54,605 nucleotides of DNA from the NCBI GenBank assembly GCA_026981975.1, contig JALSHV010000024.1, forward strand, positions 1 to 54,605. The letters run 5' to 3'. Shown here one piece after another: positions 1 to 54,605 of this stretch. This DNA is from Aquificaceae bacterium (GTDB lineage Bacteria > Aquificota > Aquificia > Aquificales > Aquificaceae). Under the pieces are notes generated by a model. That model made no database searches. It worked only from the letters and a program-made list of their open reading frames with translations, and had not been told where the DNA came from. Position 1 is the stretch's first letter, and the number at the start of each line of letters is the position of its first letter. Both the position numbers and the translations under genes were made by a program.

Positions 1-598
1 CATGAATATGTTCGGCATTTATTAAAGTTGGAATAAATAAACAAAATTCATCTCTACTCAAACCTTTAACCTTACTTTTTTTATTCAGATCCCTTATTAA
101 TTTAAGTGTTGCGATAAATGGTACAATATTGAATCCATGTTTCTCTGAAAAGTCCTTACTCCAAGGATTCGGAAATTGCAGTTTCAATAAACTTTTGAAG
201 AAAATAAAACCAATATCGTAATTTCCTTTTAGAAAAAAATTACCTAACTCGGTGATCTTAATAGGTCCGTATCCTTCTCTTGCAATAGCAAAACCTAACT
301 TATTTAAAGGATTAACTGATTGTCTTCCTCTCATTGGAGGATCTTCATAGTCTTGATATTCAAAAATATCCTTAGCTACTGAAAGAGGAATTTCAAGAGT
401 AGGATTATCATAATATTTTTGGTATTTTTGAGGAATATTAGTTGGTTTATAAAGCCTCTCTTTAATTAAAAGAATTTGATATTTAATCTGATTTTCCTTT
501 GTAAAATCTTCACCTTCAAGCTGTTTTAAAACTTTTAGAAAACCTCTTAATCTTTCAGGATTTCTAACAGTTGTTGAAATTGACCAAGGTTTTTTCAT
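1..598 (-). CDS. AlwI-family type II restriction endonuclease, C-terminus cut by window edge
   Basis: The reverse strand is open from an ATG at 598 to the window edge, giving the first 199 residues. The protein begins MKKPWSISTTVRNPERLRGF and continues with a KENQIKYQILLIKERLYKP stretch, which I recognise as the N-terminal signature of the AlwI/BspD6I-type restriction endonucleases (PF09491). This family cleaves DNA near an asymmetric site; the catalytic part would lie beyond the left edge. An SD-like GGAGA precedes the ATG. A small HTH gene ends 20 bp upstream, so both may be cotranscribed. The expected companion methyltransferases are not in the window. Assignment rests on recalled family sequence, not on a search. 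Confidence 0.82.
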   Translation of the reverse strand, partial: MKKPWSISTTVRNPERLRGFLKVLKQLEGEDFTKENQIKYQILLIKERLYKPTNIPQKYQKYYDNPTLEIPLSVAKDIFEYQDYEDPPMRGRQSVNPLNKLGFAIAREGYGPIKITELGNFFLKGNYDIGFIFFKSLLKLQFPNPWSKDFSEKHGFNIVPFIATLKLIRDLNKKSKVKGLSRDEFCLFIPTLINAEHIH

Positions 599-617
599 AT
601 TATTAGTCTCTCCATTT

Positions 618-806
618 TTATATTTTTCTTGTAACACATTTTTCTAACCACTGCTCAATAAGCTCTCTTTTAAACCTCCATTGTCCAGCTATCTTATAAG
701 CCGGGATTTCCCCTTTCCTTGCCATTCTGTAAATTGTATGCTCATCAAGTTGTAAGTATTCTGCTACTTCTTTTACTGTCATCAATTTTTCCTTTTTATC
801 TGTCAT
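618..806 (-). CDS. Small helix-turn-helix DNA-binding protein, excisionase/MerR-like
   Basis: A 62-residue protein with the classic excisionase-family HTH pattern: LMTVKEVAEYLQLDEHTIYR followed by a short wing ending GQWRFKRELIEQWL (residues 8-55). Such proteins bind DNA as Xis-like directionality factors or as small transcriptional regulators. The start at 806 is favoured by GAGGTG about 8 nt upstream; an internal ATG (MTVKEV) is possible. It lies directly upstream of the AlwI-type nuclease on the same strand, so it could control that gene or belong to a mobile segment next to the tRNA-His gene. No integrase is visible in the window, so an excisionase role is not demonstrated. Confidence 0.8.
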   Translation of the reverse strand: MTDKKEKLMTVKEVAEYLQLDEHTIYRMARKGEIPAYKIAGQWRFKRELIEQWLEKCVTRKI

Positions 807-1145
807 ATCTTATGCACCTCTAAGGTCTGTTGTCAACATGATCCATTCAGATACATCAAAGTTTAACATCGTCCATAATTATATAGAAAAATAAGGTTTG
901 CAGAGCCTCATAGGAGAGAAACTTCTTTAAAACAAAAACAAATATCTAAAGGGAAGCAGGTTTGAAACACAGGCAACTAAAGACAGCCGAAGGCTGGCTG
1001 AAGTCCAGGCACCGAGACTGCAGGGCGGTTAGGTTTTACTCATTGATTAACTTACCTATAGAGATTGAGTATTTACCATTTCTCTTTCTTGTTTTTATCA
1101 ATTCAAACACAGAGGAAAAGTATTTTGTGTAAGCCTTTAAATAGG
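807..1145. other. Non-coding region between tRNA-His and the HTH gene, with possible structured segment
   Basis: No convincing gene in about 340 bp. Positions 834-847 and 864-877 are an imperfect direct repeat (AACATgaTCCAT / AACATcgTCCAT) spaced 30 bp, as in some transposon ends. Positions 950-1036 are more G+C-rich than their surroundings and can form small hairpins, for example CAGCC-GAA-GGCTG at 984-996 and AGTC/GACT at 1002-1019. It may hold an RNA, a promoter for the HTH/restriction genes, or remnants from integration. I could not match it to RNase P RNA, SRP RNA, 6S RNA or a riboswitch with confidence. Confidence 0.35.
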
Positions 1146-1219
1146 GGAGGGTGACGGGACTCGAACCCGCGACATGGGGATCCACAGTCCCCCGCTCTAC
1201 CAGCTGAGCTACACCCTCC
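1146..1219 (-). tRNA. tRNA-His (anticodon GTG)
   Basis: Reading the reverse strand, the acceptor arm GAGGGTG pairs with CACCCTC, the D-arm is GCTC-AGCTGGTA-GAGC, the anticodon arm is GGGGA-CTGTGGA-TCCCC and the T-arm is GCGGG-TTCGAGT-CCCGT. The anticodon is GTG (His). The extra 5' G (G-1, position 1219) opposite discriminator C73 (position 1146) is the hallmark of tRNA-His. The 3' CCA is not encoded and must be added enzymatically. The accessory HTH/restriction genes lie immediately on its 3' side, a common place for integrative elements. Confidence 0.97.
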
Positions 1220-1255
1220 TTATCCAACTAATAATTTATTTCTTCAGATTAAAGT

Positions 1256-3576
<2,321 letters not shown>

Positions 3577-3587
3577 AACGGGAAGCT

Positions 3588-3617
3588 ATTATAGCACAAG
3601 GTCTTTTGTGATAGAAT
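3588..3617. promoter_or_regulatory. Divergent promoter region of atpG and ilvE
   Basis: On the reverse strand TATAAT (3593-3588) lies 11 nt before the atpG ATG. On the forward strand TAGAAT (3612-3617) lies 8 nt before the ilvE ATG at 3626. Neither start has a usable SD. The two -10-like boxes are about 20 bp apart, so the two polymerase sites overlap. Clear -35 hexamers are not seen. Confidence 0.45.
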
Positions 3618-3625
3618 TTTTGCCT

Positions 3626-4543
3626 ATGGAGTATGTCTTTTTTGAGGGGGATTTTGTTCCTGTAGAAAAAGCTAATATCAATATAAAGACAAATTCTCTT
3701 CACTATGGGACTGCCATCTTTGAAGGGTTAAGGGCGTATTGGAATGAAGAGGAACAACAACTTTACGTTCTTTTTGCAAAGGAACACTATGAGCGTCTTT
3801 TAAGAAACGCAAAGGCTCTTTTTATGGAACTACCTTATTCTGTTGAGGATCTTGTTACAATAACAAAGGAACTTCTGAGGAAAAACGGCGTAAAACAAGA
3901 CGTTTACATAAGACCTCTTGTTTATTTTAAAGATTTAGCTCTTACTCCCAAACTCATAGGTTACACACCAGAGATAGCTATATATACCTATAATTTCGGC
4001 AGATACTTAGATACCTCTCAAGGTATTAGGGTAAAGGTATCCTCGTGGAGAAGAAATGATGATAATTCCATACCCTCCCGCTGGAAAGTAGCGGGTGCTT
4101 ATATAAACAGCGCCCTTGCTAAAACGGAAGCCCTTATTGCAGGTTACGATGAAGCTATACTTTTAAACTCACAAGGTTATGTAGCTGAAGGATCTGGGGA
4201 GAATATTTTCTTGATAAGAAACGGTAAAGCTATTACACCTTCTTACAACGAACATATTCTTGAAGGGATTACAAGGAATGCGGTTATCACGCTCTTGAAA
4301 AATGAATTGCTAATTGGTGTAGAGGAAAGATCCGTGGCTCGCAGTGAACTCTACTGTGCTGATGAGATTTTCCTAACAGGAACAGCAGCGGAGGTAACTC
4401 CCGTTGTAGAAGTAGATAACCGTAAGGTGGGTAACGGAAAGACAGGGGAGATAACCTCTCAGTTACAGGACATATACTTTAAGATTGTAAGAGGAAAGAT
4501 AGAGAGATATAAAAACTGGTTGACTCCTGTTTATGAGAAGTGA
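3626..4543 (+). CDS. ilvE: Branched-chain amino acid aminotransferase
   Basis: PLP-dependent fold-IV aminotransferase, 305 residues from the ATG, the last step of Leu/Ile/Val synthesis using glutamate as donor. Signatures: LHYGTAIFEGLRAYW near the N-terminus, RWKVAGAYINSALAKTEA with the probable PLP lysine, EGSGENIFLIRNG and EIFLTGTAAEVTPV. The ATG at 3626 (MEYVFFEG) gives the usual family N-terminus; a GTG at 3608 would add six residues and has only a weak AAGG upstream. It overlaps the following peptidase gene by 11 nt, suggesting translational coupling. Confidence 0.95.
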   Translation: MEYVFFEGDFVPVEKANINIKTNSLHYGTAIFEGLRAYWNEEEQQLYVLFAKEHYERLLRNAKALFMELPYSVEDLVTITKELLRKNGVKQDVYIRPLVYFKDLALTPKLIGYTPEIAIYTYNFGRYLDTSQGIRVKVSSWRRNDDNSIPSRWKVAGAYINSALAKTEALIAGYDEAILLNSQGYVAEGSGENIFLIRNGKAITPSYNEHILEGITRNAVITLLKNELLIGVEERSVARSELYCADEIFLTGTAAEVTPVVEVDNRKVGNGKTGEITSQLQDIYFKIVRGKIERYKNWLTPVYEK

Positions 4544-5624
4544 ACTTCTTGAGGAGCTTAAAGATATTACTCTGTTCCTTTCAGAAAGGAATAGAATGTC
4601 CTCTACTTCCGGCTTAAGAGAAGCTCAAAATTTTGTAAAAAAGTTTTTGGAAAACCATTCAATACCTTACAAAGAGGAAACTTTTGAGGTGGAGAAAAAC
4701 ATTCCCTTGGAAGCCACCTTGAAAGTTAACAATACAGAACTACCAGCTTTTCCTTTCGTTAACAGTCTTTGGGGGGAGAGAGAAGCCTATGTGGTATCAG
4801 AAACGGAGAAAATTGAAGGCAATATAGCTCTCCTTAAAGTTAGTAAAAAAAGAGAAGAAGATAAGATTAAAGAAGTAAAGGAAAAATCCGCGATAGGCGC
4901 TGTATTCTATATAGAAGAGCTTGATTCTCCTTTTATAGGAAATCTTGGAAGTGAATCTTTTTTTGCTGTTTCCGTTAGTAGAGAAGTTGCTCGTGATATA
5001 GTTGGCAAAAAAGTAAGACTGATCTCAAAAGTTCACAAGGCAAGGATAAAAGGCAGGAATATTTACTTTGATATAGGGAAGGGACCTTTTTTATATGTGA
5101 TAGCTCATATAGATTCAAAACCTTTTGTAAAAGGTGCTATAGACAACGCTGCAGGTGTTTCCTTAGTTTTAATGGTAGCAAAGGAACTAAAAGATTCTTA
5201 CCATTTCCCTTTCAGATTGAGATTCCTCATAACCGATTGTGAGGAACTCGGACTTGAAGGTTCACGTTATCACGTAAGAAATCTTAAGCACACCTATTTT
5301 GTAATAAACGTAGATGCTGTAGGTTGGTTTAATCCAGCGGTTATCTACAAAGATGCAAAGGGTTATAACGGAGAGAAAATAATGTCAAAATTTGATAAGC
5401 ATCTTAAGGATTTAAAGGTAAACATACCTTTCAGGGAAACGAAAAGAGGAATGAGTGATCATATTCCCTTTAAAGAGAAAGGGATAGAAACCCTTTTTCT
5501 ATCTTCCAATCCTTTCACCTTAAGGCATACCTTTTACGATACTTATTCCTCAATTGATTGGAATTCTATGGAACTTTGGTATGAAGTTCTTTCTTCATTT
5601 CTTAGGAGATTTCATAAGCTGTGA
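4533..5624 (+). CDS. M28-family zinc aminopeptidase
   Basis: A 363-residue peptidase of the M28 (Zn-dependent exopeptidase) clan. An N-terminal PA-like insert (about 50-170) precedes the metallopeptidase core. Zinc ligands appear as H192 (AHIDSKP), D204 (AIDNAAG), E237/E238 (CEELGLEGS), D261 (NVDAVG) and H332 (LRHTFYDT), the order expected for a co-catalytic dizinc enzyme. No signal peptide is evident, so it is probably cytoplasmic. It starts inside the end of ilvE (11-nt overlap) and is followed by lolA after 14 bp. The natural substrate is unknown. Confidence 0.88.
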   Translation: MRSELLEELKDITLFLSERNRMSSTSGLREAQNFVKKFLENHSIPYKEETFEVEKNIPLEATLKVNNTELPAFPFVNSLWGEREAYVVSETEKIEGNIALLKVSKKREEDKIKEVKEKSAIGAVFYIEELDSPFIGNLGSESFFAVSVSREVARDIVGKKVRLISKVHKARIKGRNIYFDIGKGPFLYVIAHIDSKPFVKGAIDNAAGVSLVLMVAKELKDSYHFPFRLRFLITDCEELGLEGSRYHVRNLKHTYFVINVDAVGWFNPAVIYKDAKGYNGEKIMSKFDKHLKDLKVNIPFRETKRGMSDHIPFKEKGIETLFLSSNPFTLRHTFYDTYSSIDWNSMELWYEVLSSFLRRFHKL

Positions 5625-5638
5625 TATATTAAAGGCTT

Positions 5639-6265
5639 ATGAGAAAATTAATTCTTATTGTATTGTTTCTTTCAACAGTGGTTTTCCCTGCTACTTTTAA
5701 AGATCTTGAGAATAAGCTTTCAAGGATAAAGAGTATTAAAGTGGTTTTTCTCCAAAAAACACGCTACTCTTGGTATCCAAAACCTGAGATCAGTAAGGGA
5801 ATTTTCTACGCTACCGTAGAGGGAAAGTTCAGAATAGAATACACACAACCGGATAAAGTTGTAATGGTATCCAACGGTAAAGAGATCCTTATATTGAATA
5901 AGGAAGAGAAGGAAGCTCTCATAGATAGCGTGAGGAACAATACCTCACCTGTTGTAGAATCTCTTTTCTTCTTTTCAAAACCTCTTTCGGAAGTATTTGA
6001 TCCCGTAGGCGAACTTCAAAAAAATGGTGTAAAGGTATTAATTCTCAAACCTAAGGAAAGAGATGAAAATATAAAGGAAGTCTACGTTGAATTAGGAAAA
6101 GATCTGGAAGTTTTAAGGATAAGGATTTTAGACACAGAAGATACGCAGACTACTGTTGAGTTTTTGGATATAAAGGAGAACTTTTCGCCTTCGGAAACCC
6201 TCTTTACCTTGGAGATTCCCCCTGATGTGAAGGTCAGGAGGATAAGTAGCGAAAATGGGGAATAA
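5639..6265 (+). CDS. lolA: Outer-membrane lipoprotein carrier protein LolA
   Basis: Periplasmic chaperone that ferries lipoproteins from the inner to the outer membrane. The 208-residue protein has a signal peptide (MRKLILIVLFLSTVVFPA, cut about residue 18), then the LolA half-barrel features FLQKT, SKGIFYA, GKFRIEYTQPDKVVMVSNGK and TVEFLDIKENF. Length fits the family. The start codon follows TATATT (5625-5630) by 8 nt, with only a weak AAGG, so a short or missing leader is possible. It overlaps the next gene by 11 nt. Confidence 0.88.
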   Translation: MRKLILIVLFLSTVVFPATFKDLENKLSRIKSIKVVFLQKTRYSWYPKPEISKGIFYATVEGKFRIEYTQPDKVVMVSNGKEILILNKEEKEALIDSVRNNTSPVVESLFFFSKPLSEVFDPVGELQKNGVKVLILKPKERDENIKEVYVELGKDLEVLRIRILDTEDTQTTVEFLDIKENFSPSETLFTLEIPPDVKVRRISSENGE

Positions 6266-6734
6266 AGAAGAGGATTTATACATAAAACAAGCTGAAAAAA
6301 AGGATCTTGAAGAATTCGCCTGTATATACCTTGAAGGATACAAGGGCCTTGAAGAGTATGCGTATACTCATATGGACGATGTCAAAGCCTATATGGATTG
6401 GCTTTGGAGAAGGGACAGTAAAGGGATCTTTAAGGCGATTAATAACAACAAAATAGTAGGTTTTGTCGCCGGTGATTCTAACTGGTTCAGCAAGAAGAGA
6501 GGTTCAAAAGTGGGAGCTGTTCATGAAATAGTTGTTTTACCCTCTTTCAGAGGTAGAGGTATAGGAACAGCGCTTATGGAAAAGGTTCTAAGTTATTTTC
6601 GCGATAAAGGATTGAGTGTAGTGGAGCTTTGGGTAGGAGACGAAAACCACAGGGCTATAGATTTCTATAAAAACTTAGGCTTCAAAGAAGAAGGAAGATA
6701 CAACTATTGGATTCGTATGGTTAAAAATTTATAA
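6255..6734 (+). CDS. GNAT-family N-acetyltransferase
   Basis: A 159-residue acetyl-CoA-dependent acyltransferase. Motif A is clear: HEIVVLPSFRGRGIGTALME, containing the R-G-R-G-I-G pyrophosphate-binding loop, followed by motif B in AIDFYKNLGFKEEG. The acceptor substrate cannot be inferred; the family acetylates proteins, amino acids, polyamines or antibiotics. It overlaps lolA by 11 nt and is the last gene of the ilvE-peptidase-lolA run. The 63 bp to the convergent thiC gene hold no strong terminator hairpin that I can see. Confidence 0.88.
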   Translation: MGNKEEDLYIKQAEKKDLEEFACIYLEGYKGLEEYAYTHMDDVKAYMDWLWRRDSKGIFKAINNNKIVGFVAGDSNWFSKKRGSKVGAVHEIVVLPSFRGRGIGTALMEKVLSYFRDKGLSVVELWVGDENHRAIDFYKNLGFKEEGRYNYWIRMVKNL

Positions 6735-6797
6735 ACCTATTGCACCTTTATCCAGAAGGAACTATAATTTTTTTGCCCGTCTTTCCTACCTCCTTTT

Positions 6798-8264
<1,467 letters not shown>

Positions 8265-10043
8265 ATGTGCGGGATAATAGGTTACACAGGAAGGGAGCAA
8301 GCTTTACCTCTCATACTCGGAGGACTTGAAAGACTTGAATACAGGGGCTATGATTCTGCAGGCGTCGCTATCCTTGAAAAGGATAAGTTGATTGTTGAAA
8401 AAAAAGCGGGGAAGATAAGAGAGCTTGTAAAGGATCTATGGGGAAAACCTTATAAGGGAAAAGCGGGTATAGGTCATACCCGTTGGGCTACCCACGGTGA
8501 GCCTTCGGAGGACAACGCGCATCCTCATACAGATGAAAAAGGAGAAATAGCGGTAGTTCACAACGGAATAGTGGAAAATTTCGTAGAACTTAAAAGACGG
8601 CTTGAGACTCATGGAATAAAGTTCAAATCTGATACAGATACAGAAGTTATAGCTCATCTGATTGCCTTAAACTATAAAGGAGATTTACTTTCTGCGGTTT
8701 TGTCCGCAGTCAAGGAACTGAAGGGCGCTTTTGCTTTTGCTGTGATTTCTTCTAAAGAGCCTATGAGAATAATAGGAGTCAAACTAGGAAGCCCGCTCGT
8801 AGTAGGTATAGGAAAGGAGGAGAACTTCTTAGCTTCAGACATACCCGCCATACTCCCTTATACGCGTCACATAATAACTCTAAGTGACGGAGAAATAGCG
8901 GATATAACTCCTGAAGGAGTGAATCTATACGATTTTAACGGAAACCCTATAACCAAAGAAATATCCTTAGTTCCGTGGGATATTATTTCCGCTGAAAAAG
9001 CGGGTTTTAAACACTTTATGTTAAAGGAGATTTACGAACAGCCTAAGTCTGTTGGTGATACTATCAGAGGGTTAGTTTCTTCAGAGGAAATACTTCCTTT
9101 TCATTTGAAAGACTTCAGGAGAGTGCTTATAATTGCCTGTGGCACATCTTATCATGCGGGACTTGTAGGTAAGTTTTGGATAGAGAAATACACCTCCGTG
9201 CCTACGGAGGTTATCTACGCTTCGGAATTCAGGTATTCGGATATTCCCGTTGGTGAAAAAGATCTTATAATAGCTATTTCCCAATCAGGGGAAACCATAG
9301 ACACAAAATTTGCTGTAAACTTTGCCAGGGATAAAGGGGCAAAAACTCTTGCTATTGTAAATGTAGTAGGAAGCTCCATAGACAGGGAGTCCGATTTTAC
9401 TCTTCACACCCATGCGGGACCCGAAATAGGTGTTGCTGCTACCAAAACTTTCACCGCCCAGCTTGCTGCTCTTTATTTCTTGGCTATTCAAAACACACCG
9501 CGGGAAGACAAACTTCTCCAAGATCTCATAGGCACTCCTTCCCTTATGGAAAAAGTTCTTGAAAAAGCAGAAGATATAGAGAATATCTCTGAAAAGTATC
9601 TGAAGAAGAGAAATTTCCTTTATCTGGGAAGATACTTAAGCTATCCTATAGCCTTGGAAGGCGCTCTCAAACTGAAGGAAATTTCCTACATACACGCAGA
9701 AGGATATCCTGCTGGTGAAATGAAGCACGGTCCCATAGCTCTAATAGATGAAGCAATGCCTGTAGTTATAATAGCTCCTAAGGATAGGGTTTATGAGAAA
9801 ACCCTTTCAAATCTCGCGGAAGTAAAAACAAGAAAAGGGAAAGTAATAGGTGTGGGATTTTCAGAAGACAACCATTTAAAGGATCTTTGCGAATCTTATC
9901 TTGAAATTCCTGCGGTTGTTGAAGATCTTTCCCCCTTTCTTACAGTGATTCCTCTTCAACTGCTTGCCTATTACATAGCCAGTAAGTTAGGTCTTGATGT
10001 AGATCAACCGAGAAATTTGGCAAAAACGGTTACTGTTGAATAA
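8265..10043 (+). CDS. glmS: Glutamine-fructose-6-phosphate aminotransferase (isomerizing)
   Basis: Makes glucosamine-6-phosphate from fructose-6-phosphate and glutamine, the entry to peptidoglycan and LPS sugars. The 592-residue protein begins MCGIIGYTG, so Cys2 becomes the N-terminal nucleophile of the glutaminase domain (about 1-225, with GIGHTRWATHGEPS). Two SIS sugar-isomerase domains follow, with ACGTSYHAG, ISQSGETIDT and the C-terminal PRNLAKTVTVE. The start has a -10-like TAAAAT 7 nt upstream and no SD. Its stop overlaps that of convergent argF by 14 bp. Confidence 0.98.
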   Translation: MCGIIGYTGREQALPLILGGLERLEYRGYDSAGVAILEKDKLIVEKKAGKIRELVKDLWGKPYKGKAGIGHTRWATHGEPSEDNAHPHTDEKGEIAVVHNGIVENFVELKRRLETHGIKFKSDTDTEVIAHLIALNYKGDLLSAVLSAVKELKGAFAFAVISSKEPMRIIGVKLGSPLVVGIGKEENFLASDIPAILPYTRHIITLSDGEIADITPEGVNLYDFNGNPITKEISLVPWDIISAEKAGFKHFMLKEIYEQPKSVGDTIRGLVSSEEILPFHLKDFRRVLIIACGTSYHAGLVGKFWIEKYTSVPTEVIYASEFRYSDIPVGEKDLIIAISQSGETIDTKFAVNFARDKGAKTLAIVNVVGSSIDRESDFTLHTHAGPEIGVAATKTFTAQLAALYFLAIQNTPREDKLLQDLIGTPSLMEKVLEKAEDIENISEKYLKKRNFLYLGRYLSYPIALEGALKLKEISYIHAEGYPAGEMKHGPIALIDEAMPVVIIAPKDRVYEKTLSNLAEVKTRKGKVIGVGFSEDNHLKDLCESYLEIPAVVEDLSPFLTVIPLQLLAYYIASKLGLDVDQPRNLAKTVTVE

Positions 10044-10950
10044 AAAGGAATTCTAACAGAGCTTTTTGGGTGTGTAATCTGTTTTCAGCTTGTAAAAATA
10101 TAAAATCCGCAAATTTTTCAAAAATATCTTCTGTTATCTCTTCTCCCTTTTTGGCAGGTAAGCAGTGCATCACAACAGCTTCATTTTTGGCTTTTGAAAG
10201 AAGGCGGGTATTAACTTGAAAATCTTTGAGAATCGCGAGTTTTTCCTCTTTTCTGTTTTCTCCCATGCTAAACCAAACGTCAGTATAAATAACATCTGCA
10301 TCTTTAACAGCTTCCAAGGGATTAACAGTAAGGTATATGTTTCCTCCCGTAAAATTACACAGATCCAGACCTGCCTGAAGATAAAAACTGTCAGGTGCTA
10401 ACTCTTCTGGAGTTCCTACAAAGAGATTAAGACCGAAAAGACCAGCTGCCACTATCCACGTGTTACAGATGTTATTACCGTCGCCTACGTAAGCTATTTT
10501 TATATTCTTAATGTTATCTTTAAATCTCTCATAAAGAGTGAACACATCACTCAGTATCTGGCAGGGATGCGACTTTTCTGTAAGCCCGTTTATTACTGGA
10601 ACTGTTGCCCAACGAGCAAACTCTTCTAACCAACTATGAGAGTGAGTTCTGATTACCACACAATCAACATAGCGGGAAAGGGCTCTAGCTGTATCCTTTA
10701 CATCTTCTCCTCTTATAAGTTGGAGATGGTTTTCCATTAAAAAAATAGAATTCCCTCCAAGTTCGTAAACAGCCACTTCAAAGGAAACTCTTGTTCTTGT
10801 TGAAGGTTTTGTGAAGAGAAGAGCAACTGTTTTATTATTAAGAAGACCTTTTAAGGAATTCCTTTTTTCTTTTATCTCCTTTGTTCTTTTGACTAAATAC
10901 CAAGCTTCATCGGGATCTAAATTCCACAGATCTATGAAATCGCGCTTCAT
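10030..10950 (-). CDS. argF: Ornithine carbamoyltransferase
   Basis: Transfers carbamoyl phosphate to ornithine to give citrulline in arginine synthesis. The 306-residue protein shows the carbamoyl-phosphate site FTKPSTRTRVSFE, the HPCQILSD motif and the ornithine-loop HCLPAKKGEE; the DVWFSMGE segment also fits OTCase. It is 12 bp downstream of the TPR gene on the same strand. The ATG lacks an SD, but GATAAT ends 6 nt before it, so it may have its own start besides read-through. Confidence 0.96.
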   Translation of the reverse strand: MKRDFIDLWNLDPDEAWYLVKRTKEIKEKRNSLKGLLNNKTVALLFTKPSTRTRVSFEVAVYELGGNSIFLMENHLQLIRGEDVKDTARALSRYVDCVVIRTHSHSWLEEFARWATVPVINGLTEKSHPCQILSDVFTLYERFKDNIKNIKIAYVGDGNNICNTWIVAAGLFGLNLFVGTPEELAPDSFYLQAGLDLCNFTGGNIYLTVNPLEAVKDADVIYTDVWFSMGENRKEEKLAILKDFQVNTRLLSKAKNEAVVMHCLPAKKGEEITEDIFEKFADFIFLQAENRLHTQKALLEFLFIQQ

Positions 10951-10962
10951 GAATTTATTATC

Positions 10963-12600
10963 CTACAACTGACGGAGCTTTTCAAGAAGGCGCTCTTTTT
11001 GATTTCTTTCCCCCTCTTTTCCCTTTTCTAATAGATCCATAGCTCTTAAATAGTAATTGCGAGCCTGCTTTGGAAAACCAAGTTTAAGAAGAACATCTCC
11101 AACGTGTTCGTTAACTACAGGATCGTCGTAAACTCTTCTAAGAGCATCAAGCAAATACTGAATAGCCCTTGTATAGTCTCCTTCAAGATAGTAAACCCAA
11201 CCCATACTGTCTATAAAGGCGGCATTTTCCGGCTCCATGGAAAGTGCCTTTTCAATTAGTTTTTTAGCTTCCTCTACTCGTTTATCACCATACCAAAGAA
11301 GAAGTGAATATCCTAAATGGTTGTAAAGATCTGGATCTTTTGGATTTATTTCAATAGCCTTTCTGAGGTTTTTTTCAGCTTCCTTGATTCTGTCAATGTG
11401 ATCAAGAGCTATAGCTTTTAAGAAATACACTCTGTATTCCCTCGGATTTATGGAAATAACTTTATCAAGAATTTCCACCGCAGATTTGTAATCTTTTTTT
11501 TCTATAAAGAGATTAGCCTTTAGTATATAAAACTTTATATTTGTCGGATTGAGGAAAAGCCCCTTTTCTATAAGTTTTCCCGCCTTTTCATATTCTTTGG
11601 TCATAATATAAACGTTTGCAAGGCGTTCCATTATTTTTTGGTTTTTCGGAAGTTTTTTAAGGAGTTTTTCGTATATACGACGGGCTTTCTCTGGATCTCC
11701 TGTTAGTTCTAAGGAAAGAGCATAGGAGTATGAGATGTTTATATCATCAGGATACTTTTTATACAAATCTTCTAATAATTTTTTTGCTTCTGTAAATTGT
11801 GAAGCCTGCATAAGAGTTATAGCGTATTGATGCTTATACTGGTAGTTAAAAGGGTAAAGTTCGTAGAGCTTCTTATAAAGTTCTTTGGCTTCTTCCGTTC
11901 TACCCGTAGCCATGTAAAGTTGAGCTAACTTTTCAAGAGCTATTCTGTTTTCAGGACTTTCTTTAAGAATTTCTTTGTAAAGTTCTTCAGCCTTACCAAA
12001 TTCTTCTTTTTTCTCGTATATCTTGCCAAGGGTTACAAAGGCAGCTTCAAAGGATTTTTTAATACTCAGCGCTTTTTGAAGATACTCTATTGCTGTATCT
12101 ATATCTCCTTGATTTAGATAGAGTTGACCTAATAGATAATAAGGAAACGGATTATCGGGATTTAAAGAAGCAAAGCGCTTTAGAACTTCAAGAGCTTTAT
12201 TTATGCGATTTTCTTTTATATACTCATCGGCTAAGAATATGAGGATTTCTTTGTTGGAAGGAAACAACTTGTAAGCTTTTTCAAGAACTTCAAGGGCTTT
12301 TTTTCTTTCCCCTTCAACTCTGTATATACTGTAAAGAGCGACGTAAGATTCTACAATATCCGGATATTCTCTTATGTAGTCTTCCGCAAGCATAAGGGCT
12401 TTTTCTCTGTTTCCCAAGGCTATTTCCAGCTTTATGGTATCCATATAAAGAGAAGGAGTGGGCTTTTCTTCAAGTGCCTGAAGACAATACATTTCCGCTT
12501 CTTCAGGTTTGTCGGATAAGTATCTACACATAATATAGTCGTAGTAAGGTGATGCAAGCACAAAGAAAGGGAAAAAGATAAGAAGATACAGCAACTTCAT
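10963..12600 (-). CDS. Secreted tetratricopeptide-repeat protein
   Basis: A 545-residue protein with an N-terminal signal peptide (MKLLYLLIFFPFFVLASPYY) followed by about 13 tandem 34-residue TPR units running almost to the C-terminus (for example AIEYLQKALSIKKSFEAAFV and AEKNLRKAIEINPKDPDLYN). Such solenoids act as periplasmic or membrane-linked scaffolds for protein partners. It lies last in a tight run suhB-like, Usp, TPR joined by 4-nt overlaps. The partner is unknown; the operon does not point to one pathway. Confidence 0.88.
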   Translation of the reverse strand: MKLLYLLIFFPFFVLASPYYDYIMCRYLSDKPEEAEMYCLQALEEKPTPSLYMDTIKLEIALGNREKALMLAEDYIREYPDIVESYVALYSIYRVEGERKKALEVLEKAYKLFPSNKEILIFLADEYIKENRINKALEVLKRFASLNPDNPFPYYLLGQLYLNQGDIDTAIEYLQKALSIKKSFEAAFVTLGKIYEKKEEFGKAEELYKEILKESPENRIALEKLAQLYMATGRTEEAKELYKKLYELYPFNYQYKHQYAITLMQASQFTEAKKLLEDLYKKYPDDINISYSYALSLELTGDPEKARRIYEKLLKKLPKNQKIMERLANVYIMTKEYEKAGKLIEKGLFLNPTNIKFYILKANLFIEKKDYKSAVEILDKVISINPREYRVYFLKAIALDHIDRIKEAEKNLRKAIEINPKDPDLYNHLGYSLLLWYGDKRVEEAKKLIEKALSMEPENAAFIDSMGWVYYLEGDYTRAIQYLLDALRRVYDDPVVNEHVGDVLLKLGFPKQARNYYLRAMDLLEKGKEGERNQKERLLEKLRQL

Positions 12601-13487
12601 AACTCTGATCCTTCTTTGTATATAAGTATCGGAACTTCCACTTCTCTGAAAACCTTTGTTGAAGTACTTCCTAAGATTATTCTTTTCAATCCCGATAAGC
12701 CTCGGCTTCCCATAACTACAAGTTCTATACTGTTGTCTTCTCTAATGCGTTTTACTATTTCCTTTGCTGGATCTTCGGCTTCGGAAAAGGAAGTTTTAAC
12801 AGTGAATCCCGCCTCTTCAAATTTGTTTTTTAGAATATGTATATACTTTTTCTTCTCTTCTCTGTATTTTTCGTGAATGGCTCTACCTATTCTTTCTATC
12901 ACGGGTATTTCTATAAATTCATCTATATGTAAAAGTTCCACTTCTACTTTGAAAGGTTTTAGGAAGTTAATTGTAAAATCTATAGTTTTCTCTGCTGTTT
13001 TTGAAAAGTCGTAAGCTATAAGGACTTTTTTGGAAAAAGTTGGTTCTATCCCCTTTATTATCATAACAGGTCTTATACCGTGTTTAACTATTTTCTCCGC
13101 GGTAGATCCGATTAAGATCTTTTCAACCAACCCTTTTTTATGACTTCCTATTACTACAAGATCGGGTTTTTCCTTCTCTTCTGTTTCTAAAATAAGCTCC
13201 CGCGGATCTCCTATATCTACAATAAGCCTTGTCTCTATAGGTTTCAAGAAATCCGCAAGTCCTTTGAGTTTTTCTTGAGCTTCCTTCTTTTTTGATTCTT
13301 CAATTTCCTGTAGAATTTTAACGTCTATTACGTCAACACTAAGGCTTTCAGGATAAGGTATGTATATAGCAGGAGAAACCGCATGGAAAAGCAGCACTTC
13401 TCCTCCGTGAGCTTTCAAAATTCTTTTAACAACACGCAAAACTACATTTGTAATTTCTGAAAAATCAACAGGGACTAAAATCTTCAA
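12597..13487 (-). CDS. Tandem-domain universal stress protein
   Basis: A 296-residue cytoplasmic protein made of two UspA domains. The first (about 1-145) has MKILVPVDFSEITN and VIGSHKKGLVEKILIGSTAE; the second (about 150-293) has VLIAYDFSKTAEKT and VVMGSRGLSGLKRIILGSTS. The G-x2-G-x9-G-S/T nucleotide-binding signature is present in both halves, so both probably bind ATP. Stop and start overlap by 4 nt with both neighbours, so it is made from the same transcript as the SuhB-like and TPR proteins. Confidence 0.92.
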   Translation of the reverse strand: MKILVPVDFSEITNVVLRVVKRILKAHGGEVLLFHAVSPAIYIPYPESLSVDVIDVKILQEIEESKKKEAQEKLKGLADFLKPIETRLIVDIGDPRELILETEEKEKPDLVVIGSHKKGLVEKILIGSTAEKIVKHGIRPVMIIKGIEPTFSKKVLIAYDFSKTAEKTIDFTINFLKPFKVEVELLHIDEFIEIPVIERIGRAIHEKYREEKKKYIHILKNKFEEAGFTVKTSFSEAEDPAKEIVKRIREDNSIELVVMGSRGLSGLKRIILGSTSTKVFREVEVPILIYKEGSEL

Positions 13488-14272
13488 GAATTTACCTCCG
13501 GAAGATATCTGCTGACAACCTCCCTTAAAAAGTTGTGAATTTTTCCGTTAGAAGCTATTATATCAACTCCGTGCCTACTCTTTATCACTTTGTAAAATCC
13601 TCCTGCTTCCTTTAGTATAACAGCTCCCGCATTTATATCCCAAGGGTGAAGCTCAAACTCTACTAAACCTTCAAATATCCCCTCCGCCAGAAAACACAGA
13701 TCCACCGCCGCAGCTCCGGGTCTTCTCATTGCGGCGGTTTTATCAAATATTTCCTTAAATATTTTCCAATAGATGTCCAGATCTCTTCTGGCTCTTGATG
13801 GAAAGCCGTAGGCTATAACAGAATACTTTACAGTGTATGTATTACTGACTTTTATTTTTCTACCGTTTTTATAAGCTCCTATTCCTTTTCCTGCCCAGTA
13901 AAGAATATCAAAAAAGGGAAGATAAACCGCTCCTGCTAAGTTTTCACCCTTATAGGAAAGAGCAACAGAAACACCAAATACAGGAAAACCCGCAATGTAA
14001 TTTTTAGTTCCATCTAAGGGATCTATATACCACACAAACTCTCCTTTTTCTTCTCCTCCTTGTTCTTCCCCGACGATTTTATGATCGGGAAACTTACGCA
14101 TAAGGAAATCTCTTATCCTCTCTTCTGAAGCTTTATCTACGAAGCTTACAAAGTCCTTATCCGCTTTTTCTTCTATTTCCTCATCTTCCACCTTACGAAA
14201 GTGTTCTTTAAGGACAAGACCACCCACAAGAGCGGCTTCCTTAGCGCACTGAACAAATTCTTCCACCTTCAT
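13484..14272 (-). CDS. Inositol monophosphatase-family phosphatase (SuhB-like)
   Basis: A 262-residue Mg-dependent phosphomonoesterase. The metal site motifs are GEEQGGEE (about 68-75), DPLDGTKNYIAGFP and WDINAGAVILKEAGG, the three signatures of the IMPase/FBPase superfamily. In deep-branching thermophiles such enzymes often act on both inositol-1-phosphate and fructose-1,6-bisphosphate, so the substrate is open. First gene of the suhB-like, Usp, TPR, argF string; it is divergent from the SDR gene across a 51-bp A+T-rich spacer. Confidence 0.92.
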   Translation of the reverse strand: MKVEEFVQCAKEAALVGGLVLKEHFRKVEDEEIEEKADKDFVSFVDKASEERIRDFLMRKFPDHKIVGEEQGGEEKGEFVWYIDPLDGTKNYIAGFPVFGVSVALSYKGENLAGAVYLPFFDILYWAGKGIGAYKNGRKIKVSNTYTVKYSVIAYGFPSRARRDLDIYWKIFKEIFDKTAAMRRPGAAAVDLCFLAEGIFEGLVEFELHPWDINAGAVILKEAGGFYKVIKSRHGVDIIASNGKIHNFLREVVSRYLPEVNS

Positions 14273-14310
14273 TTTAAATTCAGAGAATATTTTAACTTCT
14301 TTAAAGAGGA

Positions 14311-14316
14311 TAAAAT
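14311..14316 (+). promoter_or_regulatory. Candidate -10 box of the SDR gene
   Basis: TAAAAT is followed by 7 nt and the ATG at 14324. The same hexamer and spacing occur before glmS. The nearest SD-like sequence, AGAGGA, is about 15 nt away, too far to act normally. Confidence 0.4.
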
Positions 14317-14323
14317 TAATTTA

Positions 14324-15010
14324 ATGAATCTCTTTATAACAGGAATAGGTTCGGGATTAGGCAAGGCTTTGGCGGAAGAAGCTGTTAAACGCAATTACAA
14401 GGTTTTTGCTCTGAGTAGGCATCTGCCTTCTTCTCTGAAAGACTCTGTCAGATTTGCCAGATGTGATTTAAGAAATCATGAAAAGATTTCCGTTGTTTTA
14501 AAAGATCTTTTGAAAGGAATCAGAGAACTCAATCTTGTTATCCTAAACGCTGGTATTTTAGGAGATTTCGGTGATATGAAGGATATACCCCTTTACAGAT
14601 TTAGGGAAGTAATGGATATAAATGTGTGGGCTAATAAGATAATTCTTGACACTCTTATGGAAATGGAAATTTCCGTTGCTCAAATTGTGGGTATTTCTTC
14701 GGGAGCAGCTGTAAACTGCAACAGAGGTTGGAACGCTTACGCCATATCAAAAGCCGCTTTTAACTGTTTACTGAAACTCTACGCTCGTGAAATGGAACAC
14801 ACACATATAACCGCTCTTGCACCGGGACTTATTCTTACTCCTATGTTGAAGGAAGTTTTAAATCAAGATGAACTTAAATATCCTTCTGTAAAAAGAATAA
14901 AAGAGTCTTTTAAAAGAACGCCCGAAGAAGCTGCACAACTTCTCTTTGATACCTTTCCTAAACTACTGAGATTTGAAAGTGGTTCTTTTGTTGATATCAG
15001 GAAGATATAA
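14324..15010 (+). CDS. Short-chain dehydrogenase/reductase
   Basis: A 228-residue NAD(P)-dependent oxidoreductase. The Rossmann motif TGIGSGLGKALAEEA opens the protein, followed by CDLRN, LNAGILG (NAG motif), a catalytic Ser region GISSGAA and YAISKAA (Tyr/Lys pair). The ATG at 14324 places the glycine loop at residue 6, as is usual; a longer frame from 14201 is antisense to the suhB-like gene and is unlikely. Substrate unknown. Its stop overlaps the stop of convergent coaBC by 14 bp. Confidence 0.92.
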   Translation: MNLFITGIGSGLGKALAEEAVKRNYKVFALSRHLPSSLKDSVRFARCDLRNHEKISVVLKDLLKGIRELNLVILNAGILGDFGDMKDIPLYRFREVMDINVWANKIILDTLMEMEISVAQIVGISSGAAVNCNRGWNAYAISKAAFNCLLKLYAREMEHTHITALAPGLILTPMLKEVLNQDELKYPSVKRIKESFKRTPEEAAQLLFDTFPKLLRFESGSFVDIRKI

Positions 15011-16166
15011 ATGAAGTTAGCCGCTTGATTATAAAAAACGCACTTTCCAATTTACTGCCGAAAACAAACTCTTCTATTTTTTCTGAAGTTATTAGAAATC
15101 CTTTGTGATATTTCGCTCCCATTACTTCGGGTGGGTTTGCGATTATCATGTCCAAATTTTTCCTTTTGAGCTTTTCTTTTGCTCTATTTATAAGATCTTC
15201 ACTTTCAAGAGCAAATCCGATTAAGAGTGTGTTTTTCTTTAATCTCCCTACTTCTTCAAGAATATCGGGTGTCTTTTCCAGTTCCAAAGTCAATTTGCTT
15301 TTTTTACTCAGCTTTTTACTTTCCCTTCTAACGGGCTTGTAATCTGCAACCGCTGCGTTCATTATAAGTATGTCTGTATTGTTCAATTCTTTTAAAACCT
15401 CAGCTCTTAGTTCCTGAGCTGAGCGGATCTTTACTATCTCTACACAAAAAGGTGCTTGTGCTGTGGTAAAGCCGGCTATCACCTTTACCTGTGCTGAAAA
15501 CCACCAGCACACTCTTGCAAGTGAAAATCCCATTTCACCGCTGGATTCATTAGATATAAATCTAACAGGATCCATATACTCACGTGTTGCTCCGCAGGTT
15601 ATAAGAACTTTTTTGTCCTTTAAAAGAGGTGCAGATAAACTCTTACGAACATACTCAAGGATTTTCTCCTCGTTTGCTAGTTTACCTTCACCCTCTTCTT
15701 CACAGGCAAGAATTCCGTATTCTGGTTCTACTATTGTAATCCCTCTTTTTTTTAGCTTTTCTCTGTTTTCTTTTACCGCGGGATTATTATACATAGCTGG
15801 ATTTGCAGCAGGGGCTAAGATTAAATTCCCTTTATAGGCTAATACTGTAGTTGTTAGAAGATTATCTCCTATGCCTGAAGCTATTTTGGAAAGGGTGTTT
15901 ACTGTGCAGGGTGCTATTAAAAATACATCTGCCCATCGGCTTAAGTTTATGTGAGTGAGCGGATTTTCCTGCCAGTCTATAAAAACTTTGTTACCTGTTA
16001 GGGTTTCAAAAGTTAATCTATTAACAAACTTCTCCGCAAAGGGTGTCAATATGACTTTAACTTCCGCTCCGTGTTTTTTCAGGCTGCGCACAAGTTCTAC
16101 AGCTTTGTAAGCGGCAATTCCTCCTGTTACTCCTACTAAAACTTTTTTTCCTTTAAGGGGATCCAT
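14997..16166 (-). CDS. coaBC: Bifunctional phosphopantothenoylcysteine decarboxylase/synthetase
   Basis: Catalyses two coenzyme A steps: CTP-dependent coupling of cysteine to 4'-phosphopantothenate (CoaB) and FMN-dependent decarboxylation (CoaC). The N-terminal CoaC domain has GVTGGIAAYKAVEL, the active-site His in LTHINLSRWAD, APAANPAMY and the catalytic Cys155 in LACEEEGEG. The C-terminal CoaB domain has ITCGATREYMDPVRFISNES and NAAVADYKP. The 389-residue length is typical. It lies 9 bp downstream of lpdA on the same strand. Confidence 0.96.
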   Translation of the reverse strand: MDPLKGKKVLVGVTGGIAAYKAVELVRSLKKHGAEVKVILTPFAEKFVNRLTFETLTGNKVFIDWQENPLTHINLSRWADVFLIAPCTVNTLSKIASGIGDNLLTTTVLAYKGNLILAPAANPAMYNNPAVKENREKLKKRGITIVEPEYGILACEEEGEGKLANEEKILEYVRKSLSAPLLKDKKVLITCGATREYMDPVRFISNESSGEMGFSLARVCWWFSAQVKVIAGFTTAQAPFCVEIVKIRSAQELRAEVLKELNNTDILIMNAAVADYKPVRRESKKLSKKSKLTLELEKTPDILEEVGRLKKNTLLIGFALESEDLINRAKEKLKRKNLDMIIANPPEVMGAKYHKGFLITSEKIEEFVFGSKLESAFFIIKRLTSFISS

Positions 16167-16175
16167 TTTTACTCC

Positions 16176-17570
16176 TCATCGCTTTGTCCAAGTGAGAGAA
16201 CCGTATTTTATTTCAGAAAGGCTCTGTCCTACAGCTTCGGAGAGGGAAGGGTGTGCATACATACTCCTTACAGCCATATCTATATCCAAATTTCCCTTTA
16301 TCATATGAATGACTTGGTGAATAAGTTCACCCGCGTGAGGTCCCACTATGTGAGCGCCGAGGATCTTACCACTCTTTTCGTCAACAACGATTCTTACAAA
16401 TCCTTCGTTTTCTCCATCGTCCATTGCCTTCGGGTTGAAGACGAAAGAGGATACACCCACTTTTACATCGTATCCTTCTTCTTCCGCTTGATCTTCCGTA
16501 AGTCCCACGCTTGCCACTTCAAGAGCGGAGTAAACTATCTTAGGTATTATCATGGGATCTCTCTGCCATTCGTTCTCTCCGAGCATATGGCTGACTGCTA
16601 CTTTACCTTCATACATAGCCTTGTGGGCAAGCATTAAAGGAGATGTTATGTCACCACAGGCGTATACACCAGGCACTGTAGTTCTAGAATAACTGTCCAC
16701 TTTTACAAAACCTCTTTCGTCCTTTTCCACACCTGCATCTTCTAAACCTATTCCTTCCGTGTTAGGTCTTCTTCCGATTGCTAAGAGAATAAGATCTACA
16801 ATTAATTCACTGCCGTCCGTGAGTTTTACCTGAAGTCCCTGGGGTATTTCTTCATAGCTTTCTACAGTTGTTTTTGTTCTTATATCCACTCCGATCTGAC
16901 GTAGCTTACGTCCTAAGTATCTTGCAGAATCTTCAGGAATATCGTCGGTGGGAAGTATCCTTCTTCTGAGTTCTACAAGAGTTACCTTACAGCCGTAGTT
17001 TTTAAAAATGTAAGCGAACTCAACTCCTACAGCTCCTCCGCCTACTATGAGAATGCGGGAAGGTATTTTTTCTATATTCCAAATCTGATCTGTATCTAAT
17101 ATCCTTCTACCGTCGGGAAGCAATTTCCCCACGCTGATGGGTTTAGAACCGGTAGCTAAAAGGATAAAGCGTGTTTTGATAGTGAGTCCCGCTCCCTCAA
17201 CGTAAACTGTGTGTGGATCTTTTACTATTCCCTTACCGTAAACAATAGGTATATTAACTGTTTTTGCAAACTTCTTGAAATTTTCCCTTATGGTAAAGAT
17301 AACTTTGTCTCTTTCACTTTTAAGATGTGAAAAGTTAAATGTATAACCGGTTGGAAATATTCCCCACTGTTTCATCTTTGACAATTTGTCTATAAGATAA
17401 GCTCCATGTCTCATGAATTTAGAAGGAATACATCCTTTGTTAAGACAGTTTCCTCCAACGGTTTCCGGTGAGAGTTCTACAAGAATTACTTTCATTCCCC
17501 TTCTACGGGCGTATAAAGCGGCTTCGTATCCTCCGCTACCCGCTCCGATTATTACCAAGTCTGCTTCCAT
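16176..17570 (-). CDS. lpdA: Dihydrolipoamide dehydrogenase (E3)
   Basis: FAD disulfide oxidoreductase that reoxidises lipoamide for 2-oxoacid dehydrogenases or the glycine cleavage system. The 464-residue protein has the FAD loop IIGAGSGGYEAA, the redox-active pair C42/C47 in GGNCLNKGCIPS, the NAD loop VGGGAVGVEFAYIF, the second FAD motif VYACGD and the C-terminal His-Glu region YAHPSLSEAV. The SD AGGAGG lies 7 nt before the ATG. The E1/E2 partners are not adjacent, so its complex cannot be named. Confidence 0.95.
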   Translation of the reverse strand: MEADLVIIGAGSGGYEAALYARRRGMKVILVELSPETVGGNCLNKGCIPSKFMRHGAYLIDKLSKMKQWGIFPTGYTFNFSHLKSERDKVIFTIRENFKKFAKTVNIPIVYGKGIVKDPHTVYVEGAGLTIKTRFILLATGSKPISVGKLLPDGRRILDTDQIWNIEKIPSRILIVGGGAVGVEFAYIFKNYGCKVTLVELRRRILPTDDIPEDSARYLGRKLRQIGVDIRTKTTVESYEEIPQGLQVKLTDGSELIVDLILLAIGRRPNTEGIGLEDAGVEKDERGFVKVDSYSRTTVPGVYACGDITSPLMLAHKAMYEGKVAVSHMLGENEWQRDPMIIPKIVYSALEVASVGLTEDQAEEEGYDVKVGVSSFVFNPKAMDDGENEGFVRIVVDEKSGKILGAHIVGPHAGELIHQVIHMIKGNLDIDMAVRSMYAHPSLSEAVGQSLSEIKYGSLTWTKR

Positions 17571-17612
17571 TCTGAACCTCCTGAAAAAGTGCAGAATGCT
17601 AATATTTTATAA

Positions 17613-18554
17613 GTGTTTTTGCTCTATCCTTTCTCTTTTATATATCGCGAAGCGGTCTCTTTAAGGAATAGTATGTATGAAAGAGGCATTTTGAAAATTA
17701 GGAGATTGCCTATACCTGTTATTTCTGTAGGAAATTTATCAGCGGGAGGGACGGGGAAAACTTCTACTGTCAGATTTCTGGCACAGGATCTCAGAAAAAT
17801 TAAAAAAACAGCTATAGTATTAAGGGGCTATAGGCGAACATCAAAAGGGCTTTTTCTCGTTTCAGATTGGGAAGGAGTGAAGACAGATATATTCTCCGCG
17901 GGAGATGAAGCATTTCTTTTAGCTTCCCTTTTAAAGGGAGTTTCTGTAGTAGTTGCGGAGGATCGTTATGAAGGTGGTATGTTTGCTTTAAAGGAACTCG
18001 GCGCTGAACTTATAATTCTTGATGATGGGTTTCAACACAGAAAGCTACATAGGGATTTGGACATTGTTCTTTTAAAGAAAAAAGACTTAAAAGATCGTCT
18101 TCTTCCTGCTGGTTTGCTCAGAGAGCCTATTTCTTCTCTTAGGAGAGCGTCAGCTATAGTTCTTTCATATCAAGACACAGATCCCTTTGATTTTGCCTTT
18201 GAAGATAAGCCTGTTTTTAAAATGGTCAGAATTTTCTGCTGTCTTCGCACCAGAGACATGAAAAAAGTTCCTTTTAAAGCTGTAAAAGAAAGAGAAATAG
18301 TTGCTTTTGCGGGTCTGGGAGATAACAATCAGTTTTTTATCTCCTTGCAACGCTTAGGTTTTAAAATAAAAAAGAAAATAAGTCTGCCAGATCATTATCA
18401 CTACAAAGAGTTTCCCATAAAGAAAGAAGAAGTGTATATAACCACTTTTAAAGATATATTCAAACTTCCGCCTGTTGATAATGTTTACGCTCTTGATTTT
18501 AAAGTGAAAATAAACGGATTGATAGAATTTGTAAAGAAGAGTATCAAATTGTAA
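17613..18554 (+). CDS. lpxK: Tetraacyldisaccharide 4'-kinase
   Basis: Membrane-associated kinase that phosphorylates the 4' position of the lipid A disaccharide. The 313-residue protein starts with an amphipathic/hydrophobic helix (MFLLYPFSFIYREAVSLRN), has the P-loop GGTGKT at about 45-50 within VGNLSAGGTGKTSTV, the DDGFQHRKLHRDLDIVL motif and AFAGLGDNNQF. The GTG start is kept because it reproduces the short N-terminal helix of Aquifex LpxK; there is no SD, and TATTTTAT lies just upstream. It shows that the cell makes LPS. Confidence 0.95.
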   Translation: MFLLYPFSFIYREAVSLRNSMYERGILKIRRLPIPVISVGNLSAGGTGKTSTVRFLAQDLRKIKKTAIVLRGYRRTSKGLFLVSDWEGVKTDIFSAGDEAFLLASLLKGVSVVVAEDRYEGGMFALKELGAELIILDDGFQHRKLHRDLDIVLLKKKDLKDRLLPAGLLREPISSLRRASAIVLSYQDTDPFDFAFEDKPVFKMVRIFCCLRTRDMKKVPFKAVKEREIVAFAGLGDNNQFFISLQRLGFKIKKKISLPDHYHYKEFPIKKEEVYITTFKDIFKLPPVDNVYALDFKVKINGLIEFVKKSIKL

Positions 18555-18614
18555 AAAGAATTTACACATGTGAAAAATACCGTAGAAAATCGTTAATATA
18601 TTTTAGATTTTATA

Positions 18615-18670
18615 CAGGTGAATTTTCGGGGAGGGTCGGCTAAGTTCTTATCCTCTCTGGGAATCGCCTG
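18615..18670 (+). promoter_or_regulatory. Structured leader upstream of the lipoprotein gene
   Basis: The 142-bp gap before the lipoprotein gene holds two nested helices. CAGGTGA (18615-18621) pairs with TCGCCTG (18664-18670), and inside it GAGGGT (18631-18636) pairs with ATCCTC (18650-18655), closing a 13-nt loop. The gene's SD GGAGGT (18684-18689) follows directly. TATATT at about 18597-18602 could be the -10 box. This looks like a folded 5' UTR, but I cannot match it to a known riboswitch class, and only one copy is present. Confidence 0.4.
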
Positions 18671-18696
18671 ATTAAAAACTCTTGGAGGTAGGGATT

Positions 18697-18903
18697 ATGA
18701 AAGTGCGGCGATTATACCCTTTGGCTATGCTTCTGAGTATGGTTTTGTTTCTAACCTCCTGTCCCGAAGGCGGGGGCGGAGATGCAGCCACCGACGGCAA
18801 TCAGCCAGATCAGAGCCAGCCTTCCAACAAGTGGGATCAGATGAAGTGGGATCAGGGCAAGTGGGGCTTTTTAGACAAAACCATCAGGGAGGTAGTGTCA
18901 TGA
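18697..18903 (+). CDS. Small lipoprotein with WDQ repeats
   Basis: A 68-residue predicted lipoprotein: a signal sequence ending in the lipobox LTSC (Cys at residue 21), then a G/D/Q-rich linker and a short repeat KWDQMKWDQGKW. The ATG at 18697 follows the SD GGAGGT with 7 nt spacing. Codons are more G+C-rich than in flanking genes. The stop overlaps the start of the next secreted-protein gene (ATGA), so the two are translated together. Function unknown; possibly a surface anchor or partner for that protein. Confidence 0.7.
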   Translation: MKVRRLYPLAMLLSMVLFLTSCPEGGGGDAATDGNQPDQSQPSNKWDQMKWDQGKWGFLDKTIREVVS

Positions 18904-19640
18904 GAGGACTTAAAAGATCCCTTGTGTTCTTTCTGGGTGCTTTTATGTTAGCGGGAACGGCTTCCCTTTCAGGTGAGGTAGGGAGCCTAATCCAGTTCCA
19001 GCCAAACACCACAGCCAGGTCCTCGGAGGTCAACCAGAACTTCAACAGAATCAGGGACGCGGTTAATGACAATAACAACAGGATAAATGCGCTGGAGAGC
19101 AGTAAGCAGAACAGGGTAACAGGTGATTGTCCTACAGGACAGGCTATCAGGGTAATAAATCCGGACGGAACGGTTGTTTGCACATCACCGCCTTCTTCAA
19201 GAGTAGTTAGTTCTCTTAGCAAGGGCCGTCAGACGATATTAGAAGGAACAGCGGGTATTTTAAACTGGGTGGACATCCTTATTAGTGATGCTGGTGATAC
19301 GGAGCTCAATATATCGGTTGACAGAGATGCCCAGCTTATTATAATTTTTACCGCCGTTTGCTCCGTATATGGACCTGATTTGACAACAACACAATCCAGA
19401 AATTTTTATGTAAGAGTCCTTGTGAATGGTGCCACAGTTACTCCTGAATATGTATTTTGTTCAAGTGATTTCACACCAAATACCGAAGACGGCTGGGTTA
19501 CATCAACAGTTCATACGATAGTCTCAGTTACGGCAGGTAATCACACAGTTAAAGTTCAGGGAGCTATGTCACTTCAAGGATCTGATGGCAATGACAAAGG
19601 AAGTATAGACTTTCCCAGATTGACGGTTTTAATCTGGTAA
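18900..19640 (+). CDS. Secreted coiled-coil protein with beta-rich C-terminal domain
   Basis: A 246-residue exported protein: signal peptide (MRGLKRSLVFFLGAFMLAGT...), a probable trimeric coiled coil with NQNFNRIRDAVNDNNNRINA (about 45-70), a CPTGQAIRVINPDGTVVC segment and a beta-strand-rich C-terminal domain ending FPRLTVLIW. This architecture resembles phage-tail or collagen-tip type head domains and microbial surface proteins, though I do not recognise a named family. The first 300 bp are clearly more G+C-rich than the last 400, which suggests a mosaic origin. It is coupled to the lipoprotein by a 4-nt overlap. Confidence 0.65.
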   Translation: MRGLKRSLVFFLGAFMLAGTASLSGEVGSLIQFQPNTTARSSEVNQNFNRIRDAVNDNNNRINALESSKQNRVTGDCPTGQAIRVINPDGTVVCTSPPSSRVVSSLSKGRQTILEGTAGILNWVDILISDAGDTELNISVDRDAQLIIIFTAVCSVYGPDLTTTQSRNFYVRVLVNGATVTPEYVFCSSDFTPNTEDGWVTSTVHTIVSVTAGNHTVKVQGAMSLQGSDGNDKGSIDFPRLTVLIW

Positions 19641-19646
19641 TAAAGC

Positions 19647-19907
19647 ATGAAAAACCAGAGAGAAAATCTAAAGCCACCTTCCCTTTCCCTTCCCAAGGGA
19701 GGTGGCGCAATTCGGGGTATCGGCGAGAAGTTCACCACAAATCCCGCCACCGGCACGGGCACCCTGACCGTACTCAGCGATACTTCACTGAACCACACGG
19801 TAGCTCAGGGTCCCGATAATTACTACTATATCTATGTAGTTTTCTCCCATGAGGACGCAGGAAGTAATTTAAGATTCACCTCCGCCACCATCGTTTATGA
19901 GTATTGA
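19647..19907 (+). pseudogene. Short chimeric ORF: SpvB/TcaC-like N-terminus joined to an unrelated tail
   Basis: The 86-codon frame begins with PSLSLPKGGGAIRGIGEKFT and TNPATGTGTLTV, which matches the very start of SpvB/TcaC toxin-complex proteins (families normally many hundreds of residues long). At about residue 43 it departs to LNHTVAQGPDNYYYIYVVFS and ends in a beta-strand tail like that of secreted head domains. There is no SD, no signal peptide and no room for the rest of SpvB. The G+C-rich composition differs from the host. It is best read as a deletion remnant or recombination chimera; translation by coupling to the upstream stop 6 bp away is possible. Confidence 0.55.
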
Positions 19908-19940
19908 AGTTCTGACCCCTTCCTCCGGGAGGGGGTGTTT

Positions 19941-19946
19941 TAAAAT
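19941..19946 (+). promoter_or_regulatory. Candidate -10 box of the M23 peptidase gene
   Basis: TAAAAT is followed 6 nt later by the ATG at 19953, with no SD between them. It repeats the arrangement seen before glmS and the SDR gene. Confidence 0.4.
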
Positions 19947-19952
19947 CAAAAT

Positions 19953-21236
19953 ATGGCGAGAATAAGAAAGTTTATAAGGACTGTTGTTTTTCTTGCTCTG
20001 ATGGGTATAATTGCTTTTACTCTTTACAATCTTTTTTTTCTTAAACCCAAGGTGGAAAACTTAAGACAGTTGGAAAAACTTCCCAAGAAAAAAGAAATAA
20101 GTCTTGTAATCAGCCCGCGAGCTTATGTAGAGAAAATAAAAGTTGTTGCTCTTCAGGGAAGCAGGGAAATCATACTGTTTGAAGGAAAGCTACCTGCCCA
20201 CATAAACGAAGTGACTTTTACCGTTGAACCCCGTAAAGTCGGTTTAAAAAACGGTAACGCTTTGATTAAAGTGGAACTTACAAGATTCCTTCTTCTGAAG
20301 GAAACTTTTGAAATTTCCGCTGTTGTGGATACTCAACCTCCCAGAGTTCAACTCATATACGCTCCTTACACTGTCCTTCAAGGTGGCTCTGGAGGTATAA
20401 GAGCAAGACTCAGCGAACCGGCTGAGCTTTATGTAGAAGTAGGAGGAAGGAAATTCAGATCTTTTAAAGTAGCTGATAATGTGTATATTGCACTCTTTGG
20501 AGTTCCTGTAAATACTTCTCCTCGGGATATTATAAAGGTAGTAGCGATAGACGAAGCGGGGAACAAAACGATTATACCCTTAGGCACAGGTATAAAGAAA
20601 AACAGGTTTAAAACAGTAACTATAGATCTTAAAGGGAAAGAAAATCTGCTAAAGCCAAAATTACACGCCATATTGGGAAACGGAGAAGGATTCAGTTTTA
20701 TAGAGCTTTTTAAGAAAGTAAACGAGAAGATTAGAAAAGAAAATAAAGAGAAACTCAAAACCATAGGTGCTAATTCTGCGGGACAAAAATACTGGAAAGG
20801 AAGATTCCTTCAAATGAGGGGAAGTAAAGTTCTATCAAAATACGGAGAGAAAAGAAGATATACATACGGCGGAAAACTTATAAGTAAGAGCAGACACATG
20901 GGTTACGATCTTGCCTCTGTTAAAAATGCACCTGTTCCTGCTGCAAATTACGGTGTTGTGGTTTTTACAGGGGATTTAGGCATATACGGTAACACTATTG
21001 TAATAGATCACGGTTACGGACTTATGAGTTTATACGCTCATTTGGCTGATTTTAGAGTAAAGGAAGGAGATTTTGTTAAAAAAGGACAGATTATAGGTTT
21101 AACCGATATGACAGGATTGGCTTTTGGAGACCATCTACACTTCGGTATTCTTATAGACGGTTATGAAGTTACCCCCTTAGAATGGTGGGATAAAAAGTGG
21201 ATACGCACAAGGATAGAACCTATTTTTTCAGATTGA
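19953..21236 (+). CDS. Membrane-anchored M23-family peptidoglycan endopeptidase
   Basis: A 427-residue protein with one N-terminal membrane segment (TVVFLALMGIIAFTLYNLFF, about 11-30), a long beta-rich periplasmic region and a C-terminal LytM/M23 domain. Zinc-site motifs are RHMGYDLAS (H and D ligands) and FGDHLHFGILIDG (HxH). Known relatives cut peptide crosslinks in the cell wall or serve as activators of amidases. Both metal motifs are intact, so it is probably active. It ends 5 bp from the stop of convergent csm5. Confidence 0.9.
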   Translation: MARIRKFIRTVVFLALMGIIAFTLYNLFFLKPKVENLRQLEKLPKKKEISLVISPRAYVEKIKVVALQGSREIILFEGKLPAHINEVTFTVEPRKVGLKNGNALIKVELTRFLLLKETFEISAVVDTQPPRVQLIYAPYTVLQGGSGGIRARLSEPAELYVEVGGRKFRSFKVADNVYIALFGVPVNTSPRDIIKVVAIDEAGNKTIIPLGTGIKKNRFKTVTIDLKGKENLLKPKLHAILGNGEGFSFIELFKKVNEKIRKENKEKLKTIGANSAGQKYWKGRFLQMRGSKVLSKYGEKRRYTYGGKLISKSRHMGYDLASVKNAPVPAANYGVVVFTGDLGIYGNTIVIDHGYGLMSLYAHLADFRVKEGDFVKKGQIIGLTDMTGLAFGDHLHFGILIDGYEVTPLEWWDKKWIRTRIEPIFSD

Positions 21237-21241
21237 ACATT

Positions 21242-22369
21242 TCACACTGGAATTTCTTTCAGAATGCACCAACCCAAAACACTACCGCTCTGGGTTGTTT
21301 TTCTCGTTTTGTTTGGTGGCTTATTTGATTCGGTTATAACCTTTTGGAAAAACTTCTCGTAGAATTTGGCATCTCCGAGTTTTAGCATTATCATAACTGT
21401 TGTGCTCAAGAATCCCTGATGTTTGCCTACCCTTATAGGAAATTCCTTCTTGGCTAAGGCATTTTCAATTTTTGAAATATCAGGTGGCATTCTGAAGCCT
21501 TTGCTTTCAAAAAACTTAATATCTTCTTTAAGAACTAACTCCGCAAACCTCAGAGCACTCTCGTGCAGAAATTCTTCAGTAAGAAGGTCTATGTGAGGAT
21601 TTCCAGTGGATTTTTTCAGAGCATTTTTTATTGCCTTATCTATATCAATGCTTATTTCAAAAGTGGTGTTGGGTTTGAGAAGCTCATGGGGCTCACTGAA
21701 TCTTCTTCTTGAAGAGCCTAAGATGGTTATTCCATCTATGTATAGAACATCTTCAGGGGGAGCGGATTTTGTATCACTAACAACAACGGCTTTGAAAAGG
21801 TCGTATTTTGCGTCTTTTTTGTCGGGAGAGCGCTCTCTGAATATTAAGTTTTCAACTCTGTTAAATGCCATCTTCCAGACATCTTTTCCCTTTGTAGGAG
21901 GGTTGAAAAGGGAGTTTTTGATTATCCGTGCAACTTTAACCATCAGAGAGTAGTTTTCCTTCTTTAGTTCTTTCCAGATTACTCCGAATAAAAATACCGT
22001 TCTTAAAGCACCTTTCACTTCCGAACCGGGAATATAAACACCTTCCATGTTTTTTATGAAGCTTTTAACGGACTTATATTCACCGTTTTTGAGCTGTGTT
22101 TGTAAAGGTATTCTATACAAAGGCTCTATGCTTATACTTTGTTCCCTGAGAAAGATTCCAAAGTTGCTGTTGTATCCTTTGTGTTTAACATTATCTCTTA
22201 GAGAAAGAAGAATATTTCTTAGTCTTTGTCCGCTATAGTTCTTATTCAGCTCTTTTACTATATGCTCAATCGGATAAATATTCAGTTTACCGCTTTCAAT
22301 AGCATACTCCCAGGGGATTATCTCCTCTCCGTCTCCTATGTGAACGGGTGTAATGTTCTTAATTTTCAT
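21242..22369 (-). CDS. csm5: Type III-A CRISPR RAMP protein Csm5
   Basis: Cap subunit of the Csm effector complex, 375 residues. It has the RAMP-type N-terminus MKIKNITPVHIGDGEEI and the Csm5 motif YIPGSEVKGALRTVFLFG (about 115-132). Csm5 sits at the crRNA 3' end and helps crRNA maturation. The ATG at 22369 is chosen over the upstream frame start because GAGGTGGAG lies just before it. It overlaps csm4 by 11 nt and is last in the operon. Confidence 0.9.
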   Translation of the reverse strand: MKIKNITPVHIGDGEEIIPWEYAIESGKLNIYPIEHIVKELNKNYSGQRLRNILLSLRDNVKHKGYNSNFGIFLREQSISIEPLYRIPLQTQLKNGEYKSVKSFIKNMEGVYIPGSEVKGALRTVFLFGVIWKELKKENYSLMVKVARIIKNSLFNPPTKGKDVWKMAFNRVENLIFRERSPDKKDAKYDLFKAVVVSDTKSAPPEDVLYIDGITILGSSRRRFSEPHELLKPNTTFEISIDIDKAIKNALKKSTGNPHIDLLTEEFLHESALRFAELVLKEDIKFFESKGFRMPPDISKIENALAKKEFPIRVGKHQGFLSTTVMIMLKLGDAKFYEKFFQKVITESNKPPNKTRKTTQSGSVLGWCILKEIPV

Positions 22370-23309
22370 AGCTCCACCTCGTAAAAAGGGGAAATGCATA
22401 GCCGTAATGATATATGGCTTTGTTCGTTTCTCTGTTAAACAGAGCTTTTTTTATACCACCGAAAAAGGGTTTGGAGCTCTCCGTTGTTATGAGGGAGCCT
22501 TTTGATATAAAAAGTGTCTTCCTTTTCCATATAGCGGGTGATATAACTCCGTAGTAGTTATCAACAGGAGAGACAAAGGGATAAACCTCGTAATAACTCT
22601 TCTCCAGAAGAAAAGAACTATCGTAAAGTGTAGGTGACAAGGTTATGAAATTCCCTCTTTGTTCATTGATGTATTCATCTATCCAGCCATTGTATTTTTC
22701 AAATTCAACCCTGCAGTTTCCCATTCCTGTGCTTTTATTTCCTCCTATCTGAGTGAAGCTGAGTGAGGCTTTAACTTTTTCTTCGTAATTCTCATCAAAG
22801 AACTTGATCAATACTGCAAACTTAACTCCTATGTATGTGCTTTCTTCATTGTAGAGCTGTCCGCCTTCTGTGGTCCATGTTATACGATTAATGCTCGCGT
22901 GTGGCTGAGCAACTCCCATGATTTGAAGTTGATTAAGGTGTTCGTCTTTTACATGATCCCAGAGACTTTTCTCCGTTCTTATTTCTCCCTCAAGGACTTT
23001 CCTTAGGGTTTTCTCGTCAACATAGTTGAGTTTCTTTGCATTTTTCCTCTCTTTATACTCTTCCATAGAAGCTACATCTTTCCAACCTCCCTTTAGTATG
23101 GGTTTGGGAAATAGTATTCCTCCTTTGGAAATTGGCAGGGGTGAAGAGATAATAAATGAAGGATTTTTGGTGAATTCGGACAGCATTTGCTCAAGCTCAC
23201 TCTCACCGTAAAGGACTCTTATTCCCCAGCAAATAGCACCGAATAGGGTAAAGCTCTCGGGGAAAAACCTGAAAGGAGAAAGTGGAGTGAAAACCGCCCT
23301 TATCAGCAT
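22359..23309 (-). CDS. csm4: Type III-A CRISPR RAMP protein Csm4
   Basis: Csm4 binds the 5' tag of the crRNA and contacts Cas10. The 316-residue product begins MLIRAVFTPLSPFRFFPES, has a Csm4-like PLPISKGGILFPKP segment and a glycine-rich loop FTQIGGNKSTGMGNCRVEF near residue 200. A GTG four codons upstream (23321) is an alternative start; the ATG at 23309 overlaps the csm3 stop by 7 nt (ATGCTGA). Context between csm3 and csm5 makes the call firm. Confidence 0.9.
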   Translation of the reverse strand: MLIRAVFTPLSPFRFFPESFTLFGAICWGIRVLYGESELEQMLSEFTKNPSFIISSPLPISKGGILFPKPILKGGWKDVASMEEYKERKNAKKLNYVDEKTLRKVLEGEIRTEKSLWDHVKDEHLNQLQIMGVAQPHASINRITWTTEGGQLYNEESTYIGVKFAVLIKFFDENYEEKVKASLSFTQIGGNKSTGMGNCRVEFEKYNGWIDEYINEQRGNFITLSPTLYDSSFLLEKSYYEVYPFVSPVDNYYGVISPAIWKRKTLFISKGSLITTESSKPFFGGIKKALFNRETNKAIYHYGYAFPLFTRWSYEN

Positions 23310-24130
23310 TTTTTCTTCCACTCCTCAAGTTTTGAAAGCGCCTCTTCCAGTGTTATATCTTCTCCGAGTTTCTCTTCTTGAGCTTTCCCTTTGTAGTAAT
23401 CAGCAGGTCGCCAGATAACGGATATGTTTTTAAATTCTATCCTTCCCGATCCTCTTGAGCCGTAACCTCCAAGGAAGTTATCTTCAAGTTTTCTCATTCC
23501 GTTGAAGATCAGATCAAGTAGCTCTCTGTCCTTTTCCTTGAAGCAGTCAAAGATAATTCTTCCCTCAAACTCTGCTCCGGCGGGAACTCTTTCCACCTTT
23601 CTGGGGTTTGCTCTGGAGGTTATTCTGTTTATCTGGTTCTCCGTCTTTATCTCTGTAAATATTCCTTTGCCCAGCGTATCCTCAAGCTTTTCTAAGGTCT
23701 TCTCGGTGGGGTAGAGGTCAAAGAACTTTGCTCTCGGGGGTCCGGGCTGTTCTTTTCCTTCCTTTGCAAGTCTTTCGTAAGTTTTGGCGTCCCCCGTTCC
23801 GAAAACTATACAAACTTCACATTCTCCGCAATCGCAAGGCTTGCCCGCTTTTTCAATGTCCCCATTTGCTCTGCCATACATTACTTCCACTCTTCCGTAA
23901 ACCCACTCAAGGAGACTTCTCATCTTTCCCTTGATGGAAGAGCCGGGAATGTAGGGAGCTCCTTTCGGGACAGGCTTGTTTTCTCCGTAGTAATCGGGAA
24001 TTTCAACGGGCACTTTCATAACTGGATTATCTGTTCCGCCGATATCAAACTCTTCTTTTGAGCCTCCTACCCTCAGTCCTGTCAAGGCTCTGAGGCGATA
24101 CTCAATTATAAAGCTTCCTTTATATCTCAT
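23303..24130 (-). CDS. csm3: Type III-A CRISPR backbone RNase Csm3
   Basis: Helical backbone RAMP subunit, 275 residues, that cuts target RNA every 6 nt. The segment FDIGGTDNPVMK (about 28-39) contains the catalytic Asp conserved in Csm3. YIPGSSIKGKMRSLLEW is the usual RNA-binding helix region; CDCGECEVC offers four cysteines for a zinc site; GGYGSRGSGRIEF is the glycine-rich loop. The SD GGGAGG precedes the ATG. The catalytic Asp is intact, so RNA cleavage, and hence shut-off of cOA synthesis after target cutting, is expected. Confidence 0.95.
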   Translation of the reverse strand: MRYKGSFIIEYRLRALTGLRVGGSKEEFDIGGTDNPVMKVPVEIPDYYGENKPVPKGAPYIPGSSIKGKMRSLLEWVYGRVEVMYGRANGDIEKAGKPCDCGECEVCIVFGTGDAKTYERLAKEGKEQPGPPRAKFFDLYPTEKTLEKLEDTLGKGIFTEIKTENQINRITSRANPRKVERVPAGAEFEGRIIFDCFKEKDRELLDLIFNGMRKLEDNFLGGYGSRGSGRIEFKNISVIWRPADYYKGKAQEEKLGEDITLEEALSKLEEWKKKC

Positions 24131-24142
24131 ACCAAACCTCCC

Positions 24143-24577
24143 TTAGCTTTCCTTTTTCGTATAGGCAACGAGGGCGGTTAGAAATCTGTCCGCCTGTTCA
24201 AAGTTTTCCTTTGTGCTATATCTGTCAAGGTTATCAATAAGGGCGAACATCAGCTCTGTAAATCTTTCGTTAACAACCTTTCTGTTTTTTTGGTATTCAA
24301 GAATCGGATAAAGCATGTAAAGTTTGGTTTTTGTTTCTTCTTGTAGTGATCCTTCTTCTTTTACCCTATCGCAAATGTATTTAAGCTCGGAATACACCTT
24401 CCTGAGCTGAACCCTTGTAATTTTCAACTGCTGTGCTATGGTGGCGGCGTAACCTTTCGGTTTTACAAGTTCGGAAAGAGGCAGATTGCTAATAGGCTTG
24501 GTTTTTAAGGAATTTACAAATTCTCTCAATCTGTCCTGTTCTTGTCTGAAATAGTCTTCCCTATCTCTTGCGTTCAT
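24143..24577 (-). CDS. csm2: Type III-A CRISPR small subunit Csm2
   Basis: All-helical small subunit, 144 residues, that lines the crRNA-target duplex. The conserved Csm2 core is visible as QLKITRVQLRKVYSELKYI and TKTKLYMLYPILEYQKNRK, with the C-terminal FLTALVAYTKK. The SD AAGGAGGT lies 7 nt before the ATG. Basic residues suit RNA contact. It sits between cas10 and csm3 as in standard III-A operons; the small subunit plus csm naming separates this locus from III-B (Cmr). Confidence 0.93.
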   Translation of the reverse strand: MNARDREDYFRQEQDRLREFVNSLKTKPISNLPLSELVKPKGYAATIAQQLKITRVQLRKVYSELKYICDRVKEEGSLQEETKTKLYMLYPILEYQKNRKVVNERFTELMFALIDNLDRYSTKENFEQADRFLTALVAYTKKES

Positions 24578-24620
24578 TTTCTCTACCTCCTTCTATTAAT
24601 AACAACGCAAAAGCTTACTT

Positions 24621-27050
24621 TCATCTGACATTCCTCGTTTTCATCAGGATATACTTGGCTAAAAACAATGCCCTGTTTCTGACACTGTGATCTTTCGCGG
24701 TGTCAATGAATATGTCCTCAAGGAATCTTCTGTGTTCTTCCTTAACATTCCTGCTCAGGTAATAGTAAAAGAATGGGTAGAACATAAAGCGCTTGTCGTT
24801 TTTTGCATTTTCAAGCTCCCTGTATTCTCTGAGCATAAGGTAGATTCTGTAGAAGTTTGTTCTTCCGAGTTCACCTTTTCCTATTTTTTCAATAACTTCT
24901 TCCGCTTCCTTAAATGAACCCTCTAGTTCATTCCATCTCAGGACTTCATCAAGGGCGCAGATGCTATCTTTACCTTCACTGTTCTTTGCCTTGTCTTCCG
25001 CCCTTTTTACTCCTTCGTAGGCAAGTCTCACGGGATATGTGCCCCCCGCGGTGTAAACACCGCAGGAAAGCCCGAAAGAGGGATTATGACAGGTAAAGTC
25101 TCTGAAATGCTTTCTTACATCGGTCATTGCTTTTAGTGCGGTGTCCCAAGGAGAAACTATGAAGAGATCATCTCCTCCCGCGTAGAGTGTGTAAATCTTA
25201 CCCTTATACTGAGTTTTGCCGAATAGCCTGTTAAGGTATCCCGAAAAGAAGAGGTCAAGGCTTCTGCTGAGTGTTGCAACCCGGGATATTGTGTAGTTCT
25301 TTCCCAAACCTCTCATGAATATAAAACCGAGGTTGTCCACATCCGCCATCACGAAGGCAAGCTTTTTGTCCCCCTCCTCAATCTCCTCAGCCATCTCTTC
25401 AAAGCTCTTTACGCCTTCTTTATCTTCCGGCACCACATTTGCCAGAAATCTAAAACCTACAGCAAAACTGTCCTTCTCAAAATCCTCTGGTCTGTTTATC
25501 AGATAGACTTCCGAAGATGGAAAGGGAGCTTTTACTTTATCAGTAAGATAAATCCCGCCTATCCTATCAAGATAAAAACCTCCCGATATTCCCTTTTCAA
25601 GCTTTTCCTTTGAAAAAATCACATACCTTGACTTTACCACTGCATCTCCAAAGACTTTAAAATCTTCACAGATCTGACATGTGATTTCTTCTTCTTCCGT
25701 TTCTCTTATAAGCTCGTTCCTGCAGGAAGGGCATATTCTTGTATTTCCGTCCAATTGTTTGTTTGCCAGGCTTTCAAAGTTTTCAATGGTGAGTGCAAAC
25801 TTGCGCTTTTTTTCCTCAACGCTTTTATCCATAAGGCTTTTGACAATTTCTGCATAGTTTTCAAGCTCTGATAACTTAAAGTCCTGAGAGTAAACCACAA
25901 AACCGAGCTTACCTCCGAATGTTCTGATAAGGACTTCTTCCACCTTTCTTGATAGATTCTTAAGCTTTTTGTGGATTCCATCTTCATAGCCGATAACAGC
26001 CTGAAACTTACCGCCTCCTGCATAGAGTATGTTTATCCACGGATAGCCGAGTTTTTCCAGAATAAACCTTCCCACAAGCTCCGGCAGGAAACTCATAAAT
26101 ACGCTTCTTCCCCTGAGTCTTTTTGCTACTCCTTTGATGTTGGTAATGTCGTATAAAAACTTCTGTATTCCGCTTATATCTCCTTCAAAGATGACAAGTC
26201 TTAATTTCTCCGCAAATTCCCTTCTTCTTGAATCTCTGAACTCTTCAAGAATCTTTAAGTTCTGTTCTGAATACAGGGAGCTTGCCAAGGCGGAGACTAC
26301 CCTTGAGTGGTCAAAAAGGGAAATATCCGGATAGTGGGAGTGATACTTTTCCCTGTCATATATAGAAGCGGGAACGCACCAGGTGTATTTATATAGCAGG
26401 TGATAGACAAAATTGAGAACTTGACTCTCTGCTGTATGTTTTTTATTGAAAAGATAATATTTGAAATCTCTGTAAAGATCTTCATACCTGCCGTATAGCT
26501 CTCCGTAAAGTTCCGATTCCTTATCGCTGACATATTCCCTGACTTCCTCCACGGATTGGGGAAATATTAAGGGATAACCGTCACTACCTTCCTCCAGAGT
26601 CAGGGGGACTAATTTGTATATAAATTCTCCTTCTGATGTGCCTTTTCCTGCATCAACTTTCTGGAAAACAGGCTTTAATCTTTTAAAATGCTCTTCGCTT
26701 TCCTTATCAAGGAGACTGCTCCTTTCAACTGATGCATACCAATCCGCCAGTCTAAAAAGTGCTCTGACGGGAAAGAGTTTTTCGTCTGCTTCCGGGTGCT
26801 TGGTATCCGGCTTGTGGTGGAAGCATGCGGAGAGTATCAGTTTTTGGTCTTCTTCCTTAAAGATACTTGCTCTTTTGAGGAATTCTTCTGTCAGCTCGTA
26901 ACTTAGTTCCGCATGGGCATACTCAAAGAATTCTTTTTGTCTTGATTTTTTCCCTTCCGCCCTCTGGACAAACTTGCCGATGTCGTGGAGTAAGCCTCCG
27001 AGGGATATAAACTCCCTATTTTTCAAAGGATTAACTCCCCCTGCTCTCAT
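24621..27050 (-). CDS. cas10: Cas10/Csm1, cyclic oligoadenylate synthase and ssDNase
   Basis: Large subunit of the type III-A complex. The HD nuclease motif is intact (GGLLHDIGKFVQ, HD at 22-23; CFHHKPD further on). A zinc finger CPSCRNE...CQICEDF sits mid-protein. The second Palm domain carries LYAGGDDLFIV with GGDD at about 625-628, so cyclic oligoadenylate synthesis from ATP is expected. Start is uncertain: the ATG at 27050 has only TATAAT 4 nt upstream, while a TTG at 27026 (MKNREFISLGG) has GGGGGAG at good SD distance. First gene of csm1-2-3-4-5. Confidence 0.97.
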   Translation of the reverse strand: MRAGGVNPLKNREFISLGGLLHDIGKFVQRAEGKKSRQKEFFEYAHAELSYELTEEFLKRASIFKEEDQKLILSACFHHKPDTKHPEADEKLFPVRALFRLADWYASVERSSLLDKESEEHFKRLKPVFQKVDAGKGTSEGEFIYKLVPLTLEEGSDGYPLIFPQSVEEVREYVSDKESELYGELYGRYEDLYRDFKYYLFNKKHTAESQVLNFVYHLLYKYTWCVPASIYDREKYHSHYPDISLFDHSRVVSALASSLYSEQNLKILEEFRDSRRREFAEKLRLVIFEGDISGIQKFLYDITNIKGVAKRLRGRSVFMSFLPELVGRFILEKLGYPWINILYAGGGKFQAVIGYEDGIHKKLKNLSRKVEEVLIRTFGGKLGFVVYSQDFKLSELENYAEIVKSLMDKSVEEKKRKFALTIENFESLANKQLDGNTRICPSCRNELIRETEEEEITCQICEDFKVFGDAVVKSRYVIFSKEKLEKGISGGFYLDRIGGIYLTDKVKAPFPSSEVYLINRPEDFEKDSFAVGFRFLANVVPEDKEGVKSFEEMAEEIEEGDKKLAFVMADVDNLGFIFMRGLGKNYTISRVATLSRSLDLFFSGYLNRLFGKTQYKGKIYTLYAGGDDLFIVSPWDTALKAMTDVRKHFRDFTCHNPSFGLSCGVYTAGGTYPVRLAYEGVKRAEDKAKNSEGKDSICALDEVLRWNELEGSFKEAEEVIEKIGKGELGRTNFYRIYLMLREYRELENAKNDKRFMFYPFFYYYLSRNVKEEHRRFLEDIFIDTAKDHSVRNRALFLAKYILMKTRNVR

Positions 27051-27101
27051 ACTAATTATAAACTTTAGTAGAATAAAAAATCTGACATTTTTTAACGATT
27101 C

Positions 27102-28160
27102 TCAAATGAGATTGTGTGCCAGTGCAAGTTTTATCATCTGCAACTCCTCGTCCGTTTTTATTACGAAGATTCTTATCTTCCCGGAGGATATTTCAAATTC
27201 ATTCTTTTGATTTCTCTCTTCATCAATTTTTATACCCAAGTGATCAAGGTCTTCGCAGATCATCTTCCTTATGAAGGGACTGTTCTCTCCTATTCCTCCG
27301 CTGAAGGTTATGGCTTCTACATCTTTTAAGATGGCAAGGTATGCACCTATATACTTCTTTATTCTGTAAGTGAAAACCTTCAAGGCTATTTCCGCCTTTT
27401 TGTCTCCTTTTTTGAATCTCTCCACAATTAGGCTTACATCTCCTGTTTCTGTTAAACCTGAGAACCCTGATTTTTTAGTAAGTAAATTTTCCACCTCCTC
27501 CGGGTTTTTTCCTTCCTTCAGCATGTAAAGGATAAAACCGGGATCTATGTCACCGCTTCTTGTCCTCATCATTAATCCTTCCAAGGGAGTAAGTCCCATT
27601 GAGGTGTCAATTGACTTTCCTCCTTTAACTGCGCATATACTGCAACCTCCTCCTAAGTGGAGGAGTATGGCGCTGGGGTCTTCCTTTTTTAGGGTTTCTT
27701 TAAGTTTGTCAAGGACAAAGGAGTAGGATATTCCGTGAAAGCCGTATCTTTTTATTCCTCTCTGATAGAAGTTATAAGGTATGGGGTAAATCTTGGCATA
27801 TTCCGGTATGGTGCTGTGAAAGGTGGTATCAAATATGGCAATCTGTGGTATGTTAAGGCTTTCAAAGATTTCTATCCCTATAAGGGCGTATTTGTTGTGA
27901 ATTGGACTGAAAGGGATCATTTCTTTTATCTTCTCTTTAACCTCTTCCGTTACAAGGGTTGGTTCTTTTAAGTCACCGCCGTGAACTACTCTGTGGAGTA
28001 TGGCTTTTAATCCTTCATTTTTGTTTTTTATTTCTTTGAGTATCTCCCTTAGATCTTTTTCGCTGGAAAAGCCTACTTTCTTGCGTTCGGAAAATCTGCT
28101 ATCTTCCCAAAGTGCATACTTAAGGTTTGAACTGCCGTAATTAAGTATAAGTAATCTCAC
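27102..28160 (-). CDS. ackA: Acetate kinase
   Basis: ASKHA-fold kinase interconverting acetyl phosphate + ADP and acetate + ATP. The 352-residue protein is shorter than the usual 400 but retains LNYGSSNLKYAL, HRVVHGGD, FDTTFHSTIPEYA, YGFHGISY, ILLHLGGGCSICAV, GLTPLEGLMMRTRSGDIDPG and ITFSGGIGEN. It overlaps the phosphoketolase stop by 4 nt, so acetyl phosphate from that enzyme would be used directly to make ATP. Truncation is spread over loops rather than at one end. Confidence 0.95.
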   Translation of the reverse strand: MRLLILNYGSSNLKYALWEDSRFSERKKVGFSSEKDLREILKEIKNKNEGLKAILHRVVHGGDLKEPTLVTEEVKEKIKEMIPFSPIHNKYALIGIEIFESLNIPQIAIFDTTFHSTIPEYAKIYPIPYNFYQRGIKRYGFHGISYSFVLDKLKETLKKEDPSAILLHLGGGCSICAVKGGKSIDTSMGLTPLEGLMMRTRSGDIDPGFILYMLKEGKNPEEVENLLTKKSGFSGLTETGDVSLIVERFKKGDKKAEIALKVFTYRIKKYIGAYLAILKDVEAITFSGGIGENSPFIRKMICEDLDHLGIKIDEERNQKNEFEISSGKIRIFVIKTDEELQMIKLALAHNLI

Positions 28161-30523
28161 GGATCCGCCAGAGAGGGATCATCTACGCCGTATTTGTAGG
28201 CATGACTTAAAGCTTTTAGCTTCATGTCTTTTAGTTTGTCTCTGTAGTAGCCTGCATCTTTGAGTAGGTGTTCTACCCTGTCTATAACATCTATTGCGAT
28301 GCTGAATCTGTCAATCTGGTTTAAAATGGCAAGCTGTAAGGGTGTGGTTATTCCTCCCCTGCCTTTCAGGAAGGGTGTAAGGTGGATATCGTCAATTCCT
28401 ATTTTTCTGTTCTCTCTGTAGCCTCTTACATGGAAGTTTTTGTGGTTTGTTCTCTTATAGGTTAATCTGTGTATAAGCCACGGATAACCGTGAAAGTTAA
28501 ATATAACGGGTTTGTTGGTCGTAAAGTAGGCATCAAAGTCTTTATCGGGAAGGCCGTCTGGGTGTTCCGTTGATGGTGTTAGTGTAAAGAGATTAACTAC
28601 ATTTATAAATCTCACTGAAAGGTTCGGGAAGAACTCGGAAAGCAATTTAACTGCGTATATGGCTTCCTTTGTGGGTATGTCTCCGCATGTAGCTATTATT
28701 ACATCTGGTTCCTTTTCGGGATTTAGCGAGGCAAAATCCCATATACCTATGCCTTTTAGGGTGTGAATGCGTGCCTCTTCGCTGCTTAGATACTGAGGGT
28801 GTTTTTGTTTATCAACAACTATTATGTTTATCCTGTCCGTTGACTGAAGACAGCTGTGAACAGTCCAGAGCAAACAGTTGGCATCTGGCGGGAAGTAAAC
28901 CCTTACCACATTGGGCCATTTATCCACTATACTCGTTATAAAGCCGGGATCTTGGTGGGTAAAGCCGTTGTGATCTTGCCTCCATACAACGGAGGTAAGC
29001 AGAAGATTCAGGGAAGATATGGGCAGTCTCCAAGGGATATCGGAGGATATATCAAGCCATTTGCCGAACTGATTTACCATTGAAGACATTATAGGGGCAA
29101 ATCCTTCGTAGGTATTTAAAAAGCCGTGCCTTCCTGTAAGGATATAGCCTTCAAGCCAGCCTTCTACTGTATGTTCGGAGAGCACTTCCATAACTCTTCC
29201 TTCGGGAGATAGAAAACCCTCGTCCTGATCCTGAGGGAGCATATCCGCAACCCAAACTTTACCGTGACTGAAGGTATCATCAAGTCTGTTAGATTTTGTT
29301 TCGTCGGGTCCAAACAGTCTGAAATTGTTGGGGTTAAGGTCCATAACCCTTTTTAAGTATCTGCCCAGAGGTCTTGTGTTCTCTATGTGTTCTTTCAGGG
29401 GTCTGTCCAGACTTACAGAGAATTCCTCCGGATCAGGTAGCTTCAAAGCCTTCCTTAAAATGCCTCCGTTTGCGTGAGGATTTGCGCTCATACGCTTATT
29501 TCCTTCAGGAAAGACCGATCTTATGTCTTCTTTAACCTTTCCCTTTCCATCAAAGAGGTCATGTGGTTCGTAGGATAGGAGCCATTCTTCAAGTATTTTG
29601 AGCTGTTCTTCGCTTTCCTTTACTTTTGTCAGGGGAACTTGATGGGATCTCCAATAATTTTCTATGTAGTGATTTCCCAATCTTTCAGGAGCTGTCCAGC
29701 CCTTCGGTGTTTTGAGTATTATCATGGGATAGAAGGGTCTTTTTACCGTTTTTTGGGATTTTATGTCTTTTATTTTTTCAACGCACCTGTCCATTGCCTC
29801 CTTCATCTTTCCGTGAACTTCTAAGGGTTCTTCACCTTCTACCAGAACTGGATCGTATCCGTAACCCTTAAAGAGAGAGAGAAGCTCTTCCCTGCTTATC
29901 CTTGCAAGTATGGTGGGGTTGTTTATTTTGTAACCGTTAAGGGAGAGAATAGGAAGGACTATGCCGTCCCTTTTGGGATTTAAGAATTTATTTGAATGCC
30001 ACGCGGTGGCTAAGGGACCAGTTTCCGCTTCTCCGTCTCCCACCACTGTAATAGCTATAAGATCAGGATTGTCAAAAACCGCACCGTAAGCGTGGGAAAG
30101 GCTATAACCGAGTTCTCCTCCCTCCTGAATGGAACCGGGAAGTTCGGGTGTGCAATGACTGCCGAATCCTCCCGGAAAGGAGAAGGACTTCATCAATTTT
30201 TTCAGTCCTTCTTCATCTTGGGAAAACTCCGGATAATACTCGGTGAGAGTTCCCTCAATATAAACGGGTGCTATAACTCCCGGTGCGCCGTGTCCCGGAC
30301 CGGCTATGAAGATGCAGTTAAGATCGTAAAGCTTTACAACTCTGCTTGCGTGAATGTAGCTGAAACTAAGGTTGGGACTTGCACCCCAATGTCCCAGGAG
30401 TCTGTCTTTTATGTGCTGGGGTTTCAGAGGTTCTTTTAGCAGAGGGTTATCCTTAAGGTATATCATTCCCACCGCAATGTAACAGCATGCCCTGAAAGCC
30501 TTGTTTAGGACTTTTTCTTCCAT
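28157..30523 (-). CDS. xfp: Xylulose-5-phosphate/fructose-6-phosphate phosphoketolase
   Basis: Thiamine-diphosphate enzyme that splits xylulose-5-P (or fructose-6-P) with phosphate into acetyl phosphate and glyceraldehyde-3-P (or erythrose-4-P). The 788-residue length and motifs fit: LGHWGASPNLSF, GPGHGAPGV, FPGGFGSHCTPE, VVGDGEAETGPLATAWHSNK, LFGPDETKSNRL and WRQDHNGFTHQDPG. It forms a two-gene operon with ackA. The start has TATACT 8 nt upstream and no SD. Phosphoketolases are not part of standard Aquificota carbon metabolism, so acquisition is possible. Confidence 0.96.
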   Translation of the reverse strand: MEEKVLNKAFRACCYIAVGMIYLKDNPLLKEPLKPQHIKDRLLGHWGASPNLSFSYIHASRVVKLYDLNCIFIAGPGHGAPGVIAPVYIEGTLTEYYPEFSQDEEGLKKLMKSFSFPGGFGSHCTPELPGSIQEGGELGYSLSHAYGAVFDNPDLIAITVVGDGEAETGPLATAWHSNKFLNPKRDGIVLPILSLNGYKINNPTILARISREELLSLFKGYGYDPVLVEGEEPLEVHGKMKEAMDRCVEKIKDIKSQKTVKRPFYPMIILKTPKGWTAPERLGNHYIENYWRSHQVPLTKVKESEEQLKILEEWLLSYEPHDLFDGKGKVKEDIRSVFPEGNKRMSANPHANGGILRKALKLPDPEEFSVSLDRPLKEHIENTRPLGRYLKRVMDLNPNNFRLFGPDETKSNRLDDTFSHGKVWVADMLPQDQDEGFLSPEGRVMEVLSEHTVEGWLEGYILTGRHGFLNTYEGFAPIMSSMVNQFGKWLDISSDIPWRLPISSLNLLLTSVVWRQDHNGFTHQDPGFITSIVDKWPNVVRVYFPPDANCLLWTVHSCLQSTDRINIIVVDKQKHPQYLSSEEARIHTLKGIGIWDFASLNPEKEPDVIIATCGDIPTKEAIYAVKLLSEFFPNLSVRFINVVNLFTLTPSTEHPDGLPDKDFDAYFTTNKPVIFNFHGYPWLIHRLTYKRTNHKNFHVRGYRENRKIGIDDIHLTPFLKGRGGITTPLQLAILNQIDRFSIAIDVIDRVEHLLKDAGYYRDKLKDMKLKALSHAYKYGVDDPSLADP

Positions 30524-30531
30524 TTAATAAA

Positions 30532-30537
30532 AGTATA
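30532..30537 (-). promoter_or_regulatory. Candidate -10 box of the xfp-ackA operon
   Basis: TATACT on the reverse strand, 8 nt before the xfp ATG; no SD in between, consistent with a leaderless transcript. Confidence 0.4.
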
Positions 30538-30582
30538 AGATTAAAAGAAACTCAGAAATAGCCGAATTTAGCATGTATGGAA

Positions 30583-30650
30583 GAGGACACCTTAGTGCCG
30601 CCTGCCGGGTTTTGGGTGTCCTTCAAAAGGCGGGGTATAAGTAACCCGGT
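30583..30650 (+). promoter_or_regulatory. Copy A of a conserved pseudoknot-type RNA element (5' UTR of cytochrome P460)
   Basis: GGACACC (30585-30591) pairs with GGTGTCC (30615-30621). Its loop holds CCGCC (30598-30602) and CCGGGT (30605-30610). Downstream lie GGCGG (30629-30633), complementary to CCGCC, and ACCCGG (30644-30649), complementary to CCGGGT, so two mutually exclusive loop pairings are possible. The segments GCCGCCTGCCGGGT and GGCGGGGTATAAGTA recur almost unchanged on the opposite strand at 39101-39168 before iscA, with the outer helix sequence inverted. A hairpin and T-run follow. Reads as a cis-regulatory RNA or riboswitch; class not recognised. Confidence 0.7.
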
Positions 30651-30674
30651 GCCCGTCTTTTCTGTCGGGCTTTT
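30651..30674 (+). terminator. Terminator-like hairpin after RNA copy A
   Basis: GCCCG (30651-30655) pairs with CGGGC (30666-30670) around a 10-nt loop, followed by TTTT then GGGG. The 5' arm directly follows the ACCCGGT arm of the RNA element, so the two folds could compete and give transcriptional attenuation. The T-run is short, so termination strength is uncertain. Confidence 0.45.
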
Positions 30675-30685
30675 GGGGAGCAGTC

Positions 30686-31156
30686 ATGGGAAGGGTTTTT
30701 GTATTTCTTTTAATAATTGGATTTGGCTTTACTTCTGATGTTCCTTTTCCGGAAAACTGGAAAAATATGAACTTTGTAGAAAAAGGTGTTATCCTTAGAG
30801 GAAATCCGCTCTACGGTATAGTTCCCGGTTTTCACAAAACCTTCATGAATGATACCGCTTATAAGCATTTCAAAAAACACTTTACCACTTTCAAGCAGAA
30901 AGGTTCTCCTCCTCCCTTTCCGAAAGGAGCGGAAGTTGTTTTTGTAAACTTTAAGGATAAGGAAGGCAAAGTTCCAAGAATCATTCTGATAATGTATAAA
31001 ACCGGCAAAGCGGAAGATGAAGGAGGTTGGAAATGGGAGGGTTTTCTAATGCCTGATAAGAAGAGAATAGTAAAAAATCCCGCCAAGGATTGTGCTAATT
31101 GTCACTACAAAGGGCAAAAGGACTGGGACGGTATATTTATCCCCCATGCTAAGTAA
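30686..31156 (+). CDS. Cytochrome P460-family c-type heme protein
   Basis: A 156-residue exported protein with an N-terminal signal segment ([19 protein letters not shown]) and one heme-c site, CANCHYKG, near the C-terminus. The central [20 protein letters not shown] and GGWKWEGF stretches match the cytochrome P460 fold, known for hydroxylamine or NO-linked chemistry in nitrifiers and methanotrophs; the role in this organism is unknown. An SD-like GGGGAG lies about 9 nt before the ATG. Expression is probably governed by the RNA element and hairpin just upstream. Confidence 0.85.
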
Positions 31157-31167
31157 GGGGGGATAAG

Positions 31168-32709
31168 ATGAAATTATCTCAAAAGATAAGTATAACTCTC
31201 TTCTTTGCTATAGTTGTTCCCCTTATTATTCCTGTATTCCTTCTTTTTAAGAACATAAATGAGTTTCAGGAAAAATCTCTTATAAACTTACTGTTTTCTA
31301 TATCTTCAGGACTGGTGCCGTCAATTACTTTTGAATCAAAAGAAGGAGCGCAGGCTTACCTTCAGGATACAGTAAAGAACATAGCAGATGCTCGTTATGC
31401 GGTGGTTTTTACAAAAGATGGAAATCTCTTTGCAGAATGGGGAGAAGAAAAAGGTTATGTGGAGAGTGAATGGGTAGCTGAAGTTTTAAAGGGCGAAACC
31501 TTCATAAACCTTAAAGATGGAAACCTAATAGTTGGAGTTCCTATTTTTGACACCTCTACAGGTGCTGAGGAAATTATAGGAGCTTTGTTTTTAGCAGTGA
31601 AAAAACACTCTATAGCTGGTGAAGTTATAGTTCTTCTGCTAGGTGTGGGTGCCGTTTCCTCAGCCATCTTCGGAATTGCTTTTGTAATCCTGAGGAAGGT
31701 TTCAAGGGAAATAAGCCTTATAGTAGAAGAAATATCTAAATCAAGCGAAGGGAATATAAAAAAGGTTCCTTTGCAATCTGAAGATGAAATAGGACAGATA
31801 GCCGCTTCTTGGAATAATTTAGTTAAAAAGTTAGAAGAAGTAATCCCTCAGATAGTAAACCTTTCAAAAAATGTGGAGGAAATTTCCACAAAAATATCCT
31901 CCGGTTCCGCGGAGCTTTCTCAAGCTGTGGATCATCAAATTTCCAACTTGTCGGAAGTGGCTAAGTCGGTGGAGAAATTCACGGAAACTTTGAAGAGTAT
32001 TTCGGAGATCATGAAACAGGTTAGTAAGCAGGCTCAGGAATCTCTAAGTGTTGCAAAGACAGGCGCGGAAAGCTCGGACTCAGTAAGAAAGGCTATGGAT
32101 ACCTTTTCTATCACTATGGAAGAAGTAATAAATACCTTTTCTGAACTCTCCGCAAGTGTTATGAAAATCAAGCAAATAGCGGACACAGTAAGAGAAATAG
32201 CGGAAAGGACAAATTTATTGGCTTTAAACGCTTCCATAGAAGCCGCTCGTGCAGGGGAAATGGGAAGAGGTTTTGCGGTTGTTGCTGATGAAGTGGGAGA
32301 ATTAGCTTCAAGAACTAACAACGAACTGGCAAAGATAGAAGAAACTACAAAAGCGGTTTTAAATTCTGTGGAAAAAGTCAGTGAGAATTTGCAAAAGGTA
32401 AGAAAAGATTTTAAAGTTGTAAGGGAAAAGACGGAAATAATGAAGGAGGACTTTACCAACATATTGAACAAATCCGAGGAAACAAGCCACACAGTAATGG
32501 AAGTATCTCAGGAAGTAGAACGTCACTTCGGAACTATGGAGAGTATTTCAGATAGGGTTAACATTTTAGCTCAAAGCAATGAGCAAATAGGAGCTATGGC
32601 TTTTGAACTTGCGAAAGTAGCGGAAGAGATGAAAGAGATGTCAGATAAACTTTACAAAGCTGTTGAATTCTTCAAAGTTTCTTCAGAGGGTAACTCTCTC
32701 AAGAGTTAA
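31168..32709 (+). CDS. Methyl-accepting chemotaxis protein
   Basis: A 513-residue transmembrane receptor. TM1 is at about 6-29 ([16 protein letters not shown]), a periplasmic sensor domain of about 120 residues follows, TM2 is at about 153-175 ([20 protein letters not shown]), then HAMP ([20 protein letters not shown]) and a long coiled coil. The CheA/CheW-binding hairpin tip is present: [20 protein letters not shown] and [15 protein letters not shown]. It lies 11 bp after the cytochrome P460 gene, so the sensor may relate to a redox or nitrogen-oxide cue. Its end overlaps convergent truA by 27 bp. Confidence 0.95.
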
Positions 32710-33435
32710 ACCGTGGGCGGGAGCTGTTTGGGTGAAGGGAACACCTCTTAGATGGTTTTCCAATTGGTGAAGAGACAATTTTCCCTCTCCCGTTTTGATA
32801 ACAGCTGCGGTGAGTCTTCTGACCATGTGGCGTAAAAAGTATTTACCTCTGAAGCGTATCTCTATTAGTTGTCCCTTGTATTTAAAGTCAACGTCAATTT
32901 CAAGAATAGTGTTTTTATTTTCCTCTAATTTACAGAAAGAGGAGAAATCGTGTCTACCTTTGATCAACCTCAAGGCTTTTTCCATTAAAATCGGATCCAA
33001 TTTACGGGGAAAATGCCATACGTAGGGAGCCAAGAAGGGGTTACGAACGGGTGAGTTCCAGATTCTATAAAGGTAAACCTTTTCTCTTACGTTATACCTT
33101 GCATTAAAACTCTCAGTTGTTTTTTTCACTTCATAAACACCTATATCCTTAGGCAATGTGGAATTAAGAGCTTTAAGCAGTTTGGATTCTTCAAAATCCT
33201 TAGGAACTTTAAAGTTTGCCACGTAGTCTTCTGCGTGAACTCCCGCATCTGTTCTACAGCAACCAATAACTTTTACAGGGTTTTTGAATATTACCGAAAG
33301 CTTTTCTTCTAAAATGCCCTGAACTGTAGGAACATTCGGCTGTTTCTGCCAACCTGCGTAATTAGTTCCTACAAAGGCGAGTCTGAGTATGCAGTTAATT
33401 TCCTTTCTCTTTTCTGAGAAAAACGATGGTAACAC
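32683..33435 (-). CDS. truA: tRNA pseudouridine synthase A
   Basis: Modifies U38-40 in tRNA anticodon arms. Visible: [20 protein letters not shown], the catalytic Asp in [33 protein letters not shown] and [14 protein letters not shown]. The GTG at 33435 is chosen because AAGGAGG lies 4 nt upstream, giving 250 residues; no ATG/GTG/TTG occurs between it and the conserved core, and the longer frame to 33486 lacks support. It overlaps mutS2 by 41 nt, so it is translationally coupled to it. Confidence 0.93.
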
Positions 33436-35662
33436 CGGATCCTCCTTCCTTTGGGTAAGCGGGACGGTAAAAACGCACTTTATCACAGGAGGAAAGAAAT
33501 TCGTGAACTACATTTCTTAAAACACCTGTCCCTATTCCGTGTATTACTTTCACGGTGCTGAAACCTGCTGAAAAGGCTTCTTCTATAAACTTTTCAAGTT
33601 CTATAAGAGCGGTGTTGGCGTCCATTCCCATAAGCTTTATTTCAGATTTTGCGCTGGAGCTGTGATTCAGTCCTACCTTTGGAGTAGTTTCCGATTTGGC
33701 TTTTTTAAGAACTTTTGTATCTACCCATAGTCTCATTCCTTCAACGGTTAACAAGGCTCTTTTGTTTTTTATCTGTAAAACCTTTCCCTTCTTTCCCATG
33801 AACTCTACCCTATCCCCTTCTTTTATTTCTTCATGGGGTATGAATAACGTTAGCTGTTTTTCTTTTTCTTCTACAAACTTCTCTATTTCTTGCACAGTTT
33901 TTGCCTTTTTAAGAACACTCTGTCCTTCTATCATAAGCTTGCGCAGAAAGTCTTTTGCTTCCTTATAGACTTCTTTCCAGGCTTTTCTTTTAAATTCCGT
34001 ATATTCTTTGTGAAGTTCTTCGTATTTTTTCTTTTCTCTTTGAAGATCTTCCTTTAATTTTTGTAATTCACCGATTTTCTTCTCGTATTCATAACTGTAA
34101 TCTGTAAGCTTTTGAGCGATTTTTGTATAATCCTCTTTTTCTATTTCTCTTTTCTTTTCTGCTTCTTTTATAATCTCCTCCGGTAAACCGCATTTGCGAG
34201 CTATTTCAAAAGCCATGCTAACACCCACACTGTTGTAAACAATCCTGTAGAGAGGCTTCAAACTTTCCTTATCAAACAGAACACTCGCAGGTGTAAAGTA
34301 ATCGGAATTTACAGCGTATATCTTTATGGGAGTGTGATGGGTATTTGCAAATACCCATACCTTTTTAGCTTTTAAATACTCAAGTATAGCTATTCCTAAA
34401 GCGGATCCTTCTATCGGATCTGTTCCCGCACCCAACTCGTCAAGTAATACTAAGGTTTCCGCATCAACTTTTTCTAAAAAATCCGCTATGTTTGTTATAT
34501 GAGATGAAAACGTTGAGAGATTTTGTTGAAGACTTTGCTCATCCCCCAGATCTACAAAGATGTTTTTAAAGATCCTTATGGTGCTTTCAGAGCTTACAGG
34601 AACAGGTATAGCACTTTGAACCATAAGTGCTGTTAATCCGAGTGTCTTTAAGGCTACCGTTTTGCCACCTGTATTAGGACCCGTAAGAAGAAGCCCCCTC
34701 TTTTCTTTAAGAACTATATCTACAGGTTCTGTTTTTCTTCCCATCAGCACAAGTAAAGGGTGACGAGCTTCTAAAAGCTCTACGGTTTCTCCAAAGCGGG
34801 GGAATTTTCCTTCATACTTTTTAGAAAGTTCTCTTTTTGCCATTAGAAGATCTATTTCAACAAGTGTCTGAAAGCTTTCTTCTATACGATAAGCGTAATC
34901 TGATACGTAGGAAGTTATCCTTCTCAGAATTCTTTTAATTTCCCTATCTTCCTCTTCTTTCAATTGAGCGATTTTATTGTTTAACTCCACTATGAACTGA
35001 GGTTCTACGTATGTAGTAAAGCCGGAGGAAGAAGTTCCGTGAACAATACCAAAGACACTTTTTATCTGGGAACTTTTTACAGGAACCACGTATCTACCGT
35101 TTCTAAGAGTTATAATCTTGTCGGAAAACACTTTGTCTGCATCAGATCTTCTTAGGAGGTTTTCCAAACGATCCGTTATCTCCTTTTCTACTCTTTTTAT
35201 GTTTTTTCTTATCTTGTAAAGTTCACCGCTGGCGGAGTCTTTTATAAAGCCTTTCCTATCAATAGAACCTTCTATAAGAGTTTCTAAGGAAGAGAAGGAG
35301 TAAAGTTTTCTTGAAAGTTTTCTAAGTATAGGATTTGATTCCGCACTTTTTCCTAAAACCTTTCTGATTTCCCTTATAAGTTGTAAAACTTTAAGTAGTG
35401 TTAAAAGATCCTCCGCAGAAAGAATTGCTCCTTCTATTCTTGCTTTTTTAAGAAGTTCTCTTATATCTTCAAAGGGATAAAGGGTGATGTTTTCTACTTG
35501 GACAAAAGCGTTGTATAAACTTATCTCTTCTTCCAGCTTCTCTCTATCTTTTATAGGTGAAAGTTTTTCAATTAACTGAACTGTTGCCTTTGAATGAGAT
35601 AATTTCTTGAGTTCTTCTCTTATCTTATCGTATTCAAGTTTAAGGAGATCTTTTTCCCTCAT
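33395..35662 (-). CDS. mutS2: MutS2 ATPase with altered Smr nuclease domain
   Basis: A 755-residue MutS2 protein (ribosome rescue or anti-recombination role in other bacteria). Core: clamp/lever helices, Walker A GPNTGGKTVALKTLG, Walker B VLLDELGAGTDPIEGSALG, a coiled coil at about 520-600 and a C-terminal Smr domain. The Smr motif HGIGTGVLRNVV is intact, but the LDLR motif (catalytic Asp) reads IKLMG, so D and R are missing. It overlaps dapB by 4 nt upstream and truA downstream. Confidence 0.95.
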   Translation of the reverse strand: MREKDLLKLEYDKIREELKKLSHSKATVQLIEKLSPIKDREKLEEEISLYNAFVQVENITLYPFEDIRELLKKARIEGAILSAEDLLTLLKVLQLIREIRKVLGKSAESNPILRKLSRKLYSFSSLETLIEGSIDRKGFIKDSASGELYKIRKNIKRVEKEITDRLENLLRRSDADKVFSDKIITLRNGRYVVPVKSSQIKSVFGIVHGTSSSGFTTYVEPQFIVELNNKIAQLKEEEDREIKRILRRITSYVSDYAYRIEESFQTLVEIDLLMAKRELSKKYEGKFPRFGETVELLEARHPLLVLMGRKTEPVDIVLKEKRGLLLTGPNTGGKTVALKTLGLTALMVQSAIPVPVSSESTIRIFKNIFVDLGDEQSLQQNLSTFSSHITNIADFLEKVDAETLVLLDELGAGTDPIEGSALGIAILEYLKAKKVWVFANTHHTPIKIYAVNSDYFTPASVLFDKESLKPLYRIVYNSVGVSMAFEIARKCGLPEEIIKEAEKKREIEKEDYTKIAQKLTDYSYEYEKKIGELQKLKEDLQREKKKYEELHKEYTEFKRKAWKEVYKEAKDFLRKLMIEGQSVLKKAKTVQEIEKFVEEKEKQLTLFIPHEEIKEGDRVEFMGKKGKVLQIKNKRALLTVEGMRLWVDTKVLKKAKSETTPKVGLNHSSSAKSEIKLMGMDANTALIELEKFIEEAFSAGFSTVKVIHGIGTGVLRNVVHEFLSSCDKVRFYRPAYPKEGGSGVTIVFLRKEKGN

Positions 35663-36453
35663 AGATTTAGAACGTCAAACATAGAATACCAACCAACTGG
35701 TTTGTCTTTTATCCACTTGGCAGCTTCCACCGCTCCCTTTGCAAAAGTTCTGCGCGAGGTTGCCCTATGAGTTAACTCCAATCTTTCCCCTATACCTAAG
35801 AAGTAAACAGTGTGATCTCCTACTACATCTCCTCCCCTAAGGGCAAAAATGCCCAACTCCTTCTCTGATCTGGGAGATGTTCCCTTTCGGCAGTAAACTT
35901 TTTCTTTTATATTCGCTCTTTTCTCAATTATTTCTGCCAATCTTAAAGCGGTTCCGCTCGGAGCGTCCTTTTTAAATCTGTGGTGAATTTCAGTAATTTC
36001 CATATCAAAATCTCTGTCTTTCAGAACGTTTACAGCAATTTCTACCAGTTTAAAGAGTAAATTTACCCCTAAGCTCATGTTAGGAGAATAGAGAACAGGT
36101 GCTATACCTGCGCACTCCTTTATCTCTCCTAATTCCTCTTGTGTAAAGCCAGTTGTTCCTATAACTATAGGTTTTCTATCAAGAGCTGTAAGCTTGGCAT
36201 GTCCTACAGCTGCGGTAGTGTTGCCGGAAAATTCTACTACCACATCGCAATCGGAAAGAAGATCACTCAAATCCGCTGTAAGCGGTATGCCCTCAAGTTC
36301 TTTCTTATTCAAAGCAGAACCTAGGTCTTCTGAACTTATACAATCGGGATGTTCTACTCCTCCAACTACTTCTACATCGGGGTCTGACATAGCAACTTCT
36401 ACAATCTCTCTTCCCATACGCCCCAATGCACCGCAAATGACGATTTTTATCAT
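35659..36453 (-). CDS. dapB: 4-hydroxy-tetrahydrodipicolinate reductase
   Basis: NAD(P)H-dependent reductase of the lysine/diaminopimelate pathway, 264 residues. The nucleotide loop GALGRMGREI opens the protein; NMSLGVNLLFKL and the substrate/catalytic motif EIHHRFKKDAPSGTALRLAE are intact, as is GDHTVYFLGIGERLELTHRA. It sits between an 81-residue unknown protein and mutS2, each with a 4-nt overlap, in the iscA-to-truA operon. Confidence 0.96.
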   Translation of the reverse strand: MIKIVICGALGRMGREIVEVAMSDPDVEVVGGVEHPDCISSEDLGSALNKKELEGIPLTADLSDLLSDCDVVVEFSGNTTAAVGHAKLTALDRKPIVIGTTGFTQEELGEIKECAGIAPVLYSPNMSLGVNLLFKLVEIAVNVLKDRDFDMEITEIHHRFKKDAPSGTALRLAEIIEKRANIKEKVYCRKGTSPRSEKELGIFALRGGDVVGDHTVYFLGIGERLELTHRATSRRTFAKGAVEAAKWIKDKPVGWYSMFDVLNL

Positions 36454-36695
36454 TCTTCTTCTCCGAAGACTATTTCTTCAAGTTCGTTAACCGCTTCTTC
36501 AGCTTGATCCGGAGGAACTACTGAAGGATAAAGAGCTACCCTGACTCCTTCTGTGAAAAGATACTGAGCGAGCAAATCTTGGAGTTTTTCCAATTCCTCA
36601 GGGGTGAGATCGGTTCTTATACTTTCCTCAACAGATCTACTGGTAACAAAAAACCCAACCAGACTGAAGGGAACTGCAACATACTGCTCTTCCAT
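36450..36695 (-). CDS. Conserved-looking small acidic protein of unknown function
   Basis: An 81-residue soluble acidic protein with a hydrophobic N-terminal strand (VAVPFSLVGFFVTSRS) and a helical segment (TPEELEKLQDLLAQYLF), ending in a Glu-rich tail. I do not recognise the family. A strong SD (GAGGTGG) and a 4-nt overlap with dapB support a real gene. It lies 36 bp after speE. No motif indicates enzymatic activity. Confidence 0.7.
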   Translation of the reverse strand: MEEQYVAVPFSLVGFFVTSRSVEESIRTDLTPEELEKLQDLLAQYLFTEGVRVALYPSVVPPDQAEEAVNELEEIVFGEEE

Positions 36696-36731
36696 AATCC
36701 ACCTCTCTTTCTAAATTTTAATTTTATGAAT

Positions 36732-37574
36732 TCAGTATTTGTATTCACCACTGAGCAATCTCCTGTAAAAGTTTTCCGGTAGAAAAGCGTATTTATGCAT
36801 TTCCTCGGAGTATATCTTGGTAGGAACTTCCACAGCTCTACGGGGTGTTCTTACAGAGTATTTTTTGGAAGCTATGGAATAAGTCCACCAGTAACCCGCG
36901 TAGATGGGAACAACAGATGTGTATAGATCTACAATTGGAAATACCTTTTTCAGATTGTTTTGAATTTTAACTACCATGTCCAAGTGGTAGTGAATGGATT
37001 CCGTTTGAGCGGTTAATATACCGTCTTCTTTCAAGGCTCTGTGAACGAAGCGAAAAAACTCTTCTGTAGTAAGGACATGTGCAAAACCTACAGGATCTGT
37101 AGAATCTACAAGAACAACATCAAACTCATTTTCGTAATCTTGAATATAACGATAGCCGTCTTCGTTTACAACTATAGCTCTTGTATCATCAAAAGAGCAG
37201 GAAAGAGTGGGGAAGAAACGACGAGAAACTTCTATAACTTCTCTATCTATATCAACAAGCACAGCTCTCCTTACACAGCTGTGTTTTAAGACTTCCCTAA
37301 GAGTTCCCCCGTCTCCGCCTCCTATTATAAGAACGTTCTCCGGAGAAGGGTGTGCATGAAGTGGAACATGAGCTAAGTATTCGTGATAAAGGAATTCATA
37401 CTTCTCATCTAATTGAACAACTCCGTCCAGAACTAAAAGCTTTCCAAATTCGGGGGATTCCAGAACCATTATTTCCTGATACTTACTTTTTCCTTCGTAG
37501 AGTATTTTGCTAATTGTATAACAATGGCGCACAGGAGCGTATGGATCTCTTTCTATAAAGAATACGTCCTTCAT
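36732..37574 (-). CDS. speE: Spermidine synthase-type aminopropyltransferase
   Basis: Transfers aminopropyl from decarboxylated SAM to a polyamine. The 280-residue protein has LVLDGVVQLDEKYEFLYHEY, the SAM-type loop VLIIGGGDGGTLREVLKH, VLVDIDREVIEVSRRFFP and the catalytic DSTDPVGFAHVL region. Thermophiles often use relaxed-specificity members to make thermospermine or branched polyamines, so the exact acceptor is open. It overlaps rsmA by 4 nt and has an SD GAGGAG before the ATG. Confidence 0.94.
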   Translation of the reverse strand: MKDVFFIERDPYAPVRHCYTISKILYEGKSKYQEIMVLESPEFGKLLVLDGVVQLDEKYEFLYHEYLAHVPLHAHPSPENVLIIGGGDGGTLREVLKHSCVRRAVLVDIDREVIEVSRRFFPTLSCSFDDTRAIVVNEDGYRYIQDYENEFDVVLVDSTDPVGFAHVLTTEEFFRFVHRALKEDGILTAQTESIHYHLDMVVKIQNNLKKVFPIVDLYTSVVPIYAGYWWTYSIASKKYSVRTPRRAVEVPTKIYSEEMHKYAFLPENFYRRLLSGEYKY

Positions 37575-38314
37575 CTCAGCTCCTCATACACATTATACAG
37601 TCTGATAATTTCTTCCGCTGAAATCTGTTCCACTCTGAGAGAGGGATCTATACCCGCTTTTTTCAGTATGTTTTCCGGTATTTTCTTTTTTAACATTTTC
37701 CTTCTGGCACAAAAGAGGGTTGTGAGAAACTTCTTAAACTCCGGAATATTTAAAGCGGGAGCGTTATACTTTCTCCTTATTCTTATAAGTCCGGATTCAA
37801 CCTTAGGTTTAGGAGTAAAAAAGCGGGGAGGAATACTCATAAGATACTCGGTTTCATAAAAGGTATTAAGAAGCAGAGTTAACCAACTGACTTTACTTTT
37901 ACCTGCAAGTTTAAGAGCTACTTCTTTTTGAAGCATAAAAACTCCAAGGGTTATACAATCCTTATTTATAACTGTGTTTTCAACTATCAGAGAAGCTACG
38001 TTATAAGGTAAATTTCCTGTAACCTTTAATCTTTTTCCCAAGGAACAGAATCTAAAACGAGTTGCATCTGCTTGGATTACTTTCAATTTTTTATTCTTTA
38101 TAACTTTTAGTTTCTCCACCATTTGGGTATCAATTTCCAAAACGTAAAGCTTCTCCAAAGGATATTCTAAAAGTATCTTCGTTAAGTTTCCCGTTCCTCC
38201 GCCTATTTCTACCAAGATGTCATCTTCACTCAAGAGCAAGCTTTCCGCTATACGTCTCAGAACTCCCTGTGACAGCAAGAGATGCTGTCCTAATTCTTTT
38301 CTTAGTTTAAACAT
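37571..38314 (-). CDS. rsmA: 16S rRNA A1518/A1519 dimethyltransferase
   Basis: KsgA methyltransferase that dimethylates two adjacent adenines in the 16S rRNA 3' hairpin. The 247-residue protein has GQHLLLSQGVLRRIAESL, the SAM loop VEIGGGTGNLTKILL and the catalytic NLPYNVAS motif, plus FTPKPKVESGLIRI. It starts inside the preceding GGDEF-like gene (13-nt overlap) and runs into speE with a 4-nt overlap. Confidence 0.95.
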   Translation of the reverse strand: MFKLRKELGQHLLLSQGVLRRIAESLLLSEDDILVEIGGGTGNLTKILLEYPLEKLYVLEIDTQMVEKLKVIKNKKLKVIQADATRFRFCSLGKRLKVTGNLPYNVASLIVENTVINKDCITLGVFMLQKEVALKLAGKSKVSWLTLLLNTFYETEYLMSIPPRFFTPKPKVESGLIRIRRKYNAPALNIPEFKKFLTTLFCARRKMLKKKIPENILKKAGIDPSLRVEQISAEEIIRLYNVYEELR

Positions 38315-38730
38315 TTTGAAAGATCAAGATTAAACTGATTAAGAGCCTTTTTCTGTAGGTTTTCTATAAGCTCCTGAGCTGTCTGCCCTTCCTCCGGATA
38401 TACCACGAAGGCAAAATCTTTTAAATCTTTACCGATAAAATCCGCTAATCCTTCAAGTATATGAACAGCCCCCATTGCATCTGTTCCCGGTAGTAAAAGA
38501 AGGATAAAATTTTCTTCCGGAAATACAATATCGGACTCTCTGAGTGTATCCTTAAATACAGATACTAATTCAAAAGAACTGCCTCGTCTTGAAGGAACAA
38601 TAGCCAAAACTATGTTATCTATAGCGGGTATGTGTTCATCTAAGTTTAAAGCCCTTTTTATTCTCTCAAGTTCTTTTATTTCATGAATGAGGAAAGGCTT
38701 TAAGAGTTTTCCTTCCAGTATTTGAGCCAT
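38302..38730 (-). CDS. Degenerate GGDEF-like domain protein
   Basis: A 142-residue protein whose pattern SDIVFPEENFILLLLPGTDAM followed by FAFVVYPEEGQTAQELIENL matches the second half of GGDEF domains, but the GG(D/E)EF active loop reads PEENF and metal ligands are lost. It is thus unlikely to make c-di-GMP and may be a structural or binding relic. The ATG at 38730 is 2 bp after the iscA stop; a TTG at 38739 would overlap it. The assignment is from fold pattern only. Confidence 0.6.
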   Translation of the reverse strand: MAQILEGKLLKPFLIHEIKELERIKRALNLDEHIPAIDNIVLAIVPSRRGSSFELVSVFKDTLRESDIVFPEENFILLLLPGTDAMGAVHILEGLADFIGKDLKDFAFVVYPEEGQTAQELIENLQKKALNQFNLDLSKCLN

Positions 38731-38732
38731 AT

Positions 38733-39080
38733 CTAACAACTAAAGGAACTTCCGCAACCACAACCTCCTGAAGCATTGGGATTACGAATGGTAAAACCGC
38801 CTCCCATAAAATCTACAATGTAATCCAGTTCCGCACCGTTAATATAAGGCATGGAAAACTGATCTATAGCTATTTTTACTCCATTTTGTTCAAAGATGTA
38901 ATCTCCTTCCTCTGTGCTTTCTTCAAAGCCCATGGCGTATTGGAATCCAGAGCAACCACCGGGAACAACTCTTACTCTTAATATCGGATTTTCTATATTA
39001 TTCTCCTTGGCTATTCTCTTTATCTCTTCTACCGCTTTATCGGTGATTTTAAAAATCATGGCAACTTCTTGTTCTCTCAT
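38733..39080 (-). CDS. A-type iron-sulfur cluster assembly protein (IscA/ErpA/HesB)
   Basis: A 115-residue Fe-S carrier or scaffold. The three ligand cysteines are in GGCSGFQYAMG and GGCGCGSSF, the family hallmark, and the DFMGGGFTIRNPNA segment precedes the CGC motif. The start ATG at 39080 has GGAG about 9 nt upstream; MIFKITDK eight codons later is an alternative. It is the first gene of an eight-gene string ending at truA and is directly preceded by RNA element copy B. Which of IscA, ErpA or SufA it equals cannot be told. Confidence 0.95.
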   Translation of the reverse strand: MREQEVAMIFKITDKAVEEIKRIAKENNIENPILRVRVVPGGCSGFQYAMGFEESTEEGDYIFEQNGVKIAIDQFSMPYINGAELDYIVDFMGGGFTIRNPNASGGCGCGSSFSC

Positions 39081-39100
39081 AGCTTAACTCCTTTCTCCTA

Positions 39101-39168
39101 GCCGGGCTATTTATACCCCGCCCTGAAAAGGTGTCCAGATACCCGGCAGGCGGCTTTTGGACACCCGT
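39101..39168 (-). promoter_or_regulatory. Copy B of the conserved pseudoknot-type RNA element (5' UTR of iscA operon)
   Basis: Read on the reverse strand: GGTGTCC (39165-39159) pairs with GGACACC (39136-39130); the loop carries CCGCC (39153-39149) and GCCGGGT (39147-39141); downstream are GGCGG (39122-39118) and GCCCGGC (39107-39101), able to pair with them. Compared with copy A, three central pairs of the outer helix are inverted (A-T, C-G, A-T become T-A, G-C, T-A) while the loop and GGCGGGGTATAA are kept. TGTATTCT about 8 nt before the helix is a plausible extended -10. The iscA SD follows within 15 nt, so control of translation is possible. Confidence 0.7.
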
Positions 39169-39185
39169 TATTTAGAATACAGTCA

Positions 39186-39407
39186 TCAAGATAATCTCCT
39201 TATGATATAAGTCAAGGGAAGGAAAAAAATACCCGCTAAAAATCCTCCAAAGAAAGAGATAATCACCACCATTCCTACTGGAAGAGCGGGTGTTTTCACT
39301 CCACCGAAAAGCTTCAGTGAAACAGTTTGATCTGTGTTCATAATAAAGAAGTAAAAGGATATGCCAAAAACAATAAGAAAAAAAAGTAAGTACAGAAGAC
39401 TCTTCAT
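39186..39407 (-). CDS. LapA-domain (DUF1049) small membrane protein
   Basis: A 73-residue integral membrane protein with two helices, LLYLLFFLIVFGISFYFFIM and GMVVIISFFGGFLAGIFFLP, joined by NTDQTVSLKLFGG, the standard layout of the LapA/LapB-linked DUF1049 family. In E. coli LapA partners LapB in LPS regulation. It overlaps pdxA by 4 nt and ends the trpS-to-lapA operon. The alternative frame over the same bases is rejected. Confidence 0.8.
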   Translation of the reverse strand: MKSLLYLLFFLIVFGISFYFFIMNTDQTVSLKLFGGVKTPALPVGMVVIISFFGGFLAGIFFLPLTYIIRRLS

Positions 39408-40369
39408 TCTTTAACATTTTGAATCAATTTATGAAGCAGTTCAAGAGCTTTTAAAGCGGAAGAGGGATCAGCTTTACCCTTCCACGCTATATCGTGAGCT
39501 GTCCCGTGAGCGGGAGAAGTTCTTATAAAGGGAAGCCCTAAGGTAATATTAACTCCTCTACCTTCTGCCAATATCTTAAAGGGGATCAATCCCTGATCGT
39601 GATACATACACAGAAAAAGATCAAATTTATTTCCATTTATAAAGGCGCTATCGGGTGAAAGAGGACCTTCTACCTTAAATCCTTTTTCACGGAAATATCT
39701 TACAACGGGAATTATCTCTGTAAGTTCTTCTGTTCCTACTTCTCCGTTTTCTCCCGCATGGGGATTCAAACCTAATACACCTACGGTAGGAATATTCTTG
39801 AAGAGTTTGCTGTATTCTCCAAGTATAAGCTCTAATTTTTTCTTAATTTTCTCTTGTGTTACTTCAAAGGGAACGTTTCTTAGGGGAATGTGAGTAGTTA
39901 ACAAGGCTACCTTGATACGCTCTGAAAACATAACCATAACAACTTCCTCTTTCCCACATGCATTAGCTAAATACTCTGTTTGACCTTCAAAGGCAAATCC
40001 TGCTTTCTTAGCCCAGTGCTTGTTTAAAGGCATTGTGAGAATTCCCTGTAATTTTTTACCAACTGCATCAACTGTAGCTCTTGCAAGAGCTGTAAGAGCC
40101 ATTCTTGCGGATTTTAAGGAAGGAGTGTAGATTTCTGTTTGATCTTCTTCAACTTCTATTAAATAAATTCCGGGTTTGCAAGCTTCCTGCGGGTTTTCTA
40201 TTGTTAAAAAGCTAAAGTCCTTTTTCAGCATACGGGCTGCTTTCTTGAAAAGATTTTCAGTTCCGTATAGTATATAAGCTGTATCTCTTCTAAAAGCGGG
40301 AGCTATTTTAACGATAAGCTCTGCCCCTATACCTGAAGGATCTCCCGCAGTTATACCTATTCTATTCAC
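39404..40369 (-). CDS. pdxA: 4-hydroxythreonine-4-phosphate dehydrogenase
   Basis: NAD-dependent enzyme of pyridoxal phosphate synthesis, 321 residues. GITAGDPSGIGAELIVK, the metal-His region LTTHIPLRNV, NPHAGENGEVGTEE, and CMYHDQGLIPFK plus TSPAHGTAHDIAWKG are all present. It starts inside the PTPS-like gene (8-nt overlap) and overlaps the LapA-like gene by 4 nt. Presence of PdxA suggests the DXP-dependent PLP route. Confidence 0.96.
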   Translation of the reverse strand: MNRIGITAGDPSGIGAELIVKIAPAFRRDTAYILYGTENLFKKAARMLKKDFSFLTIENPQEACKPGIYLIEVEEDQTEIYTPSLKSARMALTALARATVDAVGKKLQGILTMPLNKHWAKKAGFAFEGQTEYLANACGKEEVVMVMFSERIKVALLTTHIPLRNVPFEVTQEKIKKKLELILGEYSKLFKNIPTVGVLGLNPHAGENGEVGTEELTEIIPVVRYFREKGFKVEGPLSPDSAFINGNKFDLFLCMYHDQGLIPFKILAEGRGVNITLGLPFIRTSPAHGTAHDIAWKGKADPSSALKALELLHKLIQNVKE

Positions 40370-40706
40370 AGTATTCAGTCCCGTAGCGTTCTGTTTCCCA
40401 GACCACTACTTTTTCAATTTCAGGGTATTTTTCTTTTAATCTGTCGTATAACCACTTTGCAAGATTTTCCGCACTCGGGGAGAAAGGGAGAATATCGTTG
40501 AGCAGAGAATAGTCGGGTAGTATTTTTTTTAAATAGTTATCTAACTCAATAAAATCTATACTTATTCCCCCTTTATCCAGACTGTCCGCTTTAAGATAAA
40601 CCTCTACTTGCCATGTATGTCCGTGAAGCGGTTCTGGACCACCTCTGTAGTCTGTCAAATAGTGTGCGGCATTGAAATTCCTTTTAACTCTTATTTTCCA
40701 ACCCAT
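40362..40706 (-). CDS. 6-pyruvoyltetrahydropterin synthase-like protein, PTPS-III type
   Basis: A 114-residue T-fold enzyme acting on dihydroneopterin triphosphate. The three zinc histidines are H15, H28 and H30 (FNAAHYL, LHGHTW). QueD enzymes carry a catalytic Cys four residues before HGH; here the segment is GGPEPLHGH, with no Cys and a Glu (E25) three residues before HGH, the arrangement described for PTPS-III, which makes 6-hydroxymethylpterin and can replace FolB in folate synthesis. A QueD-like annotation is therefore probably wrong. SD GAGGTA is present; the start overlaps the upstream GGDEF gene. Confidence 0.8.
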   Translation of the reverse strand: MGWKIRVKRNFNAAHYLTDYRGGPEPLHGHTWQVEVYLKADSLDKGGISIDFIELDNYLKKILPDYSLLNDILPFSPSAENLAKWLYDRLKEKYPEIEKVVVWETERYGTEYCE

Positions 40707-41448
40707 ACCTTTTTACCTCTTTAAAAAGCATTTTGGCTCTATACATTCTGCTATCCGCTATATGAACCAATCTATCAAGATTATCCCCGTCAGCTGGATA
40801 ACAAGCATAGCCTATACTAAAAGTCACTTCTATGTTACCGTATTTTACTCTGAAATCGTTGCTTAATCTGTTAGCAATATCAAGAACTTCTGAACCTCTT
40901 TCTAAGGGTAAAACTACCAAAAACTCATCTCCGCCCCATCTGGCAATTAAATCGTAGTCTCTCATGCTTTCTTTTAGCTTTTTCACCACCATTTTCAACA
41001 CTTTATCCCCTGCATTGTGTCCATAGCGATCGTTTATATGTTTAAAATCGTTTAAATCCAAGAGTAAAATACAAAATCTACCTTTTAGTCTTTTGGCTTT
41101 TCTTATTTCTTCTTGAACGTATTCCTCTATAAATCCTCTGTTGTAAGCACCCGTTAACGGATCGTAAAAAGCACTGTGTTCAAGATCTTTCAAAGATTTT
41201 ATTCTATCCGCAATTTTAATCAATGTATAACCTATCAACAAAATAGCAGATGTGGTGGAAAAGTAATAAATAGGTAGTATTCCGCTTTCCATCAATACAG
41301 GTGGGACTCTGGACAGAGTAAAGAGCAGAAAACCAACGGACAAAAGAGTCAGTTCTCTAATTCTACCCTTTAAAAGAGAAATAAAAACGGTTATCAGAGT
41401 TAGAGCGGACAGTAATAAAACTTCATAAGCAGAGTATTCAATTATCAT
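40684..41448 (-). CDS. Membrane-bound diguanylate cyclase (GGDEF)
   Basis: A 254-residue protein with three predicted N-terminal membrane helices (for example VLLLSALTLITVFISLL and TTSAILLIGYTLIKI) and a C-terminal GGDEF domain: YDPLTGAYNRGF, LLLDLNDFKHINDRYGHNAG, active loop RWGGDEFLVVLP and FSIGYACYP. The catalytic loop is intact, so c-di-GMP synthesis is likely. The allosteric RxxD inhibitory site is not evident. ATG 41448 overlaps the stop of the PHP gene; an ATG at 41475 is an alternative. Confidence 0.93.
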   Translation of the reverse strand: MIIEYSAYEVLLLSALTLITVFISLLKGRIRELTLLSVGFLLFTLSRVPPVLMESGILPIYYFSTTSAILLIGYTLIKIADRIKSLKDLEHSAFYDPLTGAYNRGFIEEYVQEEIRKAKRLKGRFCILLLDLNDFKHINDRYGHNAGDKVLKMVVKKLKESMRDYDLIARWGGDEFLVVLPLERGSEVLDIANRLSNDFRVKYGNIEVTFSIGYACYPADGDNLDRLVHIADSRMYRAKMLFKEVKRYGLENKS

Positions 41449-42487
41449 CTTCAATTTCCAGAAGATCGGAAACAAAAAGCGGTTTTACGCCAAACAACAT
41501 TCCCCCAAATCTGAATTTATAGGTATACCCCAAAATTATATAATACCCCGGTTCAAGATCCGAAAGTAAAAGGTTAGAACCTAAAAACTCTCTTTCTTTA
41601 AGATTTTCCGAAATTACAATCATATAAGTATTTGTAAAAGGAGAACACGCTTTTATTTTATTTTCTTCTACCCATACAAAAGAAGGTTTATCGGAGAAGG
41701 AAATTACGTTTACTCCTTCCTTCATTGCCTTGAGAAAATCTTCTTTTCCCTTTATAGGAATTGAACTAAGAAGAAAGTTTCTCATAAGTGAAAAGGATAT
41801 TTTGTAAGAAGGTAACATTATTCTCCTTTTTACTTCTTTGACGTAGAACTTTACATGGTGATCTAATCCTCCGATAATTTTACAGCGCCAACCTTCTGAC
41901 AGATATTTAAGGGCGTAACTTTTTGTATCAATAAGTTTAATGAAAGAAGAGATTAAACTTTTTCCCATAAAGGGATATAGTAAAATGGCAGTAATGCTGT
42001 AGAAAAATAGTTTTCTTTTATGAGCAAGGAAAACATCTCTTAGATTTATCAACTCAAACAGAAAATCTTTGTTTTTTTCTAACTTCCAACGGTATCTGTT
42101 CCTGAAATGATGTGCTATTACATTAATACTCCCTATTTGCAGCAAGTTTCCTTGAAGCTGTCCTTCTTTGTTGTTGAGTTTTATCTCTTTACCCGCCAAA
42201 AGTCTTTCATCTGCAAATATCTTTATTGAATCATCATCGTGATCTGTAACTACTACAAAGTCTATTCCTAAAAGATCTCTTGCTTCAATTACATCTTGAG
42301 GTTTACCCAAGGAATCATAGGAAAATTGAGTGTGTATGTGAAAAACGTAAGAGTATATAAACTTTTCAGGAGGTTCTACAAGATCTTCACATAGAAAGAC
42401 TCTTTTAGTTCTTCTAACAGGAAACAGAAAAAACCACAGGATAAGTATAAAAATAAAAAACACAAAGAATAAAAAGAGCTTTATCAT
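41438..42487 (-). CDS. Membrane-anchored PHP-domain phosphoesterase-like protein
   Basis: A 349-residue protein with an N-terminal membrane helix (LFLFFVFFIFILILWFFLFP) and a PHP metallophosphoesterase-like domain: VFHIHTQFSYDS, VVVTDHDDDS and later GLDHHVKFY, providing the His/Asp ligands of a metal site. A second hydrophobic stretch (FFYSITAILLYPFMG) lies mid-protein. Substrate unknown; PHP proteins include histidinol phosphatase, polymerase-associated and nucleotide-hydrolysing enzymes. It overlaps trpS by 4 nt and the GGDEF gene by 11 nt. Confidence 0.85.
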   Translation of the reverse strand: MIKLFLFFVFFIFILILWFFLFPVRRTKRVFLCEDLVEPPEKFIYSYVFHIHTQFSYDSLGKPQDVIEARDLLGIDFVVVTDHDDDSIKIFADERLLAGKEIKLNNKEGQLQGNLLQIGSINVIAHHFRNRYRWKLEKNKDFLFELINLRDVFLAHKRKLFFYSITAILLYPFMGKSLISSFIKLIDTKSYALKYLSEGWRCKIIGGLDHHVKFYVKEVKRRIMLPSYKISFSLMRNFLLSSIPIKGKEDFLKAMKEGVNVISFSDKPSFVWVEENKIKACSPFTNTYMIVISENLKEREFLGSNLLLSDLEPGYYIILGYTYKFRFGGMLFGVKPLFVSDLLEIEDDN

Positions 42488-43668
42488 CGGAGATTCATAG
42501 CAATCCTGACTTCACTAATGGTTTCCCTTGCTTCTTTCTCCGCTCTCAGTGATCCTTCTGAAAAAATTTCTCTTACTTTCTTTATATCTTTTTTAATTTT
42601 TTCTCTTTTATCTCTTATAGGGGAAAGGAATTCTTCTAAGCTTTCTAAAACTTTTCTCTTACACTCAACACAACCAAGCTTGCCGGCGATGCAGTTTTTT
42701 TCTATAACTTCAGTTTGCTCTTTTGTTGTAAAAAGCTTATGATAGGAAAAAACGGCACATATATTTGGTCTGCCGGGATCATTTTTTCTGAGTTTCTGAG
42801 GGTCTGTGAACATTCCCATTACTTTTCTTTCTACTTCTTCACAACTGTCTGCGAAAAATATTGCATTGTTGTAAGATTTACTCATTTTTCTGCCGTCTGT
42901 TCCGGGAATGCGGGGTGTTTCTGTAAGAAGTGCGGAAGGTTCTGGGAAAACCTCTCCGTAGAGATAGTTAAACCTTCTGGCTATTTCTCTAGTAAGCTCT
43001 ATATGGGGGAGCTGATCTTCTCCTACCGGAACTCCTTCCCCTTTGTATATTAGTATGTCCGCTGCTTGAAGCACAGGATAACCTAAAAAGCCGTATGTAT
43101 CCGTCTCGTAGAATTCTCTTTTGGATACGTTGAGCTTTTTTAACAAATCGGGTTCAATTTCTCCTTCAAAGAGAGCTGCTATTAGAGTTTCTGCAAGATC
43201 GTCTAACATACGTTCTTCTAACTTTTCAAAATCCTCAACTTTATAGGGAATCATATTTATAAACTCCCTTACCGCATCTCTGAGCCCTCCTCTGAACTGG
43301 AGTGAGATTTCCTGAAGTTTCAGTAGATTATACTTCATATCTTTATAGGTGGGATTCCATTCAAGCCAGCTCTTGGGAGTAATCATAGAAAACAAGAGAT
43401 GTAACTCAGCGTGTTCCTTTACCTTGGATTGAATAAAGAGGCAACTTCTTTGAGGATCTAAACCAAGAGCAAGCCAGTCTACCATAACATCTTCTATGTT
43501 TTTTTGAAGATCCGCTGTTTTTTTGTAAGCTGTTGTTAAAGCGTGCCAATCCGCTATAAAGAAAAAGGTTTGGTGTTTTTTCTGAAGTTCTATCCAGTTT
43601 TTTATAACACCAAAATAGTGACCAAGATGGAGTTTCCCTGTAGGTCTCATTCCGCTAACAACTCTCAT
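42484..43668 (-). CDS. trpS: Tryptophanyl-tRNA synthetase
   Basis: Class I synthetase, 394 residues. The HIGH-type motif is GKLHLGHYFGV and the KMSKS motif is GRKMSKSYNNAIFF. The C-terminal third has GKLGCVECKRKVLESL, a feature of the longer bacterial TrpRS group, which explains the length above the usual 330-350. No SD before the ATG; TAAAAT lies 8 nt upstream on the reverse strand. First gene of a six-gene run trpS-PHP-GGDEF-PTPS-pdxA-lapA. Confidence 0.96.
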   Translation of the reverse strand: MRVVSGMRPTGKLHLGHYFGVIKNWIELQKKHQTFFFIADWHALTTAYKKTADLQKNIEDVMVDWLALGLDPQRSCLFIQSKVKEHAELHLLFSMITPKSWLEWNPTYKDMKYNLLKLQEISLQFRGGLRDAVREFINMIPYKVEDFEKLEERMLDDLAETLIAALFEGEIEPDLLKKLNVSKREFYETDTYGFLGYPVLQAADILIYKGEGVPVGEDQLPHIELTREIARRFNYLYGEVFPEPSALLTETPRIPGTDGRKMSKSYNNAIFFADSCEEVERKVMGMFTDPQKLRKNDPGRPNICAVFSYHKLFTTKEQTEVIEKNCIAGKLGCVECKRKVLESLEEFLSPIRDKREKIKKDIKKVREIFSEGSLRAEKEARETISEVRIAMNLR

Positions 43669-43675
43669 AGAGAAG

Positions 43676-43684
43676 TATTTTAAT
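43676..43684. promoter_or_regulatory. Overlapping divergent -10 boxes of trpS and the sugar dehydrogenase gene
   Basis: The 9-bp sequence TATTTTAAT serves both directions: reverse-strand TAAAAT (43682-43677) is 8 nt before the trpS ATG, and forward TATTTT (43676-43681) is 7 nt before the ATG at 43689. Only 20 bp separate the two start codons and neither has an SD, so both mRNAs are predicted to start at or near their AUG, and only one polymerase can sit there at a time. Confidence 0.45.
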
Positions 43685-43688
43685 TTAC

Positions 43689-44756
43689 ATGGGGGTAATT
43701 TTACTGTTATTGTTTACAAGTATTTTGAGCTTTGCCTTGGAGTTAAAAGATGCATTTCCTTACCTTAGGTTTAAAAACCCTGTGCTTCTCCTGGAAGATC
43801 CCATCAGAAAAGGTGTTTTCTATGTAGTGGAGCAGAGAGGAGCTGTTAAAGTTTTTTCCGTTAACAGTAAAAGGAGTCAGTTGTTCATAGACATAAGGGA
43901 TAGAGTAAAGAGTGGAGGAGAAATGGGATTACTGGGAATGGCTTTTCACCCTGAGTTTGAGAAAAACGGCCGTATTTTCCTTTCTTATACAAATAAGGAT
44001 ATGTATTCTGTTATTTCAGAGCTCGGTCCTGATAAAAAAGAGAAGATCATTTTAAAAGTCAAACAACCTTACTCTAACCACAACGGTGGTCATATAGTCT
44101 TTGGTCCAGACGGTTATTTATACATAGGTTTCGGAGACGGAGGTTCTGCAGGAGATCCTCTGAATCACGCTCAAAATCCACAAACATTATTAGGAGCTAT
44201 ACTTAGAATAGATGTAGGGAAGGAAGGGTCTTACAGAATACCTCCCGATAATCCCTTCGGAGAAGGCGAGGGAAGAAGGGAAATTTACGCTTACGGCTTC
44301 AGAAATCCGTGGAGATGGAGCTTTGACAGGAAAACTGGAGAGTTGTGGGTCGGCGATGTAGGTCAAGATAGATGGGAGGAAATAAACGTAGTGGAAAAGG
44401 GTAAAAACTACGGCTGGAGATGTTATGAAGGCTTTGCTCCTTACAAATTAGAGGGGTGTAAAGAAAAGGATTTTTACACTTTTCCCATTTACTCCTATCC
44501 GCTGAAGGAAGGCAACTGTTCTATCATAGGGGGTTACGTTTATAGAGGTAAACTTATAAAAGATCTTTACGGCTGGTATATATTCGGGGATTACTGTTCT
44601 GGTAGGATATGGGCTTTGAAGAGAAAACCAGGTAACATTGAAGTTAAGTTGCTTTTTGATACAGAATTCAAAATCTCCTCTTTTGCGGAGGACAGAGATG
44701 GAGAAATTTACGTAATAGATTATAAATCAGGAAAAATCTACAAGCTTTTACCTTGA
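43689..44756 (+). CDS. PQQ-dependent aldose sugar dehydrogenase-like protein
   Basis: A 355-residue exported six-bladed beta-propeller (glucose/sorbosone dehydrogenase family). Signal peptide MGVILLLLFTSILSFALE; then GLLGMAFHPEFEKNGRIFLS, NHNGGHIVFGPDGYLYIGFG, DGGSAGDPLNHAQNPQTLLG, AYGFRNPWRWSFD and GDYCSGRIWAL match the family's PQQ and calcium sites. It would oxidise sugars in the periplasm if PQQ is available; PQQ synthesis genes are not in the window. The gene end overlaps convergent hlyD-like by 9 bp. Confidence 0.9.
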   Translation: MGVILLLLFTSILSFALELKDAFPYLRFKNPVLLLEDPIRKGVFYVVEQRGAVKVFSVNSKRSQLFIDIRDRVKSGGEMGLLGMAFHPEFEKNGRIFLSYTNKDMYSVISELGPDKKEKIILKVKQPYSNHNGGHIVFGPDGYLYIGFGDGGSAGDPLNHAQNPQTLLGAILRIDVGKEGSYRIPPDNPFGEGEGRREIYAYGFRNPWRWSFDRKTGELWVGDVGQDRWEEINVVEKGKNYGWRCYEGFAPYKLEGCKEKDFYTFPIYSYPLKEGNCSIIGGYVYRGKLIKDLYGWYIFGDYCSGRIWALKRKPGNIEVKLLFDTEFKISSFAEDRDGEIYVIDYKSGKIYKLLP

Positions 44757-45236
44757 GAGTATGAGAACCGGTTGAGGTATCAGTTCTCCGTTGACATACG
44801 CTCCTTCAGGGGTTAGTAATCTCCTTACAGTGCCGTTCTCAGGTGCGTATATCTTAGTATAAGATATAAGAGTTTCTATTTCTTTAAGCTTTCCTTCAAT
44901 TTGTTCCAACTTTGCTTTTTCAGCTTCATACTTTACCTTTTGATCTTCAAGACGTGTTTCCGCCAATAGATCTCTTTCAAAAAGCTCTTTCAATCTCTTA
45001 AAATCTCTTTCCGCTTTCCAGAGCTTTATCTGTATTTCTTTTCTTTTTCCTAAAAGAACAGTTTTACGTGCGGAGTAAAGAGAAGGATCTATTTCCAAGA
45101 GCAGTTGTCCCTTCTTTACTTTTTCTCCTTCTTTTACATAGACTTTCAACACCCTTCCTTGAACGATAGTGTATATCTTCAACTCTTCCGCGAGTGTAAA
45201 GGATACAAGCAAGAATAGTAAGATAAAGGATTTCAT
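44748..45236 (-). CDS. Minimal periplasmic adaptor (HlyD/MFP-like) protein
   Basis: A 162-residue secreted protein: signal peptide (MKSFILLFLLVSFTLAEE), first lipoyl half GRVLKVYVKEGEKVKKGQLL, a helical hairpin of about 65 residues and the second lipoyl half TKIYAPENGTVRRLLTPEGA. Normal membrane-fusion proteins have 350 or more residues with beta-barrel and membrane-proximal domains; these are missing here. It is overlapped by the TolC-like gene upstream (4 nt), so the pair probably works together. Confidence 0.8.
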   Translation of the reverse strand: MKSFILLFLLVSFTLAEELKIYTIVQGRVLKVYVKEGEKVKKGQLLLEIDPSLYSARKTVLLGKRKEIQIKLWKAERDFKRLKELFERDLLAETRLEDQKVKYEAEKAKLEQIEGKLKEIETLISYTKIYAPENGTVRRLLTPEGAYVNGELIPQPVLILSR

Positions 45237-46486
45237 ATTTCTCCCCTCCTATCTTTAAGAAAGGGGGGAATTTCTTTAAAAACTTTAAAGGGATCTGAGC
45301 CTACAAGAGCGTAAAGTTTCATAAGTAATAGAAGAATACGGAATTGAACCTCTGCCAGCTTTTTTTCTGCTAATGTTTTTGTGGACATAGCGTAACCGAG
45401 ATCAAAGGCGAGTTCCAGTTCGTAATTGGAACGGCTTAAGTCTAAATACTCCTGCGCCCATGTATCAAAAGCTACAGCTGACTCGTATTCTCCCATTAGC
45501 TCTTCCCATTCGTAGGAAGCTAAAAGAATCTCTTTTTTTATAGTTTCTGATATATCTTTTTTCTCTATTTCCACTGCTCTTTTAAGTTCCAAAAAGCTCC
45601 TTTCTCTGTAAAAGGAGGCTTTTCCGTCAAAAAGGGGAATTCTCAAGATCAGATTCCAGTAACCTACTAATTCGTTTTCTCCTTTAAAGTTCCTATATAC
45701 TCCCGAATACAAGTAAAGTTCTGGATAAAAGAGTTTTTTCTGTTCTTTTGCTTTGCTTTCAAAGTAAGCTATTTCCTTATCTTTTATACGTAATAAATAG
45801 TTGTCCTTCATAAGGTTTAGGAGATATTCTGTATCAATAGTTTTTTCTATTTGAATTTGGAAACTAAAAAGCTGTGAATAGTCAACTTCCACGTATTTTT
45901 GCACATCTATACCCGCAAAGCGTTTTATTTCCATAAGAATCTCATTGTATCTGCGTTGAGCTGAAAGTAGTTCCGCCCTAAAGCTCCTATAAGTTCTTTC
46001 CCATTCAGCCACTTTAACCCTATCTGATAAACCTCTTTTTGCTTTTTCTCTTTCTCTGTCAAATCTAATATAAGCTATCGCCATTTGTTCTCTTTTAACT
46101 TCTGCGGTTTTTTCAGCAAGGTATAGATCGGCAAAAAGTCTTACAGCTTTTATTTTTATCTGTCTTTCCAACTCCTTAAGGAGTTCCTTTTTTATAAGAA
46201 GTGAAATCTTTGCTGATCTTATTCTTGCGAGTCTATTTCCTATATCAAGAAGAAGCATTTTCCCTAATAAGTGAGTGCTTTCTTTATCAATCAACAGTTC
46301 TATTTCTGGGAAAAATCTTTCTCTTTTCTCAGCTCTATAAATATCTTCTAAGGAAAGGATTTCCCTTTTTAACTTTTTGAGTTTTCTGTTTTGTTCCAGA
46401 GCTAAGGATACTACTTTGTTAACATCAAGCACAAGAACTTCCTGTCCATAAGCGGAAAGAATAAATAAAAGAAAGAGGAGAATCAT
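45233..46486 (-). CDS. TolC-family outer-membrane efflux protein
   Basis: A 417-residue exported protein with signal peptide (MILLFLLFILSAYGQE) and long helices typical of the OEP/TolC fold, including KVVSLALEQNRKLKKLKREI and the second-half SFLELKRAVEIEKKDISETI. It should form an outer-membrane channel trimer. Its operon contains a short adaptor and a thioredoxin-like protein but no inner-membrane pump, so the transported substrate is unknown. Start and stop overlap both neighbours by 4 nt. Confidence 0.87.
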   Translation of the reverse strand: MILLFLLFILSAYGQEVLVLDVNKVVSLALEQNRKLKKLKREILSLEDIYRAEKRERFFPEIELLIDKESTHLLGKMLLLDIGNRLARIRSAKISLLIKKELLKELERQIKIKAVRLFADLYLAEKTAEVKREQMAIAYIRFDREREKAKRGLSDRVKVAEWERTYRSFRAELLSAQRRYNEILMEIKRFAGIDVQKYVEVDYSQLFSFQIQIEKTIDTEYLLNLMKDNYLLRIKDKEIAYFESKAKEQKKLFYPELYLYSGVYRNFKGENELVGYWNLILRIPLFDGKASFYRERSFLELKRAVEIEKKDISETIKKEILLASYEWEELMGEYESAVAFDTWAQEYLDLSRSNYELELAFDLGYAMSTKTLAEKKLAEVQFRILLLLMKLYALVGSDPFKVFKEIPPFLKDRRGEI

Positions 46487-47004
46487 TGGTATTTCTTTTT
46501 CCTCTCTTCTCTGAGAAACTTGTAAAAACTCTTTTGACGGTAATGACCTTCTACTATGTAACGTCCAGCTATAAGCCAGTCCTGGGGTGGAATGTAACCT
46601 ATCAGTTTTAGAATCTGTTTTCCCTGATGATCTACAAATATAAAAACAGGTGTTCCCCTTATCCTGTGTCTGTGAGCGAATTCCTTTTCTGTAATTTCCT
46701 TACCTTGAAAATCTATTAATAAGTTTGCACCTTTTATATCAACAAGAACCATATAAAAATACTTTGTAAAGTATTCTTTTACTTTTTTATCTTGAAAGGT
46801 TACTCTATACATTTTATCGCAGAAAGGACAACCTTCCTGATAAAACATTATGATTAAGTATTTCCCTTCTTGTCTGGCTTCCTGTAAATCTTCTTGAAGA
46901 TTGAGGAAAGAAAGTTTTAAAAAAGGAATTTCCACATTAGGAAGAGCAAAAGAAAAAGATAAACTTAGGAGCAAGATTGTATATAAAAACAAATACCTCA
47001 CCAT
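46483..47004 (-). CDS. Periplasmic thioredoxin-like protein (CPFC active site)
   Basis: A 173-residue exported thiol protein: signal segment (YLFLYTILLLSLSFSFALP), then a thioredoxin fold with IIMFYQEGCPFCDKMYRVTF (CxxC), the cis-Pro region RIRGTPVFIFVDHQG and a helical tail. It resembles SoxW/DsbD-gamma-like thioredoxins that reduce periplasmic disulfides. The ATG at 47004 is preferred over the GTG immediately before it. First of the three genes leading into tolC and the adaptor; a small unknown protein precedes it. Confidence 0.87.
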   Translation of the reverse strand: MVRYLFLYTILLLSLSFSFALPNVEIPFLKLSFLNLQEDLQEARQEGKYLIIMFYQEGCPFCDKMYRVTFQDKKVKEYFTKYFYMVLVDIKGANLLIDFQGKEITEKEFAHRHRIRGTPVFIFVDHQGKQILKLIGYIPPQDWLIAGRYIVEGHYRQKSFYKFLREERKKKYQ

Positions 47005-47007
47005 CAC

Positions 47008-47214
47008 TTATTCTTGAGGAACTTCCTTCCGACTTTTGTAAATTATTGTATAAACAACAGTAAAACCGTCTATACCGTGTTCTCTGGCATGAACTACCTT
47101 TACATCTATTACTTCACCTCCTTCATCGTATATAGTGTTAAGAGCTTCGTTTAGCTTTTCCGTTATCTCAAAAGTAGTGCCTTCCAGATCCAAAACAAGA
47201 GCGTTCATTCTCAT
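47008..47214 (-). CDS. Small conserved-looking protein of unknown function
   Basis: A 68-residue soluble protein, MRMNALVLDLEGTTFEITEK..., with alternating strands and one helix (EITEKLNEALNTIYDEGG), perhaps a ferredoxin-like fold. I do not recognise a family. TATAAT lies 9 nt before the ATG at 47214 with no SD, so the transcript may be leaderless. It abuts the thioredoxin gene with no gap and is likely cotranscribed with it. A TTG just upstream is an alternative start. Confidence 0.68.
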   Translation of the reverse strand: MRMNALVLDLEGTTFEITEKLNEALNTIYDEGGEVIDVKVVHAREHGIDGFTVVYTIIYKSRKEVPQE

Positions 47215-47223
47215 CAAGTTTTA

Positions 47224-47242
47224 ATTATAAAATCTTTATCAT
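47224..47242. promoter_or_regulatory. Divergent -10 boxes between the 68-residue gene and thrB
   Basis: Reverse-strand TATAAT (47229-47224) precedes the 47214 ATG by 9 nt; forward TATCAT (47237-47242) precedes the thrB ATG at 47251 by 8 nt. No SD is seen for either gene. Confidence 0.4.
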
Positions 47243-47250
47243 AGTAATTT

Positions 47251-48135
47251 ATGAAGATATATGTCCCCGCTACTACTACTAACTTCGGTTCTGGATTTGA
47301 CACTTTTGGTTTGGCTCTTGAACTGTTCAATGTTTTTGAAGTTAAAAAAAGTAATTCCTTTAAAGTAGAAATAAAAGGAGAAGGTAAAAATCTGCCCAAG
47401 AATGAAAACAATCTTGTAATAAAGGTTTATAAAAAAACCTGTGAGACGTGCGGAGTTTATCCACAACCTTTTGAGATCTATCAATTCAACAGAATTCCTA
47501 CTTCTCGTGGACTTGGTTCATCAGCTACTGCTATTGTGGGAGGAATAGAAATAGCTTGCAGATTACACAACCTTAAGCTCTCGTTAAAAGATAAATTAAA
47601 GATAGCTTCTTTGTTTGAGTCTCACTTTGATAATCTAATTCCTGCTTTTGTCGGTGGATTTGTTATATGTATTCAGAATAAGGATATATATTTTGAACGA
47701 ATAAAGTTTCCTGAGGATATACGTCTTGTATTCGTTGTTCCTGATTTTGAACTTTCAACGGAATCAGCAAGAGGAGTTCTAAAAAAGTCAGTAAGCTTGC
47801 AAGATGCTGTCTTTAATATTCAAAGAGCGTCACTTATGGTTTACTCCCTTTTGAGGGGAAACTACCCTTTGCTAAGGGAAGCTGTTAAAGACAAACTGCA
47901 CCAACCCTTAAGAGCTAATTTAATTCCTGGCTTTTACAAAGTTCTTGAGGCGGGATATTCGGCAGGTGCTTATGCTGTATTTCTCAGCGGTGCGGGACCT
48001 ACTATAGGAGCTTTGGTTTCCCCTGAGTTCTCAGACAAAGTTGGAAAAGCTATGAACAAAGCTTTCAGTAGTGAAGGGATAAGTTCAAGAATTTTCAAGC
48101 TCAAAGCTAGTGAAAAAGGAGCTTTTTCAGAATAA
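47251..48135 (+). CDS. thrB: Homoserine kinase
   Basis: GHMP-family kinase that phosphorylates homoserine in threonine synthesis, 294 residues. Signatures: MKIYVPATTTNFGSGFDTFG at the N-terminus, the ATP loop PTSRGLGSSATAIVGG (about 83-98) and the C-terminal AVFLSGAGPTIGAL. It ends 26 bp before the CRISPR effector operon on the same strand, so some read-through into that operon is possible. Confidence 0.95.
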   Translation: MKIYVPATTTNFGSGFDTFGLALELFNVFEVKKSNSFKVEIKGEGKNLPKNENNLVIKVYKKTCETCGVYPQPFEIYQFNRIPTSRGLGSSATAIVGGIEIACRLHNLKLSLKDKLKIASLFESHFDNLIPAFVGGFVICIQNKDIYFERIKFPEDIRLVFVVPDFELSTESARGVLKKSVSLQDAVFNIQRASLMVYSLLRGNYPLLREAVKDKLHQPLRANLIPGFYKVLEAGYSAGAYAVFLSGAGPTIGALVSPEFSDKVGKAMNKAFSSEGISSRIFKLKASEKGAFSE

Positions 48136-48161
48136 TTTAAATAGTTTAAGGAGGGAGAAAA

Positions 48162-48938
48162 TTGGATCTGAAAACTCTCCTTACCAAACTGTATAACAAT
48201 ACACTAAAAGATCACGAATACAAGAAACTTATAGAAGAACTTATAAAAATGTTTATAAAAGTATCCAACAGTTTTAAAACCCCTCTCCTTGAAAAAATAG
48301 CGAAGTTAAGATGCTGGCAAAAAAAAGATGTATATGAAGATGTAGTAAAGGACTTTATAGTTATACTTCTAAAAAACAGAAAAAGGTTTGAAAAGATGTT
48401 AAAGGCATCTGAACAAGAATTAAGAGCCTATATAAAGCGGAGTATAGGAAATTATCTCGTTGATATGTCAAGAAAAAAATTACACTACTATTTAATTGAG
48501 TCTGGGTTATTCAAAGAAAACCAAGAAGAAGCACCAAACAGACCTATTGACACATTAGGAAAACATAAAGAAGAGGATTCTTTAAACAATAAGGTAGAAG
48601 AAGAGATTTTACACAAGATAGAGGTTAATTGTGTAAGAGATATATTTTTTGAAGTTATAAATGAGGAAGAAATCAAGTATTTCTGCTACAGACTGGATTC
48701 TAAGCGTTATAAATGTCTCTGGGGAAATAAGTCAAGAGATGCCATGTATCAAGATGTGAAAAGAAAATCAAACAGCACCTACAGTAAGTTTTTAAAGGCA
48801 ATAAAAGAGAACGACATTTCCGAAGATGCGGTAAGGGAATTTATCAGAATTTACATGTCAAAAATATGTGAGGATCTTCGTTTAAAAATATGTAAAGAGG
48901 TGAATAAAGAAGATGAATATACTGAAGGAAATACTTGA
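48162..48938 (+). CDS. calpS: CalpS-like ECF-type sigma factor
   Basis: A 258-residue protein. Its middle (about 55-105) reads YEDVVKDFIVILLKN and RAYIKRSIGNYLVDMSRKK, the sigma region 2 pattern of ECF factors; the C-terminal part (NKSRDAMYQDVKRKSNSTYS) may be a diverged region 4. In Sulfurihydrogenibium the CalpS sigma factor is held by CalpT and released when CalpL cuts CalpT. The start is TTG with AAGGAGG 7 nt upstream, and no in-frame ATG fits better. First of five genes; overlaps the next by 26 nt. Identity rests on pattern plus gene order. Confidence 0.78.
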   Translation: MDLKTLLTKLYNNTLKDHEYKKLIEELIKMFIKVSNSFKTPLLEKIAKLRCWQKKDVYEDVVKDFIVILLKNRKRFEKMLKASEQELRAYIKRSIGNYLVDMSRKKLHYYLIESGLFKENQEEAPNRPIDTLGKHKEEDSLNNKVEEEILHKIEVNCVRDIFFEVINEEEIKYFCYRLDSKRYKCLWGNKSRDAMYQDVKRKSNSTYSKFLKAIKENDISEDAVREFIRIYMSKICEDLRLKICKEVNKEDEYTEGNT

Positions 48939-49758
48939 ACTATACAAAGGCTTGCTGTATATGAATACAGATATAGAAGAGAAAGATAGGGTGAATATTG
49001 AAAATATATCCCTCCCCCCCTTTCCTTCCGTAGAACCGGAAGAGGTGGAAGAGGTAAAAACTCCTTCCGAAGGAGATGTAATTGAAATATTCCCCTCTTT
49101 TGATAACATAGAAATGATCTTCTTAGTTTTAAAAGTAAAGAGAGAGTATTACAAACTCATACCCCTTTCAAGGTTTTGGGAAATGGCTACACACAAAGAT
49201 GTTCTTATAAGGGTAAAGGATAAAACCTACATAGCTCAAACGGATCTTACCTTATCCTTACCGAAGGATAGATTAGAAAGGATTTCAAAACTAAGAACCC
49301 TGTTCAAAATAGGAGAAATAGAAAAAGAAATGCTATCAAGGATAAGGAGGGTGGAAGAAGGTAAAGAGAAAGGAGACGGCAAAATAGGCGGAGGTCCTAA
49401 AAAAGAGTTTAAAGAACTGGAAGCGAAAAGATATACTTCCTTATTCCAGACTGAGGAAAACATAAAAATTTTAAAATCTCTTAAAGAAGATTACCTCAGT
49501 CTTGCAGCCTCTTTAAAAGAGAAAAACTGGGGAGAGAAGGAAGAAGTAAGGTGGTTTTACGATGAAGAAGAGGAAACCCTTGTAGTTTTACCGGAAGAAA
49601 AACTCATAGGCAAGCTTAAGAAGATAGTTATTGAACACAAAGAAGGTGAAATAATACTCTTTGCGGGCAAACTGCCCCCCAAGGTTGAAATACCCTTAAG
49701 TAAAGATCTTTACAGCTTCAAAGCAATGGAAGAACGCCTAAGGGTTAAAGATGTTTGA
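48913..49758 (+). CDS. calpT: CalpT-like MazF-homologous partner and protease substrate
   Basis: A 281-residue protein. After a charged N-terminus, GDVIEIFPSFDNIEMIFLVL and later LIRVKDKTYIAQTDLTLSL (about 54-117) fit a MazF/PemK-like beta barrel. A Lys/Glu-rich linker with GDGKIGGGPKKEF (about 154-166) follows, then a helical and a beta C-terminal part. In the characterised system CalpT bridges CalpL and the sigma factor and is cut once by CalpL; an Ala-Ala-Ser at 198-200 lies near the expected cut region but is only a candidate. It overlaps both neighbours (26 and 8 nt), implying fixed stoichiometry. Confidence 0.78.
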   Translation: MNILKEILELYKGLLYMNTDIEEKDRVNIENISLPPFPSVEPEEVEEVKTPSEGDVIEIFPSFDNIEMIFLVLKVKREYYKLIPLSRFWEMATHKDVLIRVKDKTYIAQTDLTLSLPKDRLERISKLRTLFKIGEIEKEMLSRIRRVEEGKEKGDGKIGGGPKKEFKELEAKRYTSLFQTEENIKILKSLKEDYLSLAASLKEKNWGEKEEVRWFYDEEEETLVVLPEEKLIGKLKKIVIEHKEGEIILFAGKLPPKVEIPLSKDLYSFKAMEERLRVKDV

Positions 49759-51460
49759 AAGACTCTCCCATAATCAGAAGCTCGGACTTATAAAGAGTTT
49801 CCTAAGAAACTTATCTTATGTGACAAAAAGGGAAATTAAAGAATTGATTTCCGTATTTCCTTTTGAGGTGTTTGAAGACATAGAAAACATAAACTTCTGG
49901 GCAGTAAAGCTATTCCTTAAAAAAGCAGATTTGGTTAATATAAACACCCTTTCGGAAAAATTAAATACAAGCCCTGATGTATTAAAAGATCTCTTTGAAA
50001 AAGAACAGGTAGAGGTTAACTTTCCCGTATCCGACGGCATAAATGCGGTTATGATAAAGGCGCTCGTTATCCCCCTTGAAAAAGAAATAGTTGTATCGCC
50101 TGATCCAGTTGATACTTCCGTATTTGAACCCCTGATCAAGTTAACAAAAAAAGGCATGTTTATTACCTTCAGCAGAGGCTTTGACTTCAAGTCCAAGTCC
50201 TTTCTGTTGGCTATATATTCAGCAGTTAGCTTTGGAAAACAGATAGAAAACATAGCCTTTACAGGCATAGTCTCCGAAGAGGGAAACATAGAAGAAGTTG
50301 AACACCTTGACAGAAAAATTGAAATAGCGAAGGAACAAAAAATACCACTCCTCTACCCCCATAAGTGCTTAAAAAATGTGAAAGATCTTAAGGAATTCTT
50401 AGAAGATCTCAAAATACCTATAGCGGTGATCCCCCAAAAGGATACTTACCCCTTTGAGAACATGTTTCCTTTCAGTTCAGATTACATAAGATCCGTCTTT
50501 CACATAGATAAAAACCTTTTCTGGACGGAGAAGTTTGAAGAAAACATCAAAAGCTTTAACCACTTTTCAATGTGGGCTGAAGAAATGATAAACAAAGTTA
50601 AAGAAATAAGGGAAAAATATATACCCGCAAAGGTTTCCATAACTTCAAGTATTCTGTGCATGTCTTTCTACTTAGGCGTATTAACCTCAAAGGCAAAACT
50701 CCCCGTTGAATTTTACACCTATTCGCCAGAAGAGGCTACTTACAAAAAGATCTTTGATTTGAAAAGCGATATTTTCGGAGATGATACCGCAAAAGATTTA
50801 ATAAACATTCAGGAACCGGAAAAGGACATTAAAGAAATATATATTTCCTCAAAATCGGGAAAACAGGAGAAAAGAGAAATCTTATTTATATCCACCCTTT
50901 CGGGTAAGGAGCTTGACAAAAATGTTTTAAAAGTAGCTCAGAGTATAGCAAGGGAAATAAGAAAAAGGAATTTTGAATGTGCAAAACTAATACTTGAGAC
51001 CTCCAATGCCCTCAGCTTTGCCTTGGGATATTACATTGAAGACTACAAGTGTCTACACCTTACCCATAGAACCGGTGATGAATACGCCATAGTATATACA
51101 ATTCAGAAGGAAAGTAAGGGTAATTTATATCTACTGAATGCCTTCTCCATAAATATGCTCTCCGAAGATCACGCCTTAGTGGAATTTAAAAAGATTCCCC
51201 GCAGACAAGCAATAGACATACTGAAAAATAAAGAATTTCTATCATACATATCCCACCCTTCAACCGCACGGATATTGAAAAAACTCATAGGAAAGGAGAT
51301 AGAATACAGAAGGACTCCCTTAAAACTCAAAAGCAAAGACAAAGCAATAGTATTCCAGCTCGGTGTAAGACCGCAAGAAGGTAAAATATTCTCAGAAGGA
51401 GAACTTGAAAAAATAATAGAAGAAGGTAAATACGACTTTTTTCTTGTTAAAGTCTATTAA
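49751..51460 (+). CDS. calpL: CalpL-like Lon-SAVED protease fused to a Crn2/AcrIII-1 ring nuclease domain
   Basis: A 569-residue fusion. Residues 1-90 are helical. Residues about 95-230 are Lon-like: S148 (FKSKS) and K189 (HLDRKIEIA) are 41 apart, the same spacing as the S152/K193 pair reported for CalpL, and IAFTGIVSEEGNIEEV matches the Lon TGE loop. Residues about 255-455 fit SAVED (SFYLGVLTSKAKLPVEFY; ALSFALGYYIEDYKC). Residues 458-569 match the SIRV1 AcrIII-1/Crn2 family: LYLLNAFSINML, YISHPSTARIL with the catalytic His502 and QLGVRPQEGK with Arg540 and Glu543. cA4 would bind SAVED, activate cleavage of CalpT, and be destroyed by the fused domain. No TM segment seen. Confidence 0.85.
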   Translation: MFERLSHNQKLGLIKSFLRNLSYVTKREIKELISVFPFEVFEDIENINFWAVKLFLKKADLVNINTLSEKLNTSPDVLKDLFEKEQVEVNFPVSDGINAVMIKALVIPLEKEIVVSPDPVDTSVFEPLIKLTKKGMFITFSRGFDFKSKSFLLAIYSAVSFGKQIENIAFTGIVSEEGNIEEVEHLDRKIEIAKEQKIPLLYPHKCLKNVKDLKEFLEDLKIPIAVIPQKDTYPFENMFPFSSDYIRSVFHIDKNLFWTEKFEENIKSFNHFSMWAEEMINKVKEIREKYIPAKVSITSSILCMSFYLGVLTSKAKLPVEFYTYSPEEATYKKIFDLKSDIFGDDTAKDLINIQEPEKDIKEIYISSKSGKQEKREILFISTLSGKELDKNVLKVAQSIAREIRKRNFECAKLILETSNALSFALGYYIEDYKCLHLTHRTGDEYAIVYTIQKESKGNLYLLNAFSINMLSEDHALVEFKKIPRRQAIDILKNKEFLSYISHPSTARILKKLIGKEIEYRRTPLKLKSKDKAIVFQLGVRPQEGKIFSEGELEKIIEEGKYDFFLVKVY

Positions 51461-51475
51461 GGGGAGGTATTTAAA

Positions 51476-52630
51476 ATGACTACACTGATAAGCTTCATAG
51501 GCAAAGCAAGAGAAAATAAGGCAGAGGGAAGAAGATATTTAAAAACAAAGTATAAATTCCCCGACGGCAAATCTCTTGAAACTACATTTTTCGGATCAGC
51601 CCTCGCCAACTGGCTGAAAGAGGATATAGACAATGCCCTGTTCATAGGCACAACAGGTTCAACATGGAGCGAACTCATTGAACTCCTTAAAGAAGAAGAA
51701 CAGGAAGATCTTTTTGAAATAGCGGATAACCTGGATAGATCTCAGGAAAATTTGGAAGAGCTACTAAGAGAATTCGGCGAAAAACTCTCGGAAAAACTAC
51801 ACTACAATGTTTTTCTAATTCCTGTGAGCAACAGCCCGCAAAATGCGGAAGAAATAAAAGACAGAATTCTCAATGTATTCCACAGCTTTGAAAGAATACC
51901 GGAAAAAGTTATATTTGACATAACCCACGCCTACAGATACATGCCTTATGTGGCTTTACTTACTTTAATACCACTACGCTACTTAGGTATTAAGGATATA
52001 AATATTTACTACGGTTTCTTAGAATTCAACGATCAAGGGGAGGGGAAACCCGTTATAGAACTGAAAATACTGAAAGAATTAATAGAGCTTACGGAAAACT
52101 TAAGTATATTTCACAATACAGGAAACTTTTCCGAACTCAGCTCCATACTCTTTAAAGATCACAAAGACCTTTTCAATAGAACTTACTTCAAAATTGAAAT
52201 AAATCAAAGACCGCGAAAGGACATAAAAAGTATATCCGAACTTCCCACGCAGGACCTCTTTTCCGAACAGCTACTCAAAGAAATAAAATCCTTCAACGAA
52301 GAAAAGAAACTTGAAGACAGATTCGTAAAAAGGGCAAAGTTCTTCTTTGAAAGGAGGCAGTATTTAAAAACAATAACCCTGCTCAACGAAGCCATACTAA
52401 AGAAAGGCGGAAAAGATAAATGGGAAGATCTAATTGATTCCCTTCAGGATCAAAGCCTTGTTGAAACATTTCAAAAATTCAAAAAATTGAGAAATGCAGT
52501 TGTCCATGGTAATGATCAAATCTCAGGACAATACGCAGGTTATGTAAAAGAAGTCCTTGAAAGCGAAGAAAAATTTAAATCATTTATAGCGGAAGTGTTT
52601 AAAGCTTACGAAAAGTTGGAAGTGAAGTAA
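51476..52630 (+). CDS. CARF-HEPN ribonuclease, TIGR02221 (Csx1/Csx2) type
   Basis: A 384-residue CRISPR-associated effector. The N-terminal CARF domain starts TLISFIGKARENKAEGRRYL and has FPDGKSLETTFFGSALA and VIFDITHAYRYMPYVALL, signatures of the TIGR02221 group. The C-terminal HEPN domain has RNAVVHGND with R339 and H344 (Rx4H), so RNase activity is expected. cOA binding to CARF would trigger collateral RNA cleavage. SD GGGGAGG precedes the ATG. It lies 15 bp after calpL and 1 bp before the membrane CARF gene. Confidence 0.9.
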   Translation: MTTLISFIGKARENKAEGRRYLKTKYKFPDGKSLETTFFGSALANWLKEDIDNALFIGTTGSTWSELIELLKEEEQEDLFEIADNLDRSQENLEELLREFGEKLSEKLHYNVFLIPVSNSPQNAEEIKDRILNVFHSFERIPEKVIFDITHAYRYMPYVALLTLIPLRYLGIKDINIYYGFLEFNDQGEGKPVIELKILKELIELTENLSIFHNTGNFSELSSILFKDHKDLFNRTYFKIEINQRPRKDIKSISELPTQDLFSEQLLKEIKSFNEEKKLEDRFVKRAKFFFERRQYLKTITLLNEAILKKGGKDKWEDLIDSLQDQSLVETFQKFKKLRNAVVHGNDQISGQYAGYVKEVLESEEKFKSFIAEVFKAYEKLEVK

Positions 52631-52631
52631 G

Positions 52632-53387
52632 GTGGATATACATACAAGAAAAACCTTAAGGAAATTAATAGGCGAACTGACTACAATAAAGAGTCTGTCA
52701 ATCTTTGTATTAGTAACCATAATCCTTGCATGGCTTCCCGACGGTATAGCACAGCTCATTTCAGGGCATTATAAAAAAGCCTTCATTCAGCTGGGTGTAT
52801 CCGTATTAATACTTTCCTTCTTAGTATTTCTTGCAAGAAGATATGCGGTTACAGAATTAAAATATAAAATTGATACCGCAAAAGATAAACATTTTAAAGT
52901 AATCATTGTCTTTTTGAGTAAAGACAATCCGGATATCTATAGAAATATTAACACCTTAGAGGATTTTAAAAACAAAAAATTAAGCTGGGAAATGCCTTTA
53001 AGGGCTATAAAAGAACACGAAGAAACTGTTGAAAGGGTTATCATAATACCATCAAGGGAAAGTGATACTCAGTTTGATGCGTTTAAAGAACTGATTTCAA
53101 ATATATTAAAAGATAAAATTAACCTAAAAATTCAAAAACACAACCCTGTTGATTTTGAAAATATAGAACAGATCCACGAAACTATTGAAAATATATACAA
53201 AAAACTGAAAAACGAGGGCTACAGGGAAAGGGATATAGTCGTTGACATCACGGGAGGGCAAAAACCTGTCAGTATTGCAGGCGCAGCTTCAACCGTAATT
53301 TATCCAGATAGATACTTTCAATATGTAAGCACAAAAACAAAGGAAGTAAAAGTTTACAATATGGACATTTTTGAGATAAAAGATTGA
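52632..53387 (+). CDS. Two-TM membrane protein with CARF-like domain
   Basis: A 251-residue protein: two adjacent membrane helices (about 24-44, VLVTIILAWLPDGIAQLI; about 50-70, FIQLGVSVLILSFLVFLARR), then a cytoplasmic CARF-like Rossmann domain with HFKVIIVFLSKDN, ERVIIIPSRES and the ligand motif VVDITGGQKPVSIAGAA (D205-K211 region). Known membrane CARF effectors such as Cam1 depolarise cells on cOA binding; this one has a different, two-helix layout. It starts with GTG one base after the upstream stop, so translation is coupled. Nuclease motifs are absent. Confidence 0.75.
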   Translation: MDIHTRKTLRKLIGELTTIKSLSIFVLVTIILAWLPDGIAQLISGHYKKAFIQLGVSVLILSFLVFLARRYAVTELKYKIDTAKDKHFKVIIVFLSKDNPDIYRNINTLEDFKNKKLSWEMPLRAIKEHEETVERVIIIPSRESDTQFDAFKELISNILKDKINLKIQKHNPVDFENIEQIHETIENIYKKLKNEGYRERDIVVDITGGQKPVSIAGAASTVIYPDRYFQYVSTKTKEVKVYNMDIFEIKD

Positions 53388-53400
53388 ACAGGTTAAAGGT

Positions 53401-54468
53401 TTACTTTAATTTAATACTTATATCATCTTCTCTGTATCCGAAAATTAATAAAATTTCCTTTGAAATTCTGACTATTTGATTGGCATTAAGATTAGTTTCA
53501 ACAAAAATGTCCGTATTTCTTATTTTTTCAGGTGATCTTAATTCGTTGGGATTTCTTGTAAAATACGGTCTCTTTTTACCTGTCAAGTTAAGTATCTTGC
53601 CGAATTGATTTTTATGAGCGGCATACATAAGTTCACATATTTTAATCAACATTTCTTTCCACGAACGCACATAGTATTTTTCACCTTTAAATGTGAATGA
53701 TTCTATTGATCTCCCTGTATAGTTACCAAATACATTAATAGAAATATTTTTCGGCAATACCCGCTCGGTAGGTTGTATTTCCTTTTTTGAACTTTTTAAA
53801 ACTTCCCAATTTTCCATTAGAAATTTCCTAACTATTTCATAATCTGGCTTATAACCGCACAATCTTTCCACTGTATAAGCTAAGAGCTCAACTAAAAGCT
53901 CATCAGGTTCTGTCATTATTTTTTCCCATGCTTTGGGAAGTGTGTCTTTAATTAAATACCGCTTTTGTATGCTTCTATATATTTTTTCAGCATTTTCTAT
54001 AGCTTTATCAGAGGCTACATTTTCTTTTGATAAAAACTCTTCAAATTTTTCCACAATATCCTCCGTTTTTTGATCATACAGTTCAATGGTATAAAATTTT
54101 CGCTGTTCCCAGTTACCCTCATACAACGGTAAATAGAACCACCAACTTATTCCATTTGTTAGTATCGCAAGTTTAACTCCCTCCTCAAAGGAATATTTCA
54201 AAAGCTGTTCTTGATGCTTTTCTAAATCTTCACCGATTTTTTTTACTTCAATAAAGACCTTGTTTTTATCGTTATACCTTAGAGCATAATCAACCCTTTT
54301 ATTTCCAACAGAATATTCAGGATAAATCTCATCTATATTAAATGGATCCCAGCCCAAGCAACTTAATATCCTCATAATGACAGCTTGCTTAGTAGCAGCT
54401 TCATCAAAAGAAAATATTCTCTTGTCCCTTTTAAAATTGTTTATTAATATCGCAAGCTCCTCATTCAT
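53401..54468 (-). CDS. Stand-alone HsdR_N-type PD-(D/E)xK nuclease domain protein
   Basis: A 355-residue protein. Residues 1-140 match the N-terminal nuclease domain of type I restriction HsdR subunits: KRVDYALRYNDKNKVFIEVK provides D60, E74 and K76 of the PD-(D/E)xK site, followed by GVKLAILTNGISWWFYLP. The remaining 200 residues lack helicase motifs and include SWKEMLIKICELMYAAHKNQ, a domain seen in other stand-alone nucleases of unknown role. It is convergent with the CRISPR effector operon (13-bp gap). It may be a defence nuclease or part of a restriction or retro-element locus beyond the edge. Confidence 0.78.
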   Translation of the reverse strand: MNEELAILINNFKRDKRIFSFDEAATKQAVIMRILSCLGWDPFNIDEIYPEYSVGNKRVDYALRYNDKNKVFIEVKKIGEDLEKHQEQLLKYSFEEGVKLAILTNGISWWFYLPLYEGNWEQRKFYTIELYDQKTEDIVEKFEEFLSKENVASDKAIENAEKIYRSIQKRYLIKDTLPKAWEKIMTEPDELLVELLAYTVERLCGYKPDYEIVRKFLMENWEVLKSSKKEIQPTERVLPKNISINVFGNYTGRSIESFTFKGEKYYVRSWKEMLIKICELMYAAHKNQFGKILNLTGKKRPYFTRNPNELRSPEKIRNTDIFVETNLNANQIVRISKEILLIFGYREDDISIKLK

Positions 54469-54480
54469 TGTTCTCTTAAA

Positions 54481-54605
54481 TTATAATTTTGAAATTCTGT
54501 CAAATTCCTCCCGTAATTTTTTGTAAGCTTCGTCTAACTCTTCAGCCTTGCCTGCCAGATTTTTAAAGTGCGTTCTGTAAAACACACGCCACACTTCGTC
54601 AAGTT
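54481..54605 (-). CDS. Partial gene, C-terminal 41 residues only
   Basis: An open frame enters from the right edge and ends with TAA at 54483-54481. The visible tail includes DEVWRVFYRTHFKNLAGKAE and KKLREEFDRISKL, helical and charged. It is 12 bp upstream of the HsdR_N-like gene on the same strand, so the two may form an operon. The piece is too short to name. Confidence 0.45.
   Translation of the reverse strand, partial: LDEVWRVFYRTHFKNLAGKAEELDEAYKKLREEFDRISKL

Follow-up and report, generated by a model that had tools for sequence, protein, structure and literature searches.

What kind of element lies directly upstream of iscA in this Aquificaceae genome, and what might it do there? In the window, by which is meant the whole 54,605-nt stretch analysed, a gene assigned to the ErpA/IscA family (iscA/erpA; 38733-39080, minus strand) is followed by an unassigned 145-aa protein (38302-38739, minus strand), rsmA, speE, an unassigned 81-aa protein (36450-36695, minus strand), dapB, mutS2 and truA. 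An earlier inspection of the bare sequence (the sequence-only reading) gave this eight-gene order correctly, but described the second gene as GGDEF-like, for which Pfam and NCBIfam offer no support, since the 145-aa protein has zero matches in either. Ahead of iscA it had placed copy B of a putative aptamer RNA, with copy A elsewhere in the window. As judged from the sequence, the model match and pair counts, the whole core fold of copy B occupies positions 39101-39166 of the minus strand, reading GGGTGTCCAAAAGCCGCCTGCCGGGTATCTGGACACCTTTTCAGGGCGGGGTATAAATAGCCCGGC from G39166 to C39101; a covariance model scores it at 88.8 bits (39101-39167). Its 5' end lies 7 nt after TGTATTCT (39181-39174), close to the 8 nt or so that had been claimed, and its 3' end lies 6 nt before the iscA Shine-Dalgarno (SD) sequence AAAGGAG (39088-39094, minus strand), inside the 15 nt that had been proposed; the iscA ATG begins at 39080.

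Upstream of copy B, a promoter-like TTGACT-16-TATCTT (39188-39215, minus strand) can be recognized by its match to consensus; part of it lies within the end of the reading frame upstream. TATTCT (39174-39179, minus strand), also a consensus match, would be the alternative -10 element. Across the family of related elements described below, an exact TATAAT is present in the 26 nt before the first helix (P1) in 19% of copies versus 1.9% of shuffled sequences, and near matches concentrate about 6-10 nt before P1. Because of this enrichment, P1 is probably where some of the mRNAs begin. Together with the promoter-like site, this family rule makes it likely that copy B is part of the iscA mRNA leader, and any control that it exerts would then be expected to reach all eight genes of the operon.

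The fold itself consists of three mutually crossing helices. P1 (7-8 bp) pairs GGGUGUCC (39159-39166, minus strand) with GGACACCU (39129-39136, minus strand), and its loop encloses the 5' strands of P2 (CCGCC, 39149-39153) and P3 (GCCGGGU, 39141-39147), whose 3' strands (GGCGG, 39118-39122, and GCCCGGC, 39101-39107, respectively; all minus strand) come after P1, giving the order P1a P2a P3a P1b P2b P3b. Only 1 nt separates the 5' strands of P2 and P3, while their 3' strands are separated by GGUAUAAAUA (39108-39117, minus strand), which is near-invariant in the alignments. Such spacing would correspond to that of a classical H-type pseudoknot, in which the loop crossing the deep groove is short and the one crossing the shallow groove is A-rich. 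The "outer helix" of the sequence-only reading is therefore real and corresponds to P1, but it is only one helix of a three-helix pseudoknot. Comparison of the P1 strands of copy B (GGTGTCC/GGACACC) and copy A (GGACACC/GGTGTCC) also bears out the observation that exactly three central pairs are inverted.

That this pairing is under selection, as had been argued from the two copies, is seen across the family. Among 90 distinct copies, which are not statistically independent of one another, 99.1% of the cells belonging to the named pairs form standard pairs, compared with 84.1% in shuffles and 36-55% when slid; the covariation score is 0.421 versus 0.124; and cells changed on both sides number 224, compared with 46.9 in shuffles, a level reached in 0 of 500. 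All seven modelled pairs of P1 covary, with two-sided changes at every one; two-sided changes are present at one of the five P2 pairs and at three of the seven P3 pairs. P2 is paired in 100% of these copies, its outer pair being C-G in 78 and G-C in 12, and P3 is paired in 99.4% of cells, in an alignment fitted to P1 and not to P2 or P3. Thus, P2 and P3 covary and both cross P1, as is found in an H-type pseudoknot. Other copies retain the helices with different sequences: in a divergent copy that scores only 20.9 bits (L039:1501-1566) P2 has become GCGGG/CCCGC, and in copies of a Hydrogenothermaceae-like genome (G059) P3 has become GTTGGGG/CCCCAAC and GTCAGGG/CCCTGAC. Probably, as the divergent copy illustrates, still further-diverged members exist that the model misses.

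Copies of the approximately 66-nt core are not confined to the window. Searching the host genome at the DNA level found 15, and a covariance model built from these 15 found 18 with E<1e-14, plus weak matches; a family of this size is far beyond chance. The element is present in 44 of 61 genomes of relatives and in 70 of 118 Aquificota genomes, reaching its highest copy number, 35, in Thermocrinis albus HI 11/12 (G024). A scan of the genomes of 84,980 species with an exact pattern gave 75 stretches, nearly all from Aquificota, the others including Thermodesulfobacterium, Thermodesulfobacteriaceae, HR19, HR37 and one archaeal metagenome-assembled genome (MAG). The copy filed under this Archaeoglobaceae MAG (L141:2549-2616) probably belongs to a mis-binned bacterial contig rather than to an archaeon, and matches in a Clostridia MAG (L090) and an Opitutaceae MAG (L137) appear to have arisen by chance. 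Carriage by viruses was rejected, as 0 viral contigs contain the exact pattern. The probable A. aeolicus genome (G019) yielded no convincing copy. Within single genera the contrast can be extreme: T. albus has 35 copies and a single-contig congener (G031) none, and the genome of the window (G000) has 18 and a single-contig congener (G007) none, a pattern that suggests gain or loss of the system genome-wide.

A search of the window and the 15 element loci with the 4227 models of Rfam, at the gathering threshold, returned only a tRNA and an SRP RNA. The best relevant match below threshold, to the FMN riboswitch, reached 14.2 bits versus a gathering score of 66.2 and is best read as chance. The lack of a match to any Rfam ribozyme bears on the idea that the element is a self-cleaving ribozyme, which would trim mRNAs ahead of each gene. 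A small, dispersed RNA with several pseudoknots and no common downstream pathway would suit a ribozyme, and some copies do precede ribosomal-protein genes, but the order of the helices is unlike that of HDV, pistol or twister, and this explanation is very unlikely. Noncoding RNAs of Aquificales have been surveyed by structure prediction combined with dRNA-seq of A. aeolicus (Lechner et al. 2014, PMC4227106); the main text and Table 3 of that study do not describe the element, as far as they were searched. Nor does it appear in the main texts, as far as these were searched, of motif surveys of 26 genomes (PMC8632094), among them one of Aquificae and one of Thermodesulfobacteria, and 50 genomes (PMC11109978).

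Every copy that was read is oriented in the sense direction, and those to which a gene could be assigned lie upstream of its start codon, with median distances from P3 to the start codon of 35-48 nt, depending on the genome. In the genome of the window, the genes that follow encode IscA, LC7, L32, pyrophosphatase, FtsZ, a ThiS-family protein, Hfq, TatA, Era, a PALP enzyme, GYD, an M50 protease, S20 and others. In T. albus they include genes for translation and transcription (S11, S18, S20, S21, L25, L32, EF-Ts, IF3, RpoA, Rho and two Hfq) as well as pyrophosphatase, NDK, thioredoxin, SHMT, KARI, MetE, ThiG, FtsH, POR subunits and others. The two sets share five genes, compared with 0.5-0.9 expected. 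In neither genome do the downstream genes share a pathway or a transport function; most are housekeeping genes.

This collection of targets speaks to two ways in which the element might sense something. In the first, proposed in part by the sequence-only reading, it would be a riboswitch for a global small molecule, an aptamer with translational output. A compact pseudoknot with near-invariant joining strands, conserved as a domain within leaders, is what such an aptamer would look like, and in the extended form of the element described below, pairing that overlaps the SD is possible. However, the targets lack the pathway coherence that an aptamer for one ligand would lead one to expect, a single genus can span copy numbers of 0 to 35, no terminator platform is present, and copy B shows neither visible sequestration of the SD nor complementarity between a hairpin loop and CCAGG. 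We consider this reading rather unlikely. In the second, a global RNA-binding protein, either a ribosomal protein or one like Hfq, would bind the element and so control translation of a housekeeping regulon. Many of the targets are indeed translation genes, and Hfq itself is a target in three genera, but P1 varies freely, no candidate protein has emerged, and whole genomes that have Hfq are without the element; a protein site is thus also improbable, to a similar degree.

The sequence-only reading had further supposed that copy A is read out by transcriptional termination. The core fold of copy A (30584-30650, plus strand; 70.1 bits by the covariance model) is indeed followed directly by a hairpin (GCCCG...CGGGC, 30651-30670, plus strand), behind which lies a gene with a cytochrome P460 domain (30686-31156, plus strand). 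Family statistics, however, identify this "terminator-like" hairpin as an ordinary example of P4, a hairpin directly 3' of P3 whose sequences are non-homologous between copies. Of 151 copies, 141 are followed by P4 when judged by a threshold lenient enough for 39% of shuffles to pass it; TTTT comes next, within 8 nt, in only 3 of the 151. Since T-runs are so rare, P4 is no general terminator. Copy B lacks P4, and a search for an intrinsic terminator at copy B found none. The lack of a terminator and of a shared pathway together argue against a transcriptional riboswitch.

How the element came to precede iscA can be judged from relatives that lack it. In all 14 congeners read, the iscA leader is without the element, although the flanks of the empty site, GTAT... 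at the upstream end and AAAGGAG in the region of the SD, can both be recognized; by eye, about 17 nt separate these flanks, as they do here once the element is subtracted. The idea that the element is the ancestral head of the iscA operon is thus not supported, and copy B is best read as probably gained recently in this lineage. That the other species lost it would be a less economical, and less likely, account. The nearest relative of copy B is another copy in the same genome. The LC7 copy is 98% identical to copy B over the core, and the LC7 leader is empty in 16 congeners. Likewise, rpmF is without the element in all 28 relatives in which its start was found, and hfq bears it in the genome of the window, in both g8 genomes and in T. 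albus, while among the other relatives sampled hfq is without it.

In almost every case checked, a copy is closer to others in its own genome than to its counterpart before the same gene in a different genus; rpsT of the window's genome is an exception. In T. albus and in the window's genome, near-identical copies have only the core in common. In 31 near-identical pairs from T. albus, identity is about 1.0 within the core and drops to background as soon as P1 is left and, at the 3' edge, just after P3, except for the two opening Cs of P4. Such sharp edges, like the clustering by genome, could result either from direct copying or from gene conversion confined to the core. Because homogenization of older copies would mimic these signs, the argument for a portable unit depends on the empty sites, and for some copies these favour copying over conversion. 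In two genomes (G056 and G059) the stretch common to the copies is longer than the core. In G056, five copies (L184, L186, L188, L190 and L194, before leuC, a membrane-protein gene, adk, metE and guaB) are identical or near-identical for more than 50 nt upstream of P1, so a cassette longer than the core has been amplified in that genome, also near ribosomal-protein genes.

Dispersed near-identical copies, together with empty sites in relatives, are what is found with a mobile element. Thus, the core might be a selfish short repeat, similar to a MITE, that is tolerated in leaders and whose fold serves only its own spread. Its patchy presence and its bursts of near-identical copies would suit such a repeat, as would the empty sites in congeners. 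Spread alone would not account for the sense orientation, the placement just 5' of start codons, the compensatory changes in all the helices, or the use of the same genes in different genera beyond chance. In addition, inspection of the iscA site by eye reveals neither terminal inverted repeats nor a clear target duplication, and the ends of the element are the P1 and P3 strands, which pair internally. A purely selfish repeat is quite unlikely.

The explanation that fits best overall, and that on balance we think probable, is a single proposition: copy B belongs to an undescribed cis-acting leader-RNA family of Aquificota, and this RNA is a portable unit that acts on translation initiation or on the stability of the mRNA 5' end. 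Folded compactly at the 5' end of the nascent mRNA, it would set ribosome loading, shield that end, or both. A possible route to the ribosome is offered by the extended subtype, in which an extra 5' hairpin bears a loop (ACCTGG or CTTGG) complementary to a CCAGG that follows P4 near the start codon. The loop and the tail are both present in 32 copies, one without the other in 3 and 8, and neither in 110 (p=4e-22, for copies that are not independent). Pairing of this loop with the CCAGG tail, at the position where the ribosome binds, would be predicted to block initiation.

The close rival to this proposition is the stabilizer alone: a fold at the start of transcription that guards highly expressed mRNAs from 5' attack at high temperature and senses nothing. 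The TATAAT matches just before P1, the GC-rich compact fold and the housekeeping targets all suit it; the set of target genes also fits a stabilizer with no regulatory role, which counts against the best explanation. However, a clear adjacent promoter is present in a minority of copies only, and a stabilizer leaves unaccounted for both the hairpin loop able to pair at the ribosome-binding position and the finding that in T. albus the element is rarely followed by a strong SD. We regard it as a real, if doubtful, possibility and favour a role of the portable leader RNA in translation initiation.

The evidence from SD sequences themselves is mixed. In T. albus a strong SD is present behind only 1 of 34 elements, compared with 90 of 279 other cases, while a rank test across all SD strengths is not significant (p=0.22). 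At six genes the orthologues without the element have stronger SDs (in 14/14, 16/16, 7/7, 27/28, 11/11 and 13/13 cases); for iscA the SD duplex energy is -8.5, versus a median of -12.4 over the 14 congeners. However, SDs in the window's genome are weaker than those of its congeners at genes without the element too, and an unpaired comparison within this genome reveals no difference. Loss of the SD was thus rejected as proof of SD replacement, being confounded by this overall weakness, and the depletion of strong SDs is suggestive in T. albus only. A bolder idea is that the core is a portable module, copied between leaders with boundaries that coincide with those of the fold, and that it replaces the SD in recruiting the ribosome. 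It would then be the bacterial equivalent of an internal ribosome entry element, spread across a housekeeping regulon; this idea is speculative and unlikely.

In general architecture the element recalls several known leaders. Like the SAM-II and preQ1 riboswitches, it is a compact H-type pseudoknot in a short leader near the SD, and in each of them a short helix is crossed by an A-rich strand. Unlike them, it has a third crossing helix (P1), no Rfam match and no ligand pathway, its core ends upstream of the SD, and a single genome can have 18-35 copies of it before unrelated genes. The alpha-operon leader bound by S4 also places a pseudoknot near a start codon, where it is expected to affect translation initiation; ribosomal-protein leader pseudoknots are autoregulatory and serve one operon, however, whereas the element precedes dozens of unrelated genes. 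The 5' stabilizers of ompA and aprE likewise are stable structures located at the 5' end of the mRNA or close to it, but these are simple hairpins without conserved sequence, whereas here a whole phylum conserves both the sequence and the topology of the pseudoknot.

If the proposition is true, a phylum-wide family outside Rfam, reaching 35 copies in a genome of 1.5 Mb, would represent an RNA-linked regulon of unusual size for a hyperthermophile. Related species provide natural experiments, as iscA, hfq, rpmF, ppa and ftsZ are each found with and without the element, and the family raises the question of how a unit encoding a 66-nt RNA is copied between leaders. Its accessory parts vary as well: in the Hydrogenothermaceae-like genome (G059), P4 is enlarged by short repeats such as CACGTTGAACGTTTCACG in four copies (L193, L200, L202 and L205), and several other copies have lost the 5' hairpin yet retain the CCAGG tail.

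Follow-up and report, generated by a model that had tools for sequence, protein, structure and literature searches.

How does a type III CRISPR protease that carries a viral-type ring nuclease at its own C-terminus end the signal to which it responds? This question is raised by a gene within 54,605 nucleotides of Aquificaceae DNA (hereafter the window, meaning the whole stretch analysed), in which a Lon-SAVED protease of the CalpL type runs on into a domain of the Crn2/AcrIII-1 type. An earlier note on this DNA had proposed that the SAVED domain senses cA4 and that Crn2 adds a timer to it. Our analysis bears out the fusion, its domains and the Crn2 active site, but the proposed mechanism proves incomplete, because the ring-nuclease residues of the SAVED domain have been lost. 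On the sequence evidence presented below, we consider it likely that the fusion is a CalpL-type effector of a type III-A system in which the fused Crn2 domain has taken over destruction of the messenger from the SAVED domain.

The fused protein and its operon

The features considered in this study are collected in Table 1. The reading frame of the fusion contains no internal stop codon, and no in-frame ATG, GTG or TTG is found between codons 436 and 468, so that the Crn2 part could not be started separately just upstream of its first strand, NAFSINML. Residues 5-227 match SsCalpL of Sulfurihydrogenibium sp. YO3AOP1 in a phmmer search of the PDB (7qda, E 2.1e-11), and the PADLOC CRISPR-Lon and SAVED_LON models match the N-terminal part with E values of 1e-29 to 1e-38; phmmer of the SAVED region gave no useful match in the PDB. 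As judged from these alignments, residues 1-450 are a divergent CalpL. The S150/K189 pair aligns with S152/K193 of SsCalpL and is identical in all nine fused and all 29 canonical Aquificota proteins compared, indicating that the Ser/Lys dyad is invariant in the fused family and placing the nucleophile at S150 rather than at S148, as had been suggested earlier.

Pfam PF08960 (STIV_B116-like/DUF1874) matches residues 459-555 with an E value of 2.4e-19 (69.8 bits against a cut-off of 26), which is the sole DUF1874 match in a profile search of the genome. Searched alone, the C-terminal 110 or so residues match the same family with an E value of 1.5e-20, far better than the PADLOC Csx16 model (E 5e-8), and Crn2 is therefore preferred to Csx16. 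Residues 451-566 match SIRV1 gp29/AcrIII-1 in the PDB (phmmer; 2x4i, E 1.9e-16; 6scf, E 1.6e-15), with E values ranging from 1e-15 to 1e-17 across searches. S466, H502, R540 and E543 are equivalent to S11, H47, R85 and E88 of gp29, the last three just as the earlier note had assigned them. At nine positions of gp29 that belong to the active site of AcrIII-1, N8, S11, N13, H47, T50, R66, Q81, R85 and E88, the ten fused domains all have the same residue as gp29. Crn2 is also the best-conserved domain of the fused family, with a mean pairwise identity of 54% compared with 39-47% elsewhere. These conserved residues support the view that the Crn2 active site is intact.

An AlphaFold2 model, computed from an input alignment of nine relatives, has a mean pLDDT of 89.3 and a pTM of 0.77, with the lowest confidence at residues 341-350 and within 451-480, the junction between SAVED and Crn2. 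A Foldseek search of the PDB with this model returns 7qda first (E 1.9e-23 over 511 aligned columns). Next come the filaments of CCaCalpL (9eyi), then AcrIII-1 (6scf, with E 3.6e-9 and, by target length, a TM-score of about 0.8), AcrIII-2, a viral ring nuclease of the SAVED type (9r8s, E 9.7e-8), and Csx1-Crn2 (8y7g). Thus, both the profile and the structure comparison agree with the earlier claim that a CalpL homologue continues into Crn2/AcrIII-1 as one unbroken protein. That two adjacent genes were joined here by a frameshift or a misassembly can be practically discounted: no supporting evidence was found, the frame has no internal start or stop, and the identical junction occurs in independent assemblies of eight more full-length homologues, which share 35-42% identity with the window protein.

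Table 1. Coordinates of the features discussed, in the window or, where a locus is named, in related fused loci
Feature	Position	Strand	Remarks
CalpS-like ECF sigma factor gene	48162..48938	+	258 aa, TTG start; TIGR02937 E 0.01, TIGR02985 E 0.002 (weak sigma-70)
CalpT-like anti-sigma factor/protease substrate	48913..49758	+	281 aa; PADLOC CRISPR-T E 0.0012
CalpL-Crn2 fusion	49751..51460	+	569 aa, ATG start; unbroken ORF, phmmer, Pfam, PADLOC, AlphaFold2, Foldseek
N-terminal helical domain, residues 1-86	49751..50008	+	AlphaFold2 helices 7-83; alignable with SsCalpL
Lon-like protease domain, residues 87-235	50009..50455	+	Catalytic dyad S150 (50198-50200) and K189 (50315-50317)
Diverged SAVED domain, residues 236-452	50456..51106	+	Without known SAVED ring-nuclease residues; Foldseek matches CalpL, AcrIII-2 (9r8s)
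Crn2/AcrIII-1 (DUF1874) ring nuclease domain, residues 457-569	51119..51457	+	phmmer, Pfam, Foldseek, active-site alignment
Crn2 residues S466; H502; R521; R540; E543	51146-51148; 51254-51256; 51311-51313; 51368-51370; 51377-51379
Csx1-type CARF-HEPN ribonuclease	51476..52630	+	TIGR02221 E 5.5e-33; PADLOC CARF2-CARF_HEPN E 9.5e-74; RNAVVH HEPN motif by reading
Membrane-anchored CARF protein (CARF8-TM, Cam1-like)	52632..53387	+	PADLOC TM+CARF E 1.2e-46
Cas10/Csm1 of type III-A complex	24621..27050	-	TIGR02578 E 1.6e-166; HD (HDIGK) and GGDD by reading
csm5, csm4, csm3, csm2	21242..24577	-	NCBIfam TIGR01899, TIGR01903, TIGR02582, TIGR01870, all above cut-off
166-174 aa protein	L050:290-796, L052:3509-4015, L053:7102-7626, L054:5941-6456
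166-174 aa protein, further loci	L056:5738-6238, L059:2200-2715, L060:2293-2799

The CalpT gene of the window overlaps both of its neighbours, CalpS and the fusion gene. Genes for CalpS and CalpT lie directly upstream of the fusion in every fused locus with upstream sequence, the CalpS homologues with phmmer E values of 1e-20 to 1e-37 and the CalpT homologues with 1e-29 to 1e-73; phmmer of CalpT against the PDB gave no useful match. Downstream, 15 bases separate the fusion stop from the Csx1 gene and a single base separates the latter from the CARF-TM gene, all in one operon. The window also holds Cas10/Csm1 together with csm2-5, hence a type III-A system, on the opposite strand and 21 kb from the fusion. 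This intact-looking Cas10 is the sole Csm1 match in the genome and is likely to be the source of the cyclic messenger. No CRISPR array was found in the window. Among other ring nucleases, Csx3/Crn3 had no match in a genome search in which the positive control was also silent, and Crn1 had only a match below cut-off, inside the CARF-TM gene. An odd pairing occurs at 53401-54468 on the minus strand, where an N-terminus resembling type I restriction HSDR_N/PD-(D/E)XK is followed by a SeqA C-terminal domain (E 8.8e-7).

The SAVED domain of the fused family

It has been established that the SAVED domain of an ordinary CalpL is itself a ring nuclease, which cuts cA4 and so limits its own protease (PMC11417357); self-limitation as such is therefore not what the fusion adds. 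Cleavage of cA4 by SsCalpL is severely impaired in the mutants H392A, R361E, K364E and K366E; of these, R361E also abolishes cA4-induced oligomerisation, and a further mutant, H345A, binds cA4 less well (PMC11417357). We compared SAVED residues, in SsCalpL numbering, between the nine fused and the 29 canonical Aquificota proteins. The canonical proteins keep H345, R361 and K364 (as K or R) without exception, and H392 and S451 in 27 of 29 each. In the fused proteins, H345, K364, H392 and S451 are each absent from all nine, the S391-H392 pair being lost throughout, and R361 is kept in seven; the window protein has lost R361 as well, so that it lacks H345, R361, K364 and H392 altogether. The fused proteins have about 20 residues fewer between 380 and 451 (53-65 versus 71-86 in the canonical proteins), and the AlphaFold2 model lacks a helix between strands 362-366 and 377-382. 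The alignment near H392 is uncertain in detail, as MAFFT and hhalign pair the residues and the gap differently; neither of them places a conserved histidine at the H392 position of the fused family. H251 and H439 are invariant in the fused family, and either could in principle act in catalysis.

These alignments indicate that the intrinsic ring-nuclease site of SAVED is gone in the fused family, and that the fused proteins form a divergent sister clade of canonical CalpL rather than being typical members of it. The SAVED domain nevertheless appears to be still under selection, since T298, G309, K314, Y322, Y331, D340, L413, F423, A424, G426, Y427, E430, D431, Y432 and H439 are strictly kept. 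Because the lost residues also serve cA4 binding or stacking in SsCalpL, activation by cA4 through this domain is not assured.

A related change is seen in two canonical CalpLs, L034 and L039, where the SAVED histidine motif AHH or ASH has become APS; their source genomes, G058 and G061, also carry a CalpL-Crn2 fusion. The two are sister sequences, and the other 27 canonical proteins keep H392. This loss fits relaxed selection, but it counts as one evolutionary event.

Distribution and descent in the Aquificota

The earlier note had called for a survey of CalpL homologues for the fusion, and a PF08960 search across 136 Aquificota genomes found it in nine, which belong to five genera and two families according to the labels of the search tool. 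The open frame runs to 563-613 codons in eight of them and is cut by a contig end in the ninth (G061). CalpL-Crn2 is an old, conserved family in heat-loving Aquificota. CalpL-type proteins in general are frequent in the phylum: the CRISPR-Lon model matches in 77 of the 136 genomes, although the weakest matches cover short parts of frames some 800 codons long, which probably are housekeeping Lon. In one genome, G014, three CalpL-Crn2 loci are found on contigs C75, C118 and C162, each with CalpS and CalpT; two are full length and one is cut by a contig end, and they may be paralogues or the product of a mixed MAG.

A scan of 84,980 species genomes recovered nine of the known fusion loci, whose record titles name Aquificota, Aquificaceae, Aquificales or Aquifex MAGs, and one stand-alone Crn2; it returned no fusion from another phylum, a negative that is weak and not exhaustive because only two peptide patterns were used. 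No other DUF1874 frame long enough for a CalpL fusion was found among the 391 genomes of relatives, many of which are outside the Aquificota. We also looked for the fusion on mobile elements: the 24 INPHARED records that match cover the DUF1874 part only, PLSDB gave no match, and DUF1874 stands alone in the IMG/VR loci examined. A large ring-nuclease survey of RefSeq-type loci contained only seven Crn2s. Every relative that could be identified by name is a MAG, and the family has perhaps been overlooked for these reasons.

A tree built from 36 CalpL parts unites the nine fused proteins in a single clade, which has 100/100 support and a long stem. A Crn2 tree places the fused domains together with two stand-alone cellular Crn2s of the Aquificota (99/97) and apart from viral AcrIII-1. 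These trees are read most simply as a single fusion that was then inherited by descent, with transfer perhaps playing some part. The stand-alone Crn2 of G108 groups with the fused domain of its own genus and may derive from a fusion. In G005 a stand-alone Crn2 (L058:1371-1718) lies head to head with a Csx1 CARF-HEPN gene (1749-3278), likely an unfused cellular Crn2-Csx1 pair that is related to the fused domains.

The neighbourhoods of the fusion also differ from those of canonical CalpL. The next gene downstream is cas10 in L050, L052, L054, L055 and L057, and NCBIfam identifies it as Csm1 in all three loci tested (L054, L055 and L057); in L054 and L055 it is followed by csm2-5 and a Csx1. The next gene in L051 is cas6, and in L056 a few kilobases separate the fusion from csm4 and csm5 on its upstream side. 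In contrast, all five canonical CalpL loci tested adjoin cmr1 of type III-B systems. In the loci tested, type III-A (csm) genes accompany fused CalpL-Crn2 and type III-B (cmr) genes accompany canonical CalpL. In most fused loci an uncharacterised protein of 166-174 residues is encoded directly upstream of CalpS (Table 1); it is absent from the window, has no Pfam match, gave a weak PADLOC PDC-M11B match in one case, and is possibly a fourth part of the CalpL-Crn2 module.

A proposed off-switch and its alternatives

Several features of the fusion have precedents in known systems. Like SsCalpL (7qda/8b0r; PMC11417357) and CCaCalpL (9eyi), the fused proteins have N-terminal helices, the Lon Ser/Lys dyad and the SAVED fold, and they share the gene order CalpS-CalpT-CalpL; however, in the known CalpLs SAVED is the last domain and the place of cA4 cleavage, whereas the fused ones end in Crn2 and have lost those SAVED residues. 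Csx1-Crn2 of Marinitoga piezophila (8y7g), described in 2020 as so far a unique case, also bears Crn2 at the C-terminus of an effector, and its H495, equivalent to H47 of gp29 and to H502 here, is required for cA4 cleavage, the effector running to completion when it is mutated (PMC7293037). That effector is a cA4-activated CARF-HEPN ribonuclease, whereas the N-terminal part here is a Lon-SAVED protease with an anti-sigma factor as its expected target, and CalpL-Crn2 is found in five genera. AcrIII-1 itself shares the fold and all nine of the active-site positions checked, but is stand-alone and mostly viral. The earlier note rightly knew of Csx1-Crn2 but missed further fusions in which a ring nuclease, Crn4, is C-terminal on a CARF or SAVED effector, namely Csm6-2 and TIR-SAVED (PMC12830947); the ring-nuclease fold is unrelated in these, and the effector is other than Lon-SAVED. 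CARF models combined with CSX16, CSX20 and CSX3 also exist in PADLOC. AcrIII-2 from TGBSV, a virus of Aquificota, has a SAVED domain related to that of CalpL, but keeps its catalytic residues and has neither Lon nor Crn2 (PMC12751052). Fusions of effectors with ring nucleases are therefore already known, but the pairing of CalpL with Crn2 is new within the literature searched: our search, which was of limited extent, found no description of it, in agreement with the earlier note.

We propose that, upon infection, Cas10 would make cA4 and that this would switch on the Lon domain, with the diverged SAVED domain as the most likely route; the activated protease would cut CalpT and thereby free the sigma factor CalpS. 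Crn2, probably dimeric as in AcrIII-1, would cleave cA4 to linear A2>P, and its removal would end the activation of the fusion as well as of the Csx1 and CARF-TM effectors of the same operon. The switch that turns the alarm on and the one that turns it off would then probably reside in a single protein. The presence on the same contig of a Cas10 of the Csm type, bearing HD and GGDD motifs, and the intact CalpS-CalpT-CalpL-Crn2-Csx1-CARF(TM) operon are consistent with this proposal, and the 21 kb between Cas10 and the fusion count against it. Crn2 is a cA4 enzyme, and the Csx1 and CARF-TM families of the neighbouring effectors are known to respond to cA4; the messenger is for this reason presumed to be cA4 and not cA3 or cA6. 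On this proposal the fusion would work as a timer.

If the SAVED domain worked fully, with both cA4 sensing and its own ring nuclease, Crn2 would be a fast timer added to it, as the earlier note had it. Such an additive arrangement has the precedent of Csx1-Crn2 (PMC7293037), and the CalpL fold is indeed kept over the whole Foldseek alignment, but the absence of H392 and K364 from every fused protein and of R361 from the window protein makes it very unlikely. The loss of the SAVED ring-nuclease site instead favours replacement, and Crn2 most likely takes the place of a dismantled intrinsic off-switch rather than providing a second one.

The same losses could be read to mean that SAVED no longer senses cA4 at all. 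Crn2 would then both sense and destroy the messenger, as a domesticated dimeriser of viral type, with the old SAVED domain serving as a scaffold or re-aimed at another ligand, which we regard as unlikely. In a narrower form, SAVED would be only a scaffold, and cA4 held in a Crn2 dimer would join at least two Lon domains until cleavage ended their activity; we rate this form, the main rival to the reading that we prefer, as rather unlikely. Most of the residues named in the literature for the SAVED cA4 site are lost, including H345, needed for tight binding, and the bottom-face lysine (PMC11417357), Crn2 is the most conserved domain, and the Crn2 of Csx1-Crn2 binds cA4 tightly, at about 20 nM (PMC7293037). 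However, the SAVED half keeps a conserved motif (FALGY-LEDY, K314, H439) that suggests a retained function, and the Crn2 of Csx1-Crn2 does not activate its effector. We know of no DUF1874 domain that acts as a sensor. Another reading holds that SAVED has changed its ligand, to another cyclic nucleotide or to linear A4>P or A2>P, and that Crn2 clears cA4 mainly for Csx1 and CARF-TM. New conserved residues (E430, D431, K314, D340) do replace the old ones, and two more CARF effectors come next in the window operon, but a single activator tends to serve all effectors of a given type III locus (PMC11229360) and in several fused loci no further effector gene separates the fusion from cas10, so that this reading appears most improbable. 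We therefore prefer the transfer of messenger destruction from SAVED to Crn2.

With the protease/sigma-factor branch, Csx1 and the CARF-TM effector in one operon, a single timer is likely to be shared among them. In known CalpLs, cA4 activation and destruction are coupled at one site, and the fusion, which offers the single-residue pair H502A and S150A, would allow one to ask whether they can be uncoupled. CalpL-Crn2 is a conserved family and not a single oddity. The fusion resembles an off-switch that has been relocated inside one signalling protein, since the SAVED ring nuclease appears to be dismantled exactly in the clade that gained Crn2, and this coincidence provides natural evidence that limitation of cA4 has been selected for in the transcriptional response controlled by CalpL.
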